A stretch of DNA of 64,000 nucleotides. Source: Brevibacillus agri (GTDB lineage: Bacteria > Bacillota > Bacilli > Brevibacillales > Brevibacillaceae). The stretch lies in NCBI RefSeq assembly GCF_004117055.1, contig NZ_CP026363.1, forward strand, positions 4,487,001 to 4,551,000, written 5' to 3'. Positions within the stretch are counted from its first letter, which is position 1. The number at the start of each line of letters is the position of its first letter. Position numbers and translations under genes: made by a program. A model generated the notes under the pieces. The model was given only the letters and a program-made list of their open reading frames with translations. It did not search any database and was not told the origin of the DNA. Shown one piece after another: positions 1-64,000 of this stretch.

Positions 1-668
1 ATAATATGCAAGCCCGCCTTGTCGACCGCATTGAACAAGGTCGAGGACACTTGGCAAATCCCGCCTCCGATCCCTTCGGAAAGCTCTCCCCTGACGATGA
101 TGGGCGCTTGCAGGTAGCCTTTTTCCTTCGTCCTTTGGCCAACTAATTTATTGAAGGAAAAAATTTCTCCCGGCAACACGACGTAGTTGTTGAGCGCCTG
201 TGAAGCGAGCCTGATGTTGTGAGAGCGGTTTTTGTTCCGCGAATTGAAATAGGTGGCATACTGCCCGATCACTTTTTTCCGAACTTGGCTGAGGAGAGCC
301 TTGTCCACCTTTGGATACACTTCCTGGTAGGAGACTTGCATGGTCGCAGCGCCCTGCCCGTAGTAATACTGGTAAAACCGCTCCAAAAAAGCAGCCTCGT
401 CCAGCTTGCGGCCTTTTTTCTCGGGAACGATGGCGCCGTGCGCATTAATCGTCGCATTGATCGGCGCTACATACGCTTCTTTGGCTACTGCGTCTATCAA
501 TTTTTGCAAACGGTAGTCATCCGCGACAGGGACACCGTCAACAGGCAAGGTATAATCCGCTCGGTCCAGGATGGCTACCGTTTTGTCTCCCACCTCGACG
601 TGCAAAAAGTTGGTCGGATCGAGGGGATTGGCTAGCAAAAGCAAAGCCAGAGTCAAAGCAAAACCCAT
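1..668 (-). CDS. VanW family protein (3' end outside window)
   Basis: The protein starts at an ATG preceded by GGAGGTGAG and runs off the left edge of the window, so about 222 residues are visible. It opens with a short hydrophobic segment (MGFALTLALLLLANPL), consistent with a signal or anchor. Near the visible end it has EGIGGGICQVSSTLFNA, the hallmark of the VanW domain, preceded by LPGEIFSFNKLVG, also typical of the family. VanW proteins are exported cell-wall-associated proteins of unknown biochemistry, first named in vancomycin-resistance clusters but common in spore formers without resistance. No van genes are visible beside it, so a resistance role is not supported. The upstream domain resembles the PG-binding region often found before VanW. 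Confidence 0.85.
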   Translation of the reverse strand, partial: MGFALTLALLLLANPLDPTNFLHVEVGDKTVAILDRADYTLPVDGVPVADDYRLQKLIDAVAKEAYVAPINATINAHGAIVPEKKGRKLDEAAFLERFYQYYYGQGAATMQVSYQEVYPKVDKALLSQVRKKVIGQYATYFNSRNKNRSHNIRLASQALNNYVVLPGEIFSFNKLVGQRTKEKGYLQAPIIVRGELSEGIGGGICQVSSTLFNAVDKAGLHI

Positions 669-736
669 CCGGCCACTCACCTCCTTCCTGTAGTATGAGC
701 AGCCGAACGGGTTTCATGCGGTCATGCGCTGTGTCT

Positions 737-1825
737 TTATCCCATCCGCGCCAGTCTGCTCATGATCGCCTGGGCGACCGCTTTGAGCCTGGACTGGTCC
801 GCAGCCTCGCTGTACAGATTGTTCAATTGATCGCGCAGTTCTTTGGCAGCGAGCAAGGACGCCGTAGCTTCCTTGATTTTTTGCGTGTAGCGAGCCTTGA
901 TGTCGGCAAGCTCCTCCTGGTACTTCTCGTCGGTGCCAGGAGCGATGGCCCGCGTGTACATGTCGATGACTTCGTCTGTCTCCTTGCTGGGGAAGTATTC
1001 GTGCGGGGCGGTGCTGTCGAAAATAGCCAGCCCTTTTTCCGGCACGATCACCATATCCAGGCTGTGCGGGTCCAGCCCGCAATGGTACACCTCCACGTCG
1101 TAGCCGCGGTTTTCCGCTTCGACTACCAGCTTTTTCAGCATGGTCGACTTGCCTGATCCCGGTCTTCCTTTGATGAAGTAGCGCTTCTGCAACGAGTCTG
1201 TCAGCTTCATGATGTGATCGACAGGCCCATGCGGCGTGGCGGCCCCCAGGTACATTCTGCGCACCCGTGCCTTTTTGCCAAGCTTTTCCTCGCCAAAAAA
1301 CAGCGCGATTACTTCTTCCGTAACGCGGTTGGCTTCCTCGCGGTTCAAGTTTTCAATGTACGGCGCTTCCCATTCATCGTGAATGCGCAGCGCTTCCCCG
1401 AACGACTGATAAGCGGCTTCGCTCTTGGCAAAAATCTCCTCGTACCACGCCGCGATTTGTTTTTTGTAAGGGGCCAGTTGTTCGATGCCGACCGCCGTTT
1501 GCAAATTGACCTGGATTTCCGTCACACCGGGCGCAGCAGGTCGCCAGATGCGAGGATAGCTGCCGTCCATAATGGCGACCCTCCACTCGTGAAAAACAAC
1601 GCCGTCGTATTGCCCGTTCACAAACGGAGAGTGAATCCACTCCACCTGATTCGTCTTGCGCGACATCTCCTTGCCGATGGCTTCGATGAGCGGGGACGTG
1701 ACTCCCTCCACGACTCCTGACAGGATGTAGACGCGCTCCAGCCCTTGCAGGACCGAATCGTAAAACGTTTTGTATCCTCGCGCCGTGTTGCCTGCGGCGT
1801 ATATGTGGCGTACTTGTTTTGCCAT
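737..1825 (-). CDS. PRK06851-type duplicated P-loop ATPase, N-terminal Walker A lost
   Basis: A 362-residue protein beginning with the family signature HIYAAGNTARGYKTFYDSVL. The C-terminal half has an intact Walker A, KGRPGSGKSTMLKK, around residue 217. The N-terminal half is a second copy of the same fold (YILSG then SPLIEAIGKEM), but its Walker A reads GVVEGVTSP where family members, as I recall them, have GGPGTGKSS. Only the second site should therefore bind nucleotide. Function is unknown; the family is a soluble ATPase of spore formers. The start is an ATG with GGGAGG upstream. It lies downstream of the phoU terminator and is probably transcribed alone or with the VanW gene that follows about 70 bp later. 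Confidence 0.75.
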   Translation of the reverse strand: MAKQVRHIYAAGNTARGYKTFYDSVLQGLERVYILSGVVEGVTSPLIEAIGKEMSRKTNQVEWIHSPFVNGQYDGVVFHEWRVAIMDGSYPRIWRPAAPGVTEIQVNLQTAVGIEQLAPYKKQIAAWYEEIFAKSEAAYQSFGEALRIHDEWEAPYIENLNREEANRVTEEVIALFFGEEKLGKKARVRRMYLGAATPHGPVDHIMKLTDSLQKRYFIKGRPGSGKSTMLKKLVVEAENRGYDVEVYHCGLDPHSLDMVIVPEKGLAIFDSTAPHEYFPSKETDEVIDMYTRAIAPGTDEKYQEELADIKARYTQKIKEATASLLAAKELRDQLNNLYSEAADQSRLKAVAQAIMSRLARMG

Positions 1826-1916
1826 GCCATTCCCTCCCGTACTTCTTTTGCTGATAATGGGGTTGAATCGTTGTATTGTATGCAGCCAGAAGGAAATAGG
1901 CGTCTGTCATGAGCGG

Positions 1917-1958
1917 AAAAAGCCGCTGCAAGCTTGAGACGGCTCGCAGCGGCTTTTT
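1917..1958 (-). terminator. Rho-independent terminator after phoU
   Basis: Perfect 13-base arms (AAAAAGCCGCTGC and GCAGCGGCTTTTT) around a 16-base loop. The A and T tracts make it usable in both directions, but its place 45 bases past the phoU stop suggests it ends the phoP-phoR-phoU unit. Confidence 0.85.
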
Positions 1959-2002
1959 GGCGTTTGTGGCTTTTTGCTCCGGCAAGACGTTCTCGCCCGG
2001 GC

Positions 2003-2659
2003 TTATTTGTTCAGGTCGGTCATTTTGCCTGTGGACATGTAGATGATCCATTCGCAAATATTCGTGACGTGATCGGCAATCCGCTCCAAATATTGCGCCA
2101 CCAGCAAAAGATGCGTCCCTTGGGAAATCGCGCTGCCGTTTTTGGTCATGACTTCGATCAAGTCACGGAAAATCGTTGCAAACAGCTTGTCGACGATATC
2201 GTCGCGAGCGGCGATCTCTTCTGCCGCTTCCTTGTTGCGGGCGATATAGGCATTCAGGCAATCTCGCACCATCGCTTTTACATGATCGGCCATCAACGGG
2301 ATGTCAATCAGCGGCTTGATATACGGTTCAGCCATCAGGCGGCGTGTCGTTTTGGCGATGGAGACCGCATGATCGCCCATCCGCTCCAGGTCCGTCACCA
2401 GCTTCAGCATCGTTCCCAGACGGCGCAGGTCACTCCCTACCGGCTGCTGCAAAGCGATCAGGCGGAAGCATTCGCTCTGTATCTCCTGCTCCAGCTCGTT
2501 GATGACCGGATCGGCGGCAATGACCTGCTCTGCAAGCTGAACATCCCGCTCCACCAAACTTTTAATCGATTTATGAATGGCTTCTTCCACCAATGTGCCC
2601 ATGGACATGAGCTTGCGATGCAATACGTCCAACTGCTCTTCGAAAGCGTGCCGCGACAT
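2003..2659 (-). CDS. phoU: Phosphate signalling complex protein PhoU
   Basis: A 218-residue all-helical protein beginning MSRHAFEEQLDVLHRKLMSMG, the usual PhoU opening. It carries two copies of the PhoU helical repeat with the metal-binding type motif ERMGDHAVSIAKTTRR near residue 80 and ERIADHVTNICEWIIYM near residue 195. PhoU links the Pst phosphate transporter to the PhoR kinase and represses the Pho response under phosphate sufficiency. Here it lies 93 bp downstream of phoR and no pstSCAB genes are in view, so it is linked to the two-component pair rather than to the transporter. Length is normal. Confidence 0.93.
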   Translation of the reverse strand: MSRHAFEEQLDVLHRKLMSMGTLVEEAIHKSIKSLVERDVQLAEQVIAADPVINELEQEIQSECFRLIALQQPVGSDLRRLGTMLKLVTDLERMGDHAVSIAKTTRRLMAEPYIKPLIDIPLMADHVKAMVRDCLNAYIARNKEAAEEIAARDDIVDKLFATIFRDLIEVMTKNGSAISQGTHLLLVAQYLERIADHVTNICEWIIYMSTGKMTDLNK

Positions 2660-2752
2660 GTTCCTCGTCCCCCTTCATTTGTCTGACACGACAAATAGTA
2701 CAAGGGGATTGTATTGCACGGGTAAAGCTACTATTTTGTTTGTGTAAATATT

Positions 2753-4516
2753 TCAGCCGAGCGGCAAAGTGACGGTAAAGGTGGTGCCTTTTCCTTCCAC
2801 ACTCTCTACCCCGATCTGGCCGTGCAAGTTGTCGACGAGGTGTTTGACAATCGCAAGGCCCAGCCCCGTTCCGCCGGAGTCGCGGCTGCGCGCCTTGTCG
2901 ACACGGTAAAAGCGCTCGAAAATGCGCGTGAGGTCTTTTTCCGGGATACCTATGCCCGTATCGGAAACCTGAATCGTCACGTGTTCGTCGTCTGCTTCTG
3001 TCCTGATCGTGATCTCTCCGCCTTCCGGAGTGTAGGCGATCGCGTTGGTCAAAAGGTTCAGGACGATTTGCTGGAGACAATCTTTGTCTGTCATCAACCA
3101 AATGTCCGGCTGGCTGTCCGGCAGCGTCACCTTCAACTGCTTTCTCTGCGCCTGGTCGTGCATGATCGCCGCTGCCGAGCGGATCAGCTCCTGCACATGC
3201 ACGCGGCTGAGGTGCAGGGGAATCCGCTTCTGTTCGATTTTGGACAAGTCCAAAATGTCGCGGATCATCCGGTACAGCCGTTCGCTCTCATCCGAAATAA
3301 TTTGCAGGAAATTGCGGCACGTTTCCTCGTCCTGCATCGCCCCTTCCAAAAGCGTCTCTGTAAACCCTTTGATGGAAGTAATCGGCGTCCGCAGCTCGTG
3401 CGAGACGTTGGCGACAAAGTCGCTGCGCATCTTTTCCAGGCGGCGAATGTCGGTGATGTCGTGCAGCACGACGACGACGCCTCGCGATTCCCCTTTAAAA
3501 TTGATGTACGGGGCAAAATTGACGTCGAGCACGCGCTCCTGCGGATAGTAAATGTGGATCTCCTGCCGGAACTTCTCGCTTTTGTCCAGGCATCTGTCAA
3601 TGTATTGGGACAGGCCAAAGCTTTTGCCTGCCTCGATGTGCAGCTTGCCTACCAGCTCGTGTCCGGCTGTTCCGAGCAGCTTTTCCACGGCGGGGTTGAC
3701 GAGCATGATTCTGCGCTGCTCCGAGATGAAAATGACCCCGCTCGTCATGTTGGTCAGCACCCCGGCGAGCCGCTGCTGGTTCTCGGAGATTTCGTACATT
3801 TGCTGTTCCAGGCTGGACGCCATGAAATTGATGGCGCCGGCGAGCTGGCCGATCTCGTCCTTGGCCTTGATCCGTACCCGGCTCTCGTACTGGCGCTGGG
3901 TAATGTTGCGGGCGACTCGCGTAATTTCCTCGATGGGACGAATAATCGAAAAGGAGATGCGCGACACCACAATCGAGCCGACGACAAGCGTCACCAGCAA
4001 GCCTGTCAGCAGGCTGTACCACATGTTGTGGATCGTGTCCGTAATGTCTTTCATCGACATGGCCGAGCGGACGGCACCGACGATGTTCGTCCCCTGCTCG
4101 ACGGGCACGGCTACGTACATCATGTCATAGCCCAGCGTCTCGCTAAAGCGGCGGGAAATGCCGGTCTCTCCATTGAGCGCCGCGAGCATTTCCGGCCTGT
4201 CGTGGTGGTTCTCCATCTCATCGGCATGGGAGGAGTTGTCGTACAGCACCTCGCCTTCCAGGTTGATGATGGTCAGGCGGACTTCGTCGGATGGCGCCAC
4301 CTGGAGGACGCGATCCGCGAGCATCTCCTGATTGTCAAAAACGGTCGGGAAGCGGACAGCCTGGGCAACCAGCTTGGACTCGCGGGACAAAAGCTCATGC
4401 AGCGATTGCAGGTAGGAATTTTCCAATACCTTCGCAAAGTACATCCCCATCAACAGGAGGACCAATGAGATTAATCCCAGAATGGTGAAGGTGAGTTTGA
4501 TACGAAAGCGAGTCAA
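2753..4516 (-). CDS. phoR: Phosphate sensor histidine kinase PhoR
   Basis: A 587-residue membrane kinase. In order: a transmembrane segment at about 9-28, an extracytoplasmic domain to about 165, a second transmembrane segment, a HAMP linker (IIRPIEEITRVARNIT), a PAS domain at about 250-350, the dimerisation/phosphoacceptor box VSHELRTPITSIKG near 370, and an ATPase domain with LLTNAIAYTPEGG, DTGIGIPEKDL and GGTGLGLAIVKHL. The kinase should phosphorylate PhoP on phosphate limitation. The start is TTG, supported by GGGAGG 8 bases upstream; the PhoP stop lies 18 bases before it, so the two are co-transcribed. Family architecture matches PhoR/WalK-type kinases; gene order favours PhoR. Confidence 0.92.
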   Translation of the reverse strand: MTRFRIKLTFTILGLISLVLLLMGMYFAKVLENSYLQSLHELLSRESKLVAQAVRFPTVFDNQEMLADRVLQVAPSDEVRLTIINLEGEVLYDNSSHADEMENHHDRPEMLAALNGETGISRRFSETLGYDMMYVAVPVEQGTNIVGAVRSAMSMKDITDTIHNMWYSLLTGLLVTLVVGSIVVSRISFSIIRPIEEITRVARNITQRQYESRVRIKAKDEIGQLAGAINFMASSLEQQMYEISENQQRLAGVLTNMTSGVIFISEQRRIMLVNPAVEKLLGTAGHELVGKLHIEAGKSFGLSQYIDRCLDKSEKFRQEIHIYYPQERVLDVNFAPYINFKGESRGVVVVLHDITDIRRLEKMRSDFVANVSHELRTPITSIKGFTETLLEGAMQDEETCRNFLQIISDESERLYRMIRDILDLSKIEQKRIPLHLSRVHVQELIRSAAAIMHDQAQRKQLKVTLPDSQPDIWLMTDKDCLQQIVLNLLTNAIAYTPEGGEITIRTEADDEHVTIQVSDTGIGIPEKDLTRIFERFYRVDKARSRDSGGTGLGLAIVKHLVDNLHGQIGVESVEGKGTTFTVTLPLG

Positions 4517-4534
4517 GGTCGTGCCTCCCGTTTG

Positions 4535-5230
4535 TTATCCTTCCAGTTTGTATCCCAAGCCGCGAACAGTTTTGATGTAGCGCGGGTTTTTCGTGTCTTC
4601 CTCCAGCTTTTCCCGCAGGTGGCTGACATGCACGTCCACGATCCGGGAGTCCCCGATAAAGTCGTAGTTCCAGACGGCGTTCAGCAGTTGGTCGCGGGTG
4701 AGCACGCGCCCCTGGTGGCTGGCGAGGTAGTTGAGCAGTTCGAATTCTTTTGGAGTCAGCTCTACCTTTGTATCTTTGCAAAAGACTTCGTATTTTTCCG
4801 GGTAGATGCGGATGTCGCCAAACTGGAGCACGACATCTTCCGGCGCAACCGCCGCTTCCGGGGTTGCCTGAATGCGGCGGAGAATGGCTTTTACGCGGGC
4901 GATTACTTCGCGCGGGCTGAACGGCTTGGTCAAATAGTCGTCAGCGCCCAGCTCCAGACCTAATATTTTATCCAGCTCATCGTCTTTTGCGGTCAACATG
5001 AGGATTGGCGTGTTAATGCGCTCCTGGCGCAATGTTTTACAGACGTCCATGCCGTCCATTTTGGGCAGCATCAAGTCGAGAATGATGAAATCGGGCTGCT
5101 CGCTTTTCACCATGTCGAGCGCCTGTCTGCCGTCAAAGGCGGTCACTACCTGGAAACCCGATTTTTCCAGATTGAATTGCAGCAGCTTCACGATGGAAGC
5201 TTCGTCATCCACTACCAAAACCTTAATCAT
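4535..5230 (-). CDS. phoP: Phosphate response regulator PhoP
   Basis: A 231-residue OmpR-family regulator. The receiver domain (1-120) has the acidic pair VVDDE near residue 8, the phosphoacceptor in IILDLMLPKMDG at about 53, and KPFSPREV at about 103. The C-terminal winged helix ends GRVLTRDQLLNAVWNYDF...VRGLGYKLE, typical of the family. It should activate phosphate-starvation genes. It sits directly upstream of phoR. In bacilli phoP normally follows mdh; here 4.3 kb of accessory DNA separates them, so read-through from mdh, which contributes to phoPR expression in some bacilli, is unlikely. Confidence 0.93.
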   Translation of the reverse strand: MIKVLVVDDEASIVKLLQFNLEKSGFQVVTAFDGRQALDMVKSEQPDFIILDLMLPKMDGMDVCKTLRQERINTPILMLTAKDDELDKILGLELGADDYLTKPFSPREVIARVKAILRRIQATPEAAVAPEDVVLQFGDIRIYPEKYEVFCKDTKVELTPKEFELLNYLASHQGRVLTRDQLLNAVWNYDFIGDSRIVDVHVSHLREKLEEDTKNPRYIKTVRGLGYKLEG

Positions 5231-5467
5231 TTTATCCGTTTCCCCCTACCAATGCGATGCTGCAGATTAATTGTTTTCAGACCTTCGTCCTCTGGTTTGT
5301 TTCTTCTCTCTACACCTCTCAGTCTGCCAATGCTGAAACCGGAAGACAAGTAATTTTTTTGTAAAAGTGTTTGGAGGCTGGCTGTGGTGGGTGTGGCTTG
5401 GGCGTTCCGTTGGTTCTTTGGAGTAGTATGCCTCGAATGAGGGGTGGGCATCAGGGAGGGGATGTTA

Positions 5468-5640
5468 GGCTTCGGGGGGTGTTTTGAAAGGTCCCTTGGT
5501 CGTAGGGCCTTTTGCTCGTAGCTTTGGCTTCGGCTCGTCCCGGTAATTTTGAAAGCCCTTGATCGCAGCTTTAGCTTCGGTTCGTCCCGGTGTGTTTTTT
5601 GAAAGCCCCTTGATCGTAGCTTTCGTGGCGGCGAGGAAAG
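5468..5640. repeat. Imperfect tandem repeat, about 50-bp unit
   Basis: A unit containing GCTTCGG, CTCGTCCCGG, TTTTGAAAGCCCCTT and GATCGTAGC recurs about every 51 bases (for example TTGATCGCAGC at about 5559 and TTGATCGTAGC at about 5610), with a more diverged copy before them. No convincing coding sequence overlaps it. Confidence 0.6.
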
Positions 5641-5696
5641 AGGAGAAATCGCTGGAGCTTCTTGGGATCCCCGCTGGAAGCACTACTGCCCGGTTC

Positions 5697-5840
5697 CAGG
5701 GAAAAATGAAACCGCGTCCAAAGTGGTTTATTCAGGATGTGTCTCAGAGTGGACGCTTAAAAGCGTGTTTCGTTTTTTCCCTTCCACCTCGGTCGGGATC
5801 CCAAAGAGCTTTCGCGTATACCTCCTCTTTCCTCGTCAGG
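5697..5840 (+). repeat. Dispersed GC-rich intergenic repeat, copy A
   Basis: Shares an ordered set of blocks with the reverse complement of 9001-9150: CCGCGTCCAAAGTGG, TTCAGG, GTGGACGCTTAAAAGCGTGT, then CCCAAAGA and CTCCT. It contains short inverted repeats (GCGTCCA/TGGACGC and ACGCTT/AAGCGT), so it could fold. The remaining part of the 5231-6030 gap holds nothing else recognisable apart from the tandem repeat and the promoter of the next gene. Confidence 0.6.
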
Positions 5841-5969
5841 GGCTAATGATGTTGATGGGAGTTTTAAAAATCTTACAAGCCTTTCGGGGCAACCCATAGA
5901 GGTAGTTGCAGAGCCCGGGCTTAAAAGATTATAACAGCCAAATGTTTGTACACCCCTAATAATGAAGAT

Positions 5970-5998
5970 TTGACCATATAAGAAAATTATGGTATTAT
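5970..5998 (+). promoter_or_regulatory. Sigma-A type promoter of the lipoprotein gene
   Basis: TTGACC and TATTAT separated by exactly 17 bases, 32 bases before the TTG start at 6031. Confidence 0.65.
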
Positions 5999-6030
5999 AT
6001 GTAAAATTCAAAGGCCGGGGAGTTGATTAA

Positions 6031-6555
6031 TTGAGAAGTATATTTTTACATATCATTTTAGCCTGCCTGTTGCTTACTGCCGGATGTGTAAATGATAACT
6101 CCTTTGCAGGCAATAACGAGCAGAATCTAAAAATTGGAGTGATCGGGCAGCCTCCTGTGGTCAACGAAAATATTGATTTCATCGAAACAACCCTTGAATC
6201 ACTAATTAATGCATCGGATACAGAGTTTCACGCATTATTTATCATGCCAGAGTGCCTAGAGGAAGCTTCCAAACCTCAATTTGCCAGGCTTTATAAAAGT
6301 CTGAAATACCCTGTTTTCTTTATCGGATCAACCAAATCATATTACCCGTTCATAGAAGAAAGTCTAACATATTCTACTGCTCCCTCAACGAGCTCCGGTA
6401 TGTTTGCAACTGGATTTATCAATGAAGACGGGCAATATAAAATATTTGAATATGGCCTGGAAAATGATGAAAAGACAGAAAAAAATCTCAAACTAATGTA
6501 CACCAATATTTTTAAGACAATTTCAAACGAATTCATCTCAAAGAAAACGAACTAA
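6031..6555 (+). CDS. Putative lipoprotein of unknown function
   Basis: A 174-residue protein with a TTG start behind GGGGAG. The N-terminus is a lipoprotein signal: a hydrophobic stretch ending in the lipobox LTAGC at about 15-19, so the mature protein would be anchored to the membrane outer face through Cys19. I do not recognise the mature domain. It begins LKIGVIGQPP and has a mixed alpha/beta pattern, which recalls a small ligand- or substrate-binding fold, but that is only an impression. The AT-rich base use differs from the neighbouring housekeeping genes and, with its position in an insert between phoP and mdh, suggests it was acquired. Confidence 0.7.
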   Translation: MRSIFLHIILACLLLTAGCVNDNSFAGNNEQNLKIGVIGQPPVVNENIDFIETTLESLINASDTEFHALFIMPECLEEASKPQFARLYKSLKYPVFFIGSTKSYYPFIEESLTYSTAPSTSSGMFATGFINEDGQYKIFEYGLENDEKTEKNLKLMYTNIFKTISNEFISKKTN

Positions 6556-6573
6556 ACAATTTCTCCGAACAGC

Positions 6574-6620
6574 AAAAAGGGGCTCTCTGGTCATTCTCTT
6601 GACTTGAAGATTGCCCCTTT
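6574..6620 (-). terminator. Terminator between convergent genes
   Basis: Arms AAAGGGGC and GCCCCTTT around a long loop of about 29 bases. On the minus strand the second arm is followed by a T run, so it most likely serves the secreted-protein gene at 6637. Confidence 0.5.
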
Positions 6621-6636
6621 GAATGTATGCAGTTAT

Positions 6637-7245
6637 TTAATTCCCAGTAACAGAGAGATACTGATATCCGCTATAGAAGTATCGGTAATGATTTGATGCA
6701 TTTGCAACACTAAAAGTAGCTTTAAATACCGGGGTGTCTATGCCGGTTTGAAAATTTAGAGTAGTTGATCCATTATCATAAAAATCACCGTTTACAAGAT
6801 ACTCAATACCTTGTTGATTATTTTTTACCCACGCTTGTACATCACCTGAAAATTGCTTGCTCACCCCGTGATACCTATCTAATCCGGCATATCTAATGTC
6901 AGAAACCCAACCGAAACTACCGTCTCTGCACTTATTTACAATAGCAATAAATCTTGGTTTATATGTTCCTGAAACTGATAATCGCTGAGACACTTCACTG
7001 TATGAGCATGTTGCACTTAAAGCTTTTAAGCTCTTTTGTGTTTTAGGTTGTTCTTTTTTTACTTCCTCTAACGACCTACCGCTATATTTTGCAATACGTT
7101 GCATTGCTTCCTCGTAGGTAAGGTCTTCAACAACAACCTCCCCTGTTTCTACTGTTGCATTGTTGCCTTTGGCAGAAGCAACAAGATTACCAAGGCTCAA
7201 TACGACTAAAAACATCGTTAATACAACAAGAAATGGCTTTTTCAT
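6637..7245 (-). CDS. Secreted protein of unknown function
   Basis: A 202-residue protein with a clear signal peptide: basic start, a hydrophobic core (LVVLTMFLVVLSLGNLV) and an ASAKG-like cleavage region near residue 25. After an acidic linker with EDLTYEEAMQRIAKYSGRSLEEVKKEQ comes a domain with two cysteines (in ATCSYSE and VNKCRDG) that could form a disulfide, and many aromatic residues (FGWVSDIRYAGLDRYHG, YRYFYSGYQYL). The C-terminal half looks beta-rich. No catalytic motif is evident. A good ribosome site (AGGAGG) precedes the ATG. It is AT-rich and flanked by an insertion sequence, so probably accessory. Confidence 0.75.
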   Translation of the reverse strand: MKKPFLVVLTMFLVVLSLGNLVASAKGNNATVETGEVVVEDLTYEEAMQRIAKYSGRSLEEVKKEQPKTQKSLKALSATCSYSEVSQRLSVSGTYKPRFIAIVNKCRDGSFGWVSDIRYAGLDRYHGVSKQFSGDVQAWVKNNQQGIEYLVNGDFYDNGSTTLNFQTGIDTPVFKATFSVANASNHYRYFYSGYQYLSVTGN

Positions 7246-7295
7246 GTTTCCTCCTTAATTTATTTAATTTCATCAAGTACATTATTCTACAAATT

Positions 7296-8748
7296 GAGCA
7301 TTTTGCAGAAATCTGAGCCCTTGAGACACAAGGATTTCTAGGGATAAAAAAGGGACTTCACCCCAATTTGGAGAAGTTTTTCGGTGACCAAACCAAAAAC
7401 GCCCAAAAGGAGGAAGTCACCTTGTATATTCTTCAAGAAAGTCTGTTTTCCTTCGAGGAACTGCAAAAACTTGAATCCAAAGAACGATTGCCTATCTTTT
7501 TCAGCGCTCTTGACCTACGTCCTTACGCCAAAGAACTGAGAAGCCGTTCCCCCCGAGGCGCTGACGGTCACTGCAGACAAGGAATCCTTCGGGCTTTGCT
7601 TGCAGCTCCGCTTGAGAATATCAGTACGTTCACTGGCCTACATCGCCGGCTGGATATGGATCTTCGTTTTCGCTATCGATGCGGACTTCGGCTTGATCGG
7701 AAAGCTCCTTCCGTGGCAACGTTGAGCCGCGTCTTTGCCGAGCTTACGAGCAAAGACCTGGTCAAGCGACTTTTTGAGGATCTGGTCACACGCTGCAAGC
7801 AAGAAGGCATCGTCGATGGAAGTCATGTGGCCATCGATAGTGCCGCGATCCATGCCTACGAGAAGAAACAGCCGAAACGTAAAAGCGAGCTCACAGGCAA
7901 TGCAAACTGGGGTGCCAAGTTCGACTCCTTCGGCAATAAGGTGAAGTGGTTTGGCTACAAGCTTCATCTCGCCGTCGATACCAAAAGCGAACTGCCGATG
8001 GCGCTCGCCGTGACACCGGCTCATGTCCATGACGGCGATATGGCGCCAGATCTGATGGAACAAGTCGCGGCAAAAACCAAAGTCAGCTTCTTTGTCCTCG
8101 ATGCTGGGTACGACCAACTAAAAAACTATGAGGCTGCCCGGAATTTGAAAGCACAGGCGATCATCCCGATGAATCTTCGCAATGAGAAAGAGCCGCCTGC
8201 CGGCATGACATCAAACGGAACGCCTTGCTGCTCCATGGGTTTTCCGATGACCTATTGGGGAGCGGATGGCGATGTTCTGAAATTCCGCTGTCCCCATGCT
8301 ACAGGCAAGGTAGACTGCCCGCTCGGAATGGCCGCTTGTTCGTCTTCCAATTATGGGATGGTCGTTAAGGTGGATACAACCAGTGATCTGCGCCGCTACT
8401 CCACACCGCATCGGGAGAGCAAGCGTTGGAAAGAACTGTACAACGAAAGAACTAGCGTGGAACGATGCAATTCCCGCTTGAAAACCTATCTAACTGCCGA
8501 TGCGATGCACGTTTGGGGAATTCAGAAAGTCACAACGCACCAGTACCTTAACGCCATTGTATTGCTGGCTTCTGCACTAGCCATGGTTAAGCATTCAAGC
8601 AAAGCCGCAGCTTAAATTTTTCAGCATAGACGAAAATTCTGCAGGTCTGCCCATTTTTCCAAAGCCATCACATCACGACATTGAAACCAACCACAGGCCA
8701 TATAAATCTGTTGTCTTTTTCTCGAAAATGGAATTATGCAAAGTGCTC
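7296..8748 (+). mobile_element. Insertion sequence, divergent copy 1 of the DDE family seen twice more
   Basis: Terminal inverted repeats: the left end begins GAGCATTTTGCAGAAAT and the right end is AATTATGCAAAGTGCTC, 14 of 17 positions complementary. It encloses one transposase gene. The ends resemble those of the two copies at 19938 and 25088 (GAGCCTTTTGCAG...). I see no matching target duplication (left flank AAATT, right flank ATTAT), so this insertion is old or its flanks were rearranged. Confidence 0.8.
7422..8615 (+). CDS. DDE transposase (IS1182-like/DUF772 type)
   Basis: About 397 residues from the TTG at 7422, chosen because AAAAGGAGG lies just upstream and because the homologous copies start at the same place (YILQ.SLFSFEELQKLESKERLP). 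The N-terminal half is a DUF772-like DNA-binding region. Catalytic acids can be placed at IDSAAIHAYEKK (about 145), LDAGYDQLKNYE (about 228) and RTSVERCNSRLK (about 345). Several cysteines (CSMGF, CPHATGKVDCP) lie between the second and third acids. The frame is intact, so it may be functional. The family name IS1182 is my best guess; IS5-type is the alternative. Confidence 0.85.
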   Translation: MYILQESLFSFEELQKLESKERLPIFFSALDLRPYAKELRSRSPRGADGHCRQGILRALLAAPLENISTFTGLHRRLDMDLRFRYRCGLRLDRKAPSVATLSRVFAELTSKDLVKRLFEDLVTRCKQEGIVDGSHVAIDSAAIHAYEKKQPKRKSELTGNANWGAKFDSFGNKVKWFGYKLHLAVDTKSELPMALAVTPAHVHDGDMAPDLMEQVAAKTKVSFFVLDAGYDQLKNYEAARNLKAQAIIPMNLRNEKEPPAGMTSNGTPCCSMGFPMTYWGADGDVLKFRCPHATGKVDCPLGMAACSSSNYGMVVKVDTTSDLRRYSTPHRESKRWKELYNERTSVERCNSRLKTYLTADAMHVWGIQKVTTHQYLNAIVLLASALAMVKHSSKAAA

Positions 8749-9000
8749 ATTATTATAAAATCCTTCCATTTTTGTAATAAAATTATCATTAAATCGACTT
8801 GTTCAAAAAAAATTCAACATTTTCCCTATATAAGTTTGTTACCTCTTTGAAAATACCCCCCTCAAAAGAGTCGTATAGGTGCAACTCCTTTTGGGCCTGA
8901 TAATAAGCAATATAATTCAATATAAACTCCAGCTCCCCTCCTCACTACGCTATGAGCACCTTGTCATTTCCGAATGAACGCCTGACCGCCCCCCTCAGAT
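8749..9000. other. Intergenic stretch without recognisable gene
   Basis: AT-rich sequence after the insertion sequence, passing into GC-rich repeat DNA. I see no credible open frame with a ribosome site. Together with 9151-9239 and 9346-9477 it completes the non-coding gap before mdh. Confidence 0.5.
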
Positions 9001-9150
9001 CGTAGAGAAAACAGGAGAAAGTCGCAAAGGTCTTTGGGACTCCTTCCGAGACGGAGGGGAAAAGGGAAAACACGCTTTTAAGCGTCCACCTTGAACCCGC
9101 TTCCCTGAATCCTCCACTTTGGACGCGGTTTTCCTTTTTCCCCGCAGGCG
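9001..9150 (-). repeat. Dispersed GC-rich intergenic repeat, copy B
   Basis: The reverse complement carries the same ordered blocks as 5697-5840: CCGCGTCCAAAGTGG, ATTCAGG, GTGGACGCTTAAAAGCGTGT, and GTCCCAAAGA. Copies A and B are in inverted orientation on either side of the accessory insert between phoP and mdh. Confidence 0.6.
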
Positions 9151-9239
9151 GGCAGTCTGCGCTCCCTCGCTAGAGGCCCCCAAGCACCTGCTGCGCTTTC
9201 TCCTGTTTCCTCCCTCCACTGCAGCTTCGACCTACTCGG

Positions 9240-9345
9240 CTTTTCCCAAAGAACGCCTGACCGAACCTCACAGCTCGTAGAGGAAGCGAAAAAAAACACA
9301 AGGTTTTAGAAGAATTCCTACCGAGCCAGAGGAGCAAAAGGAAAA
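9240..9345 (-). repeat. Partial third copy of the dispersed repeat
   Basis: Shares GAACGCCTGACCG, a CTCGTAGAG block, GCCAGAGGAG-like sequence and AAAAGGAAAACACGC with the copy at 8974-9080, but lacks the GTCCAAAGTGG core. It looks like a truncated tandem neighbour of copy B. Confidence 0.4.
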
Positions 9346-9477
9346 CACGCAAAAAACTCCCCCAAGCCAAAGGCGCCTTGCACTTCATTCGTCTCGCAAC
9401 TACTTCGGCCGAGCAGTTCGCCCCGCCCGCCACCGGACAAAGACGTCATTTGCTTCACCTCCACTGGACGTTCCCGC

Positions 9478-9511
9478 AAAAAAAGACGCCTTTCGCGAAG
9501 AAAGGCGTCTT
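9478..9511 (-). terminator. Terminator of the citZ-icd-mdh unit
   Basis: On the minus strand AAGACGCCTTTC, loop TTCG, CGAAAGGCGTCTT, then a T run: a tetraloop terminator 20 bases after the mdh stop. Confidence 0.92.
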
Positions 9512-9531
9512 GGTTATTCATCTCGACCCGG

Positions 9532-10470
9532 CTATTTCAAAACAGCCAGGACATTGCGCACGGAATCAGCCGATTTGTCGAGGGCTGCTTTTTCCTCTGC
9601 GGTGAGTTCCAGCTCGATCACTTTCTCGATCCCGTTTGCCCCCAGGAGGGTCGGAACACCGAGGTAGAGATCGTGGTAGCCGTACTCGCCTTGCAGAAGC
9701 GCAATGGATGGCAGGATACGTTTTTTGTCCTTGATGATCGCTTCAGCCATCTGCACCAGCGAGGCAGCCGGGGCGTAATAGGCGGAACCGTTACCGAGCA
9801 GGTTGACGATTTCGCCGCCGCCTTTGCGGGTGCGTTCGACGATCGCATCGAGGCGATCTTTCGGGATCAATGTTTCCAGCGGAATGCCGCCCGCGTACGA
9901 GTAGCGCACCAATGGAACCATGTCGTCGCCGTGTCCGCCGAGCACGAAGCCTGTCACGTCTTCAACAGAGACGTTCAGCTCCATTGCCACGAAGGTACGG
10001 AAACGCGCCGTATCCAGCACGCCGGATTGCCCGATTACGCGCTCTTTCGGGAAGCCGGACGTTTTGTAGAAGGTATAAGTCATCGCATCAACAGGGTTGG
10101 AAAGAACGAGCACGATCGAGTTTGGCGCATACGTTTTCACTTGCTCCGCCACCGACTTCATGATGGCTGCGTTTGTGTTCACCAGGTCGTCGCGGGACAT
10201 GCCAGGCTTGCGGGCAATCCCTGCGGTGATGATGACCAGATCGGCACCTTTGATGTCCTCGTAGCTGGCTGTGCCTGTAATGTTGGCGTCAAACCCCAGT
10301 ACAGGAGAAGACTCCATCATATCCAACGCTTTCCCTTTTGTTGGGTTTTCCAGTTGCGGAATATCAACCAATACGACGTCGCCCAGTTCTTTTTGCCCCA
10401 AAATAAATGCTGTGGTTGCACCAGTGAAGCCACTACCGATAACAGCGATTTTTTTACGGTTGAATGCCAT
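9532..10470 (-). CDS. mdh: Malate dehydrogenase
   Basis: A 312-residue NAD-dependent enzyme oxidising malate to oxaloacetate in the TCA cycle. It has the Rossmann start [19 protein letters not shown], the substrate arginines in [14 protein letters not shown] (about 85), ...FRTFVAMEL, and the catalytic His in [13 protein letters not shown] (about 180). This is the LDH-like Mdh of Firmicutes. The ATG is preceded by GGAGGGGAG. It lies 52 bases after icd, with a terminator right after it. In bacilli phoPR normally follows; here it is displaced by accessory DNA. Confidence 0.96.
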
Positions 10471-10522
10471 GACTTAACTCCCCTCCAAAATGTAAGGTAA
10501 TCGTTGCCAAACTATCTTTATC

Positions 10523-11806
10523 TTACATGTTTTGAATCAGCGCGTCAGCAAACTCGGAGCATTTCAGCTCGGTTGCACCTTCCATCAGGCGAGCGAAATC
10601 GTACGTTACGGTTTTCGCGGAGATGGTTTTTTCCATGGAGTTGATAATCAGGTCAGCCGCTTCGTTCCAGCCCAGGTGACGCAGCATCATTTCTCCGGAC
10701 AGGATCACGGAGGATGGGTTCACTTTGTCCAGACCAGCGTATTTAGGCGCTGTACCGTGAGTTGCCTCGAAGATCGCATGGCCAGTCAGGTAGTTGATGT
10801 TTGCGCCTGGAGCGATACCGATACCGCCAACTTGTGCAGCCAGCGCGTCGGAGATGTAGTCACCGTTCAGGTTGAGGGTTGCTACTACATCGTACTCGGC
10901 AGGACGAGTCAGGATTTGTTGCAGGAACGCGTCCGCAATCACGTCTTTTACGATGATTTTGCCAGCCGCTTCTGCTTCTTTTTGCGCTTTGTCAGCGTCG
11001 CCGCCTTCAGCCTTGATGCGGTCGTATTGTGCCCAAGTGAACACTTTGTCGCCGAATTCCGCTTCAGCCACTGCATAACCCCAGCTTTTGAACGCGCCTT
11101 CGGTGAACTTCATGATGTTGCCTTTGTGTACGAGGGTAACGGATTTGCGGTTGTTGTCGATCGCGTAGTTGATCGCTGCGCGAACCAGACGCTCTGTACC
11201 GTCTTTGGAAACAGGCTTGATCCCGATACCGGAAGTTTCCGGGAAGCGGATTTTCTTCACGCCCATTTCTTTTTGCAGGAATTCGATTACTTTTTTCACT
11301 TCCGGAGTGCCTTCTGCCCACTCAACACCAGCGTAGATATCTTCTGTGTTCTCGCGGAAAATAACCATATCTGTCAATTCAGGATGTTTCACAGGGGATG
11401 GAACGCCATCGAAGTATTGAACAGGACGCACGCAAGCGTACAGATCCAGCTCTTGGCGCAGCGCCACGTTGATGGAACGGATACCGCCGCCTACTGGTGT
11501 AGTCAGAGGACCTTTGATGGCGATCAAGTATTCGCGGATCGCTGTCAATGTATCTTCTGGCAGCCACTCGTTGTATTGATTGAACGATTTTTCTCCTGCG
11601 AATACTTCGAACCAAGCGATTTTTTTCTCGCCGTTGTATGCTTTTTCTACCGCTGCATCCAGTACGCGAACGGAAGCTTTCCAGATGTCAGGGCCAGTAC
11701 CGTCGCCCTCGATGAAAGGAATGATCGGGTTGTTTGGAACTACCAGTTTGCCGTTATCAACCGTAATTTTTTCGCCGGCAGTTGGTTGTGCAAGGTTTTT
11801 GAACAC
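10523..11806 (-). CDS. icd: Isocitrate dehydrogenase (NADP)
   Basis: A 427-residue enzyme converting isocitrate to 2-oxoglutarate. Recognisable are [17 protein letters not shown] near residue 30, the substrate serine region [27 protein letters not shown] (at about 107-133), [14 protein letters not shown], and [15 protein letters not shown] near the C-terminus. Length fits the bacterial dimeric NADP enzyme. The start is GTG, with GGAGGGATTCTT before it. It is the middle gene of citZ-icd-mdh. Confidence 0.96.
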
Positions 11807-11861
11807 AAGAATCCCTCCAGTGGTGAAGATAATAGGTGATTATGAATATTTCCAGACGTAG

Positions 11862-11890
11862 GAGAACTACCACTGCTTGTGGTAGTTCTC
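11862..11890 (-). promoter_or_regulatory. Perfect hairpin between citZ and icd
   Basis: Twelve-base perfect arms (GAGAACTACCAC / GTGGTAGTTCTC) with a 5-base loop, 52 bases after citZ. No T run follows on the minus strand, so it is more likely an mRNA-stability or processing element than a full terminator. Confidence 0.6.
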
Positions 11891-11941
11891 AAGCTTGCGC
11901 TTAGGGAACAGGTGCCCTCCACGCTCGAAAATAGCGAGTGT

Positions 11942-13054
11942 TTAGCGGCGGTCAATCGGAACGTAGTGTTGGTTGACCGGACCGGTGTAATCCGCGCGCG
12001 GACGGATCAGGCGATTGTTTTCATACTGTTCCATGATGTGAGCCGTCCAGCCGGACATGCGGCTGATAGCGAAGATCGGTGTGAACAGGTCAGTTTCCAG
12101 GCCGAGAGAGATGTACACGGAAGCGGAGTAGAAGTCAACGTTTGGCTTCAGTCCTTTTTCCTTGGAAATCATGTCGTCGATTTTCACGGACATTTCATAC
12201 AGCTCTGGACGACCGATTTGCGCGGTCAGCTTTTGGGACATTTGCTTCAGCCATTTCGCGCGCGGGTCACCATCTTTGTAGACGCGATGTCCGAAGCCCA
12301 TGATTTTCTCTTTGTTGTCCAGCTTGGCGCGGATGTACGATTCTACGTTGTCGAGGCTGCCGATTTCCACCAGCATTTTCGCAACCGCTTCATTGGCGCC
12401 GCCGTGCAGAGGGCCTTTGAGCGTGCCGATGGCAGAGACGATACCGGAGTAGATATCAGTCAAGGTCGCAACGGTTACGCGAGCAGCGAAGGTAGATGCA
12501 TTGAACTCATGGTCAGCATGCAGAACCAGCGCAACGTCAAACGCTTTCACTGCTGTTTCTGTCGGCTCTTCGCCAGTCAGCATGTAGAGGAAGTTTTGGG
12601 CGATGGTGAAATCTGCACGAGGAGCAACTGGCTCCAGACCTTTGCGCATGCGCTCGTAAGCGGCAATCAAGGTAGGAGTTTGAGCCATCAGACGGATGGA
12701 TTTGCGATAGTTGGCTTCAGGAGACATGTCTTGCGCTTCTGGGTCGTAGAGCGCTAACGAAGAGACAGCTGTGCGCAACGCCGCCATTGGGTGTACGCCT
12801 TTTGGGTAGTGGCGGATGCTCTCCAGCACTTCTTTTGCCACTGTTGCATTTTCACCCAATTGTTTTTTCAAAGCGTCTAGCTGATCACGCTTCGGTAACG
12901 CTCCATGCCAGAGCAAATATACAACCTCTTCAAAAGTTGCATGTTCTGCTAACTCATCGATGTTGATCCCGCCATAGCAAAGAACCCCATCGACGATCGA
13001 ACAGATCGATGATTGAGCGGCAACGACGCCTTCTAGTCCACGTGTTGTTGTCAT
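11942..13054 (-). CDS. citZ: Citrate synthase
   Basis: A 370-residue enzyme condensing acetyl-CoA and oxaloacetate. Motifs: GLEGVVAAQSSIC at the start, the catalytic histidines in LHADHEFNASTF (about 185) and GPLHGGANEAV (about 220), and GFGHRVYKDGDPRA (about 260). Length is typical of the short Gram-positive type. The ATG follows AAGGAGAGGGAG. It heads a citZ-icd-mdh operon with its own promoter about 215 bases upstream. Confidence 0.96.
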   Translation of the reverse strand: MTTTRGLEGVVAAQSSICSIVDGVLCYGGINIDELAEHATFEEVVYLLWHGALPKRDQLDALKKQLGENATVAKEVLESIRHYPKGVHPMAALRTAVSSLALYDPEAQDMSPEANYRKSIRLMAQTPTLIAAYERMRKGLEPVAPRADFTIAQNFLYMLTGEEPTETAVKAFDVALVLHADHEFNASTFAARVTVATLTDIYSGIVSAIGTLKGPLHGGANEAVAKMLVEIGSLDNVESYIRAKLDNKEKIMGFGHRVYKDGDPRAKWLKQMSQKLTAQIGRPELYEMSVKIDDMISKEKGLKPNVDFYSASVYISLGLETDLFTPIFAISRMSGWTAHIMEQYENNRLIRPRADYTGPVNQHYVPIDRR

Positions 13055-13267
13055 AGAACTCCCTCTCCTTTTCCACTCAAGTAGTAGCGCTTATCCAGTC
13101 CTCGCTTGTCCTTGTGACTGATAAACGACTTTATCCACAGCAAATATGAAGTTGATGGCAGCGGTTTCTTTCATCCACCACTCTTGTCAGGGAATAGATC
13201 CACGCAAATCCTTAGAACATGCCAAGGGGGAGAGGCGAGTGAAAAGAATCCACTATAAGTCGACCCA

Positions 13268-13296
13268 ATTATAAAAGATTATTGCGATTTTGTGAA
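13268..13296 (-). promoter_or_regulatory. Sigma-A type promoter of citZ
   Basis: On the minus strand TTCACA, 17 bases, TATAAT. This leaves a leader of roughly 200 bases before the citZ ATG, enough for catabolite or attenuation control, though I could not identify an operator with confidence. The rest of 13055-13433 holds no gene. Confidence 0.75.
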
Positions 13297-13433
13297 TAAG
13301 ATTGGCGAAAAAATGTTTCAAAGGATGAAACCCGGTTTTGTTTTTTGCGCGAACTTGCTCCATTTGTCCGGCTTGCTGCATAATAGTTCCATAAGGATTT
13401 GTGTGCTGTTCGATGGCAGAAAGGAGACCTTTG

Positions 13434-14564
13434 TTGAATCAGGAAAACTGGGTGGAGCGCCTCTTTCAGATCATTCGCTTTTTCTGGGTTTGCCTGCTTG
13501 TTTATGTAGGAATTTGGCTGTTTCAGTTTGCAACACCCTTACTTTACCCATTTATAATTGCTTTAGTCATCGCGCTTTTGATCCACAAGCCGGTCACGTT
13601 CGTCACGCAAAAGTTCAAGATTCCGCGCTGGCTGTCGGTCACTCTCGCCCTGCTCGTCTTGATGCTGCTCGCCATCGGGCTGGCGACATTGGTCGTCTCG
13701 GAAACCGTCGTGGAGATCGGCGAGCTGGCCAAGCGCCTGCCGGGATTCGCCCAGGAGCTGTCCGAGTATTTGCAGCGGACGATCTCGCAAGACTTTTTGC
13801 TCGGCATCTACAACCAGGTGCAATGGATTTACGACCAGCTTGACCCGAACTACAAGGACAAAATTAGCAATACGGTCGGAAGCGGCATTACTTCCATCAC
13901 CCACGCCGGGCAAAACCTGATTGTCAGCTTCCTGGACGGCCTGAAAAACGTGCTCGTCTCCCTGCCGAACATGGCTACCGTATCGGTTATTTCCATCATG
14001 GGCGCGTTCTTTATTTCCAAAGACTTCTTCCTCTGGGAAGCGCGCTTCCGCCGCCTGTTGCCAAGCGGCGTCAACAACCGGCTGGACCAGATTTTCCGCG
14101 ACCTTCGCGGCGCTTTGCTCGGCTTTCTCAAGGCGCAGTTGACGCTCATCTCGCTGACGGCCGCCATCGTGATCGTCGGCCTTCTCATCATGCGCGTCGA
14201 ATACGCGATTACGATCGGGCTGATTACCGGCCTGGTCGATCTGCTGCCGTATCTCGGAACGGGAACCGTCTTCGTTCCGTGGATCATCTACCTGTTTTTC
14301 AAAGGCAACTACACGATGGTCATCGGACTGTCCATCCTGTACGCGGTCGTTCTCATCTTCCGCCAGATCATCGAGCCAAAGGTCGTCGCGGAAAGCGTCG
14401 GTCTCGATCCGCTGCTCACGCTGGTCGCCCTGTTCGTCGGCCTGCAACTGTTCGGCTTTTTGGGGCTGATTATCGGCCCTGTCTCACTCGTATTGATTAA
14501 CGCGCTGGTCAAAGCCAACGTGTTCGTGGACATCTGGACCTACATTCGGGGAAAACGCACCTAA
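13434..14564 (+). CDS. ytvI: YtvI/AI-2E family membrane transporter
   Basis: About 376 residues from TTG 13434 (AAAGGAGA lies 6-8 bases upstream; a TTG at 13431 is also possible). The protein has at least seven hydrophobic segments: two near the N-terminus (FWVCLLVYVGIWLFQFATPL), then a soluble amphipathic region (about 85-180), then a cluster from ISIMGAFFIS to GLIIGPVSLVLI. RQIIEPKVVAESVGLDPLLTLVALFVGLQLFG is the conserved C-terminal signature of the UPF0118/AI-2E family. Substrates in Firmicutes are unknown. It is divergent from citZ, as in B. subtilis. Confidence 0.88.
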   Translation: MNQENWVERLFQIIRFFWVCLLVYVGIWLFQFATPLLYPFIIALVIALLIHKPVTFVTQKFKIPRWLSVTLALLVLMLLAIGLATLVVSETVVEIGELAKRLPGFAQELSEYLQRTISQDFLLGIYNQVQWIYDQLDPNYKDKISNTVGSGITSITHAGQNLIVSFLDGLKNVLVSLPNMATVSVISIMGAFFISKDFFLWEARFRRLLPSGVNNRLDQIFRDLRGALLGFLKAQLTLISLTAAIVIVGLLIMRVEYAITIGLITGLVDLLPYLGTGTVFVPWIIYLFFKGNYTMVIGLSILYAVVLIFRQIIEPKVVAESVGLDPLLTLVALFVGLQLFGFLGLIIGPVSLVLINALVKANVFVDIWTYIRGKRT

Positions 14565-14565
14565 C

Positions 14566-14619
14566 AAAAGAACCGCTTTCGGGCTAGCCGTGAGGCCGTC
14601 GCTCGAAGCGGTTCTTTTT
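14566..14619 (+). terminator. Bidirectional terminator between ytvI and fxsA
   Basis: AAAAGAACCGCTT and AAGCGGTTCTTTTT arms with a long loop that itself can pair. Placed between two convergent stops, so it can serve both. Confidence 0.85.
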
Positions 14620-14632
14620 GACAACTGCTCTT

Positions 14633-15028
14633 TTATCTGCGGAAAAAGAATTGGATGCGCCCCGACGAGATCAAATACCACAGCCATTGTTTCAGCAGGT
14701 GGCGCAAAATCATGCGGGTGTACGGAATGAGAAAAATCAGGCCGATCACGTCGGAGACAAAGCCTGGCAACAGCAGCAAAATGCCGCCGATCAGAATCAG
14801 CGCGCCGTCAATAATCGTCTCTGTCGGCATCTGCCCCCGTGCCAACTGGAACTGCAGCGTGCGAAACACCTGGACGCCTTGCTGCTTCGCCAGCCAAGCC
14901 CCGAGCAGCCCGGTCAGGATCACCAGCAAAACCGTGTTCCAGCCGCCGATGAGCGAGCCGACCGTAATCAGCCCCCACAGCTCCAAACCGAATCCGACGA
15001 CAAACAGGATGATGAGAAAGCGCAGCAT
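14633..15028 (-). CDS. fxsA: FxsA family membrane protein
   Basis: 131 residues from the ATG at 15028, chosen because GGAGGGGAG precedes it. Four hydrophobic segments (FLIILFVVGFGLELWGLITVG, TVLLVILTGLLGAWLA, IIDGALILIGGILLLLPG, FVSDVIGLIFLIP). The phrase GGILLLLPGFVSDVIGL is diagnostic of FxsA/YtzA. In E. coli FxsA antagonises phage exclusion by F PifA; in bacilli the role is unknown. It follows the thioesterase gene by 1-2 bases, so the two are co-transcribed. Confidence 0.88.
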   Translation of the reverse strand: MLRFLIILFVVGFGLELWGLITVGSLIGGWNTVLLVILTGLLGAWLAKQQGVQVFRTLQFQLARGQMPTETIIDGALILIGGILLLLPGFVSDVIGLIFLIPYTRMILRHLLKQWLWYLISSGRIQFFFRR

Positions 15029-15029
15029 G

Positions 15030-15461
15030 CTACTCCCCTCCTTTATACTGGGCATCCAGCCAGGCGTAAACCTCCGGCTCTGTTCTGGACAAGCGAATCG
15101 GCTTCAGCTCTGCGTTCGTAAAAACGTGCATCGTCTCGCCCGACGCGAGCAGCTCCTGGTCCGACACGCGGATAATATCGTAAGCAAACGCTAGTCGAAC
15201 GGCACTCAGCTCCTTGACCCGCGTCTGGATTTCCACCACATCGTCGTAGCGGGCCGGCTTTTTGTAGGAGAGCGACGCGTCCGTGACCGGCAGCAGCACG
15301 CCTCTTTCCTCCAGCTCGCGGTAGGTAAGCCCCGCATTGCGGATCAATTCGGTTCGTCCTACCTCAAACCAGTTCAAGTAATTCGTATGGTAGACCACGC
15401 CCATCTGATCGGTCTCGCCGTAGCGCACTCGCAGCCGATGGGCATGAATAATCGGACTCAC
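15030..15461 (-). CDS. YbgC-like acyl-CoA thioesterase
   Basis: 143-residue hotdog-fold protein. RVRYGETDQMGVVYHTNYLNWFEVGRTEL near residue 10 contains the catalytic Asp of the 4-hydroxybenzoyl-CoA thioesterase family. It should hydrolyse an acyl-CoA; the substrate is not predictable. The frame starts at a GTG (15461) with AAAGGGG upstream; two overlapping ATGs just before it are out of frame. It overlaps or abuts fxsA, giving a two-gene unit. Confidence 0.85.
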   Translation of the reverse strand: MSPIIHAHRLRVRYGETDQMGVVYHTNYLNWFEVGRTELIRNAGLTYRELEERGVLLPVTDASLSYKKPARYDDVVEIQTRVKELSAVRLAFAYDIIRVSDQELLASGETMHVFTNAELKPIRLSRTEPEVYAWLDAQYKGGE

Positions 15462-15597
15462 TCATCATCGCCCCTTTCTCTATACGTATATTGTACCATA
15501 GACAAACTGGTCTTGCGGTCTGGCTGGTATGTCAATTTTTCATTACGTCAATACTCGAAAAAAATAAACTGGCGCAAACAGGAAAGTAGGAAAAGGA

Positions 15598-15831
15598 ATG
15601 TGGGGAGCAACCGTTGTCTTGGTCACAGCGATCATCATTGCCTGGTGGGAAATCCCTCATCTGGTTCACCTGGGCTATTATCGGGAGCTTGTTGTGTTTT
15701 CCCTTTTGCTTTTGCTTGCCGCAGCAGCAGGCGTGCTCAAAGTGTTGGGGGTCGCCATGCCCAATCCGGGCGATTGGGTGCTCGCCGTCCTTGGCCCCTT
15801 TGGGGAATTTTTGCAGAGATTGTTCCACTAG
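15598..15831 (+). CDS. Small membrane protein linked to germination gene
   Basis: 77 residues with two hydrophobic segments (ATVVLVTAIIIAWWEIP and LVVFSLLLLLAAAAGVLKVLG) and a short amphipathic tail (GPFGEFLQRLF). The ATG follows AAAAGGA. It ends 11 bases before the GTG of the GerAB-like gene, so they form one transcript. Small two-helix proteins occur in some germinant-receptor operons (for example GerD/GerW neighbourhoods or the so-called D subunits); this one may be such a subunit, by context only. Confidence 0.6.
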   Translation: MWGATVVLVTAIIIAWWEIPHLVHLGYYRELVVFSLLLLLAAAAGVLKVLGVAMPNPGDWVLAVLGPFGEFLQRLFH

Positions 15832-15842
15832 GAGGACATCAG

Positions 15843-16640
15843 GTGCTGTCCAACGTCACTATCTCGAATCGGCAAATGATGATAATTACAGCCCTGTTCT
15901 GCATCGGGACCACGATTTTGGTCGCCCCTTCTACATTGGCTGCGGATGCAAAGCAGGACGCGTGGATTTGCGCCATCCTGGGAAATGTAGTCGGCTATGG
16001 GTTGGCCTGGCTCTACATCGCTGTCGGGTTGCTCTATCCCAATCAAAACTTGCTGGAAATCAACGAACGCGTTCTCGGCAAATGGCTCGGCTGGGCAGTC
16101 TCGCTGCTTTTCCTCTTCACCATGCTGCTCGCCTCTTCGCAGGTGCTGTTTTACATCGGAAACTTTTTAATCACGCACATGTTCCCAGAGACTCCGATCA
16201 TCGCGCTGCACATTTTGTTTTTGCTCGTCGTCATGCTCGCCATGCGGCTTGGACTGGAGGCTTTCGCCCGATGCATCGAGCTGTTTACCCCGTTGCTGCT
16301 GTTGCTGTTTTGCTCCCTGATCTTTTTTCTTTGTTCGAACATGGAGTTTGAAAACGTACAGCCGATTCTCGAAGCGAGCGGGAACGGCATCATGAGAGGC
16401 ACCATGTCGTTTGTCAGCATGGTGCAAGTATTTCGGCTCCGCACCTACAAGCCGCTCATCCTTCCCCAAGCTTTTCTCGTCGTCGTCTTTTCCCTGATCG
16501 TCTATCCGAATACAGCGTATATGAACCAGTGGGATGTCGACGCCTGGTTGCCTTACAGCCTGATTTTCGGGCTGTTTTACCCGCTGCTGCTCCTGATCGT
16601 CGGCCTGATCCGCAAAAAAAGAGGGAGAGACTCGTCGTGA
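15843..16640 (+). CDS. GerAB-like spore germination permease, internally shortened
   Basis: 265 residues from a GTG with TAGGAGG upstream. The first part is a clear GerAB/endospore permease: VTISNRQMMIITALFCIGTTILVAPS, AAD AKQDAWICAILGNVVGYG, NLLEINERVLGKWLG, then FLITHMFPETP, and MRLGLEAFARCIELFTPLLLL. Family members are about 360 residues. After residue about 185 the sequence passes directly from GIMRGTMSFVS to MVQVFRLRTYKPLILPQ, which normally lies near the C-terminus, so about 95-100 residues (two to three membrane helices) seem missing in frame. It may be a non-functional remnant or a minimal variant. Proteins of this family form the B subunit of germinant receptors; no A or C subunit is adjacent. 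Confidence 0.75.
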   Translation: MLSNVTISNRQMMIITALFCIGTTILVAPSTLAADAKQDAWICAILGNVVGYGLAWLYIAVGLLYPNQNLLEINERVLGKWLGWAVSLLFLFTMLLASSQVLFYIGNFLITHMFPETPIIALHILFLLVVMLAMRLGLEAFARCIELFTPLLLLLFCSLIFFLCSNMEFENVQPILEASGNGIMRGTMSFVSMVQVFRLRTYKPLILPQAFLVVVFSLIVYPNTAYMNQWDVDAWLPYSLIFGLFYPLLLLIVGLIRKKRGRDSS

Positions 16641-16655
16641 CCGTCTCTCCCTCTT
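16614..16655 (-). terminator. nrdJ terminator overlapping the gerAB-like stop
   Basis: Minus strand GAGGGAGAGAC, loop, GTCTCTCCCTC, then seven T residues. The loop contains the TGA of the convergent GerAB-like gene. Confidence 0.9.
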
Positions 16656-16687
16656 CTCTATGTTGGTTCCTCATGTAAAGCAGCGTG

Positions 16688-18949
16688 TTAACGAATCGGG
16701 CAAGCGCCGCCTTCGCACGCTTCTGCGGTAGACAGATCAGCCTCGCCGCCTGTTTCGAATTGCTGCAAAATCGCCGGGTCAAACGGCTTCATCGATTGCT
16801 TCAGCGCCTCGTATTGCTCTTTCGTGCACTCTTCATACGGCGCAAGCTGATAGTTTCCGCCATCCAGTTGCAGGAAGGACACGCCGACAAAATTGTCCCA
16901 GTTGGCGTAGACGATTTCTTCCACTTCGCTCCACTCTTCCTTGCGAACGGTAATCGTATTGGAAGAGTTGTGCTCGGTGTATTCCTTTTGAAAACGGAAG
17001 TACGTGTCGAACTGGCGTTTCGCGCTCACTTCGTTTTTCGTCTCTTGCGCACCGGATGCTACCGGGAAGTCGATCACGAGCGTACGCGCATTTGCCATGC
17101 GCTCTTCGTGCGTTTCGCCAGGGGTCCCCACCTCGGGATGGACGGTCCAGCCGAGAGCTTGTACAGCCTTTGCCAGCGGGTCCTGGGCGTTGATGCGAAT
17201 ACGGCGGATGTAGTACGGCGAGTGCGACCAGTGCAAGCCGCTGGAAACGCCCCCGGCCACCTGCGACAACGTCCCTTCCGGCTTGACGGTCGTCACGAGC
17301 AGCGGCGAGTTCACGCGCAGCTCATACGCGTAGCGGTCTGCTTCACTGCGGGCAGCATCGCCCAGTTGACGCAGCAACTCCAACTCCTGCTCTTCGGTAT
17401 AGCCGAGAGAAGCGAGCGCATCCTTCACGCCTGTCAACGACGTTCCGAGCAGGCGGTCGCGCTGCTGGACCGTATCCCAGTGCGGCAGCTCCAGTGTTAC
17501 GAGCGTCATCCGCAATCCTGCGCGGGCAGATTTGCGCTGCGCGTCCAACAGTCCGTCCAGGTCCAAATATTTCGAGCCGTCCTCACGCTCGCGGACAAAC
17601 TGAACCAGGTTCACTGTCGTCAAGTTGCAGACCCCGTACGAATCGAGCAAAATTTCCGCACAAGGATTGAGTCCTTCCGCATTCGGGCGGCGGCGATTCG
17701 CTTCTTCCAGGTTGATAAAGCCTGGCTCGCCCTCCAGTTGCATCAGCGTGAACACAAGATGCAAAAACTCTTTGGTCGGCTGCTTGGTGAACGCAATCGA
17801 GTTGTTGGACATGCGGCGGTGATCCAGGCCGAAGCGCCCGTCTCCCACTTTTTGAATGCTGTCAAACCAGACAGGCTTGTGCTCTCCCAAAAGCTCTCCG
17901 ACACGACGATGGTGGGCGAGCTGCTCCTCTGTCCAGAAGCCGTTGATGCCGTATTTCGCCAGCATGCACTCGTAGTCATCGTGGTCAAACAGGAAAATTT
18001 CCGCGGTGCGGCGCACGCCCCCGACCACAACGTTTGCTCCGATGAGGTTGCCGATGTCGAGAATATGTACGGGGCGAATTTTGCCGTACCCTTTTTCGTC
18101 GCTTTCGATCGGGGCCAGATGCTGGTCGATCTGGTTTTTCAGCACTTTGTCGATTCCTTCAAACATTTCGCGCAGCGGCTCGTGTCCGCTTGCTGTTCCG
18201 CCAAAGCGCTTCAGCCGCTCCCCTTTTGGCCGCACGCTGTTGTAGGAGATTTTGACCGTATGGATATGCTCGTAGGCGGAATCCGTGAGAATTTGCAAGT
18301 ACAGGCGCAGCGACTCGACCCAGCCTTCCTTGCTGTCCCCTACGTAAATTTTCGCAAAGCCGTTGTCCAGCACATTCAGCTCGGAGCGTTCCAGACGCTG
18401 GTGCTTCGGAAGCGGTCTGTACTCGGAGGAAAGCAGGGTGACGTTGGTGCGGATCGGCCCAAGTCCGGCTGCCATTTCCTTCGTGCATTTAAAGCCTACG
18501 CCCGTTCCTACGAGCAACAGGTAGAACAAATCGCCCAGGTCGTCCCATGACCTGATGTTCAAAAACGAGCAGTTGAAGTTAGCCAGTGGGTACAAATCGG
18601 CAACGCCGTTCTCCGCGCCGCCTACCCACAGCGTCCGTCCGGACAAAAACTGGCGAAGGTTGAACATGTTGTCAAACAGCCCTTCCGCTTCTGCCTCCAT
18701 CGCCCGCTCATCCGGCTGCAAGCCGATCTTTTTCATATGTTGGTACGCAAGCTTCATATTGTAATCCACCGAGCGGCGGCATGTTTCTTTCCACGTTTCC
18801 CGTCTGCCTTTCTCCGGGAGGAAGCGAGAATAAGTCCGGTAGTAAACAAATTGTCCCAGAGGATTCATATGAACAGGAAAATCTGGATATTGTGCTAAAA
18901 ATTCATCCCTCAAAAAAACGGTTCGGGATACGGTTTCGGTTGCCAACAT
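16688..18949 (-). CDS. nrdJ: Adenosylcobalamin-dependent ribonucleoside-triphosphate reductase (class II)
   Basis: A 753-residue monomeric enzyme making deoxyribonucleotides with coenzyme B12. Visible are [11 protein letters not shown] (first active-site Cys region, about 125), the loop [21 protein letters not shown] (about 420, split here by the thiyl-radical Cys region) and the C-terminal redox pair in CEGGACPIR. This matches the Lactobacillus RTPR type that reduces triphosphates without a partner subunit and without oxygen. Start: ATG with GAAGGAGG. Two NrdR boxes overlap its promoter, so it should be under NrdR control. No B12 riboswitch is seen upstream. Confidence 0.94.
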
Positions 18950-19014
18950 GAACGTTCCTCCTTCGATTCTTTCCTCTCTAGTTAACTATCTTTGTCAAAA
19001 AAACTCAATAGTTT

Positions 19015-19062
19015 CACCTATATATTGTGCGAAATAAAATTCGACAACACTATATGTTGTGT
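19015..19062 (-). promoter_or_regulatory. Two NrdR boxes over the nrdJ promoter
   Basis: Box 1 at 19015-19030 (CACCTATATATTGTGC) and box 2 at 19047-19062 (ACACTATATGTTGTGT) start 32 bases apart, three helical turns, the spacing known for NrdR. A minus-strand promoter fits between them: TTGTCG, 17 bases, TATATA, so repressor binding would cover both promoter elements. Confidence 0.85.
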
Positions 19063-19508
19063 TTCACTGAAAAAAGTGCTTGACATCGACAACCCGCGAA
19101 GGGAGCCGTTTTTCCCCTTTTCGCGAGCCGGATGACATCGTTTTCTCCTGGAAAAAACACGCGCAAACTGTAAAAAGCCGAGAGCCACCAAGACGAACAC
19201 CTGATCGATTTTATCAGATTCTCCCTTGGTTTGCATCACCTAAAAAGCGCCGTTATTTGGAAAGCGTTAGCAAAAAAACTTGGCAGACAGTTGGGACAAC
19301 ACAAAAAAGGGTGACGCTATGCCACCCCAAAAAAGTATTTGTGCAAAGACCTTTCTGCTGGATCATTTGCGTTGAGTTACCATTGTGTTTTACTGCTGCC
19401 CGATCATGTCAAAAGCTGATTTTCAGAGCTAAGCTGATCCAATAATAAACATTGTTACCAACGCTATCAAAATCCCTGTAATCACAAGGGAAATCAGAAA
19501 AGTATTTA
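19063..19508. other. Intergenic stretch upstream of nrdJ
   Basis: Apart from the promoter edge, I see no gene with a ribosome site. Base composition drifts from GC-rich to AT-rich, marking the left boundary of the mobile island that extends to about 27.3 kb. Confidence 0.4.
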
Positions 19509-19622
19509 TTAATTTTTTTTCCGATTATCATCTGCACCCTTATATTGAATGATCGCCCTCCCAGCAAATATAAGCGTGATAACAGAAGAAAAGATCAAAA
19601 TGATATTTGCCAACTGTTGCAT
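19509..19622 (-). CDS. Small membrane peptide, 37 residues
   Basis: An ATG with AAGGAGG 6 bases upstream opens a 37-codon frame: MQQLANIILIFSSVITLIFA as one membrane helix, then GRAIIQYKGADDNRKKN, a hydrophilic tail. The arrangement (short N-terminal tail, single helix, charged C-terminus) resembles type I toxin or phage-type small peptides, but could equally be a short subunit. A second hydrophobic segment (LINTFLISLVITGILIALV) is coded in another frame just downstream without a clear start. Function unknown. Confidence 0.5.
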   Translation of the reverse strand: MQQLANIILIFSSVITLIFAGRAIIQYKGADDNRKKN

Positions 19623-19641
19623 ATATTAGCCTCCTTGGTAC

Positions 19642-19689
19642 AAAAAATTTCAAAAGTTTCCCCTTTGTTTAGCAGGGGAAACTTTTGAA
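19642..19689 (-). terminator. Strong terminator upstream of the small peptide
   Basis: Sixteen-base perfect arms (TTCAAAAGTTTCCCCT / AGGGGAAACTTTTGAA), 9-base loop, then a T run on the minus strand. It would end the transcript of the toxin-like remnant at 19772-19819. Confidence 0.75.
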
Positions 19690-19771
19690 AAAGAATGTAT
19701 GGTTTACTGTGGCTCAATATAAAACACATATGCCCACGTCATATCTAACTGTCCACCCGTTAAAAACCCAT

Positions 19772-19819
19772 TTACACAAAAAAAGTTACATTCCCCATTA
19801 GCGCCTCGAATACTGTCAT
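19772..19819 (-). pseudogene. Remnant of a holin-like type I toxin peptide
   Basis: An ATG behind a GAGGGGGTGAGAGC ribosome site starts MTVFEALM, the standard opening of the small holin-like toxin peptides of bacilli, but the frame then reads GNVTFFV and stops after 15 codons instead of running through a membrane helix. A strong terminator follows at 19642-19689. Probably a decayed toxin gene; the short size makes this tentative. Confidence 0.35.
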
Positions 19820-19937
19820 GCTCTCACCCCCTCGCTGTTAGACGTGAGGATGAGCCGCCCCCCCTTGAAAGCCGTGCCTATGTACTTGTCCCAATTTTAC
19901 TATGATTCGGTAATTGATACCATCATATTTATAATAT

Positions 19938-21414
19938 GAGCCTTTTGCAGATTTCTGAGCCCTTTCGTATCAAGCACTTGAAAAGCATAAAAAAGGACTT
20001 CACCCCAAGAAGGAGAGGTTTTCAAGCAACCACACACGAAAACTTTTCGAGGAAGGTGAAGTCACTTGTATATTCTCCAGCCATCACTTTTTTCCTTTGA
20101 GGAACTGCAAAAACTTGAATCGAAAGAACGTCTGCCCTTATTTTTTTCGGTTCTGGACTTACGCCCGTACGCCAAAGAATTGAGAAGCATTACGCCCCAA
20201 GGGGCAACGGGACACAGCCGCGAAGCGATTTTACGGTCTTTGTTGGCGGCTCCTTTCGAAGGAATTTCGCAATTTACTGCTCTTCATCTGAGACTCACAA
20301 GTGATTTACGCTTTCGTTACCAGTGTGGGTTTCCCATTGATCGACCCGTTCCATCCATTGCAACGTTTAGTCGCGTATTTGCTCAAATTGTCCAGAAAAG
20401 CGTTGCCGAGAAGCTGTTTTACGACCTCGTCATGCAATGCCGTGAAGAGGGAATCATTACAGGAACGACCATTGCCATCGACAGCACGGCGATTGATGCG
20501 TATGAAAAAAAGCAACCGAAATCTCGCTGCCAAGGAACAGGAAACGCCACCTGGGGAGCCAAGTTCGACTCCTTTGGCAATAAAATCACGTGGTTCGGTT
20601 ACAAAATTCATCTGGCAGTAGACGCGGACAGCGAATTGCCTGTTGCTTTAGAAGTCACTCCTGCTCACGTCAACGATGGAGACATGGCTCCTCCTCTCCT
20701 GGCACAAGTGAACAACCAAGCCAAGGAAGTGTGTAAGAATTACGTGATGGATGGTGGATACGATCATCTCAAGAACTACGAAATCGCTCATCAATACAAG
20801 GCACAGGCTATCATTCCTCTAAACCTCCGAAACGAGAAAGAGCCACCTGCTGGTTATACGTCAAACGGAACGCCTCGATGCAGCATGGGATTTGAAATGG
20901 TGTACGCAGGTGCTGACGGAACCCATCTCAAATTTCGTTGCCCGCATGTGATGGGAAAAGTAGAGTGCCCACACGGCTCAGCTTGGTGCTCTTCCTCCAA
21001 CTACGGAATGGTCGTAAAAGTGAACGTCCACGATGATCTCCGCAGATTTTCTTTGCCACATCGGGACACAAAGAATTGGAAGAAGATGTATCACAAACGG
21101 ACGAGTGTAGAGCGATGCAATGCCCGTTTAAAGGAAAACCTGACAGCGAATGATCTACATGTCGGTGGCATTCAAAAAGTGAAAACGTATGTGTATTTGA
21201 ATGCTATCGTATTATTGGTGTCTGCTCTGGCAGGAAAGAAAGCCAAGCCATCCAAAAAAACGGCCTAAGCACTCTTTTGAAAAAAGCAGCATCGCAAAAT
21301 TCTGTCCGAATGCCCATCTTGCTTTTAGGCTTTACCTTATAAAAGTGGCATTTCCCACTTTACGTACCATTAAACTTCATTTTTTAAACGAAAACCTAAT
21401 TTTGCAAAAGGCTC
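19938..21414 (+). mobile_element. Insertion sequence, copy 2 (1,477 bp) with 5-bp target duplication
   Basis: Ends GAGCCTTTTGCAGATTT and its inverted partner ...AATTTTGCAAAAGGCTC. The five bases before the left end and after the right end are both AATAT (19933-19937 and 21415-21419), a direct target duplication. It differs from the copy at 25088 at one visible base (GAGAGG versus GAGAAG in the leader), so duplication was recent. Confidence 0.93.
20066..21268 (+). CDS. DDE transposase of IS copy 2
   Basis: 400 residues from a TTG preceded by GAGGAAGGTGAAG. Identical in protein sequence to the gene at 25216 and clearly homologous along its whole length to the one at 7422. Catalytic acids fit IDSTAIDAYEKK, MDGGYDHLKNYE and RTSVERCNARLK. 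It carries the cysteines CPHVMGKVECP between the second and third acids. The frame is complete, so it is likely active. Confidence 0.88.
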   Translation: MYILQPSLFSFEELQKLESKERLPLFFSVLDLRPYAKELRSITPQGATGHSREAILRSLLAAPFEGISQFTALHLRLTSDLRFRYQCGFPIDRPVPSIATFSRVFAQIVQKSVAEKLFYDLVMQCREEGIITGTTIAIDSTAIDAYEKKQPKSRCQGTGNATWGAKFDSFGNKITWFGYKIHLAVDADSELPVALEVTPAHVNDGDMAPPLLAQVNNQAKEVCKNYVMDGGYDHLKNYEIAHQYKAQAIIPLNLRNEKEPPAGYTSNGTPRCSMGFEMVYAGADGTHLKFRCPHVMGKVECPHGSAWCSSSNYGMVVKVNVHDDLRRFSLPHRDTKNWKKMYHKRTSVERCNARLKENLTANDLHVGGIQKVKTYVYLNAIVLLVSALAGKKAKPSKKTA

Positions 21415-21518
21415 AATATAGATTCATCACCATAACCCGTGCTAGACATTGAAAAAACGCAGATGTTCCTTTATCGTGGGAGTTGTCGAGACAACCACTG
21501 AAAAGGAGGAAATCTGCG

Positions 21519-22710
21519 TTGTGCCTTGATTTTAGCACAGACTTTATCAGACTTCCATCATTCCATCTCACACATTGGGAAAAAACAAAGGAAACGGATT
21601 GGATCGCTGTTCTGGAACCGCATTCTGCCTGTCATCTTTGTCCGATCTGCCTCGGAGCCAGTACCAACCATGCACGTCCTGGACGGCGTATTCTTCGTCA
21701 TCGTTTCGTTCCTTCTTGGGGGACCGTCTGGGTATCCGTTCCCGTGTATCGCCAGCGCTGTGCTAGTTGTGTGCTTACATGGACAGTGGAATGGAACGGT
21801 ATCCCGCCTCGAGGATCCGTCACCTCTGCTTTTCAAGAGATGGCGGTGGATATGTGCCGCAGTCGGGATTTGCTCTCGGTTGCCAAGCAATTGAGTGTGG
21901 CCTACTCGACACTCGAACGCTGGTACTACCAACTGGCCCCCCAACGCCTTGCTCAACCAAAAGAACATGAAGCTCCTGAAGTGGTCTGTCTGGATGAGTT
22001 TGCTCTGCAAAAAGGACATAAGTATGGCGTGAACCTCATGGATGCTCAACCCGGTCATATCTGGCAAGTCACAGAAGGACGTTCACGTGAACAGGTACGA
22101 AACGCCCTGCAGCAATGGCCCTTTCGTAAGGCTCCCCATGTAGTTGTCACGGATTTGGCTCCAGGAATGGCTGAAACCGTACGCCAGGTCTGGAAGCATA
22201 CCCTTGTGGTAGCAGATAAATTTCACGTGATCCAGCTTTTCTAGAAAGCGTTGGAAGCTACCCGAAAACGCACTCATGCTCGTGGAACACATCGTCGGGG
22301 CAGACATGAGCAACGCCTGCTCCATACGATCCCTGACAAGCTGAAGCCCGAAGAGCTTCAGGAACTGAAGATTTGGTTAGCAGAAGATCCACATCTGGAA
22401 CGACTCTACTTTGCGCTTCAAGACATAAGAACCGTGTATGCCGTTCAAAACCCAAGAGACAGGCGAGGAAGCACTTCAGAAATGGATTGACGACCATCTC
22501 TATTCTCCGACTCCTGCGGTTCGTTCCATTGCCAAAACGATTGTCCAGTGGCGAGAGCCCATTTAGAATGATTTCTCCTTTCGGGTAACGAATGCCAAGA
22601 TTGAAGGGACACACAACAAAGTGAAGGTGATCAAACGAAGAGCCTACGGCTACCGCAATCTAGAGAGATTCAAGATTCGCATTAGACTGGAGTATAAACC
22701 GGCTACATAA
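21519..22710 (+). pseudogene. ISL3-family transposase, broken
   Basis: Starts at a TTG with AAAAGGAGG upstream. The N-terminal part has the zinc-finger spacing CHLCPIC...CASC and then the DDE region (VVCLDEFALQKGHKYG, VVTDLAPGMAETVRQ, VVADKFHVIQLF) of ISL3 transposases. A TAG at 22242 interrupts LF[Q]KALEATRKR (a CAG to TAG change would explain it). A frameshift lies near 22440 and another TAG near 22564. The distal part still reads KIEGTHNKVKVIKRRAYGYRNLERFKIRI, the conserved ISL3 C-terminus. Three lesions make it inactive. Confidence 0.88.
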
Positions 22711-23054
22711 CTACGAAAAACTGCGATAGAGGGAGATCAAGCACGTTTTATGGTGGAGAGCTAATATTTCAAATATTTTTATTTTTAATCACTTTGTTTC
22801 AAATAATTGACATTTAAAGAAAAAAAGCTTAGTTTTGATAATAAATTGTACACAATCAAAAGAAGGTGAGATTCTTACTTAATACGTTCAATATGTTGTT
22901 TGGTTTGCTAAAGCTTTTCCGCACATCTAGGCGTTTTGTTGCCCCAAGCCAAGCGATGTGATGCGTGGTCCAGCTAACAGAGCCCCCATTACAATGATTA
23001 TTGGAGAATTTAGGATTTCAAATTGGTAAGCTTAGTTTTGGAGGTAGAAAATCA
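22711..23054. other. AT-rich intergenic stretch before the metalloprotease
   Basis: Contains the remaining end of the ISL3 element, an AT-rich block with TTGACA at about 22807 and a GATAAT about 24 bases on (too far apart for a standard promoter), and a short frame starting MLFGLLKLFR without a good ribosome site. No gene is supported. Confidence 0.4.
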
Positions 23055-23648
23055 GTGAAAAAAATGAAACTGCTATCATTATCACTTCTGGCAAGTATCT
23101 CTTTTTTATCTACAAGTGCTGCTGCCCATGATGATCGTTGCAACGATTCCAGTTGCCATGTGTGGAGAGGTGGATTTAATACTGGGGACAAGGTCAGTGA
23201 TTTGAAATATTGGTTGGATTCCTCCGTTTCCGATGCTGGCTATACTTCTATCATAAATTTTGGAGCCTCGTCCTGGAATAATATATCAACCAGTGTTTCA
23301 CTTTCTCAAGTTTCAAAAAAAAATGATTCACAGGTCAGAGTTTATGTTTCTTACTACTCTCAGTTTTGGGACGGACAATGGGAGCCTTATTATACTGATT
23401 CAAAAGGAAATTTAAATTTTGATGGCAACAATTTCGAGGATTGGAGTTTAGGGAACATTAGACTTAATCTGCAGCAAATAAAAAATCGTTCCTCCAGCTT
23501 TAAAAAGAAAGTGGCTGTGCATGAATTTGGTCATTCTTTAAGTTTGGCGCATAACATGGATGATGTATCAGTCATGAAACCAGGAGAACTTTCTTTTAAT
23601 GAGCCTCAAAAGGCAGACAAAACCCACTTGAAAAATAGATGGAAATAA
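23055..23648 (+). CDS. Secreted matrixin-like zinc metalloprotease
   Basis: 197 residues from a GTG with TTTTGGAGG upstream. Signal peptide: KKMKLLSLSLLASISFLSTSAAA with cleavage near residue 24. The catalytic motif is HEFGHSLSLAHN (HExxHxxxxxH) at about 163, followed by VSVMKPG, the metzincin Met-turn. Upstream, YTSIINFGASSWNNIS matches the start of small M10-type catalytic domains. There is no obvious propeptide cysteine switch. It is followed 17 bases later by a second exported protein, a likely partner. AT-rich composition and flanking insertion sequences suggest horizontal gain. Confidence 0.85.
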   Translation: MKKMKLLSLSLLASISFLSTSAAAHDDRCNDSSCHVWRGGFNTGDKVSDLKYWLDSSVSDAGYTSIINFGASSWNNISTSVSLSQVSKKNDSQVRVYVSYYSQFWDGQWEPYYTDSKGNLNFDGNNFEDWSLGNIRLNLQQIKNRSSSFKKKVAVHEFGHSLSLAHNMDDVSVMKPGELSFNEPQKADKTHLKNRWK

Positions 23649-23665
23649 CTTGGAGGGAAACAAAC

Positions 23666-24250
23666 ATGCTTGGAAAAATTGTAATGGCTTTAACAACTTC
23701 GCTTGTAGCTGGATACGTTTACCTGGACAATCAGGTAGAAGTGAGAAACTCTCACGCTTCCGTTACTGTGTATGAGAGCGTAAAGGATTTGGAGAAAGAT
23801 GCCGACCTGATTATTATTGGAGAAGCAACGAATAAGACTGAAAACTATATCAGGTATCATGAAAATGGCGAAATTGATGATTATTCCACAAAAAGAATGG
23901 TGAAGGTTCAAAAAATATTTAAAAATAATTTGGATGAAAAGCTCGCTGTCGGCGATGAAGTCGAGGTCTGGGAGCCTAGTATCATCATAAAAGACGGTGT
24001 CATCGGAAAACAGCAGCGGACGATTGAAGGTTATCGCCTGATGCAAAATGAAAAGAAGTATGTTTTATTCCTGAAGAAAAACACCTATTTTAACAACCTG
24101 GCCCCCTTGGGCGTGATCCAGGGCAAGTTTCCTCTCGATGAAGCAAGTAAAAGTCTGAATTACGCGTACAAGGACGAATTTAAACATTATAACTTTCCTC
24201 AGTTTGACAAGTTGAATGAAGAAGTTTCCATTAAGTACAAAATGGAATAG
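23666..24250 (+). CDS. Exported protein paired with the metalloprotease
   Basis: 194 residues from ATG 23666, chosen for the TTGGAGGGAAAC site. The N-terminus has a hydrophobic segment (IVMALTTSLVAGYVYL) that may be a signal or an anchor. It then has the phrase VYESVKDLEKDADLIIIGEATN, which I recall from a family of small exported bacillus proteins of unknown role, followed by a beta-rich domain (VKVQKIFKNN, VEVWEPS, KKYVLFLKKN). Being translated right after the protease it could be its inhibitor, chaperone or substrate; this is inference from context only. Confidence 0.65.
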   Translation: MLGKIVMALTTSLVAGYVYLDNQVEVRNSHASVTVYESVKDLEKDADLIIIGEATNKTENYIRYHENGEIDDYSTKRMVKVQKIFKNNLDEKLAVGDEVEVWEPSIIIKDGVIGKQQRTIEGYRLMQNEKKYVLFLKKNTYFNNLAPLGVIQGKFPLDEASKSLNYAYKDEFKHYNFPQFDKLNEEVSIKYKME

Positions 24251-24311
24251 CCCCAAAAGAGAGTCTGTCTGTCAAGATTTTTATGTACACGGAAGGACAT
24301 CCATCGTCGCG

Positions 24312-24359
24312 AACCCCCTTACTTGTTTAGCTGGTGCCAGCAAACAGAGGGGGTTTTTT
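24312..24359 (+). terminator. Terminator of the metalloprotease pair
   Basis: AACCCCCT and AGGGGGTT arms with inner pairing TGTTT/AAACA and GCTGG/CCAGC, followed by a T run. A similar sequence stands before the IS3 orfA at about 24747, so the segment may derive from a related element. Confidence 0.75.
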
Positions 24360-24397
24360 CTGTGAAAATCCACTTATGCACCGCCGGGATATAATTG

Positions 24398-24601
24398 GGG
24401 CTTGCTGAACGAATGAGAAATATACAAGAAATCATGAATAATATGCAGATTTGGTTCCAAAACAGCAAAGTCAGAGTCTGAATGGCATTCAAAGAATTCC
24501 TGCAAAAACCTTGCACTTGGTCAAATTATAAATCCAGATTTTCCGCAGTTTTCTTTGATTATTTCACGATTCCTCGCGTTTATGCATTGTTCAGCAAGCC
24601 C
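24398..24601. mobile_element. 204-bp MITE with 13-bp inverted repeats and 6-bp target duplication
   Basis: Begins GGGCTTGCTGAAC and ends GTTCAGCAAGCCC, perfect 13-base inverted ends (weaker pairing extends further). TAATTG flanks it on both sides (24392-24397 and 24602-24607). It contains no credible gene and no transposase, so it must be moved by an element elsewhere. Confidence 0.85.
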
Positions 24602-24796
24602 TAATTGACCCAGGTTCGCCGGAAAGAAAATGACTGTGAACGCTCACCAAAATGTTGACCACTTTGCTCATCATAAAGTTACCCACCTGACAGTTTGAAC
24701 ACACGTCATCATTTCTTTTAAGCCCCGAAATTGGATTTGAGTCATACCCCCTTATCTTGTTAAGCTGATATCAGAAGAACAGAGGGGGATATTTTT

Positions 24797-25087
24797 ATGC
24801 AACGGAGACGCTATTCAATCGAGTTCAAACAACAACTGATCCAGGAAGCCCACGAAGTAGGAAACGCTAGCCAAGTAGCCAGACGGCATGGGATAGACCC
24901 TAAAATGCTGTATCGATGGATACGTGACTCCAAACACGCAGATTGGCAGAATACGTCTTCCGAAGCTAAAGCTGTAACAAGCTATACACCAAGTCCAGGA
25001 GAGTTTCGGGAACTGGAAACGGAGAATGATAAACTGAAGAAATTACTGGGAGAAAAGGACTTGGAAATCGCGATCCTTCGTGATCTT
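24797..25087 (+). pseudogene. IS3-family orfA, cut by IS copy 3
   Basis: Starts at an ATG behind CAGAGGGGG. The 97 codons before the cut encode a helix-turn-helix protein: RRRYSIEFKQQLIQEAHE, QVARRHGIDPKMLYRWIRD, then a leucine-zipper stretch ETENDKLKKLLGEKDLEIAILRDL, the usual OrfA end before the frameshift into OrfB. The frame then runs into IS copy 3 and stops after six foreign codons. No orfB is found on the other side, so the element has lost its right part. Confidence 0.88.
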
Positions 25088-26564
25088 GAGCCTTTTGCAG
25101 ATTTCTGAGCCCTTTCGTATCAAGCACTTGAAAAGCATAAAAAAGGACTTCACCCCAAGAAGGAGAAGTTTTCAAGCAACCACACACGAAAACTTTTCGA
25201 GGAAGGTGAAGTCACTTGTATATTCTCCAGCCATCACTTTTTTCCTTTGAGGAACTGCAAAAACTTGAATCGAAAGAACGTCTGCCCTTATTTTTTTCGG
25301 TTCTGGACTTACGCCCGTACGCCAAAGAATTGAGAAGCATTACGCCCCAAGGGGCAACGGGACACAGCCGCGAAGCGATTTTACGGTCTTTGTTGGCGGC
25401 TCCTTTCGAAGGAATTTCGCAATTTACTGCTCTTCATCTGAGACTCACAAGTGATTTACGCTTTCGTTACCAGTGTGGGTTTCCCATTGATCGACCCGTT
25501 CCATCCATTGCAACGTTTAGTCGCGTATTTGCTCAAATTGTCCAGAAAAGCGTTGCCGAGAAGCTGTTTTACGACCTCGTCATGCAATGCCGTGAAGAGG
25601 GAATCATTACAGGAACGACCATTGCCATCGACAGCACGGCGATTGATGCGTATGAAAAAAAGCAACCGAAATCTCGCTGCCAAGGAACAGGAAACGCCAC
25701 CTGGGGAGCCAAGTTCGACTCCTTTGGCAATAAAATCACGTGGTTCGGTTACAAAATTCATCTGGCAGTAGACGCGGACAGCGAATTGCCTGTTGCTTTA
25801 GAAGTCACTCCTGCTCACGTCAACGATGGAGACATGGCTCCTCCTCTCCTGGCACAAGTGAACAACCAAGCCAAGGAAGTGTGTAAGAATTACGTGATGG
25901 ATGGTGGATACGATCATCTCAAGAACTACGAAATCGCTCATCAATACAAGGCACAGGCTATCATTCCTCTAAACCTCCGAAACGAGAAAGAGCCACCTGC
26001 TGGTTATACGTCAAACGGAACGCCTCGATGCAGCATGGGATTTGAAATGGTGTACGCAGGTGCTGACGGAACCCATCTCAAATTTCGTTGCCCGCATGTG
26101 ATGGGAAAAGTAGAGTGCCCACACGGCTCAGCTTGGTGCTCTTCCTCCAACTACGGAATGGTCGTAAAAGTGAACGTCCACGATGATCTCCGCAGATTTT
26201 CTTTGCCACATCGGGACACAAAGAATTGGAAGAAGATGTATCACAAACGGACGAGTGTAGAGCGATGCAATGCCCGTTTAAAGGAAAACCTGACAGCGAA
26301 TGATCTACATGTCGGTGGCATTCAAAAAGTGAAAACGTATGTGTATTTGAATGCTATCGTATTATTGGTGTCTGCTCTGGCAGGAAAGAAAGCCAAGCCA
26401 TCCAAAAAAACGGCCTAAGCACTCTTTTGAAAAAAGCAGCATCGCAAAATTCTGTCCGAATGCCCATCTTGCTTTTAGGCTTTACCTTATAAAAGTGGCA
26501 TTTCCCACTTTACGTACCATTAAACTTCATTTTTTAAACGAAAACCTAATTTTGCAAAAGGCTC
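25088..26564 (+). mobile_element. Insertion sequence, copy 3 (1,477 bp), no target duplication
   Basis: Same ends and length as copy 2, same orientation. The left flank is an IS3 orfA (ending ...GATCTT), the right flank begins AAAAAAGTAAGCG and encodes part of an unrelated membrane protein. No target duplication and mismatched flanks indicate that DNA beside or within a copy was lost by recombination. Confidence 0.93.
25216..26418 (+). CDS. DDE transposase of IS copy 3
   Basis: 400 residues, identical to the gene at 20066, with the same TTG start and ribosome site and the same acids (IDSTAIDAYEKK, MDGGYDHLKNYE, RTSVERCNARLK). Complete and likely active. Being in direct orientation with copy 2, the pair can delete the 3.7 kb between them by homologous recombination. 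Confidence 0.88.
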   Translation: MYILQPSLFSFEELQKLESKERLPLFFSVLDLRPYAKELRSITPQGATGHSREAILRSLLAAPFEGISQFTALHLRLTSDLRFRYQCGFPIDRPVPSIATFSRVFAQIVQKSVAEKLFYDLVMQCREEGIITGTTIAIDSTAIDAYEKKQPKSRCQGTGNATWGAKFDSFGNKITWFGYKIHLAVDADSELPVALEVTPAHVNDGDMAPPLLAQVNNQAKEVCKNYVMDGGYDHLKNYEIAHQYKAQAIIPLNLRNEKEPPAGYTSNGTPRCSMGFEMVYAGADGTHLKFRCPHVMGKVECPHGSAWCSSSNYGMVVKVNVHDDLRRFSLPHRDTKNWKKMYHKRTSVERCNARLKENLTANDLHVGGIQKVKTYVYLNAIVLLVSALAGKKAKPSKKTA

Positions 26565-26714
26565 AAAAAAGTAAGCGTATTAAGAGACATGAATGGAGCC
26601 GTTTTAGCATTTTTCCTTTATACAATTACAGACCAACTCTGGTGGCTTAGTCTTCTTGTTTTAATAGCTGCCTATATCTTTGCAATTATACAAACATCGA
26701 AAAACGTCCGATGA
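26565..26714 (+). pseudogene. C-terminal fragment of a membrane protein
   Basis: The open frame leaving IS copy 3 reads VSVLRDMNGAVLAFFLYTIT then WWLSLLVLIAAYIFAII and QTSKNVR before TGA: one or two hydrophobic helices with a short cytoplasmic tail. There is no ribosome site before the internal ATG at 26589, so it looks like the tail of a gene whose front was removed when the IS copy settled or recombined. The parent family is not recognisable. Confidence 0.5.
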
Positions 26715-26746
26715 AGCTCGAAACCAAAACTACCAACCAGTGGGGG

Positions 26747-26777
26747 GAACGCCCGAATCCTCATTTTCGGGCGTTTC
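26747..26777 (+). terminator. Terminator-like hairpin after the fragment
   Basis: AACGCCCGAA / TTCGGGCGTT arms with an 8-base loop, followed by TCTCG, so a weak T tract only. Confidence 0.5.
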
Positions 26778-26796
26778 TCGCTGTTTTCGGCAACTA

Positions 26797-27255
26797 GCGC
26801 CTAATTAACCGGCTGCCGCTGTTCTCTTTTGGGATTTCTACCCTACGAACGGGATTGGGGCGGTATTTACCTGCCCGGATTTGCTCCTTGATGGTTTCCC
26901 CGCTTTCTTTGAGAGAGGGTAGAAGTTCATTCGTCCATCTCCTTCGTGTTCCGCCCTGTTCTTCTGCGGTGAGCCTTCCGCTGGAAGTTGGCTGCCCTTC
27001 GCTCCTGACGACTCCCTTTCCTCCCATCTCCCCGCATCATTTACACTGGGATGTCCGTGTAGCTTTGCTTTGTTCAGCAAGGTCGTCCCATCCCCTCTAC
27101 CTGATGATGTTCGTTTGTCCTCGGGCCGGGATTTTGCCTCCAGCTTCCTTAAGATTCCACCTCACGATGAACACCCTTGCTCTTGGCTAGGGGTTGTCCA
27201 CTACCAGCCCCCACAAGCGGACTTTCACCGCTTAGTTAGTCGCCATGCGTGGCAC
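26797..27255 (-). mobile_element. 5' portion of a group II intron with truncated reverse transcriptase
   Basis: On the minus strand the sequence runs through GTGAAAGTCCGC and GGTAGAGGGGATGGGACGACC-like group II intron 5' domain phrases, then a frame encoding LTAEEQGGTRRRWTNELLPS, IKEQIRAGKYRPNPVRRVEIPK and ENSGSRL. That is the RT-0/RT-1 start of intron-encoded reverse transcriptases (NPVRRVEIPK...G). Where LGIP should follow, the frame reads IRR and stops, so everything beyond, including the YADD catalytic box and intron domains V-VI, is missing. The fragment cannot splice or move. Confidence 0.75.
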
Positions 27256-27261
27256 ACAAAG

Positions 27262-27290
27262 AAAACCCCGTTGATTTTCATCACGGGGTT
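27262..27290 (-). terminator. Terminator of pyk
   Basis: Minus strand AACCCCGT, 11-base loop, ACGGGGTT followed by TTCTTT, 36 bases after the pyk stop. Confidence 0.88.
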
Positions 27291-27325
27291 CGGCTGAAAA
27301 GCCATATCATACAAGACTATGATAT

Positions 27326-29080
<1,755 letters not shown>

Positions 29081-29128
29081 AGGAATTATGCCTCCTCTAT
29101 ACACTGCTGCTCTCAAGCGCTTGCTTGA

Positions 29129-30247
<1,119 letters not shown>

Positions 30248-30297
30248 TTATTCGAACTCGATTGTAGCAGATTTTCCGTGCAGAAAAAAGACAAAAA

Positions 30298-30325
30298 ACG
30301 CCCCCTGCAGCTTACAGGGAGGCGT
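30298..30325 (-). terminator. accA terminator overlapping its stop codon
   Basis: Minus strand ACGCC-T-CCCTG, loop TAAGCTG with the accA TAA, CAGGG-G-GGCGT, then TTTTTTG. Confidence 0.88.
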
Positions 30326-31268
30326 ACTCGCCGATTCGTTTGAACTTCTCGTATCTGTCCTGTACCAGTTCATCCGGGCTTAAACGGCCCAACTGTTCCA
30401 GTTGCTCGGAGATGACCGCCTTGACCGAGGTCGCCTGTGCAATCAGGTCGCGGTGCGCTCCTCCAAACGGCTCGTCGATGATGCCGTCAATCACGCCGAG
30501 AGCGAGCAGATCGGGAGCGGTAATTTTCATCGTCTCCGCTGCGCGCATGCCCAGGCTGGAATCTCTCCATAGAATCGCAGCCGCACTCTCCGGCGCAATC
30601 ACGGAGTAATAGGAGTTCTCCAGCATATAGATGCGGTTGCCTACGCTGATCGCCAGCGCGCCGCCACTACCGCCTTCGCCGATGACAATGCAAATAATCG
30701 GCACGCGAAAGGTAGCCATCTCCCGCAAGTTGCGGGCAATCGCTTCGCTTTGGCCGCGTTCCTCTGCCGCTTTGCCTGGATAAGCTCCTGATGTATTGAT
30801 AAAGCAGATGATCGGCCGTCCGAATTTGTCGGCCTGCTGCATGATGCGCAAAGCTTTGCGGTAGCCTTCCGGATGAGCCATCCCGAAGTTGCGCTTGATG
30901 TTATCTTTCGTGTCTTTGCCTTTTTGATGGCCGATAACCGTCACCGGGCGCCCGTCAAACTTGGCAATCCCGCCCACGATCGAATGGTCGTCCCCGTACA
31001 GCCTGTCCCCATGTACTTCCAGAAAATCAGTAAAAAGAAGTTGAATGTAGTCCAAAGTCGTTGGTCTTTCCGGGTGACGGGCCAGTTGGACGCGCTGCCA
31101 CGGCGTCAGGTTGCCGTAAATTTGTTCGGCAAGCTCTTTTGCCTTTTGTTCCAGACGCTTTACTTCGTCGGAAAAATCAATGCCTTTTTCTTCGGTAAAG
31201 CGACGCAATTCCTTGATTTTGTCTTGCAACTCTACTAATGGCTTTTCAAAGGGGAGTTCGCCTGCCAT
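30312..31268 (-). CDS. accA: Acetyl-CoA carboxylase carboxyltransferase alpha subunit
   Basis: 318 residues with the alpha-subunit phrases [33 protein letters not shown] and the oxyanion-hole region [20 protein letters not shown]. Together with AccD it transfers the carboxyl group from biotin-carrier protein to acetyl-CoA, giving malonyl-CoA for fatty acid synthesis. Its ATG (after GGAAGGAG) lies 33 bases inside the end of accD, so the two subunits are translationally coupled. Confidence 0.96.
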
Positions 31269-32179
31269 ATTTCCACTCCTTCCCGTGACGTGTGCATCTC
31301 TACCAGATTGGACAGCGTTTGGCGCATGTCTTTACGGTGCACGACCATGTCGAGCTGACCGTTTTTCAGCAAAAATTCTGCTGTCTGGAAGTCTTTTGGC
31401 AGCTCCTGGCGAATGGTTTGCTCGATGACGCGACGTCCCGCAAAGCCGATCATGGCGCCCGGTTCCGCGATGTTGTAGTCACCGAGCGAAGAAAAGCTCG
31501 CCGACACGCCGCCGTATGTAGGATTCGTCATGACCGAAATAAACAGCAAGCGCTCGCGGTCAAGTCTGGACAAAGCCGCGCTTGTTTTCGCCATTTGCAT
31601 CAGGCTGAGAACGCCTTCCTGCATGCGCGCCCCGCCGGATGCGGAGAACAGGATGAAAGGCAGTCGCCGTTCGATCGCTTGCTCAATCGCACGCGTAATT
31701 TTTTCCCCGACAACCGAGCCCATGCTGGCCATGCGGAAGCGGGAATCCATGACGCCAATCACGATGCGGTTACCACCGAGCAGCCCCTCGCCGGTGATGA
31801 TCGCTTCGTTCAGATTGGTGTTGGCCATGTCCTGCTCCAGCTTTTCCAGATAGCCTGGAAACCCGAGCGGATTGGCGGTAATCAAATTCGCGTCAAACTC
31901 CTCTGTCAGAACCCCATCATCCAAAATGGATTGCAACCGCTCCGGCGCGGACATGGAATAGTGGAACTGGCAGCCTTTGCATACGCGCAGATTTTTTTCC
32001 AAATCCTTCGAGTAGTGGATCGTCCCACAATGTGGGCATTTATTCATCAATCCCTCAGGGACTTCCTTCTCCTTCGTACCCGCTTCCTTGCTAGCGTCGG
32101 TGGAAGCAGGGACACGTGCCAGTGTCTCAGAAGGGACAGTGGCAAATTTGCGCTTTTTCCCGAAAAGATCTTTTAGCAC
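31235..32179 (-). CDS. accD: Acetyl-CoA carboxylase carboxyltransferase beta subunit
   Basis: 314 residues. A four-cysteine zinc ribbon lies near residue 50 ([15 protein letters not shown]...RVCKGC). The crotonase-fold core has [24 protein letters not shown] and [19 protein letters not shown], with [17 protein letters not shown] near the end. It overlaps accA. The regulator and malic enzyme upstream form the conserved neighbourhood, but spacing (22 bases to the small gene at 32201) suggests accD-accA may be read together with it. Confidence 0.96.
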
Positions 32180-32200
32180 AGGTACACCCCACCTTTCTCA

Positions 32201-32383
32201 TCAGTGAAGGATCGAGCCGAGTACATCCCGGACTTCATTCAGTTCGCCCTCGGGCACGAGAATCTCGTATTGCTTCGAGACCTTCGCCTCGCGAACCTTG
32301 ACCAAAAACCCTTCATCTGTCAAACGTTGCTGTATCCGTTCAGCTATTTTAGCGCTAGGAGCGATGTAGATGACCGTCCACAT
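32201..32383 (-). CDS. Small conserved protein, DUF-type, upstream of accD
   Basis: 60 residues from ATG 32383 with AAGGAGG upstream. The fold looks like a ferredoxin-like beta-alpha-beta (WTVIYIAPSAKIAERIQQRL, FLVKVREAK, YEILVPEGELNEVRDVLG), similar to small DUF2007-type signal-transducer domains. It is commonly found before accD in Brevibacillus/Geobacillus-type genomes, where it is sometimes misnamed glutamate decarboxylase. No catalytic residues are visible. Confidence 0.75.
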   Translation of the reverse strand: MWTVIYIAPSAKIAERIQQRLTDEGFLVKVREAKVSKQYEILVPEGELNEVRDVLGSILH

Positions 32384-32465
32384 GCTGGCTTCCTCCTTCA
32401 TCGTCCAATACAGGTCTGCATCATCATATCACAGCGCCAGCGCCCCTCGCAAATAGGAGAAAAAT

Positions 32466-33137
32466 CTAGAGCTTGCTGTTCTCCAGATGGTGCCTCATTC
32501 TCTCAACCGCGACATTGACATCGCCTGCGCGGATTGCCTCCATGATCTCGCGATGCTCTTCCAGCGCCATGCGCGCCCTGCCTTCCCGCGACAGCGATTC
32601 CGTCCGCACGCTGTTGCTATACTCTACCAACGGCGTCCAGATGCGGTGCAAAATGGAATTGCGGCTGGATCGGCAAATCACGCGATGAAACTGATAGTCT
32701 TCTTCCGTAGGAACCTCGCCTCTCTCTACCCGTTCGTGCGCAATGGCGAGAATCCGTTCCATTTCTTCAAAATGCTTCGCGGTCGCCCGCCTACAGGCGA
32801 GACGAACAGCGTCGATCTCCAGCATTTTGCGCATTTCGATCAAGTCCTTCTTGGTTTTCGTATCCCGTAGGATAAAAAAGCCAAGAATATCGATCAGACG
32901 GTTGTGCCGATAATGCTTGAGGAAGGTGCCTTCTCCGCGGCGAGTCTCGATGAGCCCGAGCAGTTCCAGAGCACGGAGAGCTTCGCGTACAGAGGATCGC
33001 CCTGCTCCCAACTGCTCAGACAACTCTCGCTCCGACGGAAGCTTGTCGCCAGGCCTTAAGTTTTGCTCCTGAATGATTTCGTGAAGTTGCAGGAGAATGC
33101 CTTCGTAAACCTTTCGATCTTGAGTGGAGTCGAGCAC
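32466..33137 (-). CDS. GntR/FadR family transcriptional regulator
   Basis: 223 residues from a GTG with AAGGAGG upstream. N-terminal winged helix: LRPGDKLPSERELSEQLGAGRSSVREALRALELLGLIETRRGEGTFL split over about 30-75. The C-terminal FCD domain has the metal-binding type His residues (EEDYQFHRVICRSSRN and MRHHLENS). FCD regulators sense small carboxylates or acyl-type effectors. Its place between malic enzyme and accDA fits control of malonyl-CoA or C4-acid metabolism; the effector is unknown. Confidence 0.88.
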   Translation of the reverse strand: MLDSTQDRKVYEGILLQLHEIIQEQNLRPGDKLPSERELSEQLGAGRSSVREALRALELLGLIETRRGEGTFLKHYRHNRLIDILGFFILRDTKTKKDLIEMRKMLEIDAVRLACRRATAKHFEEMERILAIAHERVERGEVPTEEDYQFHRVICRSSRNSILHRIWTPLVEYSNSVRTESLSREGRARMALEEHREIMEAIRAGDVNVAVERMRHHLENSKL

Positions 33138-33174
33138 AATGACCCTCCTTATTGCTACTACTGGTGAAGTGAAG

Positions 33175-33219
33175 CACCCTCCACATATTCACGTCCGATA
33201 CAGGTGCTCGTGGAGGGTG
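33175..33219 (-). promoter_or_regulatory. Inverted repeat between malic enzyme and gntR genes
   Basis: CACCCTCCAC and GTGGAGGGTG, 10-base perfect arms, loop 25, without a T run. Could be a weak terminator after gntR's upstream neighbour or an operator of the GntR protein. Confidence 0.4.
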
Positions 33220-33235
33220 TTTGACTGCACTTCCC

Positions 33236-34480
33236 TTACACTTGCTGGTAGGAAATGGCTGCCAGACTGGCTGTTTTCTCTTTTACTGCTTCCGGATCGA
33301 CGGTGATGCGGGCTACGCCGCTTTCCATCGCCGCTTTGGCTACGGCTGCTGCAACGTTTGGAGCAACACGCGGATCGAATGGAGCAGGAATTACTTTTTC
33401 AGCAGAGAGCTCTTCTGGCGAGATCAGGTCGGCAATGGCATAGACGGCTGCCAGCTTCATCTCTTCGTTGATCTCGGTCGCGCGCGTATCCAGCGCCCCG
33501 CGGAAAATGCCCGGGAAAGCGAGGACGTTGTTCACCTGGTTCGGGAAGTCGGAACGGCCTGTACCGACAACCGCTGCGCCCGCTGCTTTTGCCTCGTTCG
33601 GCATGATTTCCGGAGTCGGGTTCGCCATGGCGAAGATGATCGGATCGCGGTTCATGGAGCGCACCATTTCAGGAGTGACAGCACCTGCTACGGATACGCC
33701 GATAAATACGTCTGCCCCTTTCATCGCTTCTGCCAGATCGCCTTGCAGCTTGCTGCGGTTCGTGATTTTCGCCATTTCTTCTTTTACCGGGTTCATTCCG
33801 TAGTCGCGGCCTTCGTACACGATTCCTTTTGTATCGACCATGATGACTTCTTTTACGCCCATGGAAATCAAAAGTTTCATGATCGCGATACCAGCGGCGC
33901 CCGCACCGTTCGCCACTACGCGGATGTCCTCCAGCTTTTTGTCCACTACGCGCAGGGCGTTAATCAGACCGGCTGCCGTCACGATCGCCGTACCGTGCTG
34001 GTCGTCGTGGAAGATCGGGATGTTCGTCTCGCGCTTCAGGCGCTCTTCCACTTCGAAGCACGCAGGAGCTGCGATATCTTCGAGGTTCACGCCGCCAAAG
34101 GTCGGCTCAAGCAGCTTCACCGTCTCGACGATTTTGTCCACGTCGGTTGTGTTGAGGCAGATCGGGAAAGCATCCACGCCTGCGAAGGATTTGAACAGTA
34201 CCGCTTTTCCTTCCATCACGGGCATCGCTGCTTCCGGACCGATGTTGCCGAGGCCGAGAACGGCTGTACCGTCGCTCACGACAGCAACGAGGTTGCCTTT
34301 CATGGTGTATTCGTAAACTTTGGACTTGTCGTCGAAAATGTCTTTGCAAGGTTCAGCTACGCCAGGAGAATAAGCCAAGCTCAGGTCGTGCGCATTGCGA
34401 ACAGGAACCTTTGTCACCGCCTCCAGCTTCCCTTTATTTTTTCGATGAAGTTCCAGCGCTTCCTCTCTCAGATTAGACAT
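33236..34480 (-). CDS. ytsJ: NAD(P)-dependent malic enzyme
   Basis: 414 residues. Malic enzyme motifs: the N-terminal LSLAYSPGVAEPC, VSDGTAVLGLGNIGPEAAMPVMEGKA (malate and metal site, split around residue 80), FHDDQHGTAIVTAAGLINAL with catalytic acids, then NAD-binding VVANGAGAAGIAIMKLL. It decarboxylates malate to pyruvate. Short malic enzymes of this type correspond to YtsJ of B. subtilis, the main growth enzyme on malate. ATG with GGAG upstream. Cofactor preference cannot be read off safely. Confidence 0.94.
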   Translation of the reverse strand: MSNLREEALELHRKNKGKLEAVTKVPVRNAHDLSLAYSPGVAEPCKDIFDDKSKVYEYTMKGNLVAVVSDGTAVLGLGNIGPEAAMPVMEGKAVLFKSFAGVDAFPICLNTTDVDKIVETVKLLEPTFGGVNLEDIAAPACFEVEERLKRETNIPIFHDDQHGTAIVTAAGLINALRVVDKKLEDIRVVANGAGAAGIAIMKLLISMGVKEVIMVDTKGIVYEGRDYGMNPVKEEMAKITNRSKLQGDLAEAMKGADVFIGVSVAGAVTPEMVRSMNRDPIIFAMANPTPEIMPNEAKAAGAAVVGTGRSDFPNQVNNVLAFPGIFRGALDTRATEINEEMKLAAVYAIADLISPEELSAEKVIPAPFDPRVAPNVAAAVAKAAMESGVARITVDPEAVKEKTASLAAISYQQV

Positions 34481-34630
34481 CTTTTACCACTCCATTTCGC
34501 GATAATCTTTCTATGATTGCTTGAACAGCCTCTTTAATGCTTGAAAGCCCTAAGTGGTCTGACCACTTTATGAGTTATGAATTCACTATATAGCAAAACC
34601 TGTTCTCCTGTAAACCTGCCGAAAACGGCG

Positions 34631-34658
34631 AAAAAGGGAGGACATTCCTCATCCTCCC
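34631..34658 (-). terminator. dnaE terminator overlapping its stop codon
   Basis: Minus strand GGGAGGA, loop TGAGGAATG (holding the TGA), TCCTCCC, TTTTT. Confidence 0.85.
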
Positions 34659-37600
34659 CAATTTATGGGCAATTCTTTCTGAATTACGCTGTCACGTCCC
34701 ACAATATCTCGCGCTTGCTCCAAAAATGACTCGTCCACCTCTACCCGAATGTCTTCCGGAAGGCGAATTGTCTGTCTTTTTCCTTCGTAAAACAAAATCA
34801 CAGGAATCGTTCCTTTTTTTTCGACAAACAGCCGTTGCAGACGTTGCAGTGTCGAATCGTGCTCCTGCTGGGCCGATATTTTGACAAACAGAACCGTTTC
34901 CGTCGTCGGCGCAGGCAGCGCCTCGGCATCCCAGAAGCGCGAAGCGAGCAGCTTCACCGTATCATCCTGATGGTCTACCCGCGCTTCGGCCACGACGATG
35001 CGCTCCTTGCCCAGAAGCTGCCCGTACTTGGCAAACACTTGCGGAAAAACGACCAGCTCGACGGGCATCGTCTTGTCTTCCAGCGTAAGGAACGCCATCG
35101 GGTCGCCTTTTTTCGTCTGGATGCGCTTTTCTTCCGTAATCATTCCGAACACCTTGACCGTCTTGTCGCGAGCGACTTCACTGAGAGCGGAGATGGCGGT
35201 CACTTCCGGGCGGGCAGCCACATGGGCATACTGGTCGAGCGGATGGCCGGAGAGGTAGACGCCGATCAGCTCTCTTTCTTCTTTCAACTGCTGCGTGCGC
35301 GAAAGCGGCGGCACGTCCGGGTATTCGGCAGGGTCCCGCGGCGGAGCAGACTGCTCCTCTCCGGCAAACAGGTCGAGCTGGTTTGCGTCCCGCTCCACAC
35401 GTTTGGCGTTTGCCTTGCCTACCGCTTCATCGAGCAACAGCAGCAGTTGGCTGCGGTGACCAGGCAGCGAATCGAGCGCGCCGCACAGTGTCAACGACTC
35501 GACCACCCGCCTGTTCACGAGCCGCGCATCCACTCTGGCGCAAAAATCGAACACGTCCCGATACGGCCGGCCAGCGCGCTCCTTCACGATGGACTCAATC
35601 GCGCCGTAGCCGACGTTTTTTACGGCAGCAAGCCCGAAGCGGATCGCCTCCTCCTCTACCGTAAAGTACGCGGCGCTCTTGTTGACGTCCGGGCCAAGCA
35701 CGCGCAGGCCAAGACGGCGCGCCTCTTCCGTGTACTCGGCGATCCGCGTCTGCGAGCCGATGGACAGCGACAAAAGCGCCGCCATGAAAGCGAGCGGATA
35801 GGTCGCTTTCAAATACGCCATCTGGTAGGCGATGATCGCGTAGGCGACGGAGTGGGCCTTGTTGAAGCCGTAATCGGCGAAGCGCACAATCAGGTCGTAC
35901 ACCTGGTTGCCCAACTCTTCCCCGTAGCCATGGCGGACGCAGCCTTCCACGAATTTTTCCCGCTGCTCGGCCAGCAGCTCGCGTTTTTTCTTGCCGACTG
36001 CCCGGCGCAAAATATCGGCCTCGCCCAAGCTGAAGCCAGCGAGCGTAGACGAAATCTGCATGATCTGCTCCTGGTAGATCATAAAGCCGTGCGTTTCGCG
36101 CAAAATCGGCTCGAGAATCGGATGGGCGTACTGGACTTTGCTCTGGCCGTGCTTGGCGGCAATGTACTGGGGAATAATCTCCATCGGTCCCGGACGGTAC
36201 AGGGCGAGTACAGCGATGATGTCACCCAAGCTGGTCGGCTTCAGGTCGCGAAGCACATGGCGCATCCCGCCCGACTCCAACTGAAACACGCCTGTCGTCT
36301 CGCCGCGCGACAGCATGCGGAACGTTTTCGGATCGTCTGTCGGAATTTTTTCCAGGTCAAGCTCAATCCCTTGCTCGGCGAGGTGGCGGAGTGTCTCCTG
36401 AATGATCGTCAGGTTGCGCAGCCCGAGAAAATCCATTTTCAACAGGCCCACTTCCTCCAAAATCTCCATCGGATACTGGGTGAGCGCCAGCCCTTCGTTG
36501 CCTGTTTGCAGCGGCACGTAGCTGGTCAGCGGCTCGCGCGAAATGACGACGCCCGCCGCATGGGTGGAAGCGTGGCGCGGCAGCCCTTCCACGCCTTTTG
36601 CTGTCGCGATCAGCAAGGCGGCCTGCTTGTTTTCGGCACACAGCTTGCCGATATCCGGGTTGAGCTCTATCGCGCGGTCAATCGTCATCCCCGGCGATTG
36701 CGGAATCATTTTGGCCACGCGGTCGATAAGCCCAAGCGACAGCCCGAGCGCCCGGCCGACGTCGCGCACCGCAGCGCGAGCCGCCATCGTCCCGAACGTA
36801 ATGATCTGGGCGACGCGGTCGTGACCGTACTTTTTCGCCACGTAGTGGATCACTTCGTCGCGCCGCTCCACGGAAAAGTCGATATCAATATCCGGCATCG
36901 TCACCCGCTCGGGATTGAGAAACCGCTCAAAGAGCAGGTTGAAGCGGAGCGGATCGACGTTTGTAATTTTCAGCGCATAGGCGACAAGGCTGCCCGCAGC
37001 AGAGCCCCGGCCCGGCCCGGTCGGAATGCCGTGCTGGTGGGCGTAGCGCATGAAGTCCCACACGATCAGGAAGTAGTCGGTAAAGCCCGTTCCGGTAATA
37101 ATCGACAGTTCGTGATCGAGCCGCTCCCGGATTTGCGGCGTCATTTCCCCGTAGCGTTCCCGGCAGCCTTGCTCGCAGAGCGAACGCAAATATTGTGCCG
37201 AATCTTGTCCCGCAGGCAAGGGAAATTCCGGCAAAATGTGCGCGCCAAACGACAGCTCTACGCTGCATCTGTCTGCGATCATGGCCGTATTCGCCAGCGC
37301 CTCGGGCGCGTAGGAAAAGGCCGCTGCCATCTCCTCTCCGCTTTTCAAGTAGTATTGGTCCGTTTCGTAGCGAAAACGGTTTTCCTCCTCGATCGTTTTG
37401 CCTTCCTTGATCGCGAGCAGGATATCGTGCAGGCGATGCTCGTTTTGCATGACGTAGTGTACGTTGTTCGTGGCGACCAGCGGAATGCCCGTCTCCTGAC
37501 TCAGCTTGACCAGGCGAGCATTGAGCCTGCGCTCGCTCTCCAGGCCGTGGTCCGCCAGCTCCAAAAAGTAATTCGCTTCGCCGAACACGCGCCGATGCCA

Positions 37601-38077
37601 CAAGGCCGCTTCCAGCGCCGCCTGCGCTTCGCCTGCGAGCAAAAGCTGCGCGACTTCGCCGTGCTGGCAGCCGCTGAGCGCAATCAGCCCTTCGGCATGC
37701 CGGACGAGCGCTTCCTTGTTCACGCGCGGGATGATGTAGTTTCCTTCCGTATTGGCGACTGTCGCCAGCTTGAGCAGGTTGCGGTAGCCCGTTTCGTTTT
37801 CCGCCAGTACGACCAAATGGTGCGGGGCAGGCGCATTGCGCACGCGATCCTGCAAGTTTCCTTCGATCACGTACAGCTCCATCCCGATGATCGGCTTGAT
37901 CTGCGCTGCCTGGCAAGCTTTATAAAAAGGGACAGCCCCGTACAGGTTGGCGTGGTCGGTAATCGCCAGCGCGCTCATGCCCAACTCCTGTGCACGCGCT
38001 ACCAGCGCCTCGATCCTCGCCGCTCCGTCTAGCAAGCTGTACTCTGTATGAACGTGCAAATGGACAAAGGAGGTCAT
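34649..38077 (-). CDS. dnaE: DNA polymerase III alpha subunit DnaE
   Basis: 1,142 residues. Order: PHP domain (FVHLHVHTEYSLLDGA, ITDHANLYGAVPF, at 1-200), polymerase palm with GPGRGSAAGSLVAYAL (about 355) and the catalytic Asp residues in MPDIDIDF (about 395), FGTMAARAAVRDVGRA, fingers with AYQMAYLKATYPLAFMAALLS, tandem HhH, and an OB-fold (KVFGMITEEKRIQTKKGDPM, about 985). This is the error-prone-type DnaE used together with PolC in Firmicutes to extend primers. Length is close to the 1,115 of B. subtilis. The ATG has GGAAGGAAG upstream. Confidence 0.96.
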   Translation of the reverse strand: MTSFVHLHVHTEYSLLDGAARIEALVARAQELGMSALAITDHANLYGAVPFYKACQAAQIKPIIGMELYVIEGNLQDRVRNAPAPHHLVVLAENETGYRNLLKLATVANTEGNYIIPRVNKEALVRHAEGLIALSGCQHGEVAQLLLAGEAQAALEAALWHRRVFGEANYFLELADHGLESERRLNARLVKLSQETGIPLVATNNVHYVMQNEHRLHDILLAIKEGKTIEEENRFRYETDQYYLKSGEEMAAAFSYAPEALANTAMIADRCSVELSFGAHILPEFPLPAGQDSAQYLRSLCEQGCRERYGEMTPQIRERLDHELSIITGTGFTDYFLIVWDFMRYAHQHGIPTGPGRGSAAGSLVAYALKITNVDPLRFNLLFERFLNPERVTMPDIDIDFSVERRDEVIHYVAKKYGHDRVAQIITFGTMAARAAVRDVGRALGLSLGLIDRVAKMIPQSPGMTIDRAIELNPDIGKLCAENKQAALLIATAKGVEGLPRHASTHAAGVVISREPLTSYVPLQTGNEGLALTQYPMEILEEVGLLKMDFLGLRNLTIIQETLRHLAEQGIELDLEKIPTDDPKTFRMLSRGETTGVFQLESGGMRHVLRDLKPTSLGDIIAVLALYRPGPMEIIPQYIAAKHGQSKVQYAHPILEPILRETHGFMIYQEQIMQISSTLAGFSLGEADILRRAVGKKKRELLAEQREKFVEGCVRHGYGEELGNQVYDLIVRFADYGFNKAHSVAYAIIAYQMAYLKATYPLAFMAALLSLSIGSQTRIAEYTEEARRLGLRVLGPDVNKSAAYFTVEEEAIRFGLAAVKNVGYGAIESIVKERAGRPYRDVFDFCARVDARLVNRRVVESLTLCGALDSLPGHRSQLLLLLDEAVGKANAKRVERDANQLDLFAGEEQSAPPRDPAEYPDVPPLSRTQQLKEERELIGVYLSGHPLDQYAHVAARPEVTAISALSEVARDKTVKVFGMITEEKRIQTKKGDPMAFLTLEDKTMPVELVVFPQVFAKYGQLLGKERIVVAEARVDHQDDTVKLLASRFWDAEALPAPTTETVLFVKISAQQEHDSTLQRLQRLFVEKKGTIPVILFYEGKRQTIRLPEDIRVEVDESFLEQARDIVGRDSVIQKELPINWGG

Positions 38078-38254
38078 CTGCTTCCTTCCTCTCCTGTTTT
38101 ACGAGTCGATTCGTTTTCGTAGCTTTCTCTATCATTATACCGAAAGTAAGAGGAATGTGGGGGAATAAGAACGAATGTTCCTGTTTGAATTTGACCTTTC
38201 TTGCTTTGATTTGGTAGGATAATACCAGATTTGTTCGAAAGGATGAAGCCATCT

Positions 38255-38566
38255 ATGTGGTCGGCCTTTTATTTGACCGGCGTTCTCGCTTCGCTCGTAG
38301 CCAGCGTCTATTTCAGCATCCACGCGCGCAGACGCGGCATCCATCCGCTGGAGTCCCGGATGACGCTTGGCAAAATGAATATTGCACTTGGCATTCTCGT
38401 CTCTTTGTTCGGCCTCAACCAGTTTACGTTTGATACGCTCGATACGATCCGCATCGTGGTCGCGATCGTCATGCTGCTCGTCGGCGTGATGAACCTGTAT
38501 TTGGGAACCCGCAACTTTTTGCACTATCGCAGCGCCTGGCGGGCAGAATTGAAAAAAGGCATCTGA
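38255..38566 (+). CDS. ytpI: YtpI family membrane protein
   Basis: 103 residues from ATG 38255 (MWSAFYLTGVLASLVASVYF), about 8 bases after GAAAGGATG; an ATG at 38243 is the alternative. Three hydrophobic segments (residues 3-20, 43-60 and 70-92) and the family phrases ARRRGIHPLESRMTLGKMNIALGI and VMNLYLGTRNFLHYR. Function unknown. In B. subtilis ytpI also lies near dnaE/ytoI, so the neighbourhood is conserved. It is divergent from dnaE. Confidence 0.82.
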   Translation: MWSAFYLTGVLASLVASVYFSIHARRRGIHPLESRMTLGKMNIALGILVSLFGLNQFTFDTLDTIRIVVAIVMLLVGVMNLYLGTRNFLHYRSAWRAELKKGI

Positions 38567-38571
38567 GAGCT

Positions 38572-38612
38572 AAAAAGCATGGGAACAAACAGATTGTTCG
38601 GCATGCTTTTTT
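38572..38612 (+). terminator. Terminator or attenuator between ytpI and the next small gene
   Basis: AAAAAGCATG / CATGCTTTTT outer arms and GAACAA / TTGTTC inner arms, then TTCTTTG. Confidence 0.8.
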
Positions 38613-38632
38613 CTTTGACAGGAGGTGGATTT

Positions 38633-38851
38633 GTGAAGACATGGACAACGGGCAAGCAGCTCGCCATCTGCTCTACATTGCTCGGGCTGATGCTTATTTC
38701 CAGCATCGTCGTGCTGCTGCTCACGCCACACACGTTTGTCCGCGCCCTGCATCTCGTAGTCGTCGTCGCGTTGTCGATGGCGCTCGGGGCTTTTGCCCGG
38801 GAGTTTTTTCTTTTGCGGGAAAAGAAAAAACAGGCTAAAAGAGAGGCGTAG
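38633..38851 (+). CDS. Small membrane protein
   Basis: 72 residues from a GTG with ACAGGAGGTGG upstream. Two hydrophobic segments (LAICSTLLGLMLISSIVVLLL and ALHLVVVVALSMALGAFA) then a basic tail (REKKKQAKREA). A helical-hairpin protein of unknown role. Its last codons are shared with the terminator of the convergent ArsR gene. Confidence 0.65.
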   Translation: MKTWTTGKQLAICSTLLGLMLISSIVVLLLTPHTFVRALHLVVVVALSMALGAFAREFFLLREKKKQAKREA

Positions 38852-38881
38852 CGGTTATTGCGATGCTTCTCTTTTAGCCTG
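38825..38881 (-). terminator. ArsR gene terminator inside the end of the small membrane gene
   Basis: Fourteen-base perfect arms (CAGGCTAAAAGAGA / TCTCTTTTAGCCTG), and TTTTTTCTTTT on the minus strand side. Confidence 0.8.
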
Positions 38882-39042
38882 CTGGAAATAGTTTTCCTGA
38901 ATTGCCAATGGTTTGCCATGGCTAAGCACAATCTGTTCTCGTTATAATCAGTTTGTGTGACATTCTATTGTTTCAGACAACCTGAGCGAAGTGCCGACGG
39001 TTGTCCTTTTTTATGCCCTTTTTGCATGGCGATTGTTTCCAG

Positions 39043-39675
39043 TTAACGCAAATCCTCTGCTTTGGCCCACATTTCCTCGGGGTTCAGCTCGTAGATGCCG
39101 TCTTCCCGATACATGTAGTGGTTCATGACAAATTCCCGGCGAATCGTCGCGTAATCTTCGTGGAACTGGCGGATGTAGTCGTTGATCTCCTGCTCCTTGT
39201 ATTTCCGGCCGTGCTCCAGCCCCCGGACCATGTGTTCGAACACGATCAGCTTTTTCTTGCGCTGGGACGGGATTTGCTTCAGCTTGCCGTCTGGAGTCAG
39301 GAAGCTTTTGATTACGTGCATGTGTTCCGCTGCCATCTGGGCCCTCCTCTGATCGTGGTTTTCCTCCGCTTGCGCAAACAGCCCTTCTTCGCTAAAGTCC
39401 TTCGCCCGTTCGAGCACGTTCAATATAGCTTGGGTCTGCCGCTTCATGTTGGCTTCGTGCAAGTAAAAGTAGATCGTATTTTTATCTCGCCGCTCGTAGA
39501 CGATCCCCGCCTCCCGCAGCTTCGCCATATGGTGCGTAATCGTCGGCGGCGTCACGCCGAGCTTCCCAGCCAGCGCCTGCCCGTGCAAGGGGCCGTTTGC
39601 CAAAATCGCGAGGATACGCACCCGCGTCGGATCGCCCAAGGCTTTGTAAAAGGTGACGAGTTTATCCAGTTGCAC
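39043..39675 (-). CDS. ArsR-family regulator with DUF2087 domain
   Basis: 210 residues. The N-terminal winged helix is ArsR-like: YKALGDPTRVRILAILANGPLHGQALAGKLGVTPPTITHHMAKLREAGIVYERRDKNTIYFYL spread over about 10-75. The C-terminal part (KLKQIPSQRKKKLIVFEHMV...YKEQEINDYIRQFHEDYATIRREFV) is a DUF2087-type domain. The metal-binding ELCVC box of true ArsR sensors is absent, so the signal is unlikely to be arsenite. The promoter carries direct repeats suited to autoregulation. No adjacent target gene is evident. Confidence 0.88.
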   Translation of the reverse strand: MQLDKLVTFYKALGDPTRVRILAILANGPLHGQALAGKLGVTPPTITHHMAKLREAGIVYERRDKNTIYFYLHEANMKRQTQAILNVLERAKDFSEEGLFAQAEENHDQRRAQMAAEHMHVIKSFLTPDGKLKQIPSQRKKKLIVFEHMVRGLEHGRKYKEQEINDYIRQFHEDYATIRREFVMNHYMYREDGIYELNPEEMWAKAEDLR

Positions 39676-39719
39676 AGGGATGCTCCTTTCTTTTTGGGGC
39701 GGCGTGTGTTGTGCATGAG

Positions 39720-39770
39720 ATTAGATGAAATTCTAATTAGATGATAGTGTAACTTGGTGGTTTTTGTCAA
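39720..39770 (-). promoter_or_regulatory. Promoter and putative operator of the ArsR-family gene
   Basis: Minus strand TTGACA, 18 bases, TATCAT. Over and after the -10 lie two direct copies of ATTAGATGA (39720-39728 and 39736-39744, plus strand), 16 bases apart. Confidence 0.6.
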
Positions 39771-39789
39771 TGTGTGGTGGTTTCTTTGG

Positions 39790-40000
39790 GTTATCCTCAG
39801 GATCGGTTGGGGTTTCAAAGAGCTTCGCTTTTTCTTCGTTTTCCTCCCAGGGGCTGTTTGATTGGGCGGAGCTTTTTTAAGGGGAAAAGCGTCGGTTCAG
39901 TTCGGCAGCAATGGTCGGGGAAAAAAGAAGCTGTTGGCTGGGACAGGGCTTTTAACGGCCAAAAGCTCTCTACCTGGCCGTATGGCTGATGGAAAATGTA
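39790..40000. other. Intergenic DNA with a decayed dispersed-repeat relic
   Basis: Contains CAAAGAGCTTCGC and CTCC...CAGGGGCT, which recall the CCCAAAGAGCTTTCGC and CAGGGGCT blocks of the repeat at 5697-5840. No gene is supported here. Confidence 0.35.
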
Positions 40001-40108
40001 AAGTAGTATCTAAAACTAAATGTATCTGCTGGAAAGTCTAATTTTTACTTGTAACGTATCCTTACGAGATTGCTAATCACGTTAGAGGCTCTGTTTCAGA
40101 TGAAGTCT

Positions 40109-40289
40109 GGGATTCGCGGGCAACAGAAACGCAACCCTGACTAGACTACGAAGCGGCTACCACTTTTGCGTTTCCCCGCGAATCCCTGCGGAGCGGACAG
40201 TCCCCGCTTCCCTGCAGGACGTAGACCGGGCCCCGCTGAACGCGAGCGATAACTTGTGTTCAGTGGGTGAAGACCGGAGCTTAGTCCGG
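40109..40289. other. Highly structured GC-rich intergenic element
   Basis: Consecutive pairing blocks: GGGATTCGCGGG...AAACGCAA with TTGCGTTT-CCCCGCGAATCCC (40109-40186), GGAGCGG with CCGCTTCC (40193-40214), CCCCGCTGAAC with GTTCAGTGGG (40231-40267) and CCGGAGCTTAGTCCGG (40274-40289). It has no open frame with a ribosome site. It may be a structured RNA or a repeat-type element. Confidence 0.5.
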
Positions 40290-40330
40290 AAATATTCTTC
40301 TCTCCGCAACAGCCCCGCTTAAAAAACATC

Positions 40331-40364
40331 AAAAAAGGACAGCCCCTCTAAAAAGAGACTGCCC
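40331..40364 (-). terminator. Terminator of ytoI
   Basis: Minus strand GGGCAGTCTCT, loop, AGAGGGGCTGTCC, then TTTTTT, 17 bases after the stop. Confidence 0.85.
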
Positions 40365-40380
40365 AAAAACACTACACACC

Positions 40381-41691
40381 TCACCGATCAATAATCTGCG
40401 CCGTAATCATCGCCTGCCCGACGAGCTGCTCGCCGTGGTAGACCGAAACCTCCACCTTCCCGAAGCGCCGACTGATATCCAAAAGCCGCGGCTGCACCTG
40501 GATGTGGCTCTCCATCTGTACGGGCTTCAAAAAGTACACCGTGATGTTTTCCGGCACCATGTCGCCCCGGCGATGCTGACGCAAGAGATTACAAGCCGCT
40601 TCCACCATCACCGTCGTCATGATTCCGCTCGCAATCGTCCCCAGATGATTCGTCATCTGCGGAGTGACGTCGCCCAGATAGACCAGCTCGTCAGCCTGAC
40701 GCTCCTCGCGGAAATGAGACATAATCAGGTTCGGAAACGTTTCGCTCATCTGTGGCTGCTTCGCCGTGAACTGGAGCGCTTTCAACACATCGTTGCGGCT
40801 CAGCACGCCCACCAGCTTGCGATAATTGTCCACGACCGGCAACAGCTCGATCCCTTCCCACACCATCATGTGCGCCGAAGACGCCACAGACACGCGCGGC
40901 GAAGTCGTGATCGGATTTTTCGTCATCACCTTGTCGATCGTCGCCGTCTCTTCGTGGCCGATAATATCCTTCGAAGTCACGATCCCGATCAGACGCATCT
41001 GCTCGTCGACAACCGGAAAGCGCGTATCCTGATACAACTCCGTATACTGATGCCATTTGGCGACCGTATCGCTCGGCAGCAGTACCGGCGTCTCCGCAAG
41101 CGGCTTCAGCACGTCCTCCACCATCACGATTTCCTTTTTAATCAAACGGTCGTAAATCGCCCGGTTAATCATCGACGCGACCGTAAACGAATCATAGCTG
41201 GACGAAATGATCGGCAGAGCCAGCCGATCCGCCAGTTGCTTGATTTCCTCGCTCGTATCGAAGCCGCCTGTTATCAGTACGGCTGCGCCTTGCTGCAAAG
41301 CGATCTTGTGCGCCTGATAGCGGTTCCCGACAATCAGCAGGCTGCCCGCGTCGATGTAGCGCATCATCGCTTCCAACTGCATCGCGCCGATCACGAATTT
41401 GTTCAATGTCTTATGCAGCCCTTCCCGTCCGCCCAGCACATGGCCGTCGACGATATTGACCACCTCGGCAAAAGTCAATCGCTCTATGTTTTCCTTTTGC
41501 TTCTTCTCGATTCTCACTGTGCCGACACGTTCAATGGTGCTTACGTATCCTTGTGTTTCCGCTTCCTTGATAGCGCGGTAGGCCGTACCCTCACTCACAT
41601 CCAGGTCTTTGGCGATCTGCCGCACGGAAATCTTCGAACCGATCGGAAGGCGATCAATATGCTGCAAGATTTGTTCATGCTTCGTTGCCAT
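40381..41691 (-). CDS. ytoI: HTH-DRTGG-CBS-hotdog protein YtoI
   Basis: 436 residues from ATG 41691 (MATKHEQILQHIDRLPIGSK), with GGGGGAG upstream; an upstream in-frame ATG lacks a site. Order: a winged helix (VRQIAKDLDVSEGTAYRAIKEAETQGYV at about 20-55), a DRTGG domain (GAMQLEAMMRYIDAGSLLIVGNR, VLITGGFDTSEEI), two CBS domains (about 195-310; RFPVVDEQMRLIGIVTSKDI and LLPVVDNYRKLVGVLSRNDVL), and a C-terminal hotdog domain. CBS domains usually bind adenosyl compounds. The role is unknown; a nucleotide-sensing regulator with acyl-thioester binding is possible. Confidence 0.9.
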   Translation of the reverse strand: MATKHEQILQHIDRLPIGSKISVRQIAKDLDVSEGTAYRAIKEAETQGYVSTIERVGTVRIEKKQKENIERLTFAEVVNIVDGHVLGGREGLHKTLNKFVIGAMQLEAMMRYIDAGSLLIVGNRYQAHKIALQQGAAVLITGGFDTSEEIKQLADRLALPIISSSYDSFTVASMINRAIYDRLIKKEIVMVEDVLKPLAETPVLLPSDTVAKWHQYTELYQDTRFPVVDEQMRLIGIVTSKDIIGHEETATIDKVMTKNPITTSPRVSVASSAHMMVWEGIELLPVVDNYRKLVGVLSRNDVLKALQFTAKQPQMSETFPNLIMSHFREERQADELVYLGDVTPQMTNHLGTIASGIMTTVMVEAACNLLRQHRRGDMVPENITVYFLKPVQMESHIQVQPRLLDISRRFGKVEVSVYHGEQLVGQAMITAQIIDR

Positions 41692-41770
41692 ATTGCTACT
41701 CCCCCTTCCTGGTCTCCCACCCGTTCCAATGTACGCGCGCTCCTTCGAACAATATACCCGAAGGCGCGGC

Positions 41771-41801
41771 AAAAAAAAAGGGTAGCTTTTTCAAGCTACC
41801 G
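41771..41801 (-). terminator. Terminator of yheB
   Basis: Minus strand GGTAGCTT, loop, AAGCTACC, then nine T residues, about 100 bases after the yheB stop. Confidence 0.8.
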
Positions 41802-41903
41802 ATCAGAAAGTATATCATTAAGGGGGTTTTCATCGTGCTTTTATCTTACCCAAGGAATATTACAGGATTATTACAAGGCGGTTACAGTTTCTTTTCAGTT
41901 TTC

Positions 41904-43061
41904 CTACCCTAACCAGCTTGCCAAAAGCCCCTGGACCAGACCAATGATCCCGCCGAGAATAAAGCCGAGCACCGTAATCATGCGAAACTCTTTTCCCGAG
42001 ATGCCGACGACCATCTCTTCGATTCTTTCAGTCGGGAAGCCCTCTACCTGCCTTGTCACAATATCGCGAATCGCCAGCCGCGAAAAAATGCGTTCCACGT
42101 TTTGCTGCAGCGACTCTACCATCCATTTTGCCAGCCGCGGGACGAGGTTCGTCTGGACTGTCTCCTGAATGGGCGCGGTCAGGCGCGACAGCGGCTCATC
42201 GACCAGCCGCAGGCTCTGTTCCTCGATTTTGGCGAAAAGCGCCCGCGACCAGTCGTCGATCTGCTCGCGACCAAGCCACTCCACCAGCTCGCCGACATTT
42301 TTGTCCAGCAGCTTGTCCGCTTCCTTGCGCAAAAACTGCTGCAGGCGTCCGGCCAGCTCCGGGCTTTGCAAAAGGTCGTCGAGAGCCGGGAGAATTTTGC
42401 CGATGATTTTGTCGTCGGTAAGAAACATGCCGACCAGCCCGCCAAACATCCCTCCGCCGCCACCGAGCATGCTTTTGACCATGCTCTGCAACGTTTGCTG
42501 TCCTTCCGGTGAGTGCAGATAGCCGCGCAAACGGTCCATCAGCAGTTGGCTGACCGTCGCGAACGTGGCGTCCAGGCGCTCTTGCCCCGCGTGCGGGATC
42601 AGCTCGCGCAGCTTTGTTTCTTCATATTGACTGAGCAGATGTTGGACAAAAGCGTCCCACTTCTCCTGCACAGGAGCGCGCACGCCTTCCTTCCAGCCTC
42701 CATCCTCTGTGAACAAATCGGGAACAGCGGCAAGCAAAGCCTGACGCAACGTACGCTCGTCCGCCATCCAGTGCATCGCCAGATTGTTCATCCAGCTTGC
42801 CAGCGTGTTTTCCAGACCGCCCTGGGCAAGCGCCCGCCTGACGCCTTCTGTCGTGAGCAAATGCTCTTCCACCAACCTGCCCATTTGTATTGCGATGTCA
42901 TCCCGCCTTCTCGGGATCAGTCCCGGGGTAAACGGCACCTTCCAATTGCCGATATACCAAGGCTTGAGCGGCCGGAAAAGCATGCGGATGGCCAGTTCGT
43001 TCGTGACGCCGCCAATGACAGAACCGACGCCAATATTCACTAATACTATCCATAAGTTCAT
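41904..43061 (-). CDS. yheB: DUF445 family membrane protein (YheB-like)
   Basis: 385 residues from ATG 43061 (MNLWIVLVNIGVGSVIGGVTNELAIRMLF). The first helix with GGVTNELAIRMLFRPLKPWYIGNWKVPFTPGLIPRRR (split at about 20-55) is the diagnostic DUF445 start, and the end ITVLGFILGGIIGLVQGLLASWL is the second membrane anchor. The middle is long amphipathic helices that probably face the outside. YheB sits beside yheC and yheD in B. subtilis, as here. The ribosome site is weak (AAAGG, then TTAGGA). Confidence 0.88.
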   Translation of the reverse strand: MNLWIVLVNIGVGSVIGGVTNELAIRMLFRPLKPWYIGNWKVPFTPGLIPRRRDDIAIQMGRLVEEHLLTTEGVRRALAQGGLENTLASWMNNLAMHWMADERTLRQALLAAVPDLFTEDGGWKEGVRAPVQEKWDAFVQHLLSQYEETKLRELIPHAGQERLDATFATVSQLLMDRLRGYLHSPEGQQTLQSMVKSMLGGGGGMFGGLVGMFLTDDKIIGKILPALDDLLQSPELAGRLQQFLRKEADKLLDKNVGELVEWLGREQIDDWSRALFAKIEEQSLRLVDEPLSRLTAPIQETVQTNLVPRLAKWMVESLQQNVERIFSRLAIRDIVTRQVEGFPTERIEEMVVGISGKEFRMITVLGFILGGIIGLVQGLLASWLG

Positions 43062-43091
43062 AAATCCTAACAACCTTTCTTCTCTGCATGG

Positions 43092-43120
43092 CACCAAACG
43101 ATTTAGCTACTCATACCATA
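43092..43120 (+). promoter_or_regulatory. Sigma-K-like promoter of the ATP-grasp cluster
   Basis: CACC, 16 bases, CATACCATA, which fits the sigma-K pattern (AC in the -35, CATANNNTA in the -10). It is 35 bases before the first ATP-grasp start. It implies transcription in the mother cell late in sporulation. Confidence 0.65.
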
Positions 43121-43154
43121 GACTAACTTTATGCCTGATGGGAAGGGGATAGCC

Positions 43155-44588
43155 ATGTCTTACGTTCCAACCATCGTCGTCGGATACGAGCCAAAGACGG
43201 AAGTAGACCTTTACCTACCCCAGGCGCAAATGCGCAAATGGAATCTTTCTTCGCCCACCGCTACTGTCCAATTCGGAAGCAAAACGGTTCGCGCCCGCAT
43301 CAGCGGCATAGATCGCAGCGGCCAAACACTCATCCGGCCCGCCGTGGCTGGGTCGCTTCGCCTCCCTACAGGCGTTCCTCTGCTGCTGCGCTACGACGCG
43401 GACCAACAAACGCTTGTTTTCGGGCCGTATGTAGGGATTCTCGTATCCTCTTACAATGCCCAATTTACGCAATCCCCGTTTGGACCGTTGTCAACTTTTT
43501 TCAACGAGCTAGCCGATATTTGCCGCAAGCGTGGAGGAATCATCTGCGCATTCCGACTTCAGGATGTCAATTGGGATGCCGGCATCGTGCGCGGCCTTGT
43601 TCGGAGAGGAGGAGTATGGCGCCAAAAAGTGCTGCCGCTGCCCCAATGTATCTATAACCGCCTCGTCTCCCGCCAAAGGGAGCGCAGCGAGCAGATGGCG
43701 AATTGGCTGCAGCGCTGCAAGGAAGCCAACATCCCCTTCTTCAACGAGCGTTTCTTGAACAAGTGGCACGTGCACTCCGCTCTGCAAAATCAGGAAAGCG
43801 CCGCCGAGCATCTTCCTGCCATGGTTCGCTTTCAGAGCCTGGGAGATTTGCGGATGATGCTGTCTACGTATCGCACTGTTTATGCAAAACCGGCAAATGG
43901 AAGCATGGGACGAGGGATTATCCGGCTGCGCCGAACGCAGGAGGGGTATCAGCTCGCCCGCCCAGGCGGGTTTGGCAAAACGTTCTCCAGCATAACCGGC
44001 TTGCACCAGTACTTGCACAAACAGACAAAAGGCAAACCTTATTTGCTGCAGCAAGGTTTACCGTTGATCGGCATGCACGGTCGGCCGACTGATTTTCGCG
44101 TGCTGGTGCAAAAAAATCGCGCAGGCGAATGGGCCGTCACATCTATGGTTGCCCGTTTGGGATTGAATCGCATCGTTTCCAATATATCCAGAGGCGGCCA
44201 GATGATGACGCCCCTTCAGGCACTGCGTGTATGTGGACCATGGGCCAGCTCCGTTCGCCCGTCTCCAGCCACGCTAAAAGAAGTGGCCTTGAAGCTGTCC
44301 GTCCTGCTTGAAGAAGCACTGCCCGGCCATTACGCAGAATTCGGCGTCGATCTCGGCGTGGATGTCCGTGGACAGGTGTGGCTTTTGGAGGTGAACAGCA
44401 AGCCTTCCAAAACCGCCAATACCATTCCTTTGCCTGAAGGCGTGGAGGAGCCGCCCCGACGCGCCCGTCCTTCCGTCGTACGCATGCTGGAATACTCATC
44501 CTACATCAGTGGTTTTCCCCGGACAGCCAAACCGAAACCAAGGGCGACAACAGGCAAATCCAAAGGCAAGAAAAACAGGCGAAGGTGA
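43155..44588 (+). CDS. YheC/YheD-type spore ATP-grasp protein 1
   Basis: 477 residues from ATG 43155 (site GGAAGGGG). The N-terminal about 100 residues form a beta-rich domain; then the family core with ICAFRLQDVNWDAGIVRGLV and FFNERFLNKWHVHSAL. The ATP-grasp half has VYAKPANGSMGRGIIRL (about 245), DFRVLVQKNRAGEWAVTSM, and the metal site FGVDLGVDVRGQVWLLEVNSKPSKT (about 395). The C-terminal basic tail (KPKPRATTGKSKGKKNRRR) is unlike the paralogs and may bind DNA, RNA or an acidic coat protein. Relatives in B. subtilis are coat-associated. The ligase substrate is unknown. Confidence 0.85.
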   Translation: MSYVPTIVVGYEPKTEVDLYLPQAQMRKWNLSSPTATVQFGSKTVRARISGIDRSGQTLIRPAVAGSLRLPTGVPLLLRYDADQQTLVFGPYVGILVSSYNAQFTQSPFGPLSTFFNELADICRKRGGIICAFRLQDVNWDAGIVRGLVRRGGVWRQKVLPLPQCIYNRLVSRQRERSEQMANWLQRCKEANIPFFNERFLNKWHVHSALQNQESAAEHLPAMVRFQSLGDLRMMLSTYRTVYAKPANGSMGRGIIRLRRTQEGYQLARPGGFGKTFSSITGLHQYLHKQTKGKPYLLQQGLPLIGMHGRPTDFRVLVQKNRAGEWAVTSMVARLGLNRIVSNISRGGQMMTPLQALRVCGPWASSVRPSPATLKEVALKLSVLLEEALPGHYAEFGVDLGVDVRGQVWLLEVNSKPSKTANTIPLPEGVEEPPRRARPSVVRMLEYSSYISGFPRTAKPKPRATTGKSKGKKNRRR

Positions 44589-44593
44589 CCCAC

Positions 44594-45685
44594 ATGAGAG
44601 CAGACGCGAGAAGTCTTGGCATCATGACCCGCTGCCAAGGCTCCCACTTTGTAGACAAAGGGTATTACAAAAAGCTGACGCTGTACGGACGCAAGCACGG
44701 CATTCGCGTCTTTGTGTTCTCGCCGCGTCAGGTTAACTTTTCCTCGCGAACGGTAAAAGGCTTCGAATACCGCAACGGATCGTGGCAAGCAAATGTTTTC
44801 CCGCTCCCGGCCTTGATCTACGATCGGTGTTTCGTAGGCCCAGCTTACCGCCACTATAAACCATTTGTGGAAAAGTTGCAAAACGATCGCAACATTACAT
44901 TTTTGGGGCGTGGTCTGTCCGGGAAGTGGCAGGTTCACCAAATGCTGTCCAAGTCGCCGCTGCTGTCTTCGTATTTGCCGCCGACCGAAATTTTGTCGTT
45001 TGCTACCGTGCAAGACATGCTGCAAAAGCACGGAGCTGTCGTCATCAAGCCCATGGCGGGAACGCATGGAATCGGGGTCGTGCGCATCAAGGAGACAAAG
45101 AGCGGCTACGAGGCGACCGGACGGAACCGGGAAAATCGGCCGTTTCGCAGGCAGATCCGGGACACCGCCGGGCTGAAGACTTTTGTCGCCTCGTTTACCT
45201 CCGGGCGCAAATTCCTTGTACAGCCCTATCTCAAGCTGCATACCCCGGATGGCACCCCTTTTGACGTCAGGGTGCTCGTACAAAAAAACGGGCAGGGTGA
45301 ATGGGAGACGACAGGAAAAGCTGTTCGCCTTGGCGACAAGCGAAGCATTACCTCCAACCTGCATGGAGGAGGCAAGGCAGAGCCGCTCTCCGCGTTTCTA
45401 GCCCGGCATTTCAAGCCTGCCGTCCACTCGCGGATCGATCAGACGATCAACCAGCTCGCACAGGAATTGCCGCGCTTTTTGGAGGATTGCCACGGCAGGC
45501 TTGTCGAGTTGGGGATTGATGTCGGCATCGACACGGCCGGAAATGTCTGGGTCATCGAGGTCAACAGCAGGCCAGGACGGACTGTGTTTCGCTTGATTGA
45601 CGACCCGGTCGCCAAACGCCACTCCATTACCCAGCCCGTTCGATACGCCCACTATCTCATGAAAGAGCGCGTAGGAGGTTACTAA
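44594..45685 (+). CDS. YheC/YheD-type spore ATP-grasp protein 2
   Basis: About 363 residues from ATG 44594, 8 bases after GAAGGTGA; a GTG at 44585 overlapping the previous TGA is the alternative. It lacks the N-terminal beta domain of paralogs 1, 3 and 4 and begins near the core: LGIMTRCQGSHFVDKGYYKKL. ATP-grasp landmarks: VVIKPMAGTHGIGVVRI, FDVRVLVQKNGQGEWETTGKAVRLG and LGIDVGIDTAGNVWVIEVNSRPGRT. Translational coupling to paralog 1 suggests the proteins act together. Confidence 0.85.
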   Translation: MRADARSLGIMTRCQGSHFVDKGYYKKLTLYGRKHGIRVFVFSPRQVNFSSRTVKGFEYRNGSWQANVFPLPALIYDRCFVGPAYRHYKPFVEKLQNDRNITFLGRGLSGKWQVHQMLSKSPLLSSYLPPTEILSFATVQDMLQKHGAVVIKPMAGTHGIGVVRIKETKSGYEATGRNRENRPFRRQIRDTAGLKTFVASFTSGRKFLVQPYLKLHTPDGTPFDVRVLVQKNGQGEWETTGKAVRLGDKRSITSNLHGGGKAEPLSAFLARHFKPAVHSRIDQTINQLAQELPRFLEDCHGRLVELGIDVGIDTAGNVWVIEVNSRPGRTVFRLIDDPVAKRHSITQPVRYAHYLMKERVGGY

Positions 45686-45687
45686 GC

Positions 45688-47064
45688 ATGGAAACGTTCA
45701 GAATGCGGCTTCGCTTCCTTTCCAATCCCCGTGTCAGCGGGATCATCCTGCCGACTAATCTCTTCTCCAAGCTACAGCTACGCCATCGCCAAAAAATTAC
45801 GGTCATGCTGGGCAAAAAGGAAGTCGTCGCAACCGTACTGCAAGACAAGCGAAATCCTGATTCCAATGTCATCAAAGTGACCACGCTGCTCCAGTCCGAG
45901 CTGGGCATCCCGCACGGCGGTTTGATCCAGCTCAAGCTGGAGGATTCGACGCTTCGAATCGGTCCGGCGATCGGCATCGTCACGACAGGCATTCGCAGGG
46001 ACCCGCGGCAGCCGATTGGCCAGCGCACTTCTTTTTTCTACAAGCTGCTGCAGGCCCAGGAAGGCAAAGGCGTCTTTTACTATATTTTCTCCCCGCACGA
46101 CGTGGACTGGAGTACCAATACGGTCAACGCCTGGTTTTTGCGCAAGGGCAAGACCGGCGGGTACTACTGGAAAAAAATCGTCACCGCCATGCCGGACGTC
46201 GTCTACGACCGGATTCCTTCCCGCTCGGCGGAAAAGCACGAAGCTGTGCGGGAGTTCAAATACAAGCTCGCCAGCTATCCGAACATGCCGATGTTCAACC
46301 AAGGCTTTTTCAACAAGTGGGGAGTCCACCAGATTCTCTACCCGAATCCGGAAGTCAACGAGCACATCCCGGAAACGTACACGTCCCCCTCGCTTGCGAC
46401 TGTGCGGAATTTGCTGAAAAAATACACGATCGTGTATTTGAAGCCGAAAAACGGCAGCCTCGGCTACGGCATCGTGAAAGTCGTCAGACAGTCGGGCGGC
46501 GGCTACACAGCCTCGTATCACAACGGCAGCGGCAATGTAAAGCGGCAGTTTTCCAAGCTGTCCAGCCTGTACCAGCACGTGTTCCGCAGCCGGAGAGTCG
46601 GCAGCTACCTGGCGCAGCAAGGCATCCCGCTCAAAACCTTCCACGGACGCCCGTTTGACTTCCGCGTTCATCTGCACAAAAACCAGCAAAACGAATGGGT
46701 AGTTTCCTGCACGGCTGCCAAGGTAGCCGGCTCCGGCAGCGTGACGACGCACGTGCGCACGGGCGGTACCGTCATTCCCGGAGACGAACTGCTCCACCAT
46801 CTGTACGGAAAGCAAAAAGCGCTGATGTCCGAGCGAATCAGCGAGGCTTCCATCCGCCTTGCCACGGCGATCGAGCAGGCAAAAGGCATCGACCTTGGCG
46901 AATTGGGACTGGATATGGGCATCGACATCCACGGCCATGTCTGGATGTTCGAGGCAAACTCCAAGCCCGGCCGCTCCATCTTCAAGCACGCCCGGCTCAA
47001 GCAAGCCGATCAGGAGTCCCGCAAGCTGCTCGTCGACTACAGTTGTTATTTGGCCAATTTCTAG
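45688..47064 (+). CDS. YheC/YheD-type spore ATP-grasp protein 3
   Basis: 458 residues from an ATG with GTAGGAGG upstream, 2 bases after the previous stop. N-terminal beta domain with SNPRVSGIILPTNLF, then YIFSPHDVDWSTNTVNAWFL and MFNQGFFNKWGVHQIL. The ligase domain has VYLKPKNGSLGYGIVKV, FDFRVHLHKNQQNEWVVSC, and LGLDMGIDIHGHVWMFEANSKPGRSIF. All metal-binding residues (Asp, Glu, Asn) are retained. It is likely a co-translated component of the same sporulation-specific unit. Confidence 0.85.
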   Translation: METFRMRLRFLSNPRVSGIILPTNLFSKLQLRHRQKITVMLGKKEVVATVLQDKRNPDSNVIKVTTLLQSELGIPHGGLIQLKLEDSTLRIGPAIGIVTTGIRRDPRQPIGQRTSFFYKLLQAQEGKGVFYYIFSPHDVDWSTNTVNAWFLRKGKTGGYYWKKIVTAMPDVVYDRIPSRSAEKHEAVREFKYKLASYPNMPMFNQGFFNKWGVHQILYPNPEVNEHIPETYTSPSLATVRNLLKKYTIVYLKPKNGSLGYGIVKVVRQSGGGYTASYHNGSGNVKRQFSKLSSLYQHVFRSRRVGSYLAQQGIPLKTFHGRPFDFRVHLHKNQQNEWVVSCTAAKVAGSGSVTTHVRTGGTVIPGDELLHHLYGKQKALMSERISEASIRLATAIEQAKGIDLGELGLDMGIDIHGHVWMFEANSKPGRSIFKHARLKQADQESRKLLVDYSCYLANF

Positions 47065-47107
47065 GCGATAGACAAACAGCACCGTTTTTCAGGAAGGAGG
47101 AACACCC

Positions 47108-48418
47108 ATGCTTCAGCAGCGCTCCGGGTGGCTGACCATCCTCCCCAGCGGCAAATGGTTCATCCAGCTACCACGGCAAGCTCTAGGCAAGCGGTCGCAA
47201 AAGAAACTGTTCGCAAGCCTCGGTCCGTTTTCGCACAACAAAAGGGTGTACACGGGCTTGCCCGCGATGCAGCCAGGGCGGTTTCGAACGCGGATCAACT
47301 GGAAAATGATGAACGACTCGCTAAAGCTTGGCCCTCTGATTGGCATTCTGACTGTTGGCGAGGGCGCAGCGTTTTTGGGTAATCGCGAAAACTTCAAGGA
47401 CATCTCGCAATCTGGCAAGCGTTGGGGGGCGCTCGTGTACGTCTTCACTCCGCAAGGCATCAACTGGGAGAAAAAGAAGGTACGCGGCTATTTGTACAAT
47501 CACAAGCAAAATCTGTGGCAGGAAGTCGTTCTCCCCTTCCCGCACGTCGTCTATAACCGCATCCCTACCCGAAAGGCAGAGCAGCGTCCCGAAGTCAAAA
47601 AAGCTTTGGCCCGCATCCACGAGATGCCGAACGTCACCTTGTTCAATCGCTGTTTTTTCGACAAGCAAGAGCTTTTCTCCATGCTAAAAAAGTACCCCGA
47701 GGTGCATGCGTTTCTCCCGGAGACGAAAAAGCTCGATACGCTCGCCCGCTTCAAAGGCTTTTGCACCGAGCATCGCTTCGTCTACCTCAAGCCGGTGCGC
47801 GGCAAGGCCGGGGAAGGGATCATGCGGGTCGAATACAAAAACGACGGCTGGCGGCTTCAGCGGCTCAAGGAACAACGGGCCGTCACGCGCCGCTTTTCCA
47901 ATCTGGAAGATTTGTGGAAGCACGTAAATAGCCACGTCCGGCAGCAGCGGTACATCATGCAGCAAGGCATCCGCAGGGCACGCTTCAACGGCAAGCCTTT
48001 TGACGTGCGGGTACTCGTGCAAAAAAACGGCCATGGCGAATGGGGCGTAACCGGCGTCGGAATCAGACGCTCCGGCTCGCAAAGCATCACTACGCACGTC
48101 CCGCGCGGCGGCTCCATCCACTCCTTGTCTTCCGTCCTCCAGACTTTGTTCAAGGCTGATCCGGAAAAGATGGAAGAAAAGATTCACCAGACAGCGCTTA
48201 CGATCGCAAGCACGCTGAACGAGGAGATCAAAGACCTGGCTGAAATGTCGATGGACCTCGGCCTGACAGAAGACGGCAGCCTCTGGTTTTTTGAAGCGAA
48301 CGCCAAGCCGGAGAAGTTCGATGAGCCTTCGATCAGGCGCTTGTCGCTGTCCAATCTCATCCACTACGCCCAGTACGTATCCAGACTGCAAAGCGGGCGT
48401 GAAGCCGCAGCAGGGTAA
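47108..48418 (+). CDS. YheC/YheD-type spore ATP-grasp protein 4
   Basis: 436 residues from an ATG with GAAGGAGG upstream. Shares the N-terminal beta domain and the ligase core: VYVFTPQGINWEKKKVRGYL, LFNRCFFDKQELFSML, VYLKPVRGKAGEGIMRV, FDVRVLVQKNGHGEWGVTGVG, SMDLGLTEDGSLWFFEANAKPEKF. The first metal-site Asp lies in SMDLGLTEDG rather than GVDLGVD, a small deviation that keeps the acid. Fourth consecutive paralog of the cluster; the GNAT gene follows after 5 bases. Confidence 0.85.
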   Translation: MLQQRSGWLTILPSGKWFIQLPRQALGKRSQKKLFASLGPFSHNKRVYTGLPAMQPGRFRTRINWKMMNDSLKLGPLIGILTVGEGAAFLGNRENFKDISQSGKRWGALVYVFTPQGINWEKKKVRGYLYNHKQNLWQEVVLPFPHVVYNRIPTRKAEQRPEVKKALARIHEMPNVTLFNRCFFDKQELFSMLKKYPEVHAFLPETKKLDTLARFKGFCTEHRFVYLKPVRGKAGEGIMRVEYKNDGWRLQRLKEQRAVTRRFSNLEDLWKHVNSHVRQQRYIMQQGIRRARFNGKPFDVRVLVQKNGHGEWGVTGVGIRRSGSQSITTHVPRGGSIHSLSSVLQTLFKADPEKMEEKIHQTALTIASTLNEEIKDLAEMSMDLGLTEDGSLWFFEANAKPEKFDEPSIRRLSLSNLIHYAQYVSRLQSGREAAAG

Positions 48419-48423
48419 TCGCC

Positions 48424-48906
48424 ATGAAAAAATCGTTGAAATACGTGATCTTACCTCCGCAAGCACTGGCTGAATCTCAGGCGACTCTGGTGAGATTTGC
48501 CCGTCAGGAAGGGGATCGGCGCATCACCAAGCACGCAATCGACTGGCTCTCGCGCCTGACCCCCAAGCTGCTTTCCAAAAAGGATTCCAGTGTCGCTCTT
48601 GCCATGAACGGGAAACGCGTCGTTGGCTTGTTCGCCGTTTCCCGCTGTGGACTGGGTCAATCCTTCCTGGTTGTAGATAAGCGCTACCGCAATCGGGGAA
48701 TCGGCAAAGCGCTGACGACGCTCATCTGTCAGCGCTTGCCCAAACTGTACGTGCGCGTAGCTCTCGATAATGAGGCAAGTCTTACCCTTTTTCGCACCAT
48801 GGGCTTCGAGCCTGTCAAAGCGAGCATCGGGCCAACGGGAAAGCCTACGCTCTGGTTCGCTTTTGGCCACTGGAATCCCACCGATTTGCAGGAACATGCC
48901 GGATGA
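48424..48906 (+). CDS. GNAT family N-acetyltransferase
   Basis: 160 residues. The acetyl-CoA binding loop is VVDKRYRNRGIGKALTTLI (about 78-96), preceded by the beta strand GLFAVSRCGLGQSF and followed by LYVRVALDNEASLTLFRTMGFEPV, all standard GNAT. It lies 5 bases after the fourth ATP-grasp gene and is closed by a terminator, so it is the last gene of that sporulation unit. It could acetylate a spore coat component or a ligation product; the substrate is not predictable. Confidence 0.85.
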   Translation: MKKSLKYVILPPQALAESQATLVRFARQEGDRRITKHAIDWLSRLTPKLLSKKDSSVALAMNGKRVVGLFAVSRCGLGQSFLVVDKRYRNRGIGKALTTLICQRLPKLYVRVALDNEASLTLFRTMGFEPVKASIGPTGKPTLWFAFGHWNPTDLQEHAG

Positions 48907-48924
48907 TGTCCGGCATGTTTTTTG
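48893..48924 (+). terminator. Terminator of the ATP-grasp/GNAT unit
   Basis: AACATGCCGGA, loop TGATG (GNAT stop in it), TCCGGCATGTT, TTTT: an 11-bp perfect stem. Confidence 0.93.
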
Positions 48925-49031
48925 CCATGCGCTCGTCGATTTCTTCACTAATGCGAATTCTTTTGCTTCATCCGTTCGTGCATGAGGAAACCTTCCTTGG
49001 TAAAAATACTCTGCAGGAGGTGGTCTTTCCC

Positions 49032-49910
49032 ATGACCTACACAAACAACAACAATAACAACCAAATGCAATCTCAACAGCAACAACAGTTCCTCGGAGCG
49101 ATGAGCCCAGCCGGAGCTATGTTCCAGCCAGGCTTCGCCGGAACAAACGTCCAGGAAGTTCAACACTGGAACCATGGCGGACATGCCCAATCTATCGGGA
49201 CTCCTACATACGGCATGGCTTCTGGTGGCGGAGCGAGCGGTGCTCAATCGATCTTCTCGCCAGGATTTGCGGGTACGAACGCTCAGGAAGTACGTCAGCA
49301 AAACCACAGCTACCAGGCTCCGCAGCAGCAAGGCTATGGCCAGCAACAAGCGTATGGCCAACAGCAACAACAGCAAGCGTATGTGCCAAACCAGGCATTC
49401 AACGCCATCATGCATCAATCCGGCAACTACGCGCAGACGCAGCCTTCCTACAACCAAGGCTACGGATCCGGAGCAGGCTCGATCTTCTCGCCTGGCTTCG
49501 CTGGCACGAACGCTCAGGAAGTGCGTCAGCAAAACCAACAAGGCTACACAGGCTATCAAGGGTTTGCAGGCCAACAGCAGCCGTACACCGCTCAAGTCGC
49601 TTATCCTCCAGCGCTGACTGGCAGCATCTTCTCCCCTGGCTTTGCCCATACAAACGTCCAGGAAGTGCGCCAGCAAAACCATGGCGGCGGCTATGCTGCT
49701 TCGCTTCCGCAAGGCGGCTTCGGCATGCAAGCTCAGTACGGCCAGCAGCAACAACAGCAAGCTCAGCAATACCAGCAACCGCTCGGCTCGGGAGCGCACT
49801 CGATCTTTTCTCCCGGCTTTGCTGGCACTAACGTTCAGGAAGTACGCCAACTGAACACGCCAGGCCAGGCAGCTCCACACACTGGCTCCATCTTCCCAGG
49901 CAGCTTCTAA
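49032..49910 (+). CDS. Gln-rich repeat protein with gamma-SASP-like motifs
   Basis: 292 residues from ATG 49032, chosen for the GCAGGAGGTGG site. The protein is a five-fold repeat of (S/A)(I/M)F.PGFAGTN(A/V)QEV(R/Q)QQN separated by Gln/Tyr/Gly-rich linkers (poly-Q runs near 15-20, 110-125 and 240-250), ending GSIFPGSF. FAGTNAQEVRQQNQ closely matches the repeat of gamma-type small acid-soluble spore proteins (F.SETNAQ.VR.QNQ), which have only two or three copies and are about 85 residues. No signal peptide, almost no lysine and very few hydrophobic residues. It is separate from the ATP-grasp unit by a terminator but adjacent to it. I infer a spore storage or coat protein. Confidence 0.7.
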   Translation: MTYTNNNNNNQMQSQQQQQFLGAMSPAGAMFQPGFAGTNVQEVQHWNHGGHAQSIGTPTYGMASGGGASGAQSIFSPGFAGTNAQEVRQQNHSYQAPQQQGYGQQQAYGQQQQQQAYVPNQAFNAIMHQSGNYAQTQPSYNQGYGSGAGSIFSPGFAGTNAQEVRQQNQQGYTGYQGFAGQQQPYTAQVAYPPALTGSIFSPGFAHTNVQEVRQQNHGGGYAASLPQGGFGMQAQYGQQQQQQAQQYQQPLGSGAHSIFSPGFAGTNVQEVRQLNTPGQAAPHTGSIFPGSF

Positions 49911-49963
49911 AAAGTCGCCGGGCAAAGGCTTTGCCATGCCTTCTGGCTTGGCTTCAGCACCAA

Positions 49964-49999
49964 AAAAAGCGTGACCATCTGCGGACGGTCACGCTTTTT
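49964..49999. terminator. Bidirectional terminator
   Basis: AAAAAGCGTGACC and GGTCACGCTTTTT arms, 10-base loop, between two convergent genes; the TGA of the minus-strand gene lies in it. Confidence 0.92.
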
Positions 50000-50531
50000 C
50001 ATTTGGGGACAGCCTGCGCTGTTCCTCTATCGCGGCGTACAAGGCATGCAACTCGACCAAGCTCGACTCGTCCACGGTAAACGTGAAACCGTCGAATAGG
50101 TAGGCATCCTGTTCGATCCCCGGGCAAGACCAGCCGGAGCCAAGAGCGGTGAACTGGGCAGCTACACACGCCTCGGTCTGCTCTAACTGTTCGCGCACGG
50201 CTACATGCCGTTCCAGCGCGGCCCGAAACGTGTCCATCACGAGCGCCAGCCGCTCATCCTGCCGGGCCAGCCGATAGAGAGCCAGCTCGATCTGCAGCCA
50301 GCACGTCACGTAAAAATGAAACTCCAAAAACAACGTAGTCAGCGCCGCTCGCAGCGGACGGTCATCCCCGCTCGTCTGCATCTGCTCCCAGCAGGCGTGC
50401 GCCTCCCGCTTTTTTTCCTGGATTAAGTCGTAGTGACTGACAGCACCGCGGTAAAACTTGCGGACCACATTGTACAGCATCTCGGGTGTCCGAGACGGAA
50501 GACCTCTGTGTCTGTTGGGCACATCACGCAT
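49989..50531 (-). CDS. Protein of unknown function
   Basis: 180 residues from an ATG preceded by GAGGGAAC. Mostly helical: LYNVVRKFYRGAVSHYDLIQEKKREAHACWEQM, LRAALTTLFLEFHFYVTCWLQIELALYRLARQDERLALVMDTFR (as consecutive helices) and a shorter C-terminal part with FDGFTFTVDESSLVELHALYAAIEEQ. No signal peptide or catalytic motif. Not recognised; it could be a small helical-bundle protein. It is convergent with the SASP-like gene and shares its terminator. Confidence 0.7.
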   Translation of the reverse strand: MRDVPNRHRGLPSRTPEMLYNVVRKFYRGAVSHYDLIQEKKREAHACWEQMQTSGDDRPLRAALTTLFLEFHFYVTCWLQIELALYRLARQDERLALVMDTFRAALERHVAVREQLEQTEACVAAQFTALGSGWSCPGIEQDAYLFDGFTFTVDESSLVELHALYAAIEEQRRLSPNEKA

Positions 50532-50624
50532 GTATCGTTCCCTCTTTTCAAACGACCTTCGTCTTCCTATTGTACAACATTCGCGTTCCGGCGGTGTGCT
50601 TCCTTGCTTTCAGGCTGCCGTCCC

Positions 50625-52304
50625 TTATTCCTTGCCGTTTTTCCAGTAATCGTAGGCGTGAATGGCATGCCCCATGAACGAAGAGTACGGATCCAGCGCT
50701 TTTGTCACCTGTTCCAACTGCCGATGCATCTCGCTCATTCCTTCCTCGTAGAACGAAATGCCGTTCCCTTCGTGACTCTCCTTTGTCTCGACTGCGACGA
50801 CGATCTTTTTTCCGATGCTCTGCGCGTATTTCACCTGATTTTCTACCAAGCCGACGATGCGATCCGCCCGATCGCGAAAAGCCATTAAAGTCGTATGGTC
50901 CAACTGCTCGATCATCCAATGGGAAAACGGCGTGTCCGGCTGTCCCGGCACAGACGTATTGTCCAGCCAGGCGGCAAGATCGACGCTCGCTTCCAGTTGG
51001 CCGTCCTGCTTCGTCTCCGCGACAAACGCCTGAATGTTTGCCATCCACTGGCGCAATACGTTGTCTTTATCCTCTCGCCAGACAGGCATCACATACGGCT
51101 CGATATCGAGATGGATGCCTTGAAATTGCTCGCCTGACTGTACCGACTGGTTGTACGCTTTCACCCAGTTGACGAGCTTCATGATTTTCCCTCTGCTCTC
51201 TGCCAGTGCCCAGACCGGATGGCCGCCCATGGCGTGCACCTCGATGCCCGCCGCTCGGGCCTCCCGCACGAAATCGCGGTAGTAGGAGTGGGGTTGCTCC
51301 AAATCCAGGCGAACGTAGAGCAGATTGACGCCGTTTTGTTCGGCAAAGGCGAGGATTTCCTCTTTTTCAGTGCCGATCAGCTCAGCGCGCCAAATATAGG
51401 TGCCTTTGTAGCGCTCTTTTGTGACCGGAGCCACCGGGAGAGCCTCCTTCCAATAGCGGTAGTCGTGGATCGCGATACCGGAGTAGGACGGATGGTCGCC
51501 CAATTTTTCGGGCAAAAGCGCGAGCTGTCGATTCATCTCCTCTACGCCTTCCTCGGCAAAAGAAGCGTGGTCGTCGCCGAGCTTTTTCATGTTGACGGCA
51601 ATCATCACCCGCGTGCCCAGCTTGTCCGCTTCTTTCAGTTCATCCTCCACCAGTGCCAGAATGCCGTTTTTCCCGGACAGCGTATCGCGGTAGGCCATGA
51701 TGCACACCGTGTCAAACTGCTCGATCATCCATTGCGACACCGATACAGACTGCTCGCCCGGAACGGGAATATCGTCGAGCCAAAAGGCGAGCGCCACGCT
51801 TGCCACAAGCTCGGGCTGTTTTTTCACTTCGCTCGTAAACGCCTGCACATTGGCTTGCCACTCCCGGATGATCCGCTCGCGATCCGTCTCCCAGAACGGC
51901 AGCAAGTACGGCTCGATGTCCAGTTGAATGCCGCGGATGCGCTCGTCTTCCGCCGCTTCGAGGTTGTAGTTTTTCACCCATTTGACGATATTCATCATCC
52001 GCTTTTCGTTGCTTTTAAGCGCCCAGGCAGGGTGTCCGGCCACGGCGTGCACCTCCACGCCCATCGCATTCGCTTCGCGGATAAAGGCGCGGTAGTAGTC
52101 AAACGGCTTGTTCATTTCGATCCGCAAGTAAATCAGGTTGATCTCGTTGCTTTTGCAAAATTCCAGAATTTCCTGTTTTTCGTCTCCGATGATTTCGGAT
52201 TGCCAAATCCACGTGGCTTTACTCTTTTTTTCCGCCGGGGAAAAGCCGAACAGAAAGCCGAGCGTCAGGCAGAGAACACTAAGGTAGATAGGCGCGGCTT
52301 TCAT
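50625..52304 (-). CDS. Exported protein with two tandem TIM-barrel-like domains
   Basis: 559 residues with a signal sequence (AAPIYLSVLCLTLGFLFGF). Two copies of one domain: residues about 29-285 and 300-559 both have TWIW/TYIW, INLIYLR/VNLLYVR, EVHAVAGHPAWAL/EVHAMGGHPVWAL, then the acidic strand GIQLDIEPYLLPFW / GIHLDIEPYVMPVW. Strand-ending LDIEPY is reminiscent of GH18-like barrels with their catalytic acids. It probably acts on an exopolysaccharide, as the last gene of the operon. The neighbouring 52310 gene is a single-domain paralog. Family number cannot be assigned by eye. Confidence 0.65.
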   Translation of the reverse strand: MKAAPIYLSVLCLTLGFLFGFSPAEKKSKATWIWQSEIIGDEKQEILEFCKSNEINLIYLRIEMNKPFDYYRAFIREANAMGVEVHAVAGHPAWALKSNEKRMMNIVKWVKNYNLEAAEDERIRGIQLDIEPYLLPFWETDRERIIREWQANVQAFTSEVKKQPELVASVALAFWLDDIPVPGEQSVSVSQWMIEQFDTVCIMAYRDTLSGKNGILALVEDELKEADKLGTRVMIAVNMKKLGDDHASFAEEGVEEMNRQLALLPEKLGDHPSYSGIAIHDYRYWKEALPVAPVTKERYKGTYIWRAELIGTEKEEILAFAEQNGVNLLYVRLDLEQPHSYYRDFVREARAAGIEVHAMGGHPVWALAESRGKIMKLVNWVKAYNQSVQSGEQFQGIHLDIEPYVMPVWREDKDNVLRQWMANIQAFVAETKQDGQLEASVDLAAWLDNTSVPGQPDTPFSHWMIEQLDHTTLMAFRDRADRIVGLVENQVKYAQSIGKKIVVAVETKESHEGNGISFYEEGMSEMHRQLEQVTKALDPYSSFMGHAIHAYDYWKNGKE

Positions 52305-52309
52305 CTGTG

Positions 52310-53230
52310 CTAGCTACTCCTCTCATTGGCTTCTATGCTTCGTTTCCAGCTTTCGTAGTCGTGAATGGCGCTGCCTGCGAACGCCGGGTTGCCGGACAGC
52401 TCCTGCTGCAAAATCGCCAGTTGGCTTTTCATCTCCGCCGGACCGTCGTCGTAGAAGCTCACATGCGAGCCTTCCGCCGATTCCATAATGTTGACCCCGA
52501 CGATCACCGAGCCTTTTTTCCGCGAGTTGGCGTCGGCTACGATCTTTTTCACAATCTCGACAATGCCGTTGTCTCCCTGGGCGCGGTTGCGGTACGCCAT
52601 CAGCGTGATGCTGTCGAGGCGCTGCACCATCCAGTTGCTGACTTTTTCCGAGCTTCCCGGGACGGAAACGGAGTCGATCCAGAACGGCAGGTCTGCGCCC
52701 ACCGCCAGATCGGTGTCCTTCTTCGTCTCGGCCACGAGGTACGCGACATTTTTCAGCCATTGGCGCACGACATCCTGCTGCGACTCCTTCCAGGCGGGCA
52801 GCAAGTACGGCTCGATATCGACGTGGATGCCACTAAAGCGCTCGTCCGCCCTGGCGCTCCTGTTGTACGCTTTCACCCAGGAGATCAGTTCGTCGATGCT
52901 TTGGCGGTTTTTGGTCAGCGCCCAGTTGGGATCGCCGCCCAGCGCCTCCACCTGAATGCTGGCCTGCCCCGCTTTGCGGATGAACGTCCGGTATGCCTCA
53001 GGCGAAACGGCGGTCGGCTCTACATGGAGATAGATCAGGTTGATGTCGTTTTCCTCGGCAAACGCGATCATTTCGTCCGTCTGCGTCTCGATTTGTTTGG
53101 CGTCCCAAATCCAGGTGGCTGTCGTCAGGGCAGCGCGAGAGTGGTTGGAGAGCACGAGCATGAGGATGGAAGCGGCCGCAAAAATCGCCATCCCGGCCCA
53201 TAGCGGCCCGTATTTTCGCAGCGCCCGCAT
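52310..53230 (-). CDS. Exported single TIM-barrel-like protein
   Basis: 306 residues; the ATG at 53230 overlaps the previous TGA (TGATG), showing translational coupling. N-terminal membrane segment (YGPLWAGMAIFAAASILMLVL), then one domain homologous to both halves of the next protein: ATWIWDAKQIETQ, INLIYLHVEP, QVEALGGDPNWALTKN, GIHVDIEPYLLPAW, VPGSSEKVSNWMVQRLDSITLMAYRN, and a C-terminal EMKSQL...SAIHDYESWK. The three domains of this pair of genes thus arose by duplication. Likely a polysaccharide hydrolase or binding protein outside the membrane. Confidence 0.65.
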   Translation of the reverse strand: MRALRKYGPLWAGMAIFAAASILMLVLSNHSRAALTTATWIWDAKQIETQTDEMIAFAEENDINLIYLHVEPTAVSPEAYRTFIRKAGQASIQVEALGGDPNWALTKNRQSIDELISWVKAYNRSARADERFSGIHVDIEPYLLPAWKESQQDVVRQWLKNVAYLVAETKKDTDLAVGADLPFWIDSVSVPGSSEKVSNWMVQRLDSITLMAYRNRAQGDNGIVEIVKKIVADANSRKKGSVIVGVNIMESAEGSHVSFYDDGPAEMKSQLAILQQELSGNPAFAGSAIHDYESWKRSIEANERSS

Positions 53231-54252
53231 CAATTCAGGCCGTGATCCTGCCCGTTTGTCGTCGCTGCCACCTCAACTGCCGCCCTGTCTGTGTACGCGC
53301 TCCCGTCAAATGAGGAAAACGGCGGAACTCGCGTGTAATCTTCGACGACCATATCCTTGACGTGGGCGTGCGGCCCAACCTGGCAGCCTTCCCCGATCTG
53401 CGTCGCGCCAAGCAAAAACGTCCCGGGATACAGCACCGTATCGCGCCCGATCGTCACCGCCGAGTCGATGTACGTAGCGGCCGGGTCGATCATGGTCACG
53501 CCGCTCTTCATGTGGCGCTCGTTGATCCGCTTGCGCATGAGCCGCTCCAGGTGGGCGAGCTGCACGCGGTCGTTTACGCCTGAGCCTTCCTCCGGATCTT
53601 CGGTAACGTGTGCGGCCACCAGTTCTCCCTGCTCCTGCAAAAGCGCCAGGACGTCTGGCAAGTAATACTCGCCCTGCGCGTTCTGATTGGAGACGTTCGG
53701 GAGGGTCGCAAAAAGCTTTCGATTATCGAAGCAAAAGATGCCCGTGCTGATTTCGTTCACCTTTTTTTGCCCGAGGGTCGCGTCCTTTTCCTCGACGATT
53801 TTGCGGACATCGCCGTTCTCGTCGCGAATGATTCTTCCGTAGCCGGTCGGGTCTTCCACGATGGAAGTCAAAACCGTCGCTGCCGCCTGCTTCGACTGAT
53901 GGTAGTCGAGCAGACGCCGCAGCGTTTCGCTTTGCACGAGCGGCGTATCGCCATTGAGCACGATCGTCACGCCGTTTTGCTCTGCGAGGATGTCTTTGCT
54001 CATCCATACGGCGTGCGCCGTGCCGAGCTGCTCCTTCTGCTGCGCGTATTGCACGCGGCTTCCGAGCTGCTTTTTCACGGCTTCGGCCCCGTGACCGACA
54101 ACGACAACCAAGGTATGTAGTGACAAAGGCTCCAGTGCCCCGACGACATGCTCGATCATCGGCTTTCCGCACAGCGGATGCATGACTTTGTACAAGGCAG
54201 AGTTCATTCTGGTTCCTTTTCCTGCTGCGAGCACTACTGCGTGTATGTTCAT
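53230..54252 (-). CDS. GlmU-like UDP-GlcNAc pyrophosphorylase lacking most of the acetyltransferase
   Basis: 340 residues. The nucleotidyltransferase half is complete: VVLAAGKGTRMNSALYKVMHPLCGKPM, QLGTAHAVW, VLNGDTPLV, DPTGYGRIIRD, VNEISTGIFCFD, EGSGVNDRVQLA. The left-handed beta-helix begins (DPAATYIDSAVTIGRDTVLYPGTFLLG, GEGCQVGPHAHVKD) but the protein ends about 120 residues short of the usual 456-460, so the acetyl-CoA site and catalytic His are absent. It should make UDP-GlcNAc from GlcNAc-1-P but not acetylate GlcN-1-P. Its ATG overlaps the preceding TGA. A full GlmU must exist elsewhere. Confidence 0.85.
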   Translation of the reverse strand: MNIHAVVLAAGKGTRMNSALYKVMHPLCGKPMIEHVVGALEPLSLHTLVVVVGHGAEAVKKQLGSRVQYAQQKEQLGTAHAVWMSKDILAEQNGVTIVLNGDTPLVQSETLRRLLDYHQSKQAAATVLTSIVEDPTGYGRIIRDENGDVRKIVEEKDATLGQKKVNEISTGIFCFDNRKLFATLPNVSNQNAQGEYYLPDVLALLQEQGELVAAHVTEDPEEGSGVNDRVQLAHLERLMRKRINERHMKSGVTMIDPAATYIDSAVTIGRDTVLYPGTFLLGATQIGEGCQVGPHAHVKDMVVEDYTRVPPFSSFDGSAYTDRAAVEVAATTNGQDHGLN

Positions 54253-54455
54253 CCTGTCGCCTCCACTCTGGCCAGCCGGTTAGATGCATGCTGGCCTTGC
54301 TGGATTTGCTGTTCGAAGTACGGCTTCAATTCATCAGTCAACGTGTGGATCATCATGTTCAAATCTACGTCTTTCCTCTGCACGCCTAGCTGATAGGCCT
54401 GGAGCATGATCTCCAGCAAAATCTCCTGGTTCAACTCCCGCTTCGAGGTGCTCAT
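54249..54455 (-). CDS. Small soluble helical protein in the polysaccharide operon
   Basis: 68 residues from an ATG with CGAGGAGG upstream. Helix-rich: ELNQEILLEIMLQAYQLGVQRKD, LNMMIHTLTDELKPYFEQQIQQ. No membrane or catalytic motif. It overlaps the next gene by a TGATG-type junction (stop and ATG share bases), so it is made together with the GlmU-like protein and may be its partner or regulator. Not recognised. A short helical protein with such spacing may act as a scaffold. Confidence 0.6.
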   Translation of the reverse strand: MSTSKRELNQEILLEIMLQAYQLGVQRKDVDLNMMIHTLTDELKPYFEQQIQQGQHASNRLARVEATG

Positions 54456-54511
54456 TTACCCGTTCCTCCTCGCAAGTCCATATGGTGGTTCATAACGATA
54501 GACGGATTCGC

Positions 54512-56344
54512 TTACTCAACTGTTACACTTTTTGCCAAATTGCGTGGACGATCTACGTCGTTGCCCAGCACGACAGAAGTGTAGTAGGCGATGAGCTGCA
54601 GCGGAATGACGGCGAGCACCGGGGTAAACAGCGCATCTGTCTTCGGAATCAGGCAGACGTCATCCACCGAGCGATGCAGATCGACATGATCCTCGTGCGT
54701 GATGCCGAGTACGTTGGCACCGCGCGCCTTCACTTCGGTAATATTGCTAATCATTTTCTCGTGCAAAGCGTCCTGCGTGGACAGGGCAACGACCCGCGTG
54801 CCTTCCTCGATCAACGCCAGCGTGCCGTGCTTCAGCTCCCCTGCGGCATACGCCTCCGAATGGATATAGGAGATTTCCTTGAGCTTGAGCGAGCCTTCCA
54901 TGGATACGGCATGGTCAATCCCCCGGCCGATGAAAAACAGATGGCGCTCGTCCTTGATCGCTTCAGCAAACTGGCGAAGCTGCTGGGCATGCGCGAGAAT
55001 GTCCTCTACCTGTCCAGGCAATTGTTGCAAGCTCTGAATCAGCGAAGCGATCTCGGCTGGCGCAAGCGCCGCTTTTTCCTGCGCCAAGTACATTCCCCAC
55101 AAATAGAAGGCGATGAGCTGGGAGGTGTACGCTTTCGTAGAAGCGACGGCGATCTCCGGTCCGGCATTGGTCGTGATGACTTCATCTGCCTCGCGGGCAA
55201 TCGAGCTGCCGACTACGTTGGTAATAGCGAGCACGACAGAGCCGTTGCGCTTCGCTTCCCGCATCGCCGCCAGCGTATCTGCTGTCTCACCGGACTGGCT
55301 GACAGCAATCGTCAACGTGTTTGGCCCGAACAGCGGGCGGCGGTAACGAAACTCGGAGGCCACGTCGACCTCGACCGGGATGCGCGCAAGACTCTCGATC
55401 ACATGCTTGCCGATCAGACCTGCATGGTAAGCTGTGCCGCATGCGACAATGTAAATTTTCTCGATGCTGCGAATCGTTTCGGCTGGCAGTTGCAGATCAG
55501 GGAAAACAACCTTCTGTCCGGCTTCGTCGATACGGCCTGTCATCGTGTTGCGCAATGCGCGCGGCTGCTCGTAGATTTCTTTTTCCATATAATGCGCGTA
55601 GCCGTCTTTTTCCGCTTGCTCCTTGTTCCAGTCAATCCGGACGAGATCGCGCTCTATCGGCTCGTCTGTCGCCAGGCTCATGACCTGCACCGAATCTCTG
55701 GTCAAGACGGCCAGATCGCCGTCTTCCAAAACGTACACGTCGCGCGTATGCTCCAGGATGGCGGGAATATCGGAGCCGATGAAGTTCTCGTTTTCGCCTA
55801 CCCCGATAATCAGCGGACTTGCCATACGGACTGCGATCAGCTTGTCCGGCTCATACTCCGACATGACGCCAAGGGCAAACGCCCCGCGGATTTTGCCTGC
55901 CACCTTGCGCACCGCAGCGAGCAGGTCGCCGTCGTATTCGCGGGACAAAAGGTGGACGATCACCTCCGTATCGGTCTCCGAGCTAAACGCGACGCCTTGC
56001 TCGATCAGCTCCTGCTTGATTTCCAGGTAGTTTTCGATAATGCCGTTGTGCACGATGGAAAATTTTTGCGTCTGGTCCACGTGAGGGTGAGAGTTCTCAT
56101 CCGATGGCCGCCCGTGCGTCGCCCAGCGCGTGTGGCCGATGCCGATGGAGCCGGAAAGCCCGGACTTTTCCGTCTTCTCCACGAGGGCGTCGATTCTGCC
56201 TTTTGCCTTGCGTACGGCGATCGACTTGCCGTCGCAGACCGCGATGCCAGCCGAGTCGTAGCCTCTGTATTCCAGCTTGCGAAGTCCGTTAATCAAAATG
56301 GGTTGTGCTTGTCTGTACCCGATGTATCCCATAATTCCGCACAT
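54512..56344 (-). CDS. glmS: Glutamine-fructose-6-phosphate aminotransferase (GlmS paralog)
   Basis: 610 residues. MCGIMGYIGYRQAQPILINGLRKLEYRGYDSAG begins with the catalytic Cys2 glutaminase; GHTRWATHGRPSDENSHPH follows. Two SIS domains: VACGTAYHAGLIGKHVIE, SQSGETADTLAAM, and C-terminal LGNDVDRPRNLAKSVTVE. It makes glucosamine-6-phosphate, the first step towards UDP-GlcNAc. The 54-base gap to the previous gene is too short for a glmS ribozyme, unlike the main glmS of bacilli, so it is likely an operon-dedicated copy free of that feedback. ATG with AAGGAGGAAGG. Confidence 0.92.
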   Translation of the reverse strand: MCGIMGYIGYRQAQPILINGLRKLEYRGYDSAGIAVCDGKSIAVRKAKGRIDALVEKTEKSGLSGSIGIGHTRWATHGRPSDENSHPHVDQTQKFSIVHNGIIENYLEIKQELIEQGVAFSSETDTEVIVHLLSREYDGDLLAAVRKVAGKIRGAFALGVMSEYEPDKLIAVRMASPLIIGVGENENFIGSDIPAILEHTRDVYVLEDGDLAVLTRDSVQVMSLATDEPIERDLVRIDWNKEQAEKDGYAHYMEKEIYEQPRALRNTMTGRIDEAGQKVVFPDLQLPAETIRSIEKIYIVACGTAYHAGLIGKHVIESLARIPVEVDVASEFRYRRPLFGPNTLTIAVSQSGETADTLAAMREAKRNGSVVLAITNVVGSSIAREADEVITTNAGPEIAVASTKAYTSQLIAFYLWGMYLAQEKAALAPAEIASLIQSLQQLPGQVEDILAHAQQLRQFAEAIKDERHLFFIGRGIDHAVSMEGSLKLKEISYIHSEAYAAGELKHGTLALIEEGTRVVALSTQDALHEKMISNITEVKARGANVLGITHEDHVDLHRSVDDVCLIPKTDALFTPVLAVIPLQLIAYYTSVVLGNDVDRPRNLAKSVTVE

Positions 56345-56398
56345 GTTTGTCCTTCCTCCTTCGGTCGTGCTTGTTTGTGTGTGGCGCTCGCCCGCCTG

Positions 56399-57760
56399 TT
56401 AGGCGAGCAAGCTCACGACTTCCTTTTCTTCCTGGATCGCAACGGATGTGCCGATGCGGTAGACGTTCGGGTTGGTGATGCCGTCGAAAGCGTTGCGCGT
56501 ATCAATAATCGCGACGCCCAAGTCAGCCAGCTCCTGGTAGTGGAAGCACTTGTGGTTGGTGATGAGCACCATGCAATCGTACGTCTTGAACAACTCGTAG
56601 TCGTTTTCAATCGAGGACACGACCTGTCCCTTTTTATTCACGAAGCTTTGCGCATACGGGTCGTAGTAGTCGACCTGCGCCCCGCTCTTTTTGAACAGCT
56701 CGTAAATTTCCAGTCCGGGAGATTCGCGCAAGTCGTCGACGTCCGGCTTGTAGGCCATGCCCAAAATGAGAATGCGCGAGCTGTTGATCGCTTTCGCGTA
56801 AATATTGAGCACCTGTGCTGTCTTGTTCAGCACGTAATCTGGCATGTTGTCATTGATAGATTGGGCAATCTCGATGAACTGGCTATGGAAACGGTAGCCT
56901 TTCGCTTTCCACGACAAATACATCGGATCGAGCGGTATGCAATGCCCACCGATCCCGGGTCCCGGATAAAACGGCATGAACCCGAACGGCTTGGTCGATG
57001 CGGCCTTGATTACCTCCCAAACGTTGATGCCCATTCTGTCGCACATCATCGCCATTTCGTTCATGAACGCGATGTTGACGCTGCGGAACGTATTTTCCAA
57101 AAGCTTGGACATCTCCGCCACTTTTGGCGAGGAAACCGGAACGACTGTTTTGACCAGGTTGCCATAGAGAAGTGTCCCAAGCTCGATGCAACGCTCCGTC
57201 GTGCCGCCGATGATTTTCGGCGTATTGTACGTGTTGAACTTGCGGTTGCCCGGATCGACCCGCTCAGGCGAGTAGCAGAGGAAAAAGTCGACGCCTGTGA
57301 CGTAGCCGAGCTTTTCCAGCTCGCGCCCGATCAGCTCTTCGGTCGTTCCCGGATAGGTCGTGCTCTCCAGTGTGATGAGCAGTCCTTTGCGCATATATTG
57401 CTTGATTTGCTCTACCACATTCGTGATGTAGGACGTGTCCGGGTCCTGGTTCGGGCTGAGCGGTGTCGGAACGCAAATGCTGATCGCATCCAGTTCCTCG
57501 ATCGCGCGATAGTCCGTCGTCGGGAAAAAGCGCCCCGTCGCCAGGCATTCCTGCAAGGTTTCGTTGGAGACGTCCTGCACGTACGACTCTCCTTTTTTCA
57601 AGCTCTCAATCTTTCCCGCGTGCAGGTCGATCCCGACGACGGTGTACCCGCTCTTCACCGTCTCTACCGCGAGCGGCAGCCCGACATACCCAAGCCCAAT
57701 CACCCCGATTTTCGCTGTCTTTTGCCCAAGCAGTTGCTGGAGTTCCTCGTATCTTGTCAT
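56399..57760 (-). CDS. UDP-N-acetyl-sugar 6-dehydrogenase (WbpA/WecC type)
   Basis: 453 residues. Rossmann start KIGVIGLGYVGLPLAVETVKSG; catalytic and substrate phrases CVPTPLSPNQDPDTSYI, LESTTYPGTTEELI, CYSPERVDPGN, and GPGIGGHCIPLDPMYLSWKA, with the active-site Cys in GGHCIPLDP (about 265). The SPERVDPGN and HCIPLDP forms are those of UDP-GlcNAc/ManNAc dehydrogenases rather than the classical UDP-glucose enzyme. In this operon it would oxidise UDP-GlcNAc to the uronic acid, giving a charged sugar for the polymer. Specificity is an inference. Confidence 0.85.
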   Translation of the reverse strand: MTRYEELQQLLGQKTAKIGVIGLGYVGLPLAVETVKSGYTVVGIDLHAGKIESLKKGESYVQDVSNETLQECLATGRFFPTTDYRAIEELDAISICVPTPLSPNQDPDTSYITNVVEQIKQYMRKGLLITLESTTYPGTTEELIGRELEKLGYVTGVDFFLCYSPERVDPGNRKFNTYNTPKIIGGTTERCIELGTLLYGNLVKTVVPVSSPKVAEMSKLLENTFRSVNIAFMNEMAMMCDRMGINVWEVIKAASTKPFGFMPFYPGPGIGGHCIPLDPMYLSWKAKGYRFHSQFIEIAQSINDNMPDYVLNKTAQVLNIYAKAINSSRILILGMAYKPDVDDLRESPGLEIYELFKKSGAQVDYYDPYAQSFVNKKGQVVSSIENDYELFKTYDCMVLITNHKCFHYQELADLGVAIIDTRNAFDGITNPNVYRIGTSVAIQEEKEVVSLLA

Positions 57761-57792
57761 CCTCGTTTCTCTCCCTTTCTCTTTATGAATTT

Positions 57793-58584
57793 CTATGAAA
57801 TCAAGCGTTTGACTCTGGCTTCCAGCTCGACTGGCGAAAATGGCTTCGTGATGTAATCGGAGGCGCCCAGGGCAAACGATTTTTGCACATCTTCCTCCAG
57901 GCGTTTGTCTGTCAGCACCATGATTTTGCTCATCGCTTCCTGGCCGAGATGCCTGATTTTCTCCATCAGTTGATAGCCGCTGACGACAGGCAGGTTCAGG
58001 TCTGTAATCACCAGGTCGTAGGCGGCTTCGCGGAATTTTTCCATACCGTCCATCCCATCGTGAGCGACGGTTACCTGGTAGCCTTTGCGCTGTAGATAGA
58101 TGCGCAAAAACTCGTTGACCGTCTCATCCTGATTGACGAGCAAAATGCTTGCCGGCTCCTGCTCGCGGTTCGCCGCGTGCTGTTCGTAAACCTTGATGCT
58201 TCCCAGCTCGCTTGCGTCCTTCATCTCCTGAATCATTCGCATCAGCATTTGCGCCGAGGAACGAGAGCTTTCCGGAAAGCTGGCGATCAACAACCCGCCT
58301 GTCAAAAGCTTGCGGCCGAGCAAATAGTCTTTGACTTGCAGCGCGTAAAAATGGGTGTCTGCGAGCTTTTTTTGTTCCAGCAAAATGCCGAGTATATTTT
58401 TGCTTTTGTCATGCGCAAAATGCATGGTCATGGTGTCTGCCAGTTGCGCTTCCATATCCCTTTTGACCAATTCCAGCGACTCTGCGGAAAAGTTTTTGCA
58501 AGATGCCAGGATAACCCCGCACGCCATGCGGTTCTCTTCCATCTTGCTTAACAATTCATAGAAAGCAGGTACGAGATTACTCAT
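57793..58584 (-). CDS. Receiver-domain protein with degenerate GGDEF-like N-terminus
   Basis: About 263 residues. Two ATGs (58587, 58584) overlap the GT2 stop; TTGGAGG lies inside the GT2 end. Residues 1-130 show GVILASCKNF, KNILGILLEQKKLADTHFYALQVKDYLLG and LTGGLLIASFPE, which line up with the strands and helices of a GGDEF domain, but the GGDEF signature itself is SKNILG, so no cyclase activity is expected. Residues 140-263 are a receiver: ILLVNQDETVNEFL, LVITDLNLPVVSG with the phosphoacceptor Asp, and TKPFSPVELEARV. It has no DNA-binding domain. It probably tunes the synthase post-translationally. Confidence 0.7.
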   Translation of the reverse strand: MSNLVPAFYELLSKMEENRMACGVILASCKNFSAESLELVKRDMEAQLADTMTMHFAHDKSKNILGILLEQKKLADTHFYALQVKDYLLGRKLLTGGLLIASFPESSRSSAQMLMRMIQEMKDASELGSIKVYEQHAANREQEPASILLVNQDETVNEFLRIYLQRKGYQVTVAHDGMDGMEKFREAAYDLVITDLNLPVVSGYQLMEKIRHLGQEAMSKIMVLTDKRLEEDVQKSFALGASDYITKPFSPVELEARVKRLIS

Positions 58585-58586
58585 CA

Positions 58587-60023
58587 TCAAGCCTCCAAAC
58601 TGGAAATATTTTTGTTGTTTTTGGACTGCCAGCTCGTCCGGGTCATCGTTCCCCACGAGTTGTTGTTGCGCAAATATTCAATATGTCCGAGGAATCTCCA
58701 GATGACGCCGATTTGCCGATAGCCAAAAAACATCAGGATTGTATAGAAAAGCATTTTGACGATGTCCCGGAAGCGCGGGTATCGCCGAAACGCGATTTCC
58801 TCCAGCAAGATCGAGCCGATCCCCAACAGTACGCCATACAGCACGTTGAGCAGACCGTAGATCAAAAGAACGTGGCTGTTCGTCATGTCCAGCATCGTAT
58901 AACCGATGAGCGCGAGCAGACCCGTGATGCGGAAATACGGATTCAACGTTTCAAACAAAATGTTGAAGGGCAAAGTCAGCATCCCGAACAGCTTGTATTT
59001 CGGGCGAAAGACCATGTGCTTGCCGTATTCGATCATGTTTTTCAGGTTGCCGCGTCCCCATCTGCGGCGCTGGCTGCCGAGAATCTTCAGCGAGTCCGGC
59101 GCTTGCGTCCAGCAAACGGCATCCGGGCAAAACGCCACCCGGTACGGCAAGTTGTTTTCCAGCATGTATTTGTGCAGTTTGATAATGATGTTCATGTCCT
59201 CGCCGGGATACCCCTCGCGATAGCCGCCGACCTTGACGACGTAGTCTTTGCGGAACACGCCGAACGCACCCGAGACGATAATCAAGCCGTTGATCGCGCT
59301 CCAGCCGATCCGCCCTCCGAGAAACGCCTTCAAGTATTCGACCGATTGCATCATCGGCAAAAACTTGTCTGGCAAACGAATGTCTTTGACGACGCCGTTT
59401 TCGATCTTGCAGCCATTGGCGATCCGGATGTCGCCCCCGATCGCCACGGTTTCCTCGGGATTTTCCATGTACACCTTGGCGATGCGGATGAGTGCGTCTT
59501 TTTCCAGCAAGGAATCGGCGTCAATGGAAGCGATCAGCGGGTAGTGCGACAGGTTGATGCCCGCGTTCAGCGAATCGGCTTTTCCTCCGTTTTCTTTGTC
59601 GATCAAATACAGATTGGGGAACGCCGGATTGTGATAGATTCCCCGTACACGCGAGGTTTGCAGCAGCGGCTGGACAGGCATGTGCTGGGAGATTTTCAGC
59701 GAAAACTCCTCGATGAGCACCTGCAACGTATCGTCCTTCGATCCGTCATTGACGACGATCACTTCGTAGCGCGGGTAGTTTAAGGCGAGCAGTGACCGGA
59801 CGTTTTCGATGATCGTCAGCTCTTCGTTGTACGCCGGGACCAGAATCGAGATCGGCGGTACATGCTCCGAGCCGGACAATGCCTGGAACCGCGAGTAAAT
59901 GGAGTTTTTCAGAATCCCCATGATGCTCTTGAACGAAAACATCATGATGATGAAGTACAAGGAATTGATCGCGATGACGTAGTACATCGCAAACATTCCG
60001 TAATAGAGCAGAAACTCTCTCAT
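58587..60023 (-). CDS. Processive membrane glycosyltransferase, family GT2
   Basis: 478 residues from an ATG with AAAGGAGG. One N-terminal membrane segment (YYVIAINSLYFIIMMF), then GT2 catalytic motifs: PPISILVPAYNEELTIIENV, VIVVNDGSKDDTL (first Asp), SIDADSLLEKDAL (DxD), YPGEDMNIIIKL (ED), and SQRRRWGRGNLKNMIEYG (Q..RW). At least four membrane segments follow. This is the arrangement of poly-GlcNAc, hyaluronan and cellulose synthases. It should elongate a beta-linked polymer and extrude it. Neighbouring genes point to UDP-GlcNAc and its uronic acid as donors. Confidence 0.88.
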   Translation of the reverse strand: MREFLLYYGMFAMYYVIAINSLYFIIMMFSFKSIMGILKNSIYSRFQALSGSEHVPPISILVPAYNEELTIIENVRSLLALNYPRYEVIVVNDGSKDDTLQVLIEEFSLKISQHMPVQPLLQTSRVRGIYHNPAFPNLYLIDKENGGKADSLNAGINLSHYPLIASIDADSLLEKDALIRIAKVYMENPEETVAIGGDIRIANGCKIENGVVKDIRLPDKFLPMMQSVEYLKAFLGGRIGWSAINGLIIVSGAFGVFRKDYVVKVGGYREGYPGEDMNIIIKLHKYMLENNLPYRVAFCPDAVCWTQAPDSLKILGSQRRRWGRGNLKNMIEYGKHMVFRPKYKLFGMLTLPFNILFETLNPYFRITGLLALIGYTMLDMTNSHVLLIYGLLNVLYGVLLGIGSILLEEIAFRRYPRFRDIVKMLFYTILMFFGYRQIGVIWRFLGHIEYLRNNNSWGTMTRTSWQSKNNKNISSLEA

Positions 60024-60039
60024 GCTGGCCTCCTTTCTT

Positions 60040-61227
60040 CTAGCCTTCCATCACCTGAACCGTAGAGATCGTTTTTTTGTACGACTTGCGGTACAGATGC
60101 AGCTTTTCGTTGTACGCCAGTTGCTGTTCTGTGCTGCTTTCTTGCTCCAGACGAAGCTTTTCTTTTTCCAGCTCCTCCAAAATAATTTGGTGCGCCATGT
60201 CGACTTTGTGGCCGAAGCGCTCTTCCCGCAAAATCTCGCACAGCGCCGCAAAGCCTTCTGTGTGCATCTGTGCCAGACTGCGCGCACTGTGATGGCGCAC
60301 CCACCAGTTGCTGTCCCCGACCGCTTTTTTCAGCGCGGGAATGTAGGCGGCCAGTTGCAAGGCCCCGATTGCTTTGGCGATCAGTGCGCGTATTTCCCAG
60401 TCTTTGTGGTTCAGGAAATCTTTGACCGTCTGTTCGCTTAAATACCTGACGTCGCGGCACATGAGCTTCACGGCCTTGATGCGCACTTCTTTGTCCGGCG
60501 ACATGACCAGCTTGGGCAAAGCCGGCTCCAGGCCAGTCTGCGCGTGCACTGAGAAGCCGATCAGTCCGATTTTGACCAGCTCCGGGTCTTTGTCGCGGAT
60601 AAACTCGGTAAACAGCGAATCGGTATCCAGTTGGGAGTCGCTAATCATGTCGACGATGAGCTGGTGGACGTTTTTCTTCGCCCGGACGACGAACTCTGCC
60701 ATCTGCCGCAGATCACCGTTGTCTCGGGCGCATTTGGCAATCGCCCGGGCAACGATGAACAGGCTCGGATCATTGGCGCTACTCTTTTGCAAAAGAGCGA
60801 GCAAATCCGGTGCGGCCTGCCGGGAGCGCATGACTCCCAGGTTGTAGGCGGCGTCGACTCGCGTCCATTTCCAGCCGCTTTTCAGCCGTTCGAGATCGAG
60901 GGCGACCAGCCCCATATCTTCGCACAGCCGGATCAGCTTTTCCCGGTGGACGCCAGTAAAGCGCTCCAACAGCTCAAACAGCTTTTTCTGGATCAGTTGC
61001 TTTTCTTTTTGCGTCGGGTCGCCATAAGGCACTTTCAGGCGTTCTTCCTCTTCGCTATAGGCCTGCAAGTAGACGAAGTAGTCGCGGTATTTTTCCTGGC
61101 AGCGCCGCGCCTGTTTTTCTGCCGATATGTTCCGCAGCTTCAGTGCGAACAACGCAAGCAAGCCCAGTACGGTCAACCCGCATAGTGCGTACACGAAGAC
61201 AATTGCCATCGCCAATGGTGTTTGCAC
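60040..61227 (-). CDS. Membrane-anchored HEAT-repeat protein
   Basis: 395 residues from a GTG at 61227 (TAGGAGA before it; a GTG at 61236 is too near). One N-terminal helix (LAMAIVFVYALCGLTVLGLLALF), a charged linker, then helical repeats: KWTRVDAAYNLGVMRSRQAAPDLLALL, EVRIKAVKLMCRDV, DWEIRALIAKAIGALQLAAYIPALKKAV, NWWVRHHSARSLAQM. These are HEAT/PBS-lyase-like pairs. It ends in a coiled coil of E/K/L/Q. Downstream is the GT2 gene. It probably serves as cytoplasmic scaffold for the synthase or the receiver protein. Confidence 0.8.
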   Translation of the reverse strand: MQTPLAMAIVFVYALCGLTVLGLLALFALKLRNISAEKQARRCQEKYRDYFVYLQAYSEEEERLKVPYGDPTQKEKQLIQKKLFELLERFTGVHREKLIRLCEDMGLVALDLERLKSGWKWTRVDAAYNLGVMRSRQAAPDLLALLQKSSANDPSLFIVARAIAKCARDNGDLRQMAEFVVRAKKNVHQLIVDMISDSQLDTDSLFTEFIRDKDPELVKIGLIGFSVHAQTGLEPALPKLVMSPDKEVRIKAVKLMCRDVRYLSEQTVKDFLNHKDWEIRALIAKAIGALQLAAYIPALKKAVGDSNWWVRHHSARSLAQMHTEGFAALCEILREERFGHKVDMAHQIILEELEKEKLRLEQESSTEQQLAYNEKLHLYRKSYKKTISTVQVMEG

Positions 61228-61252
61228 GTTTGCCACTCTCCTATCCAACCTT

Positions 61253-63493
61253 TTACGGTTGCGCTTTGTCTTTGTCTGCCACAGGGGCAACTATCTCTTT
61301 GAATGCTTGCTGGATGATGGCATAGCTCTGTTTCTTCCGCTCGTGATAGCCGACCTGCTCCCAGGCTGGCCACGAATAGAGCGGAAGCTGTGTCACCGGA
61401 TAAGGAGAAGGCCATTCAGTTTTGCCGACGATGCTTTTCGTCGCGCGGTCTGCGAGAACCGGCAGCAGGCGAATCCCTTTTGTCGTGTTCGTCGCAAAGT
61501 TCTTGCCTTCATCCTGGTAGCTCATCACCGTAAGCGAGCTCGGGTCGGTAAAGCCAAGCAGCATCCACGGCACTCTCAGCTCGACCACATCGCCTTTTGC
61601 CTGCCAGGCTGTGCGCGAGTCGTACTGCGGGTCTGCAGCATCCGTCGTTCCTCTTGGCAGCCTGCCAACCACGACCTCTTCCAGCGGGTAGTATTTTTTG
61701 CTGTCCGGCGGCTCCATTTCCAATCCAACCGCAAGCTTCCACGGCTTGAAAATGCCGGAGTCGTCCTGCTGCTCCTCTGCTTTCACTTCAAGCATCCCGT
61801 ACCGTTTGCCGTAGAGGCGCGTGTGAAAATCGTAGTTGGCCGCAATCTGGATTTGGCTTTCCTCCGGTTTTCCCAGCTCGATCAGCGTCTCCAGCCCTTC
61901 GTCGAGCGTAAGGCCGGGCAACTGTGCCGCGTGTTTGTTGCCGCCCGGAGTCGTGTCCACGCCCAGGTAGAGCTTTTCTTTTTCCGGGTCAAACGCATGC
62001 GCAAGCTTGGCGAGCACGTACACGTAACCTTCGTCGTGCGTCATCCAGATTTCGTCGATGCCGGGGACGCGGATGTCGAGGCGCTGTTTTTCCTCCGGCT
62101 TGAGCTGATCCCAGTCGGCGCGGTCGCCGTCGATCGCGAGCACGCCTTCTTTGTTCGGGTACATCCCCAGTACGCCAAACAGCGACTCGTTCGTCAGCAC
62201 GTTGATCCAGAAGGAGCGGCGGTCTTCGGGAAGCTCGAAGCGCATCGTGTTCCACGTTTTTTTGAACCATTCGTCCTGCCAGACGAACAGGATGCCGCCC
62301 GCGTAGCCCTCCTGGTGAATCTCGCGCAACAGCGCTGCGTCGATCTCTCCCTGCTGCCGCTCGGAATGCCCGCCCTGATTGCGTCCGAGATTGCCGAAGT
62401 GGGCGACTCCGATGGATGCCGGAACGCCAAACTCCGTCACCATGATCGGCATGTTTTTGTGATGCTCCTTCAAAAGCCGCAAGTACGCTTTGTACGAATC
62501 GACCTGCCCGTCGTCATTTTTCACCTGCTGCAAGGCCGGATCGTAGCGGAACAAATCCGGGTAGTACGGATACACGTGATAGGAAGCGAAGTAGCCTGCC
62601 TCCCAGTTTTTCGGCTGGATATGGGTCGGATCGACACTGACGAGATCCTCGTGATACAGCGGTTCGCCCGGATGGGACAGCGGATCGGTAGTCACCCAAT
62701 TGGTAAACGTCATCGGGTGCTGCCAGCCGTACTTGCTCTCTTCCGTTGCGACGGTGTCGACCATTTCCGCGAGCCACGTCTCAAAGGCGGTCGCCTCTGC
62801 CGTCGCCTGGAAATGCTTGCCCTGATACGGCGGCAGCTTTTGGTGCAGGCGGTTGGTGTTTTGCACCATCACAGGGTCCCACTCGGTGCCTGTATGCCAG
62901 CCGATCAAGTACTTGCCCGCATTGGCGCGGTATGTACCGCTCGCTTTTCCTGATTTTTCAGGCAAAGTGACTTCCCCGTACACAGCGCCGACTGCGTCTT
63001 TGATCTCTGCCCGAAACTGTTCGCGAATCTCGGGCAAGTACGCATCTTTCTTTTCGATCAAAAGTTCCTCCGGGCTCCAGATGCCTTGCATCAAGTAGAG
63101 CGGATCTCCTTCTTTATGGCGGTTGTATTCCACAAGCGCCTCGTAAAAGACAGGAGGATGAATGGTATATACGCGGATGACGTTCGCTCCCATCTCGTCG
63201 ATCATGGCGAACCAGCGCAAGTAATCGTCTTTGGTAATAGGCAGCTCGCCAGGAAAATGACCCGGCAGCGACGCGCCCAGATTGACGCCTTTGACAAAGA
63301 ACGGCTGCCATTTCTCATCGCGGAACACTTCGATCTGCTCGCCTGACGTCCGAAATTTCATCTGAACGCCAGCCGTCGTCTCCATGCTCTCGACCCGGTC
63401 CGCGTCCCAAAACCACCAGATGGCGCTTGCCCCTGCCAGCATCAAGGCAGTGAGGCTCGCCCAACGCCAGTGTCTATTCTTTTTTGGTTCCAA
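61253..63493 (-). CDS. Membrane-anchored TIM-barrel glycoside-hydrolase-like protein
   Basis: 746 residues from a TTG with CGGAGGT upstream (no ATG fits the frame). N-terminal anchor (WASLTALMLAGASAIWWFW), then a TIM barrel of the GH-A clan type: FFVKGVNLGASLPGHFP, MGANVIRVYTIHPPVFYEAL, FASYHVYPYYPD, and IMVTEFGVPAS, the Glu being a plausible nucleophile (about 395), FVWQDEWFKKTW. The C-terminal about 250 residues are beta-rich (VYVLAKLAHAF, LYLGVDTTPGG, LAVGLEMEPP). First gene of the operon. Likely trims or releases the exopolysaccharide outside the membrane. Confidence 0.75.
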   Translation of the reverse strand: MEPKKNRHWRWASLTALMLAGASAIWWFWDADRVESMETTAGVQMKFRTSGEQIEVFRDEKWQPFFVKGVNLGASLPGHFPGELPITKDDYLRWFAMIDEMGANVIRVYTIHPPVFYEALVEYNRHKEGDPLYLMQGIWSPEELLIEKKDAYLPEIREQFRAEIKDAVGAVYGEVTLPEKSGKASGTYRANAGKYLIGWHTGTEWDPVMVQNTNRLHQKLPPYQGKHFQATAEATAFETWLAEMVDTVATEESKYGWQHPMTFTNWVTTDPLSHPGEPLYHEDLVSVDPTHIQPKNWEAGYFASYHVYPYYPDLFRYDPALQQVKNDDGQVDSYKAYLRLLKEHHKNMPIMVTEFGVPASIGVAHFGNLGRNQGGHSERQQGEIDAALLREIHQEGYAGGILFVWQDEWFKKTWNTMRFELPEDRRSFWINVLTNESLFGVLGMYPNKEGVLAIDGDRADWDQLKPEEKQRLDIRVPGIDEIWMTHDEGYVYVLAKLAHAFDPEKEKLYLGVDTTPGGNKHAAQLPGLTLDEGLETLIELGKPEESQIQIAANYDFHTRLYGKRYGMLEVKAEEQQDDSGIFKPWKLAVGLEMEPPDSKKYYPLEEVVVGRLPRGTTDAADPQYDSRTAWQAKGDVVELRVPWMLLGFTDPSSLTVMSYQDEGKNFATNTTKGIRLLPVLADRATKSIVGKTEWPSPYPVTQLPLYSWPAWEQVGYHERKKQSYAIIQQAFKEIVAPVADKDKAQP

Positions 63494-64000
63494 TTCCCGT
63501 CAACCTCCGATATGTTACCGCGAGCTTTCTTTTCAACGGAAACGGCCAAGGCCGTTTTGTCGACCGCAGGCGGTCACATCTCCTTTTATGCTCCTTTTAT
63601 GAAAAGCGCCGAGGTGTTTTCGCACGTCGAGACGTTTCTCACAGATTCAGAAAAACGATGCCGACGCGCGGCTTCTACGTCAGCGGGCGGTTACCGGCTT
63701 TCTCTCGCCCAAACGTCACTGTCATTGTAAACATAGGGGGCAAACCGTTCCCATAGACGAAATTCACTAATGTCTGTTTTACGGTTTTGTCATGAAACTG
63801 TAATGGAGAGGCAGATTCGCCCCCATCGTCCTACATATTTTGGTGCGAAGTCCTGCAACCCGCCCCTCCACCCGGCCCATCATTTTTTGACAATTAGGTA
63901 CATGTGCTTGAAGCTTTCATTTTGCGAATGCCCTGAAAAATGGTAGGTTGCTACTATTTGGAAATCGCACAAATTTGCCAATATCGTTTTTTCTTTACAC
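63494..64000. other. Upstream region of the exopolysaccharide operon
   Basis: About 500 bases without a convincing gene. On the minus strand TTGGCA, 17 bases, AATAGT (about 63940-63970) could be a weak promoter. CTCCTTTTATG occurs twice in tandem near 63583-63602 (plus strand). No riboswitch consensus could be recognised. The long leader may carry control elements. Confidence 0.35.

Follow-up and report, generated by a model that had tools for sequence, protein, structure and literature searches.

Alpha/beta-type and gamma-type small acid-soluble spore proteins (SASPs) rank among the most abundant spore proteins (PMC7649253). The gamma type (SspE; PF04259, TIGR01442) comprises proteins of less than about 100 aa that are rich in Gln, Asn, Ala and Ser, lack Cys, share the core T-N-x-x-[EQ]-V-[RK]-x-x-N and are preceded by forespore-type promoter sequences. 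To our knowledge, the precise role of gamma-type SASPs is unsettled; the protease GPR, which degrades them at germination, needs a Glu before the cut.

Here we describe a protein related to the gamma type that is encoded in a 64,000-nt stretch of Brevibacillus agri contig NZ_CP026363.1 (positions 4,487,001 to 4,551,000; hereafter the window). It has 292 aa and five repeats, whereas the short gamma-SASPs of the genus contain one or two repeats in 53-89 aa. The window protein and the gamma type have in common the core TN..[EQ]VR..N, a Q/N/A/S-rich composition without Cys and a putative forespore-type promoter sequence; the window protein differs in its SIFSPGF lead, the absence of the GPR Glu and of Lys, its low charge and an aromatic content of 12%. 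The best reading is a giant gamma-SASP relative whose mechanism is hypothetical. Among the papers listed by literature searches, none dealt with the window protein.

Gene and repeat architecture

The gene (49032..49910, forward strand) follows a ribosome binding site, GGAGGTGG (49016..49023, +), which ends 8 nt 5' of the ATG and whose GGAGGTG is invariant in 25/25 aligned upstream regions. Its product carries five copies of the pattern [IM]F[SQ]PGFA[GH]TN[AV]QEV[RQ]..N, along with Gln runs of 5, 6 and 6. The first copy, MFQPGFAGTNVQEVQHWN (49119..49172, starting at Met30), is degenerate, with Gln in place of Arg in the core motif and without the SIF lead. Repeats 2 and 3 both read IFSPGFAGTNAQEVRQQN (49251..49304, from Ile74, and 49482..49535, from Ile151), repeat 4 reads IFSPGFAHTNVQEVRQQN (49626..49679, from Ile199) and repeat 5 IFSPGFAGTNVQEVRQLN (49803..49856, from Ile258), all on the forward strand, and a partial sixth copy, the stub SIFPGSF (49887..49907, +), closes the protein. 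The five motif copies in 292 aa described in the first-pass annotation are confirmed, with a degenerate first copy and a C-terminal stub besides; the SIF lead that it ascribed to each copy is found in four of the five, repeat 1 being the exception. The SIFSPGF element, put forward there as new, is real and occurs family-wide as [IVM]F[SQ]PGFA. Save for the Gln in repeat 1, the repeats match the gamma-SASP core, and the 25 aligned orthologs together contain TN..[EQ]V[RQ]..N 128 times, compared with one occurrence in 5,000 composition-preserving shuffles of them.

A terminator-like hairpin (48888..48925, +; -23.6 kcal/mol, z -5.5) overlaps the stop codon of the upstream GNAT gene, and a second, consisting of an A run, a stem and a T run (49964..49999; folded region z -5.0), lies 3' of the repeat-protein gene. 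Although a consensus scan reported neither, hairpins on both sides suggest that the gene is probably its own transcript.

Selection, composition and predicted disorder

Relative to the closest ortholog, dN/dS is approximately 0.02 in the repeat cores (dN 0.014, dS 0.572) and 0.27 in the linkers (dN 0.136, dS 0.509). In the remaining four ortholog pairs, dS had reached saturation in the cores. From these values the gene is real and under purifying selection, and its repeat unit is held more than its linkers.

The 25 orthologs consist of 17.8% Gln, 15.0% Gly and 11.6% Phe, Tyr and Trp, with only 1.9% Asp plus Glu and 1.6% Lys plus Arg; the corresponding values in the 26 short gamma-SASPs of the genus are 2.1% aromatic, 7.8% acidic and 9.4% basic. 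Their 6,956 residues include one Asp, 133 Glu and 108 Arg, Glu and Arg each amounting to about one per repeat, and neither Lys nor Cys occurs in any of the 25; among A-types (the form found in the window) of other genera, 3/7 have 1-2 Lys. An AlphaFold2 model of the window protein has a mean pLDDT of 37.8, with 0/292 residues above 70. Taken with the composition, this low confidence suggests that the protein is probably disordered, although a model from 25 aligned sequences is weak evidence.

Kinship to gamma-type SASPs

By itself the window protein scores 22.0 bits against PF04259 and 28.6 bits against TIGR01442, under the curated cut-offs of 28.4 and 30.65, respectively. With an E-value threshold of 0.01 in place of the curated cut-offs, TIGR01442 matches 19/25 orthologs and PF04259 10/25; given the former count, the NCBI pipeline may be naming some orthologs gamma-type SASP already, so that existing annotation may reflect part of the kinship. 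A model of eight distinct repeat units from the short gamma-SASPs of the genus gives the 25 orthologs 20-64 bits, as opposed to 17.6 at most for 5,000 shuffles and 9.2 for reversed proteins. Profile A2, which represents the B-types described below and excludes the window, gives the window protein 108.7 bits and L183 85.7 bits, the best of 1,000 shuffles of each reaching -13.7 and -0.4. L183 (266 aa, family f150) in turn exceeds the gamma-SASP cut-off of each model, matching in three separate stretches. The chain from the window protein over A2 and L183 to PF04259 and TIGR01442 supports common descent with gamma-SASPs. The kinship asserted in the first-pass annotation therefore stands by way of this chain, while the window protein alone falls short of both curated cut-offs. 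We treat it as a gamma-SASP relative and do not file it as a gamma-SASP member, because its scores lie under the cut-offs, it has no GPR site and its 292 aa exceed the size limit of about 100 aa.

The window protein has no significant match to the alpha/beta-type SASPs (PF00269; E up to 1). Repetitive proteins gave clearly false Pfam matches, some above cut-off (for example, to a reovirus domain), so summed scores are to be distrusted; PF00269 matches in L189 and L190 were rejected as repeat-inflated sums of weak matches. L189 (950-1531), L190 (963-1547) and L191 (978-1340) encode charged, Lys-containing, multi-repeat proteins whose first unit is gamma-like, TGT[ND][IM]EEVKRQNAQ, and is followed by B-like VREEIA[QE]E units. 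They may be an evolutionary bridge from gamma-SASPs to B-types.

Loss of the GPR site

The near-identity to the F.SETNAQ motif noted at first holds for the core; however, the window repeats read FAGTN where gamma-SASPs read FASETN, one residue shorter, and they lack two parts of the GPR site, the Glu that precedes F and the Ser-Glu that follows it. None of the five window repeats has Glu before F, and in 132 repeats of 25 A-types this residue is Gly (126), Asn (5) or Ser (1), and never Glu. The window protein also has no [DE]IA.E. A search for GPR cleavage sites, as the first-pass annotation had proposed, thus found no TEFASE-type site in the window protein or in its 25 orthologs, and the recognisable GPR site has been lost from the A-type of Brevibacillaceae. 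All 26 genus genomes have a GPR gene and also, at a locus apart from that of the repeat protein, a short gamma-SASP (25/26 over the Pfam cut-off), which reads TEFASETN or TEFGSETN with the Glu in 39/39 units, a Glu that the selection pattern itself requires.

B-type and wider repeats likewise have no Glu before F, and carry Q[DE]IA[QR][ED] after the motif (QDIARE in the B-type consensus of the order, A2). In 96 repeats collected by pattern from relatives outside the order, the first place of this element is D in 62 and E in 12, followed by I in 87 and A in 71, with E or D two residues past the A in 83. Two alpha/beta SASPs of the window genome (L032, L033) have EIASE, which resembles the B-type DIARE, and the [DE]IA.[ED] of B-type repeats is possibly a relocated GPR site.

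Distribution of A-types and B-types

The family is present throughout the genus, with matches in 26/26 genomes and complete A-type proteins in 25 (242-352 aa; five repeats in 20, six in 3 and seven in 2); in the remaining genome, G010 (L027, L160), a divergent B-type is the sole homolog found. Homologs occur in all 39 genomes searched in the order, from seven genera, and reading of the proteins at matched loci assigned an A-type to 32 and a B-type to 8, with both in G003. The B-type giants (A2 and relatives such as L172 and L176) have a tandem [FM]QPGFAGTN..QVR unit as in the window protein; within the order, the proteins of all nine B-type loci are free of Lys and Cys, like the A-types of the genus. 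Unlike A-types, the B-type giants continue after the motif with Q[DE]IA[QR][ED]GG[FY]. A scan of GTDB contigs returned 20 A-type loci, from records titled Brevibacillus (19) and Anoxybacillus sediminis (1). The latter record, strain PCH 117 (L131), has a Brevibacillus-type locus and neighbours and is perhaps a misnamed Brevibacillus.

Beyond the family, profile A2 matches 58/398 genomes of the class, of which 36 belong to the own family and 22 are spread over 11 further families. Among the 20 of these 22 places that were fetched and read, multi-repeat proteins were present in seven outside families (f4, f144, f149, f150, f151, f156 and f162). Against 398 genomes of the phylum, profile A1 matched the own genome alone and A2 matched six; the four A2 matches outside the class, with E-values of 4.7e-5 or worse, are too weak to be believed. 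Searches of phages with the window protein and of plasmids with L176 (tblastn), and of PDB chains with profile A1, gave no match.

Promoter sequences

In the 25 aligned upstream regions, a conserved block directly 5' of the ribosome binding site reads GCATG-N14-GGTAAAAAT in the window. By consensus, GCATG (48980..48984, +) is a putative -35 element of the sigma-F/G type and GGTAAAAAT (48999..49007, +) a putative -10 element of the sigma-F type, overlapping a weaker sigma-G reading. A further upstream candidate for the -35 element, GAATTCTC, was rejected, as 9/25 orthologs do not have it, and a sigma-70 consensus scan found no promoter.

Upstream regions were scored against consensus strings for the four sporulation sigma factors (F, G, E and K) and compared with shuffles, at p<=0.05 as printed. 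The window matches the sigma-F model at 9/10 positions (a fraction of 0.00 of 300 shuffles being as good) and the sigma-G model at 9/11 (p 0.11), whereas the mother-cell models fit poorly (sigma-E 8/13, p 0.74; sigma-K 5/8, p 0.91). Among A-types the threshold is reached for sigma-F in 13/32, sigma-G in 2/32, sigma-E in 1/32 and sigma-K in 0/32, that is, for sigma-F or G in 15/32 and for neither forespore model in 17/32, these orthologs not being independent of one another. In 28/32 A-types, 8 or 9 of the 10 positions match at the top-scoring sigma-F site, and its -10 begins 29-33 nt 5' of the ATG. B-types reach the threshold for sigma-G in 4/8 and for sigma-F, sigma-E and sigma-K in 1/8 each, the last two both at L147, which has a full sigma-K match (8/8). 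Outside the order, where 18 of 20 loci were scored (L179 and L184 being left out for a truncated or mis-read frame and a run of N), B-type relatives mostly have forespore-type sequences: 14/18 reach sigma-F or G, 1/18 sigma-E and 0/18 sigma-K, with full sigma-G matches (11/11) in L181, L182, L183, L189, L190 and L191. Visual inspection showed GGATA-N18-CAAATTA, a near-match to sigma-G, ahead of the window genome's short gamma-SASP gene, and a full match, read as a forespore sigma-G promoter, ahead of the alpha/beta-type gene L032.

Upstream regions of gpr (26 loci; the choice of start codon failed in 7 and was wrong in others) and of spoIIR (19 of 26 loci), used as sigma-F controls, gave no clear motif, so the sigma-F assignment rests on the consensus strings and on the csfB elements. 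The latter appear in one source as GTATA and GGGGAGGCTA (PMC4383634). Overall, the promoter sequences fit the forespore models better than those of the mother cell; since the two controls failed, the orthologs are not independent and 17/32 A-types reach neither model, forespore expression is something that we infer. The promoter pattern occurs at 4 places in the own genome, compared with 1 for a reversed control. Another of these places, L138, precedes an ORF that by eye resembles a GerA-family germination protein.

Genomic neighbourhood

The region upstream of the repeat-protein gene (43131-48906) holds a tandem array of four YheC/D-type ATP-grasp genes (forward strand; 43131-44588, 44585-45685, 45688-47064 and 47108-48418; the last two called by Pfam and the first two by tblastn), followed by the GNAT gene. 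YheC/D genes are conserved neighbours, being found 0.1 to 2.1 kb upstream of the A-type at 20/20 loci of the GTDB scan and at 7/7 further loci, several of which are probably from the same genomes as the 20; the GNAT gene is upstream at 14/20. The B-type loci of the order have no YheC/D gene in their flanks (0/9), and 2/9 (L160 and L161) have a CotF-type gene beside them, which Pfam identifies as Coat_F at L160. The other seven loci, including two contig-end fragments, showed neither gene in the flanks that were fetched. YheC/YheD and CotF coat proteins are neighbours in the genome and unrelated in sequence. The yheC and yheD genes of B. subtilis have been assigned to sigma-E (PMC517825). No homologs known as surface proteins were found, although the neighbourhood itself is coat-associated. 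It is conceivable, as speculation, that the Gln/Glu-bearing repeat protein is a substrate of the adjoining YheC/D ATP-grasp proteins. On the reverse strand at 50625-53233, two adjoining genes without a Pfam match above cut-off contain two copies and one copy of a unit of about 265 aa, 40-44% identical.

A candidate spore-core matrix protein and its alternatives

We propose that the window protein is a forespore-made, disordered, multi-repeat gamma-SASP relative that acts as a core-matrix protein within a class-wide set of giants, and assign this reading a probability of about one half. The protein would be made in the forespore, as its promoter sequence suggests, and packed inside the spore core, forming a sticker-and-spacer matrix of low charge in which Phe and Tyr of the repeat cores would be the stickers and the Q/N/G/S linkers the spacers; both the core location and the matrix role are hypothetical. 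Because the A-type has no recognisable GPR site, it should outlast early germination, persisting beyond the first minutes until other proteases remove it. If it is a core protein, its repeat must do something besides being digested by GPR. A relative that combines a constrained repeat unit (core dN/dS of about 0.02) with the absence of a protease site would set the two roles apart, and the B-types, with a possible relocated GPR site, offer the matching contrast. Only tentatively do we extend this to the class as a whole, in which giant forespore gamma-SASP relatives would be widespread, the A branch would have shed its GPR site with its repeat core still strongly selected, and TN..EVR..N would function in the dormant core, as a reversible self-assembled matrix, apart from any use as food.

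A mother-cell-made structural protein of the spore coat or inter-coat space, with Gln/Tyr repeats cross-linked (by transglutaminase or as dityrosine) with YheC/D and CotF-type proteins, is an unlikely alternative. Its chief support is the conserved position 3' of tandem YheC/D genes, which forespore expression does not account for; the CotF-type gene beside L160 and L161, the sigma-K-like site of L147 and the high aromatic content point the same way. The promoter counts run against it, as sigma-E or K is reached in 1/32 A-types and 1/18 outside relatives and sigma-F or G in 15/32 and 14/18, and the hairpins on both sides suggest that the gene is not co-transcribed with YheC/D. The absence of Lys and Cys from all 25 genus orthologs (with 1-2 Lys in 3/7 A-types of other genera) and the seven B-type loci with neither neighbour in their fetched flanks, contig-end fragments included, also count against a coat protein.

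A conventional gamma-SASP store of amino acids, grown large through duplicated repeats and broken down by GPR in the germinating spore, would explain the repeat kinship, the Q/N/G/A-rich composition and the universal GPR gene of the genus, and the [DE]IA.[ED] of outside relatives and QDIARE of the B-types of the order, which are like EIASE, suit it as well. We consider it improbable for the window protein, given that Glu before F is absent from 5/5 window and 132/132 ortholog repeats, that [DE]IA.E is absent too, and that 26/26 genus genomes retain a short TEFASET-bearing gamma-SASP as a distinct gene. The GPR-released storage suggested in the first-pass annotation is accordingly not supported, and a core matrix protein is the most likely of the two. 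Very unlikely, finally, is a resemblance to gamma-SASPs by convergence on a short Q/N-rich motif. The common stretch of about 11 residues, the scores under both curated cut-offs and the false Pfam matches of repetitive proteins would allow it, yet the shuffle controls, the three separate stretches with which L183 passes both cut-offs and the succession of gamma-like and B-like units in L189-L191 argue for descent.

One-unit relatives

Families f8, f184 and f190 were each reached through a one-unit protein. These proteins (L186, L187 and L188) are 50-52 aa long and combine a single [FY][AS]GT[DN]A..VKQ.I.KDV unit with the conserved tail GQGAMTSREAG. They have no Pfam and no credible NCBIfam match, and may represent a small spore protein of one unit that has yet to be named.
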